Assembly: GCA_021777365.1 (NCBI GenBank)
Contig: JAJYDP010000223.1
Location: 1-7,702 of the forward strand
Origin: Chloroflexota bacterium
Lineage (GTDB): Bacteria; Chloroflexota; Limnocylindria; Limnocylindrales; CSP1-4
DNA: 7,702 bases
Direction: 5' to 3'
Position numbers and translations under genes: made by a program. Shown here in pieces: positions 1 through 7,702 of the stretch; within the stretch, counting starts at the first letter, position 1, and each line of letters opens with the position of its first letter. The notes below the pieces were generated by a model. The model made no database searches. It saw only the letters and a list, made by a program, of their open reading frames with translations, and was not told the origin of the DNA.

Positions 1-618
1 CACGCCCGCGACCTGGTCGCGGTATCGCGTGAACGTGGCTTCGAGGGCCGGCAGGTCGTTCCAGGGGACAGGAATCACCGTCTCGGCGACGGCGCGGGGG
101 ATTCCTCCCGACGAGAAGATCGGCTGCGAGGGGTGGCCACCGGCGTTGGCGGCGTCGATGTCGCGGACCAGCGAGTTCAGCATGGCGTAGTCGCTGCCAC
201 CATTGAAGTGGCCGTCGATCTTGATGATGATGTCGCGGCCGGTGTGCGCCCTCGCCAGGCGCATGGCCGTCGCCACGGCTTCGCTGCCCGACGCGACGAA
301 GCGAACCTGCTCCGCCGAGGGGACGATCTCACTGATCCGGCTCGCGACGGTCTCGCCGAGGCCGGTCTCGTAGCCGATGACGACGCCGGACTCCAGACGC
401 GAGCGAAGTGCATCGAACACGGCCGGGTGGGCGTGGCCAAGCACGGTGCTGCCGTGCGCCATGAACATGTCGATCAGAACAGATCCGTCGGCCGTCTCGA
501 GATACGGGCCATGCGCCCTGCGCACCGTAAGATGCTGGCCCGTATAGGGGTTGATGCGAAAGGCCGATGAGATGCCGCCCAACAGACTCGTGCCGGCACC
601 CTCGCTGACCGTGACCAT
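1..618 (-). CDS. Class III PLP-dependent aminotransferase, glutamate-1-semialdehyde-aminomutase-like (N-terminal part)
   Basis: The frame is open from an ATG at 618-616 to the window edge, giving the first 206 residues of a protein that in this family is usually about 430-450 long. Visible family features are an N-terminal segment like INPYTGQHLTVRRAHGPYL, a substrate-loop region with GSTVLGHAHPAV, the cofactor-phosphate motif FVASGSEAVATAMRLARA and then IIIKIDGHFNGG, matching the IKxxGxYHG region of GSA aminomutases. The Schiff-base lysine lies in the missing half. The start is supported by AGGAGAGG a few bases upstream (about 625-631 on the minus strand). It is divergent from the LacI repressor and shares the operator-bearing spacer, so it probably belongs to the same catabolic regulon. 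It is unlikely to be heme-pathway HemL, because no heme gene is nearby and the context is sugar-type catabolism. The substrate is unknown. Confidence 0.85.
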   Translation of the reverse strand, partial: MVTVSEGAGTSLLGGISSAFRINPYTGQHLTVRRAHGPYLETADGSVLIDMFMAHGSTVLGHAHPAVFDALRSRLESGVVIGYETGLGETVASRISEIVPSAEQVRFVASGSEAVATAMRLARAHTGRDIIIKIDGHFNGGSDYAMLNSLVRDIDAANAGGHPSQPIFSSGGIPRAVAETVIPVPWNDLPALEATFTRYRDQVAGV

Positions 619-669
619 ACGCACCTCTCCTCGTCCCCTGTGCTCCCGCGCGCCCACGGCAGCCCTGTA

Positions 670-683
670 TGGGAGCGTTACCA
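670..683. promoter_or_regulatory. LacI-type operator 1
   Basis: TGGGAGCGTTACCA is an imperfect palindrome centred on CG, with 10 of 14 positions symmetric, in the style of LacI/GalR-family operators. It closely matches the second site at 746-759. It lies just upstream of an extended -10-like TGCTACTGC (689-697), so bound repressor could block a promoter reading towards the repressor gene. It also lies between the two divergent genes. Confidence 0.6.
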
Positions 684-745
684 CAGCATGCTACTGCGCG
701 AGGTCAAGAGCCGTTGTGGGTTTGACGCATCCCCGTACCATTGCA

Positions 746-759
746 TGGGATCGCTACCA
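746..759. promoter_or_regulatory. LacI-type operator 2
   Basis: TGGGATCGCTACCA has the same half-sites (TGG..., ...CCA around CG) as the site at 670-683; both are followed by CA. It ends 4 bp before the GGAGG ribosome binding site of the repressor gene. Spacing between the two sites is 76 bp, which would allow co-binding or looping. Autoregulation by the adjacent repressor is the simplest reading. Confidence 0.6.
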
Positions 760-774
760 CATCGGAGGCTGCCA

Positions 775-1860
775 GTGACCAGCGGTCGTGCAGGGCGCGC
801 GGACCGAGTCCGTCCCGAGATACCGGCTGTCCGGCGGCCGACGGTGGCGGACGTCGCTCTCCGCGCCGGGGTGTCCCAGTCGACCGCGTCGCGCGTGCTG
901 TCAGGCCGGGGCTACGTGTCGAGCGACGCGGCCGGGCGCGTGCGCCGCGCCGCGGAGTCGCTCGCCTATGTGCCGAATGACATCGCACGAAGCCTGAAAG
1001 GGCGCTCCACCCGCGTGATCGGCATGGTGATCGATGATCTGTCGCAGGCGTTCTTCGCCGAGGTCGCCGCCGGGATCGAGGCGGTGCTCCGCACGCACGG
1101 CTTCACGATGATCCTCGCGGGCACGGAGGGCATCTCGGCGAACGAGTCGGATGCGCTCGAGCGGTTCGCCGCGCTGCGCGTCGAAGGGATCGTGCTCGCA
1201 CCTGCCGCGCCGGAGTCGCCCTCGATCGTCAGGCGCGCGATCGGCCGCGGGATTCCCATCGTCGAGGTCGATCGGCGCGCCGCGCCGGGAGCGTGCGATG
1301 CCGTGCTGATCGAAAACGAACGGGGCGGCTATCTGGCGACCCGCCACCTTGTCGAACTCGGTCATCGTCGCATCGCCCTGTTCGGCACGCCGTTCACGAC
1401 CGGCGAGGGGCGGCTGGCGGGCTATCGCAGCGCGCTCACCGAAGCCGGCATTCCCTTCGATGAGCACCTGGTCTCGCGCGTGACATTCCATCCATCGGAG
1501 CCAGAGGTTGCCGCGGGATGGCTATTGGATGCGAATCCGGATGCCACGGCCATCTTCGCAACCAACAACATCCTGACCGGCGGGGCCCTACAGGCTCTGC
1601 GCATCCGTGGGCGCCGGGTGCCCGACGAGTGTTCGCTGGTCGGCTTCGACGACGTTCCCTGGATGTCGTTCGTCGATCCGCCTGTGACAACGATCGCGCA
1701 GCCCGCCCGGGAGATCGGCGAACAGGCAGCACGCCTCCTGCTGGATCGGATCGACGGTCGTCTGGCCGGTCCGCCCACGACGCGGTACCTCGAGCCCTGG
1801 CTCGTGGTTCGCGGGTCGACCGGTCCCGCCGCGAGGCTCGCCCGAGAGTCTGTGGCATGA
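775..1860 (+). CDS. LacI/GalR-family transcriptional repressor
   Basis: The protein is 361 residues with a GTG start at 775, chosen because GGAGG (764-768) sits 6 bp upstream; the in-frame ATG at 640 would place both operators inside the gene. An N-terminal extension of about 20 basic residues precedes the helix-turn-helix (about 23-42, PTVADVALRAGVSQSTASRV). The hinge helix follows (about 64-79, AYVPNDIARSLKGRST), then a periplasmic-binding-protein-like effector domain starting RVIGMVIDDLSQAFFAEV and containing the C-terminal SLVGFDDVPWMSFVDPPVTT block. Length and domain order are normal for the family, and the gene looks intact. Its stop overlaps the kinase start (ATGA), so the two are co-transcribed and probably translationally coupled. 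The effector is probably the kinase substrate or a related sugar, which is inference. Confidence 0.93.
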   Translation: MTSGRAGRADRVRPEIPAVRRPTVADVALRAGVSQSTASRVLSGRGYVSSDAAGRVRRAAESLAYVPNDIARSLKGRSTRVIGMVIDDLSQAFFAEVAAGIEAVLRTHGFTMILAGTEGISANESDALERFAALRVEGIVLAPAAPESPSIVRRAIGRGIPIVEVDRRAAPGACDAVLIENERGGYLATRHLVELGHRRIALFGTPFTTGEGRLAGYRSALTEAGIPFDEHLVSRVTFHPSEPEVAAGWLLDANPDATAIFATNNILTGGALQALRIRGRRVPDECSLVGFDDVPWMSFVDPPVTTIAQPAREIGEQAARLLLDRIDGRLAGPPTTRYLEPWLVVRGSTGPAARLARESVA

Positions 1861-2792
1861 CTGCGCCTTTGGTCGTTACGCTCGGTGAGGCGCTCGTCGA
1901 TCTCGTGCCGGTCGGCGACACGGAGTGGACGTTCATCGCGCGGCCCGGCGGAGCGCCGGCGAACGTCGCCGTGGCCCTGGCTCGACTGGGCACCTCGGTG
2001 GCGTTCATCGGACGCGTCGGTCGCGATGCGCTTGGCCGTCTGGTCGCGCGCGCACTTGGAGACGCCGGAGTTGATCTCCGGGCACTGCAGATCGACGAGG
2101 TGAGGCATACCCCCCTTGCCATTGTCGTGCCGGCTGCGCGCGATCTCGACCGGTTCCTGATCTACCGATCCGAGACGGCAGACGGGGCGCTCGAGCTCAG
2201 CGCCGAGGCCTCGGCACTCGTGGCGACGGCGCGTGTGTTGCACCTCGGCACCATCTCGCTGGCCAGCGAGCGCTCACGGGCGGCCACGCATGCAGCCGTG
2301 GAGACGGCACGCAGCCACGGTGCCATCGTGTCGCTCGACATGAACCTGCGACCCTCAGCCTGGGAAGCACCAGACCGCATGCTTGCGGAGGCTCGCGCGC
2401 TGCTGCCCGCCGCACATATCGTAAAGCTCACGCTCGATGAACTTCGCGCCCTCAGTCTTGATACAGAAACACTCCTTCAAACCGGCGCGCGGGTGGTACT
2501 CGTGACCGAGGGAGCCGTGGGCGCCACGGCGTTCACACGAGATGGCGCGATCCGGGTCTCCGCACCCGACGTCCACGTGGTCGATACGACGGGCGCGGGC
2601 GACGCCTTCGACGCCGCGTTCCTCCATTTCGTGCTGTCGACCACCGATCCGTTCGGGCGAGGCGTCGAGTCCGGCCTCCGGGCCGCCGTGCACGCCGGTG
2701 CCCTCGCGGTCCAGACGACGGGTGCGATGGAAAGCCTGCCAACGCTCGACGACCTGGCCGCGGCTCTGCGTGGGGCAACCGTCGGCCAGTGA
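1857..2792 (+). CDS. PfkB/ribokinase-family carbohydrate kinase
   Basis: The protein is 311 residues, starting at the ATG that overlaps the repressor stop by 4 bp. PfkB features run in order: an N-terminal strand [14 protein letters not shown], the substrate-lid glycines [15 protein letters not shown] (31-45), [11 protein letters not shown] (50-60), the D-x-N-x-R motif [10 protein letters not shown] (Asp161, Asn163, Arg165) and the anion-hole/catalytic signature DTTGAGDAF (243-251), with Asp249 as the expected catalytic base. It phosphorylates a sugar or sugar acid with ATP in the cytoplasm. The overall style is closest to fructokinase or 2-keto-3-deoxygluconate kinase, but substrate cannot be read from sequence alone. 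After the signature it has DAAF where many members have a glycine (DxFxxG), a mild deviation. It is the last gene of the repressor operon. Confidence 0.92.
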
Positions 2793-2818
2793 TTCGGGCG
2801 TGACACACGGAGTCGCCA

Positions 2819-3336
2819 GTGATCTGGCTCGTACCCGCCCGAGATCTTCGCGAGTTCTACCGCGACTACGAGCAGGCCGAAGTGCGCGCCGGGCGTCTCG
2901 ACTTCGAGGACAGGCTGGTCCAGACGGTCGAGCTCCTCGAGACCGACGCGGCAGCGGCGACGACCGTCCGCGCGCGCAAGCGCTGTTCACCGTCGACGAG
3001 TACCAGGACACCAACCCGCTCGCCGAGCCGCTCCTGGAGCGCTGGCTGGGCGACTCGCCGGATCTCCCCGTGGTGGGTGATCCCGACCAGACCATCTAGA
3101 CCTTCACCGGCGCCTCGCCGGAGTTCCCGCTCCACTTCGCCGAGCACCACAAGCGTGCCCGCACCATCGCGCTCACCGAGAACTGCCGCTCAAGCCCGGA
3201 GATCCTCACGCTGGCCAACCGGCTCGCGGGCCCGGGCCAACGGGGGCCGCTGCTGGCAACGAGACCTGGCGGACCTGCGCCCACCATCCACCGGTACCCC
3301 GACACCAAGGCCGAGCTGGGCGCTCGTGCCACAGGT
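2819..3336 (+). pseudogene. UvrD/PcrA-type DNA helicase remnant
   Basis: This is an internal fragment of a superfamily 1A helicase. In one frame the sequence reads [19 protein letters not shown] and on to VRARKR. It then continues in another frame as [19 protein letters not shown] (motif II, DExQDxN), VVGDPDQTI (motif III region), TFTGASPEF, TENCRSSPEILTLANRL (motif IV region) and PAPTIHRYPDTKAEL. The frame change near 2985 fits loss of one G from a TGGTTC (Trp-Phe) pair. A TAG at 3097-3099 stands where the family has Tyr in QTIYTFTGA. The Walker A region and the whole C-terminal half are absent. It therefore cannot encode a working helicase and looks like a transferred or rearranged relic. 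Homology starts about 2834 and fades by about 3336; the boundaries are approximate. Confidence 0.8.
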
Positions 3337-3361
3337 CCCGTTTTGCTCGTGGCGATCAGCC

Positions 3362-3391
3362 TTGTCTGCGTTCGGCCCGCCATGCTACTGT
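3362..3391 (+). promoter_or_regulatory. Candidate promoter of the permease gene
   Basis: TTGTCT (3362-3367) and TACTGT (3386-3391) are separated by 18 bp, and the -10 is preceded by TGC, making an extended -10. Transcription would begin near 3398, inside the palindrome that follows. The decamer CATGCTACTG over the -10 also occurs at 687-696 before the repressor gene. Confidence 0.4.
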
Positions 3392-3395
3392 CACG

Positions 3396-3414
3396 CAGAC
3401 GTCTGACGTCAGAC
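3396..3414. promoter_or_regulatory. Overlapping perfect palindromes, probable operator of the permease
   Basis: GTCTGACGTCAGAC (3401-3414) is a perfect 14-bp palindrome. It overlaps CAGACGTCTG (3396-3405), a perfect 10-bp one. They sit at the predicted transcription start. The GTC-N-GAC style resembles operators of GntR-family regulators, but no such regulator is in the window, so the binding protein is unknown. Confidence 0.45.
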
Positions 3415-3445
3415 ATAGCCGGATGGCTAGCAGCGGAGGACACAC

Positions 3446-3469
3446 ATGAGGATGGACCCAGCGGCATGA
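3446..3469 (+). CDS. Possible 7-codon leader ORF
   Basis: ATG at 3446 follows GGAGGA (3435-3440) with a 5-bp gap, the best ribosome binding site in this region, yet it opens only MRMDPAA before a TGA. Its stop overlaps (ATGA) an ATG at 3466 that is in frame with the permease. It could be a translated leader coupled to a permease form with 38 extra residues, or a start left behind by a small mutation. GACCCA (3455-3460) and TGGGTC (3475-3480) plus the 12-bp palindrome CATGACGTCATG (3465-3476) could fold over the overlap. No homology is claimed. Confidence 0.25.
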   Translation: MRMDPAA

Positions 3470-3579
3470 CGTCATGGGTCCGCAAGACGATCCAATACCG
3501 CCCCTGCGTCTCGCGTCGACCCTTCGGGCCGTCGCACGCGACATCCATCGCCATCTCGCACTTGGGAGTGCATGCGGGA

Positions 3580-3993
3580 ATGAGTGAGAACCGGCTACGG
3601 GCGAACGCAATCGGCGTGCCCGGGGCCATCGCGATGTCGATCGCCATCATGGCGCCGGCCGCCGGCATGATGTTCGTCCCGCAGGTCGTGGCGGGCCATG
3701 CGGGGGCGGCGGTCCCCCTCGTCTACCTCATCAGCCTCGTCGGTTCGGTGTTCGTGGCGAACACGATCGTCGAGTTCTCGAAGCGCCTGGTCCACGCGGG
3801 ATCCTTCTACGGCTTCAACAGCGCCGGCCTCGGCGGCACCTTCGGCTTCCTGTCGGGCTGGCTCCTGTTCGCGGGCTACTTCGTCTTCTACCCGCAGAAC
3901 CTGCTGGCCTTCGGCCCATTCACCTCGACCGTCCTGCTGGACCACTTCGGAATCCACATCAGCTGGGTCGTCTTCACGGTCTTGGCTGGCGCG
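3580..3993 (+). pseudogene. APC-superfamily permease, N-terminal fragment cut by an IS110 element
   Basis: About 138 codons of an amino-acid/polyamine-type transporter. The start MSENRLRANAIGVPG is followed by a first membrane segment with the glycine-containing AIAMSIAIMAPAAGMMF. A second segment follows (about residues 43-65, VPLVYLISLVGSVFVANTIV), then the family-like HAGSFYGF, a third segment (GFLSGWLLFAGYFVFYP) and the start of a fourth (ISWVVFTVLAGAL). Full members have about 12 segments and 450-500 residues. The match ends at the predicted right border of the IS at 3994, beyond which the frame stays open only because it runs antisense through the transposase. Start choice is uncertain: ATG 3580 has GGGAG 11 bp upstream, and in-frame GTG 3568 and ATG 3466 are alternatives. 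The C-terminal part is not found on the other side of the insertions (7077 onward), so the gene is dead in this window. Confidence 0.8.
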
Positions 3994-5307
3994 CTGACCC
4001 GAAATGACCCTGGACGATCGACCGCGATCAGGCAGCAGCGGCCGGGGGGAGCCCGAGCCTGGTGGCACGGCGGGTTCGCCGAGGGACGTAAGGGTGACCT
4101 GCTGGCCGAGCCGTTCGAGCTGGCGGACGAGGCGGCGGATGTGCGCGTCGGCGGCATGGCGCCGGAGCAGGAACTCGGCGCCGAGCTCGGCGTAGGGCTG
4201 GCGGCGCTCGAGCACGTGGTAGGCGATGACGAGCAGCGAGTGGGCCACCGCGAGCGCCGCCCGCCCGGCACCCCGCCGGCCGGCCAGGCGGGCGTACTGG
4301 GCGGCGAGGTAGGTGCGCTTGGCGCGCGCGGCCGCGTGGGCGGCCTCGACGAGTGCGCTGCGCAGCCAGCGATCGCCCGGACGGGCCCGGGAGGACTTGC
4401 GCCGCCCGGCCGACTCGTTGACGCCTGGGCAGACCCCCGCCCAGGAGGCGAGATGGGCCGCGGAGGGGAAGCGGTCCATGTCCGCGCCGGTCTCGGCGAT
4501 GAGCACCTCGGCGGTGCGCCGGCCCACGCCCGGGATGGTCAAGAGCAGCCCGAGCGCCTCAGCGAAAGGGACGAGCTCCCGCTCGATCTCGGCATCGAGC
4601 CGCTCGACGGTCGCACCCGCGGCGTCGATGCGGGCGAGCATCTCGGATACCAGGAGGGCGTGGTGCGCCTCGAAGTGCCCGTGGAGCGCGTCGACGAGTT
4701 CCGGGATCTTGCGGCGCAGGCGTCCTCTGGCCAGCTGGGCAGTGGCCGCCGGGTCGTCGACGCCCGCGGTGAGCGCGGCCAGCATGGCCCGCCCGGAGAC
4801 CCCCAGGATGTCGGTGGCGACCGCGCTGAGCTTGATCCCGGTGTCCTCCAGGAGCTTCTCGAGACGCTGCTTCTCGCGCGTCCGCTCACCCAGCACCGCC
4901 GTCCGATAGCGGGTCAGGTTGCGCAGCCGGCGGATCGGCGGCGGCGGCACGAAGGAGGGGCGCACGAGGCCACACTCGACGAGCTGCGCGATCCACTCGG
5001 CGTCCCGAACGTCGGTCTTGCGGCCCGGGACGGCCTTCAGGTGGTGGGCGTTGAGCAGCCAGCAGGTGCACGTGTCCTCGAGGAGATAGAAGGGCGGCTT
5101 CCAGTAGGTGCTCGTGGCCTCCATGCCGACCAGGCTGACGCCCTCGCTGACCAGCCAGTCGCGCAGCGCGAGCAGGTCGCGGGTCATGGTCCGGAACGTG
5201 CGCGTCACGCTGCGCCGCCCGCCCTGCCCGTCGCTGGTGCGCACGCAGGCGGTGAGGGTCCGCTTGCCGATGTCGAGGCCCGCGCAGCGCTCGATGATGG
5301 TGTCCAT
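3595..5307 (-). CDS. IS110-family DEDD transposase (copy A), running out of the element
   Basis: The ATG at 5307 is preceded by GGAGGA with a 7-bp gap. The RuvC-like DEDD domain shows Asp12 (CAGLDIGKR), Glu63 (LVGMEATSTYW), Asp99 and Asp102 (KTDVRDAEW). A helical linker covers about 140-250. The Tnp domain follows with the helix-hairpin-helix IPGVGRRTAEVLIAETG (258 on) and SWAGVCPGVNESAG, whose Ser299 (or Ser305) is the likely nucleophile. It aligns almost without gaps to copy B over about 410 residues. Copy B then stops, but copy A has no stop. Its frame crosses the element end near codon 437 and continues to a TAG at 3595, giving 570 residues whose last ~133 are antisense permease sequence. 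The catalytic part looks intact; the tail is very charged and unlikely to be functional. The enzyme would recombine the element guided by its RNA. Confidence 0.88.
   Translation of the reverse strand: MDTIIERCAGLDIGKRTLTACVRTSDGQGGRRSVTRTFRTMTRDLLALRDWLVSEGVSLVGMEATSTYWKPPFYLLEDTCTCWLLNAHHLKAVPGRKTDVRDAEWIAQLVECGLVRPSFVPPPPIRRLRNLTRYRTAVLGERTREKQRLEKLLEDTGIKLSAVATDILGVSGRAMLAALTAGVDDPAATAQLARGRLRRKIPELVDALHGHFEAHHALLVSEMLARIDAAGATVERLDAEIERELVPFAEALGLLLTIPGVGRRTAEVLIAETGADMDRFPSAAHLASWAGVCPGVNESAGRRKSSRARPGDRWLRSALVEAAHAAARAKRTYLAAQYARLAGRRGAGRAALAVAHSLLVIAYHVLERRQPYAELGAEFLLRRHAADAHIRRLVRQLERLGQQVTLTSLGEPAVPPGSGSPRPLLPDRGRSSRVISGQRASQDREDDPADVDSEVVQQDGRGEWAEGQQVLRVEDEVAREQEPARQEAEGAAEAGAVEAVEGSRVDQALRELDDRVRHEHRTDEADEVDEGDRRPRMARHDLRDEHHAGGRRHDGDRHRDGPGHADCVRP
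3994..4007 (-). repeat. Right-end signature of IS110 copy A
   Basis: The plus strand reads CTGACCCGAAATGA. The corresponding right end of copy B at 5523-5537 reads CTGACACGAAAATGA, so they differ by one substitution and one extra A. CT is the proposed core dinucleotide. Confidence 0.6.
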
Positions 5308-5522
5308 GATCCGGTCCTCCGCGCACGACGATCCAACCTCGTCGCTCGGAGGGGCCTCATCTTGGCGGAGTCTGACCCACGTGCTCGCAGCAACAATCCG
5401 GTGCGCCCGAGGCTCCCGCGTCCGACTGAAACACGGGCTCGCAGCACCACAGAGGGACGACGTCGCCGAGCGACGCCCTATCTTTCATCCTCCGGGGCGG
5501 CCCGCCAAGGGCCACGCGATGA
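3996..5522 (-). mobile_element. IS110-family element, copy A (downstream of the tandem pair)
   Basis: Borders are predicted by comparison with copy B. The right end reads, on the minus strand, TCATTTCGGGTC before an AG core (CT at 3994-3995 on plus). The left end begins TCATCGCGTGGCCC after the AG core at 5523-5524. The predicted length is 1,527 bp, reasonable for IS110. No terminal inverted repeats or target duplication beyond the core dinucleotide are seen, as expected for this family. It contains one transposase and an upstream non-coding RNA candidate. The right end lies in the permease; the left end abuts copy B. Confidence 0.7.
5347..5522 (-). ncRNA. Candidate bridge RNA (seekRNA) of IS110 copy A
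   Basis: This non-coding stretch lies between the left end and the transposase leader. It aligns with the same region of copy B while the coding regions carry no comparable RNA. Stems in transcript order: GUGGCCC with GGGCCGC (5515-5509 with 5503-5497), loop 5 nt; CGUCGC with GCGACG (5475-5470 with 5466-5461), loop 3 nt; then a conserved AGUCGGACGCGGGAGCCUC run leading into a stem GGAGCCUC with GAGGCCCC (5416-5409 with 5358-5351, one mismatch) that closes a 50-nt internal loop. In IS621 of this family the equivalent upstream region gives a ~177-nt RNA with target- and donor-binding loops; size and place agree here. The big loop holds GGGUCAG, identical to this element's right end. Ends are inferred. 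Confidence 0.6.
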
Positions 5523-5537
5523 CTGACACGAAAATGA
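5523..5537 (-). repeat. Right-end signature of IS110 copy B, at the A/B junction
   Basis: The plus strand reads CTGACACGAAAATGA, matching the right end of copy A at 3994-4007. It therefore belongs to copy B, and copy A's left end starts directly after the CT core at 5523-5524. Confidence 0.6.
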
Positions 5538-5563
5538 TGCTGAGGTGGCACGAGCGGTTTGGG

Positions 5564-5598
5564 GCGGGGCGGAGCCCCGCGCGGGACACAGTCCCGCG
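5564..5598. other. Two back-to-back perfect hairpins after transposase B
   Basis: GCGGGGC (5564-5570) pairs with GCCCCGC (5574-5580) around GGA. Immediately next, GCGGGAC (5581-5587) pairs with GTCCCGC (5591-5597) around ACA, extendable by the 5580/5598 pair. They lie 15 bp beyond the transposase stop. They may stop transcription, but no U-run follows, so a structural role at the right end is as likely. Copy A has no equivalent. Confidence 0.5.
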
Positions 5599-5612
5599 TT
5601 GTGGTGGTTCAG

Positions 5613-6848
5613 TCAGGCTGCCTCGCACGGTTCGATGGTTACGCGGTAGCCGAGCGCCTCGATCTGGCGGGCCAGGCGACGGGCGTGCGCCTCCGGGCGA
5701 CGCTTGGCGAACCAGTCGGCCCCCAGGTCCTGGTAGGGGACGTGGCGGTCGAGGATGTGGAAGGCGGCCACCAGCATGGAGTGGGCCACGGCCTTGCGCG
5801 CCTTGGCGTGGCCGAGGCGGCCGCGGAGCCGGCTGAACTGGGCGCCGAGATAGGTGCGCTTCCCGTGTCCGGCGGCTTCGGCGGCCTCGGCGAGGGCGGT
5901 GCCCAGCCACTTCGAGCCCTTCCGGGTGCGGCCCGAGCGGCGCTTGCCGGCCGACTCGTCGAGACCCGGACAGAGCCCCGCCCAGGAGGCCAGGCGGGCC
6001 GCGCTGCCGAAGCGCGTCATGTCGACGCCGATCTCGGCGACGAGCGCCTCCGCGCTGCGTCGGTCGACGCCGGGGATCGTGTCGAGCAGGGCGAGCTCAG
6101 CCGCGAAAGGGGCGATGACCCGGTCGACCTCCGCGCTCAGGCGTCCGATCGCCTCGTCGAGGTAGTCGAGCTTGGCCAGGATCTCGCCCACGAGCAGCGC
6201 GTGGTGGCCGCTGAAGCGGCCGTTCAACGCCTCGCGCAGGGCGGGCAGCTTCGCGCGCAGCCGGCCCCGGGCGAGCTCGGCGAGGACCTCGGGATCGCGG
6301 GTGCCGGCCACCAGCGCGGTGAGCATGTCGCGGCCCGACCGACCCAGGATGTCGGTCGCCACCGAGCTGAGCTTGACCCCTGCGTCCTGGAGCACCTTGT
6401 CGAGCCGCTGCGCCTCCCGGCCGCGCTCCTCGATCTGGGCCTTGCGATAGCGGGTGAGATCGCGCAGCTCGCGGATCGGCTTGGGTGGCACGAAGGAGGG
6501 GCGCACCAGGCCGTGCTCGCAGAGCTGGCAGATCCACTCGGCGTCGAGGACGTCGGTCTTCTTGCCGGGCACGTTGCGCAGGTGGCGGGCGTTCAAGAGC
6601 CAGCACTCGATGGCGTCCTCGAGCAGGTAGAAGACCGGCCGCCAGTACACCCCGGTCGACTCCATGCCGACGAGCGTGACGCCCATCGCATCGAGCCAGT
6701 CGCGCAGCGCCAGCACGTCCGTTGTCATCGTCCCGAACGTACGTGTCTCCTGGTCGCGTCGCCCTCCCTTCCCCGGCGTCCGCACGCAGGCGACGACGGT
6801 GTCCTTGTGGACGTCCAGCCCGCAGCAGCGCTCGACCATCACGTCCAT
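5613..6848 (-). CDS. IS110-family DEDD transposase (copy B)
   Basis: The protein is 411 residues. The start is ATG 6848, which aligns with copy A's start and has GGAG 6 bp upstream; a GTG at 6875 would add nine residues without a better site. Catalytic residues of the RuvC-like domain are Asp12 (CCGLDVHKD), Glu63 (LVGMESTGVYW), Asp99 and Asp102 (KTDVLDAEW). The linker carries two helical stretches (about 135-250). The Tnp domain has IPGVDRRSAEALVAEIG (258 on) and SWAGLCPGLDESAGKRRSG, with Ser299 and Ser305 both shared with copy A as nucleophile candidates. The C-terminus, YRVTIEPCEAA, is followed by a TGA at 5613. The gene looks complete. In this family the enzyme works with an RNA made from the upstream non-coding region to recombine a circular donor with a chosen target. 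Confidence 0.93.
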   Translation of the reverse strand: MDVMVERCCGLDVHKDTVVACVRTPGKGGRRDQETRTFGTMTTDVLALRDWLDAMGVTLVGMESTGVYWRPVFYLLEDAIECWLLNARHLRNVPGKKTDVLDAEWICQLCEHGLVRPSFVPPKPIRELRDLTRYRKAQIEERGREAQRLDKVLQDAGVKLSSVATDILGRSGRDMLTALVAGTRDPEVLAELARGRLRAKLPALREALNGRFSGHHALLVGEILAKLDYLDEAIGRLSAEVDRVIAPFAAELALLDTIPGVDRRSAEALVAEIGVDMTRFGSAARLASWAGLCPGLDESAGKRRSGRTRKGSKWLGTALAEAAEAAGHGKRTYLGAQFSRLRGRLGHAKARKAVAHSMLVAAFHILDRHVPYQDLGADWFAKRRPEAHARRLARQIEALGYRVTIEPCEAA

Positions 6849-6897
6849 GTCCGTCTCCGTTCCGGCCCCGATCACCGACGTCGGTCAGGGGGTCGCC

Positions 6898-7074
6898 CGG
6901 AGGAGCCTCATGCCGTGGAATCTGACACCCGTGCTCGTGGCAACACTTCGGTGCTCCCGAGGCTCCCGCGTCCGACTAGCCCGCGAGCTCGCGCGCACCA
7001 AGGAGAACCCGACGTCGCCGGGCGGCCCGCGACCATTTTCCCTGCCTTGTGCGCGGCCCGCCGGGCCACGGCGA
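6898..7074 (-). ncRNA. Candidate bridge RNA (seekRNA) of IS110 copy B
   Basis: It has the same place, length (177 nt) and stem order as the copy A candidate. GUGGCCC pairs with GGGCCGC (7069-7063 with 7059-7053) with a 3-nt loop instead of 5. GUCGC pairs with GCGAC (7033-7029 with 7018-7014) with a 10-nt loop instead of 3. GGAGCCUC pairs perfectly with GAGGCUCC (6966-6959 with 6909-6902) and closes a 49-nt loop. Between the two copies the stems are kept while loop sizes and the segment from about 7034 to 7052 diverge, as expected for RNA with a variable target-binding loop. The large loop holds GUGUCAG, identical to this element's right end at 5523-5529. RNA ends and promoter are not determined. 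Confidence 0.6.
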
Positions 7075-7076
7075 CT

Positions 7077-7180
7077 AGACCGAACTTCCAGCCCTGATCC
7101 AGGCTGATCCGGCCCCTTCCACGTTCAGATCGTGCCCCAATCGTGCTGTGGCAGACTGCATGAAGTAGACAGTAATAGGC
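7077..7180. other. Spacer between IS110 copy B and the IS1634-like gene
   Basis: No gene is seen. It does not continue the permease: joined to the permease frame it meets a stop within about 11 codons. It holds an imperfect 18-bp palindrome CAGCCCTGATCCAGGCTG (7089-7106, 14 of 18 positions symmetric) and a CTGATCC direct repeat (7094-7100, 7104-7110). The left end of the IS1634-like element must fall between here and 7181, but its terminal repeat cannot be placed without the other end. Confidence 0.5.
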
Positions 7181-7208
7181 TTGACTTCTGCGCCCGGATG
7201 TGCATACT
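7181..7208 (+). promoter_or_regulatory. Candidate promoter of the IS1634-like transposase
   Basis: TTGACT (7181-7186) and CATACT (7203-7208) are 16 bp apart. The predicted start point, about 7215, coincides with an ATG, so the message may be leaderless or have a 24-nt leader to the ATG at 7239. Confidence 0.5.
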
Positions 7209-7214
7209 GGTCGC

Positions 7215-7702
7215 ATGACTAGGGCACGGACCGGGGCCATGCACGTAGTCAAGGTGGTGAGCCGCCAGCGGGGCCGCGCGTACACGAGCGTGCTGCTGCG
7301 CAACTCGTATCGCGAGGGCGGCAAGGTGCGCAAGCAGACGCTCGCCAACCTGTCCCACCTGCCCGAGCCGTTGATCGAGCTCATTCGCGGCTGGCTGCGC
7401 GGCGAGCGCTACCTGGCCGCGGGTGACGCGGTCTCGATCGTGCGCAGTCTGCCCCACGGGCACGTCGCCGCGGTCTTGGGCATGTGCCGCGCCCTGGGGC
7501 TCGAGACGCTCCTGGATCGACGGCCGTCGCGGGAGCGTAGCCTCGCCCTGGCCATGGTGGTGGCCCGCCTCCTCGCCCCCTGCTCCAAGCTCGCCACCAG
7601 CCGCACGTTGGGGCAGAGCACGCTGGGGTCGGTCCTCGACGTCGCCGACGCGAGCGAGGACGAACTCTATGGCGCGCTCGACTGGCTGCTCGCCCGTCAG
7701 GC
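7215..7702 (+). CDS. IS1634-family (IS4-like DDE) transposase, N-terminal part
   Basis: The frame is open from ATG 7215 to the window edge (162 full codons). The N-terminus, with VVSRQRGRAYTSVLLRNSY, KQTLANLSHLPEPLIELIR, LPHGHVAAVLGM, LLDRRPSRERSLALAMVVA and DEDELYGALDWLLARQ-like blocks, matches the start of the long (about 550-600 residue) IS1634-type transposases. The catalytic DDE residues lie beyond the edge. The ATG at 7239 (MHVVKVVSRQ) is the more usual family start; 7215 would be favoured if the transcript is leaderless. No frameshift or stop is seen. It points away from the IS110 pair. Confidence 0.85.
   Translation, partial: MTRARTGAMHVVKVVSRQRGRAYTSVLLRNSYREGGKVRKQTLANLSHLPEPLIELIRGWLRGERYLAAGDAVSIVRSLPHGHVAAVLGMCRALGLETLLDRRPSRERSLALAMVVARLLAPCSKLATSRTLGQSTLGSVLDVADASEDELYGALDWLLARQ

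Follow-up and report, generated by a model that had tools for sequence, protein, structure and literature searches.

Two adjacent IS110-family elements, A and B, lie head-to-tail on the minus strand of the window (the whole 7,702-nucleotide stretch of Chloroflexota DNA analysed here), and upstream of each transposase gene a bridge-RNA gene is predicted (Table 1). The two transposases are 61% identical, and matches to Pfam PF01548 and PF02371, as well as to NF033542 above its cut-off, point to a DEDD RuvC-like domain and a Tnp domain with the catalytic serine. Residues D21, E72, D108, D111 and S308 of the B transposase (numbered from the GTG at 6875), as aligned to IS621, are invariant across 25 aligned sequences. 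A predicted structure of this protein (model m165b751f2dbc) shares its fold with IS621 and ISCro4, the best PDB match being the IS621 entry 8wt6 (TM 0.68 by target length). The transposase frame of A has no stop before the end of the element and continues into the flanking DNA. Guide matches and the pattern seen across the family were used to place the ends of A and B, and only for the relative ISArsp3 is an empty site known; the window offers no simple empty site because the left flank of B and the right flank of A do not make one continuous gene.

Table 1. Predicted features of elements A and B (positions in the window; motifs in element orientation)
Feature	Position	Strand	Basis or remark
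Transposase frame of A	3595..5307	-	Pfam DEDD_Tnp_IS110 and Transposase_20; NCBIfam NF033542 on 4081-5307; frame
Right end of A: left-donor half GGGTC (3996-4000) and core AG (3994-3995)	3994..4000	-	exact 7-mer equal to loop 5372-5378; relatives bear out the type of end
Element A between its two core copies	3996..5522	-	left core 5523-5524, right core 3994-3995; guide matches and family pattern
Bridge RNA of A	5341..5474	-	outer stem 5466-5474/5341-5349; donor stem 5409-5416/5351-5358
Donor guide of A, GGGTCAG (AG after five guide bases)	5372..5378	-	exact match to right end of A
Donor-loop stem-loop of A	5381..5394	-	structure count on family
Target guide of A, GTTTCAG	5426..5432	-	then handshake TC (5424-5425), equal to first two bases of A left end
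Target-loop stem-loop of A	5435..5448	-	structure count on family
Right end of B: GTGTC and core AG; also left target of A	5523..5529	-	preceded by CATTTTC (right-end motif)
Element B between its two core copies	5525..7074	-	left core 7075-7076, right core 5523-5524; guide matches and family pattern
Transposase of B	5613..6848	-	Pfam/NCBIfam, alignment to IS621, structure model
Bridge RNA of B	6892..7026	-	family alignment and structure count
Candidate left-end guide of B, CCACGGC	6912..6918	-	complementary to GCCGTGG, 7066-7072 of left end; marginal in family
Donor guide of B, GTGTCAG	6922..6928	-	exact match to right end of B
Target guide of B, GGGCTAG	6976..6982	-	then handshake TC (6974-6975)
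Region of 5' (right-target) guide of B	7001..7010	-	family covariation with right target; B segment does not fit present right flank
Left target of B, GGTCT and core AG	7075..7081	-	6/7 to target guide of B

Relatives were gathered by their transposases and afterwards filtered by the presence of an RNA of the A/B type; both strands of every locus were read, and a half-RNA in L001 and its duplicate in L075 were excluded. The RNA lies upstream of the transposase gene in A, B and the aligned relatives. Its predicted structure is well conserved: across 46 sequences 86.2% of the cells are paired, double changes occur in 22 of 29 pairs, and none of 500 shuffles is as good. For the target loop a TGGTGC/GCACC pairing was considered and rejected, since, judged by eye and uncounted, it seemed inconsistent from relative to relative; the counted structure uses other pairs. 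A search of Rfam gave a single sub-threshold match, located elsewhere than the bridge RNAs, while no relatives were found in the viral contigs searched and no near match to 3500-5600 was found in phage records. By analogy with IS621, this RNA would be made, bound by the recombinase and used to direct strand exchange.

An earlier, sequence-only reading had observed that a 7-mer at the right end of each element recurs in a loop of that element's RNA, and that one base separates the two right ends and the two loops alike; it took the 7-mer for a donor-binding guide co-evolving with its end. These observations are confirmed. Each 7-mer is found just twice on the plus strand, CTGACCC at 3994 and 5372 and CTGACAC at 5523 and 6922; the minus strand has one further CTGACCC, at 4911 inside the A transposase gene, and no CTGACAC. 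Family alignments place both loop 7-mers at corresponding positions, each following GAGCACG and one base. The interpretation is likewise supported by the relatives, where the loop 7-mer does not change independently of the right end. The clade comprises 92 distinct RNAs, 90 of them testable; the donor guide is found exactly in the element's own right side in 72 of these, with 36 different 7-mers, against 218 of 7816 for the guides of other elements, these being counts over related elements and not independent events. None of 200 permutations gave as high a covariation between right end and donor-loop guide (47 of 52 elements left after 90% collapse). The 18 inexact cases comprise 15 with one mismatch and three with two or three. 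In nine of the 15 the pairing itself is imperfect, because eight lie at the right-end motif ATTT[TA]C and the ninth (L086r) at a variant, AATCTTC; ATTTTC adjoins the right-end guide match in many elements. In a Mycobacterium clade (L013a, L041, L044) the guide reads GGGTCCG against GGGTCAG.

A single shared 7-mer would by itself be weak evidence, because shuffles often share some 7-mer with the loop side. One alternative is that two GC-rich stretches came to share it by chance and both copies inherited it, and mononucleotide shuffles of the right end in the window do share some 7-mer with the loop side about 15% of the time (3117/20000 for A, 2995/20000 for B). The case rests instead on the matched position in both copies and on the relatives: the fixed position, the same base differing in both copies, and the 72 of 90 relatives with 36 7-mers refute chance, to which we give practically no weight. 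It is very improbable, too, that the 7-mer is a target guide recognising flanking DNA that abuts the end. In its favour, target and donor loops resemble each other in IS621-like systems and the core is common to both. An element present in seven copies in one genome keeps its right-end 7-mer GAATCAG while its flanks change, all copies having GGTTCAG on the left and GCG on the right, as the guides predict, and no copies of one element with a right-end 7-mer changing by site were seen. Moreover, the left flank matches the other loop. The empty site of ISArsp3, a clade member, ends the element at AG, a dinucleotide core common to target and donor with no other duplication; it lacks ATGTC, which therefore belongs to the element. 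This one empty site leaves the ends where they had been placed, and the seven-copy element, with its differing flanks, gave a second check on the ends in relatives. The original proposal is amended in one respect: the last two bases of the 7-mer (AG in element orientation, CT on the plus strand) belong to the core that the target has too, which leaves five free. The two bases after AG were considered as part of the core and rejected, as they are not common to the right flanks; they are read as handshake bases. The 7-mer in the second loop is very probably a donor guide that reads the right end of its own element, consisting of five variable bases and the AG core.

In the first loop of the predicted RNA, the 3' side holds the left-target guide and the 5' side a short guide for the right target; two handshake bases there match the first two bases of the left end. 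The left-target guide is found exactly in the element's own left flank in 66 of 90 cases, as compared to 63 of 7912 for the guides of other elements; the 24 inexact cases include A and B, with one mismatch each. For the right target and the 5' guide none of 200 permutations was as high in 4-base runs, and the first three guide bases all match in 11 of 53 versus 67 of 2756; in neither A nor B does this guide match the right flank that the element has now. The two RNA bases after the target guide equal the first two inside the left end in 57/66 versus 562/4290, rows being counted without preselection on the first handshake base, while the corresponding handshake of the donor loop is weaker (20/70 versus 365/4830). 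The handshake bases thereby supply part of the second, left-end half-guide that the sequence-only reading had failed to locate; the rest of it stays marginal in the family, a candidate 3' of the 7-mer being equalled by 1/200 permutations with 4-base runs, 14/60 with 3 and 5/60 with 2. The 5' side of the donor loop was examined across the family for covariation that would indicate another donor guide, and none was found. Of 66 elements, 37 have a GAAAA motif 32-40 bases inward of the left core, and 29 lack it. On the whole we consider it very likely that A and B each encode a bridge RNA upstream of a DEDD/serine recombinase, with a donor guide, target guides and handshake bases.

The juxtaposition of the two elements may itself reflect the guides. 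The target guide of A fits the right end of B at six of seven positions but the left flank of B at only four, suggesting that A entered the right end of B. The opposite order, in which B arrived at the left junction of A, draws on the 6/7 fit of the B target guide to its own left flank, a fit that would be true in either order; we consider this order unlikely, given the guide of A and the relatives of another sublineage that sit on the right ends of other IS110 elements. Members of that sublineage (L013b, L117, L118, L169, L187) keep their own donor guide GGACCAG and have the target guide GGGTCAG, GCGTCAG or CGTTCAG, each identical to the right end of another IS110, a different one each time, or of an IS110 derivative of 165 bp. 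The IS110 right-end motif is present at all five sites seen here, with a 7/7 guide match in four. Tandem pairs could also form without a target guide, for instance from a dimer circle or by a recombinase attracted to any right-end motif. Such an origin is suggested by L009, in which two tandem copies have identical bridge RNA and transposase gene and copy b sits on the right end of copy a with a target guide matching only 4/7, by L200, which lies on ATTTTCCTATCAG with a guide match of 5/7, and by the many other sites per genome that a 7-base guide alone would have. Against it stand the three different target guides in the right-end sublineage and the guide equalling the occupied end in four of five sites, and we hold it to be just as unlikely as the reversed order. 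Entry of A into the right end of B by its guide, together with the sublineage, raises the tentative possibility that IS110 elements parasitise each other, with an RNA supplying the address. The target guide of the sublineage would then have been reset, the insertion of A on B would be a separate instance, and the joint variation of donor guide and right end in the clade might in part reflect escape from guided parasites of this kind.

The clade, whose members in this analysis come from Actinomycetota, Chloroflexota, Burkholderiales and a few others, would extend IS621-type donor guides to larger recombinases, a different core and a swapped guide order. If active, its members would provide bridge systems in which the core is AG and the cargo-to-core orientation is reversed. 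The right-end sublineage would be a natural RNA-guided element addressing the donor site of another RNA-guided element, and it makes testable the idea that donor sequences diversify under pressure from guided elements.

Donor guides are known from work on IS621 published in 2024 (Durrant et al. 2024, PMC11208160; Hiraizumi et al. 2024, PMC11208158). As in IS621, the RNA lies upstream of the transposase and has a target and a donor loop, the core takes part in every pairing, the right-end guide is identical in sequence to the right end, a handshake with the non-cognate DNA follows the 3' guide, and the recombinase fold is related (8wt6). In contrast, the clade transposases are about 410-420 aa (the solved IS621 chain has 328), the core is AG where IS621 has CT in element orientation, and the guides for right end and left target lie on the 3' side of the loops, whereas those of IS621 lie on the 5' side. 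The comparison with IS621 proposed earlier thus shows another layout, the right-end guide being placed here on the 3' side of the loop, with AG as its last two bases. ISEc21, an IS110 member with a seekRNA (Siddiquee et al. 2024, PMC11187229), likewise has an upstream non-coding region and is known to insert into another IS, namely IS3-family transposase genes (PMC11187229); its top-strand match is 3' of the bottom-strand match, whereas here it is 5', as in IS1111-group seekRNAs (PMC11187229). The IS1111 group differs in an RNA usually downstream of the transposase (PMC11187229). Its members have subterminal inverted repeats of 7-17 bp; the short sequences noted here are ATTTTC beside the right-end guide match and GAAAA inside the left core, and no long repeat was noted. 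The right target pairs with the 5' guide in the target loop, and the left target and right end pair with 3' guides; this predicted order is the reverse of that in IS621 and ISEc21 and is like that of IS1111, although the RNA is upstream. ISArsp3, annotated in an Arthrobacter sp. FB24 plasmid (L130), belongs to the same clade and has the same RNA, the 7-mer ATGTCAG both as donor guide and at its right end, and an AG core by its empty site, but a different target and host and a transposase 49% identical to that of B.

The sequence-only reading held that a 7-mer in the loop of each predicted bridge RNA equals the right end of its own element, and that the single base distinguishing the right ends of A and B, the two head-to-tail IS110-family elements of the window, also distinguishes their loops; this proved correct. 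On the plus strand each 7-mer occurs only in the right end and loop of its element, and a 7-mer scan of the window returned one extra copy of CTGACCC, at 4911 on the minus strand, which is the strand of both elements. Written in the direction of the elements, the right end of A is GGGTCAG and that of B is GTGTCAG, with the same letters in the respective RNAs. The in-window match alone is modest evidence because a right end shuffled by mononucleotides still has some 7-mer in common with the loop side in 3117 of 20000 trials for A and 2995 of 20000 for B. It is the relatives that decide the matter.

A single scan of genome contigs yielded 72 relative loci, to which 15 from plasmid records and further ones from genome searches were added; both strands of every locus were then searched with a profile of the upstream RNA region, and the 174 hits were reduced to 110 rows once identical RNA-plus-flank rows were removed and to 92 distinct RNAs. 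The half-RNA of L001, interrupted by another insertion, and its duplicate L075 were left out, and the guide tests used one row per distinct RNA, 90 of the 92 having enough sequence on the tested side. In the donor loop, GAGCACG-N is followed by the 7-mer taken here as the donor guide. This guide is identical to the right end of the same element in 72 of 90, with 36 different 7-mers among these matches, as against 218 of 7816 for other elements' guides in the same right sides (49/60 against 99/3548 in a smaller, earlier set). Five bases of the right-end 7-mer are variable; most elements have AG as the last two, and the L012 group has TG. When RNAs were collapsed at 90% identity, right ends and loops of the relatives, the comparison by which the earlier reading proposed to check itself, were found to change together (covariation 2.60; highest permutation 0.51, 0/200 as high). 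We regard it as highly probable that the loop 7-mer is the donor guide for the element's own right end, and the identity is a clade-wide rule of an already known mechanism.

The 18 non-exact guides comprise 15 with one mismatch and three with two or three. Eight of the former lie at the right-end motif ATTT[TA]C (L013a, L041, L044, L120, L121, L129, L183r, L185r) and a further one, L086r, at the variant AATCTTC; among the remaining nine, L042, L052 and L069 come from elements that are cut or interrupted, and in L199r, where the anchor was misplaced, the guide by eye is CGTTCGG against the end CGTTCAG. Opposite the right-end AG core the donor guide reads CG or GG in L041, L044, L013:194 and L199; L013a, L041 and L044 form one clade, and both L013a and the L199 host, with their non-AG guides, carry a guest on their right ends.

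Comparison with an empty site leaves the right end at the donor-guide match. The clade member ISArsp3 of Arthrobacter sp. FB24 occupies AAGTG-AG-TTTCTC ... ATTTTC-ATGTC-AG-AGGGG, and the version of the same region free of it, on a Pseudarthrobacter phenanthrenivorans plasmid, reads AAGTG-AG-AGGGG. The core of ISArsp3 is AG, its right end coincides with the match to the donor guide, and ATGTC is part of the element.

Each transposase frame of the window has both Pfam domains of the IS110 family and exceeds the cut-off of the NCBIfam model "IS110 family RNA-guided transposase". Five residues (D, E, D, D, S) never vary among 25 aligned transposases, and they align with the catalytic residues of IS621 named in PMC11208158. 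An AlphaFold model of the B transposase (mean pLDDT 86.9) has as its best PDB matches IS621 chains in the bridge-RNA complex (22% identity; TM 0.68, by target length), and ISCro4 comes next. The transposases of A and B are only 61% identical, and the pair is therefore not a recent duplication. By reading, the continuation of the permease fragment that is cut at the right core of A does not lie beyond B; the left target of B may lie at the edge of the IS1634-like element.

Features of the window and of relative loci, by coordinates
Sequence	Coordinates	Feature	Remarks
Window	1-2792	Class-III aminotransferase, LacI-type regulator, PfkB sugar kinase	
Window	3343-3999	Amino-acid permease fragment	AA_permease, E 1.9e-6; cut at right core of A
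Window	3595-5307	Transposase frame of A	No stop inside the element; crosses right core into flanking permease fragment
Window	7078-7702	Start of IS1634-like transposase	NF033559, below cut-off
L001	1245-2880	Insertion of ~1.6 kb with inverted-repeat ends	Lies within a bridge-RNA target guide; apparent CTTAG duplication
L009	432-3313	Tandem pair, identical RNA and transposase gene	Second copy on right end of first
L044	6412-6440	Right end	Carries 14-mer TGTTTTCCGGTCAG twice in tandem
L132	1251-1665	165-bp IS110 derivative without transposase	Present twice
L133	1501-1668	165-bp IS110 derivative without transposase	

The predicted RNA consists of an outer stem, a target loop with an inner stem-loop GGNGC...GCCC, and a donor loop whose inner stem-loop, GTTGC...GCAC, resembles it. 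Five helices, drawn up by reading sequences and then counted on 46 of them, have 86.2% of cells paired and changes on both sides in 22 of 29 pairs; the covariation score is 0.337, as against 0.212 in shuffles (0/500 as high) and at most 0.153 when helix partners are slid.

The left flank equals the element's own target guide exactly in 66 of 90 (63 of 7912 for other elements' guides), A and B being among the 24 non-exact cases. In 57 of 66 the two bases after the guide are the first two inside the left end (562 of 4290 with other elements). These handshake bases occupy the same place as the handshake guide of IS621, which pairs with partner DNA after exchange according to PMC11208158, and by analogy would do likewise here; at the corresponding place in the donor loop, agreement with the right target is seen in 20 of 70 (against 365 of 4830). 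For the right target, covariation is seen with the stretch that lies 5' of the first stem-loop and ends in CT (0/200 permutations as high for 4-base runs), and the first three bases of this guide all fit in just 11 of 53, versus 67 of 2756. In one genome seven copies of an element share left GGTTCAG and right GCG with differing outer flanks; the target guide of its RNA is likewise GGTTCAG, and ahead of the first stem-loop this RNA reads CGC-CT, complement of AG-GCG. Beyond its first two bases the left end covaries only marginally with the segment on the 3' side of the donor guide, which in B contains CCACGGC, complement of the left-end GCCGTGG; judged from sequence, this segment may be the left-end half-guide that the earlier reading had missed.

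The left target of A is the right end of B, GTGTCAG after ATTTTC, and the target guide of A (GTTTCAG) agrees with it at 6/7 positions, versus 4/7 with the left flank of B; we somewhat favor the view that A entered there by its guide. A guide match with at most one mismatch, together with the first handshake base, located 87 left ends. Five of them (A, L013b, L187, L117, L118; 5/81 in an earlier set) directly adjoin an IS110-like right-end motif, and by eye L200, which is L169 in its full extent, makes a sixth with a guide match of only 5/7. Across all loci, a set itself rich in IS110, 143 of 95274 AG sites follow the motif. The tree groups the rows of L013b, L169 (same RNA as L187), L117 and L118 as a single clade with support of 100/95, apart from A; this clade has a constant donor guide, GGACCAG, and target guides GGGTCAG, GCGTCAG and CGTTCAG. 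L013b and L187 each occupy the right end of a neighbouring IS110, GGGTCAG in the case of L013b and CGTTCAG in that of L187; the neighbour of L187, in the same genome, belongs to a different clade. L118, the same insertion as L136, lies on the right end of a 165-bp L126-type derivative ending TATTTACGCGTCAG, and L117, at a different place, has exactly these 14 bases in common with L118 on the left. The 165-bp derivative has left flank AGGTCAG in L118 and one L132 copy, and its right end is TATTTACGCGTCAG, or TATTCACGCGTCAG in L133. It is quite likely that this sublineage, new as far as could be seen, consists of IS110s sitting on right ends of others. A 7-base guide alone would not choose right ends so consistently; recognition of ATTTTC by the recombinase, or selection, must help. 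The L009 tandem counts against a purely guide-based account because its target guide matches the occupied right end at only 4/7. The 41-base left flank of L128, a clade member from Caballeronia, is found again next to an IS3-family gene on one or more other plasmids, and L128 may therefore target an IS3 element.

The target-loop RNA of the clade, like that of IS621, runs 5' guide-CT, stem-loop, 3' guide-AG-handshake. Its right target appears to be bound by the 5' target-loop guide, and the left target and right end by 3' guides, so far as sequence indicates, and the guide order is very probably swapped relative to IS621. According to PMC11187229, ISEc21 has the guide order of IS621 and the IS1111 members tested have it reversed. 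No paper on the swapped layout was recognised by title or abstract among the matches listed, most subscription papers and preprints lying outside the search, and the arrangement, which may occur among the six diverse elements drawn in PMC11208160, is new as far as could be seen. On the simplest account the complex would work as in IS621, with the donor site joined the other way round relative to the gene cassette.
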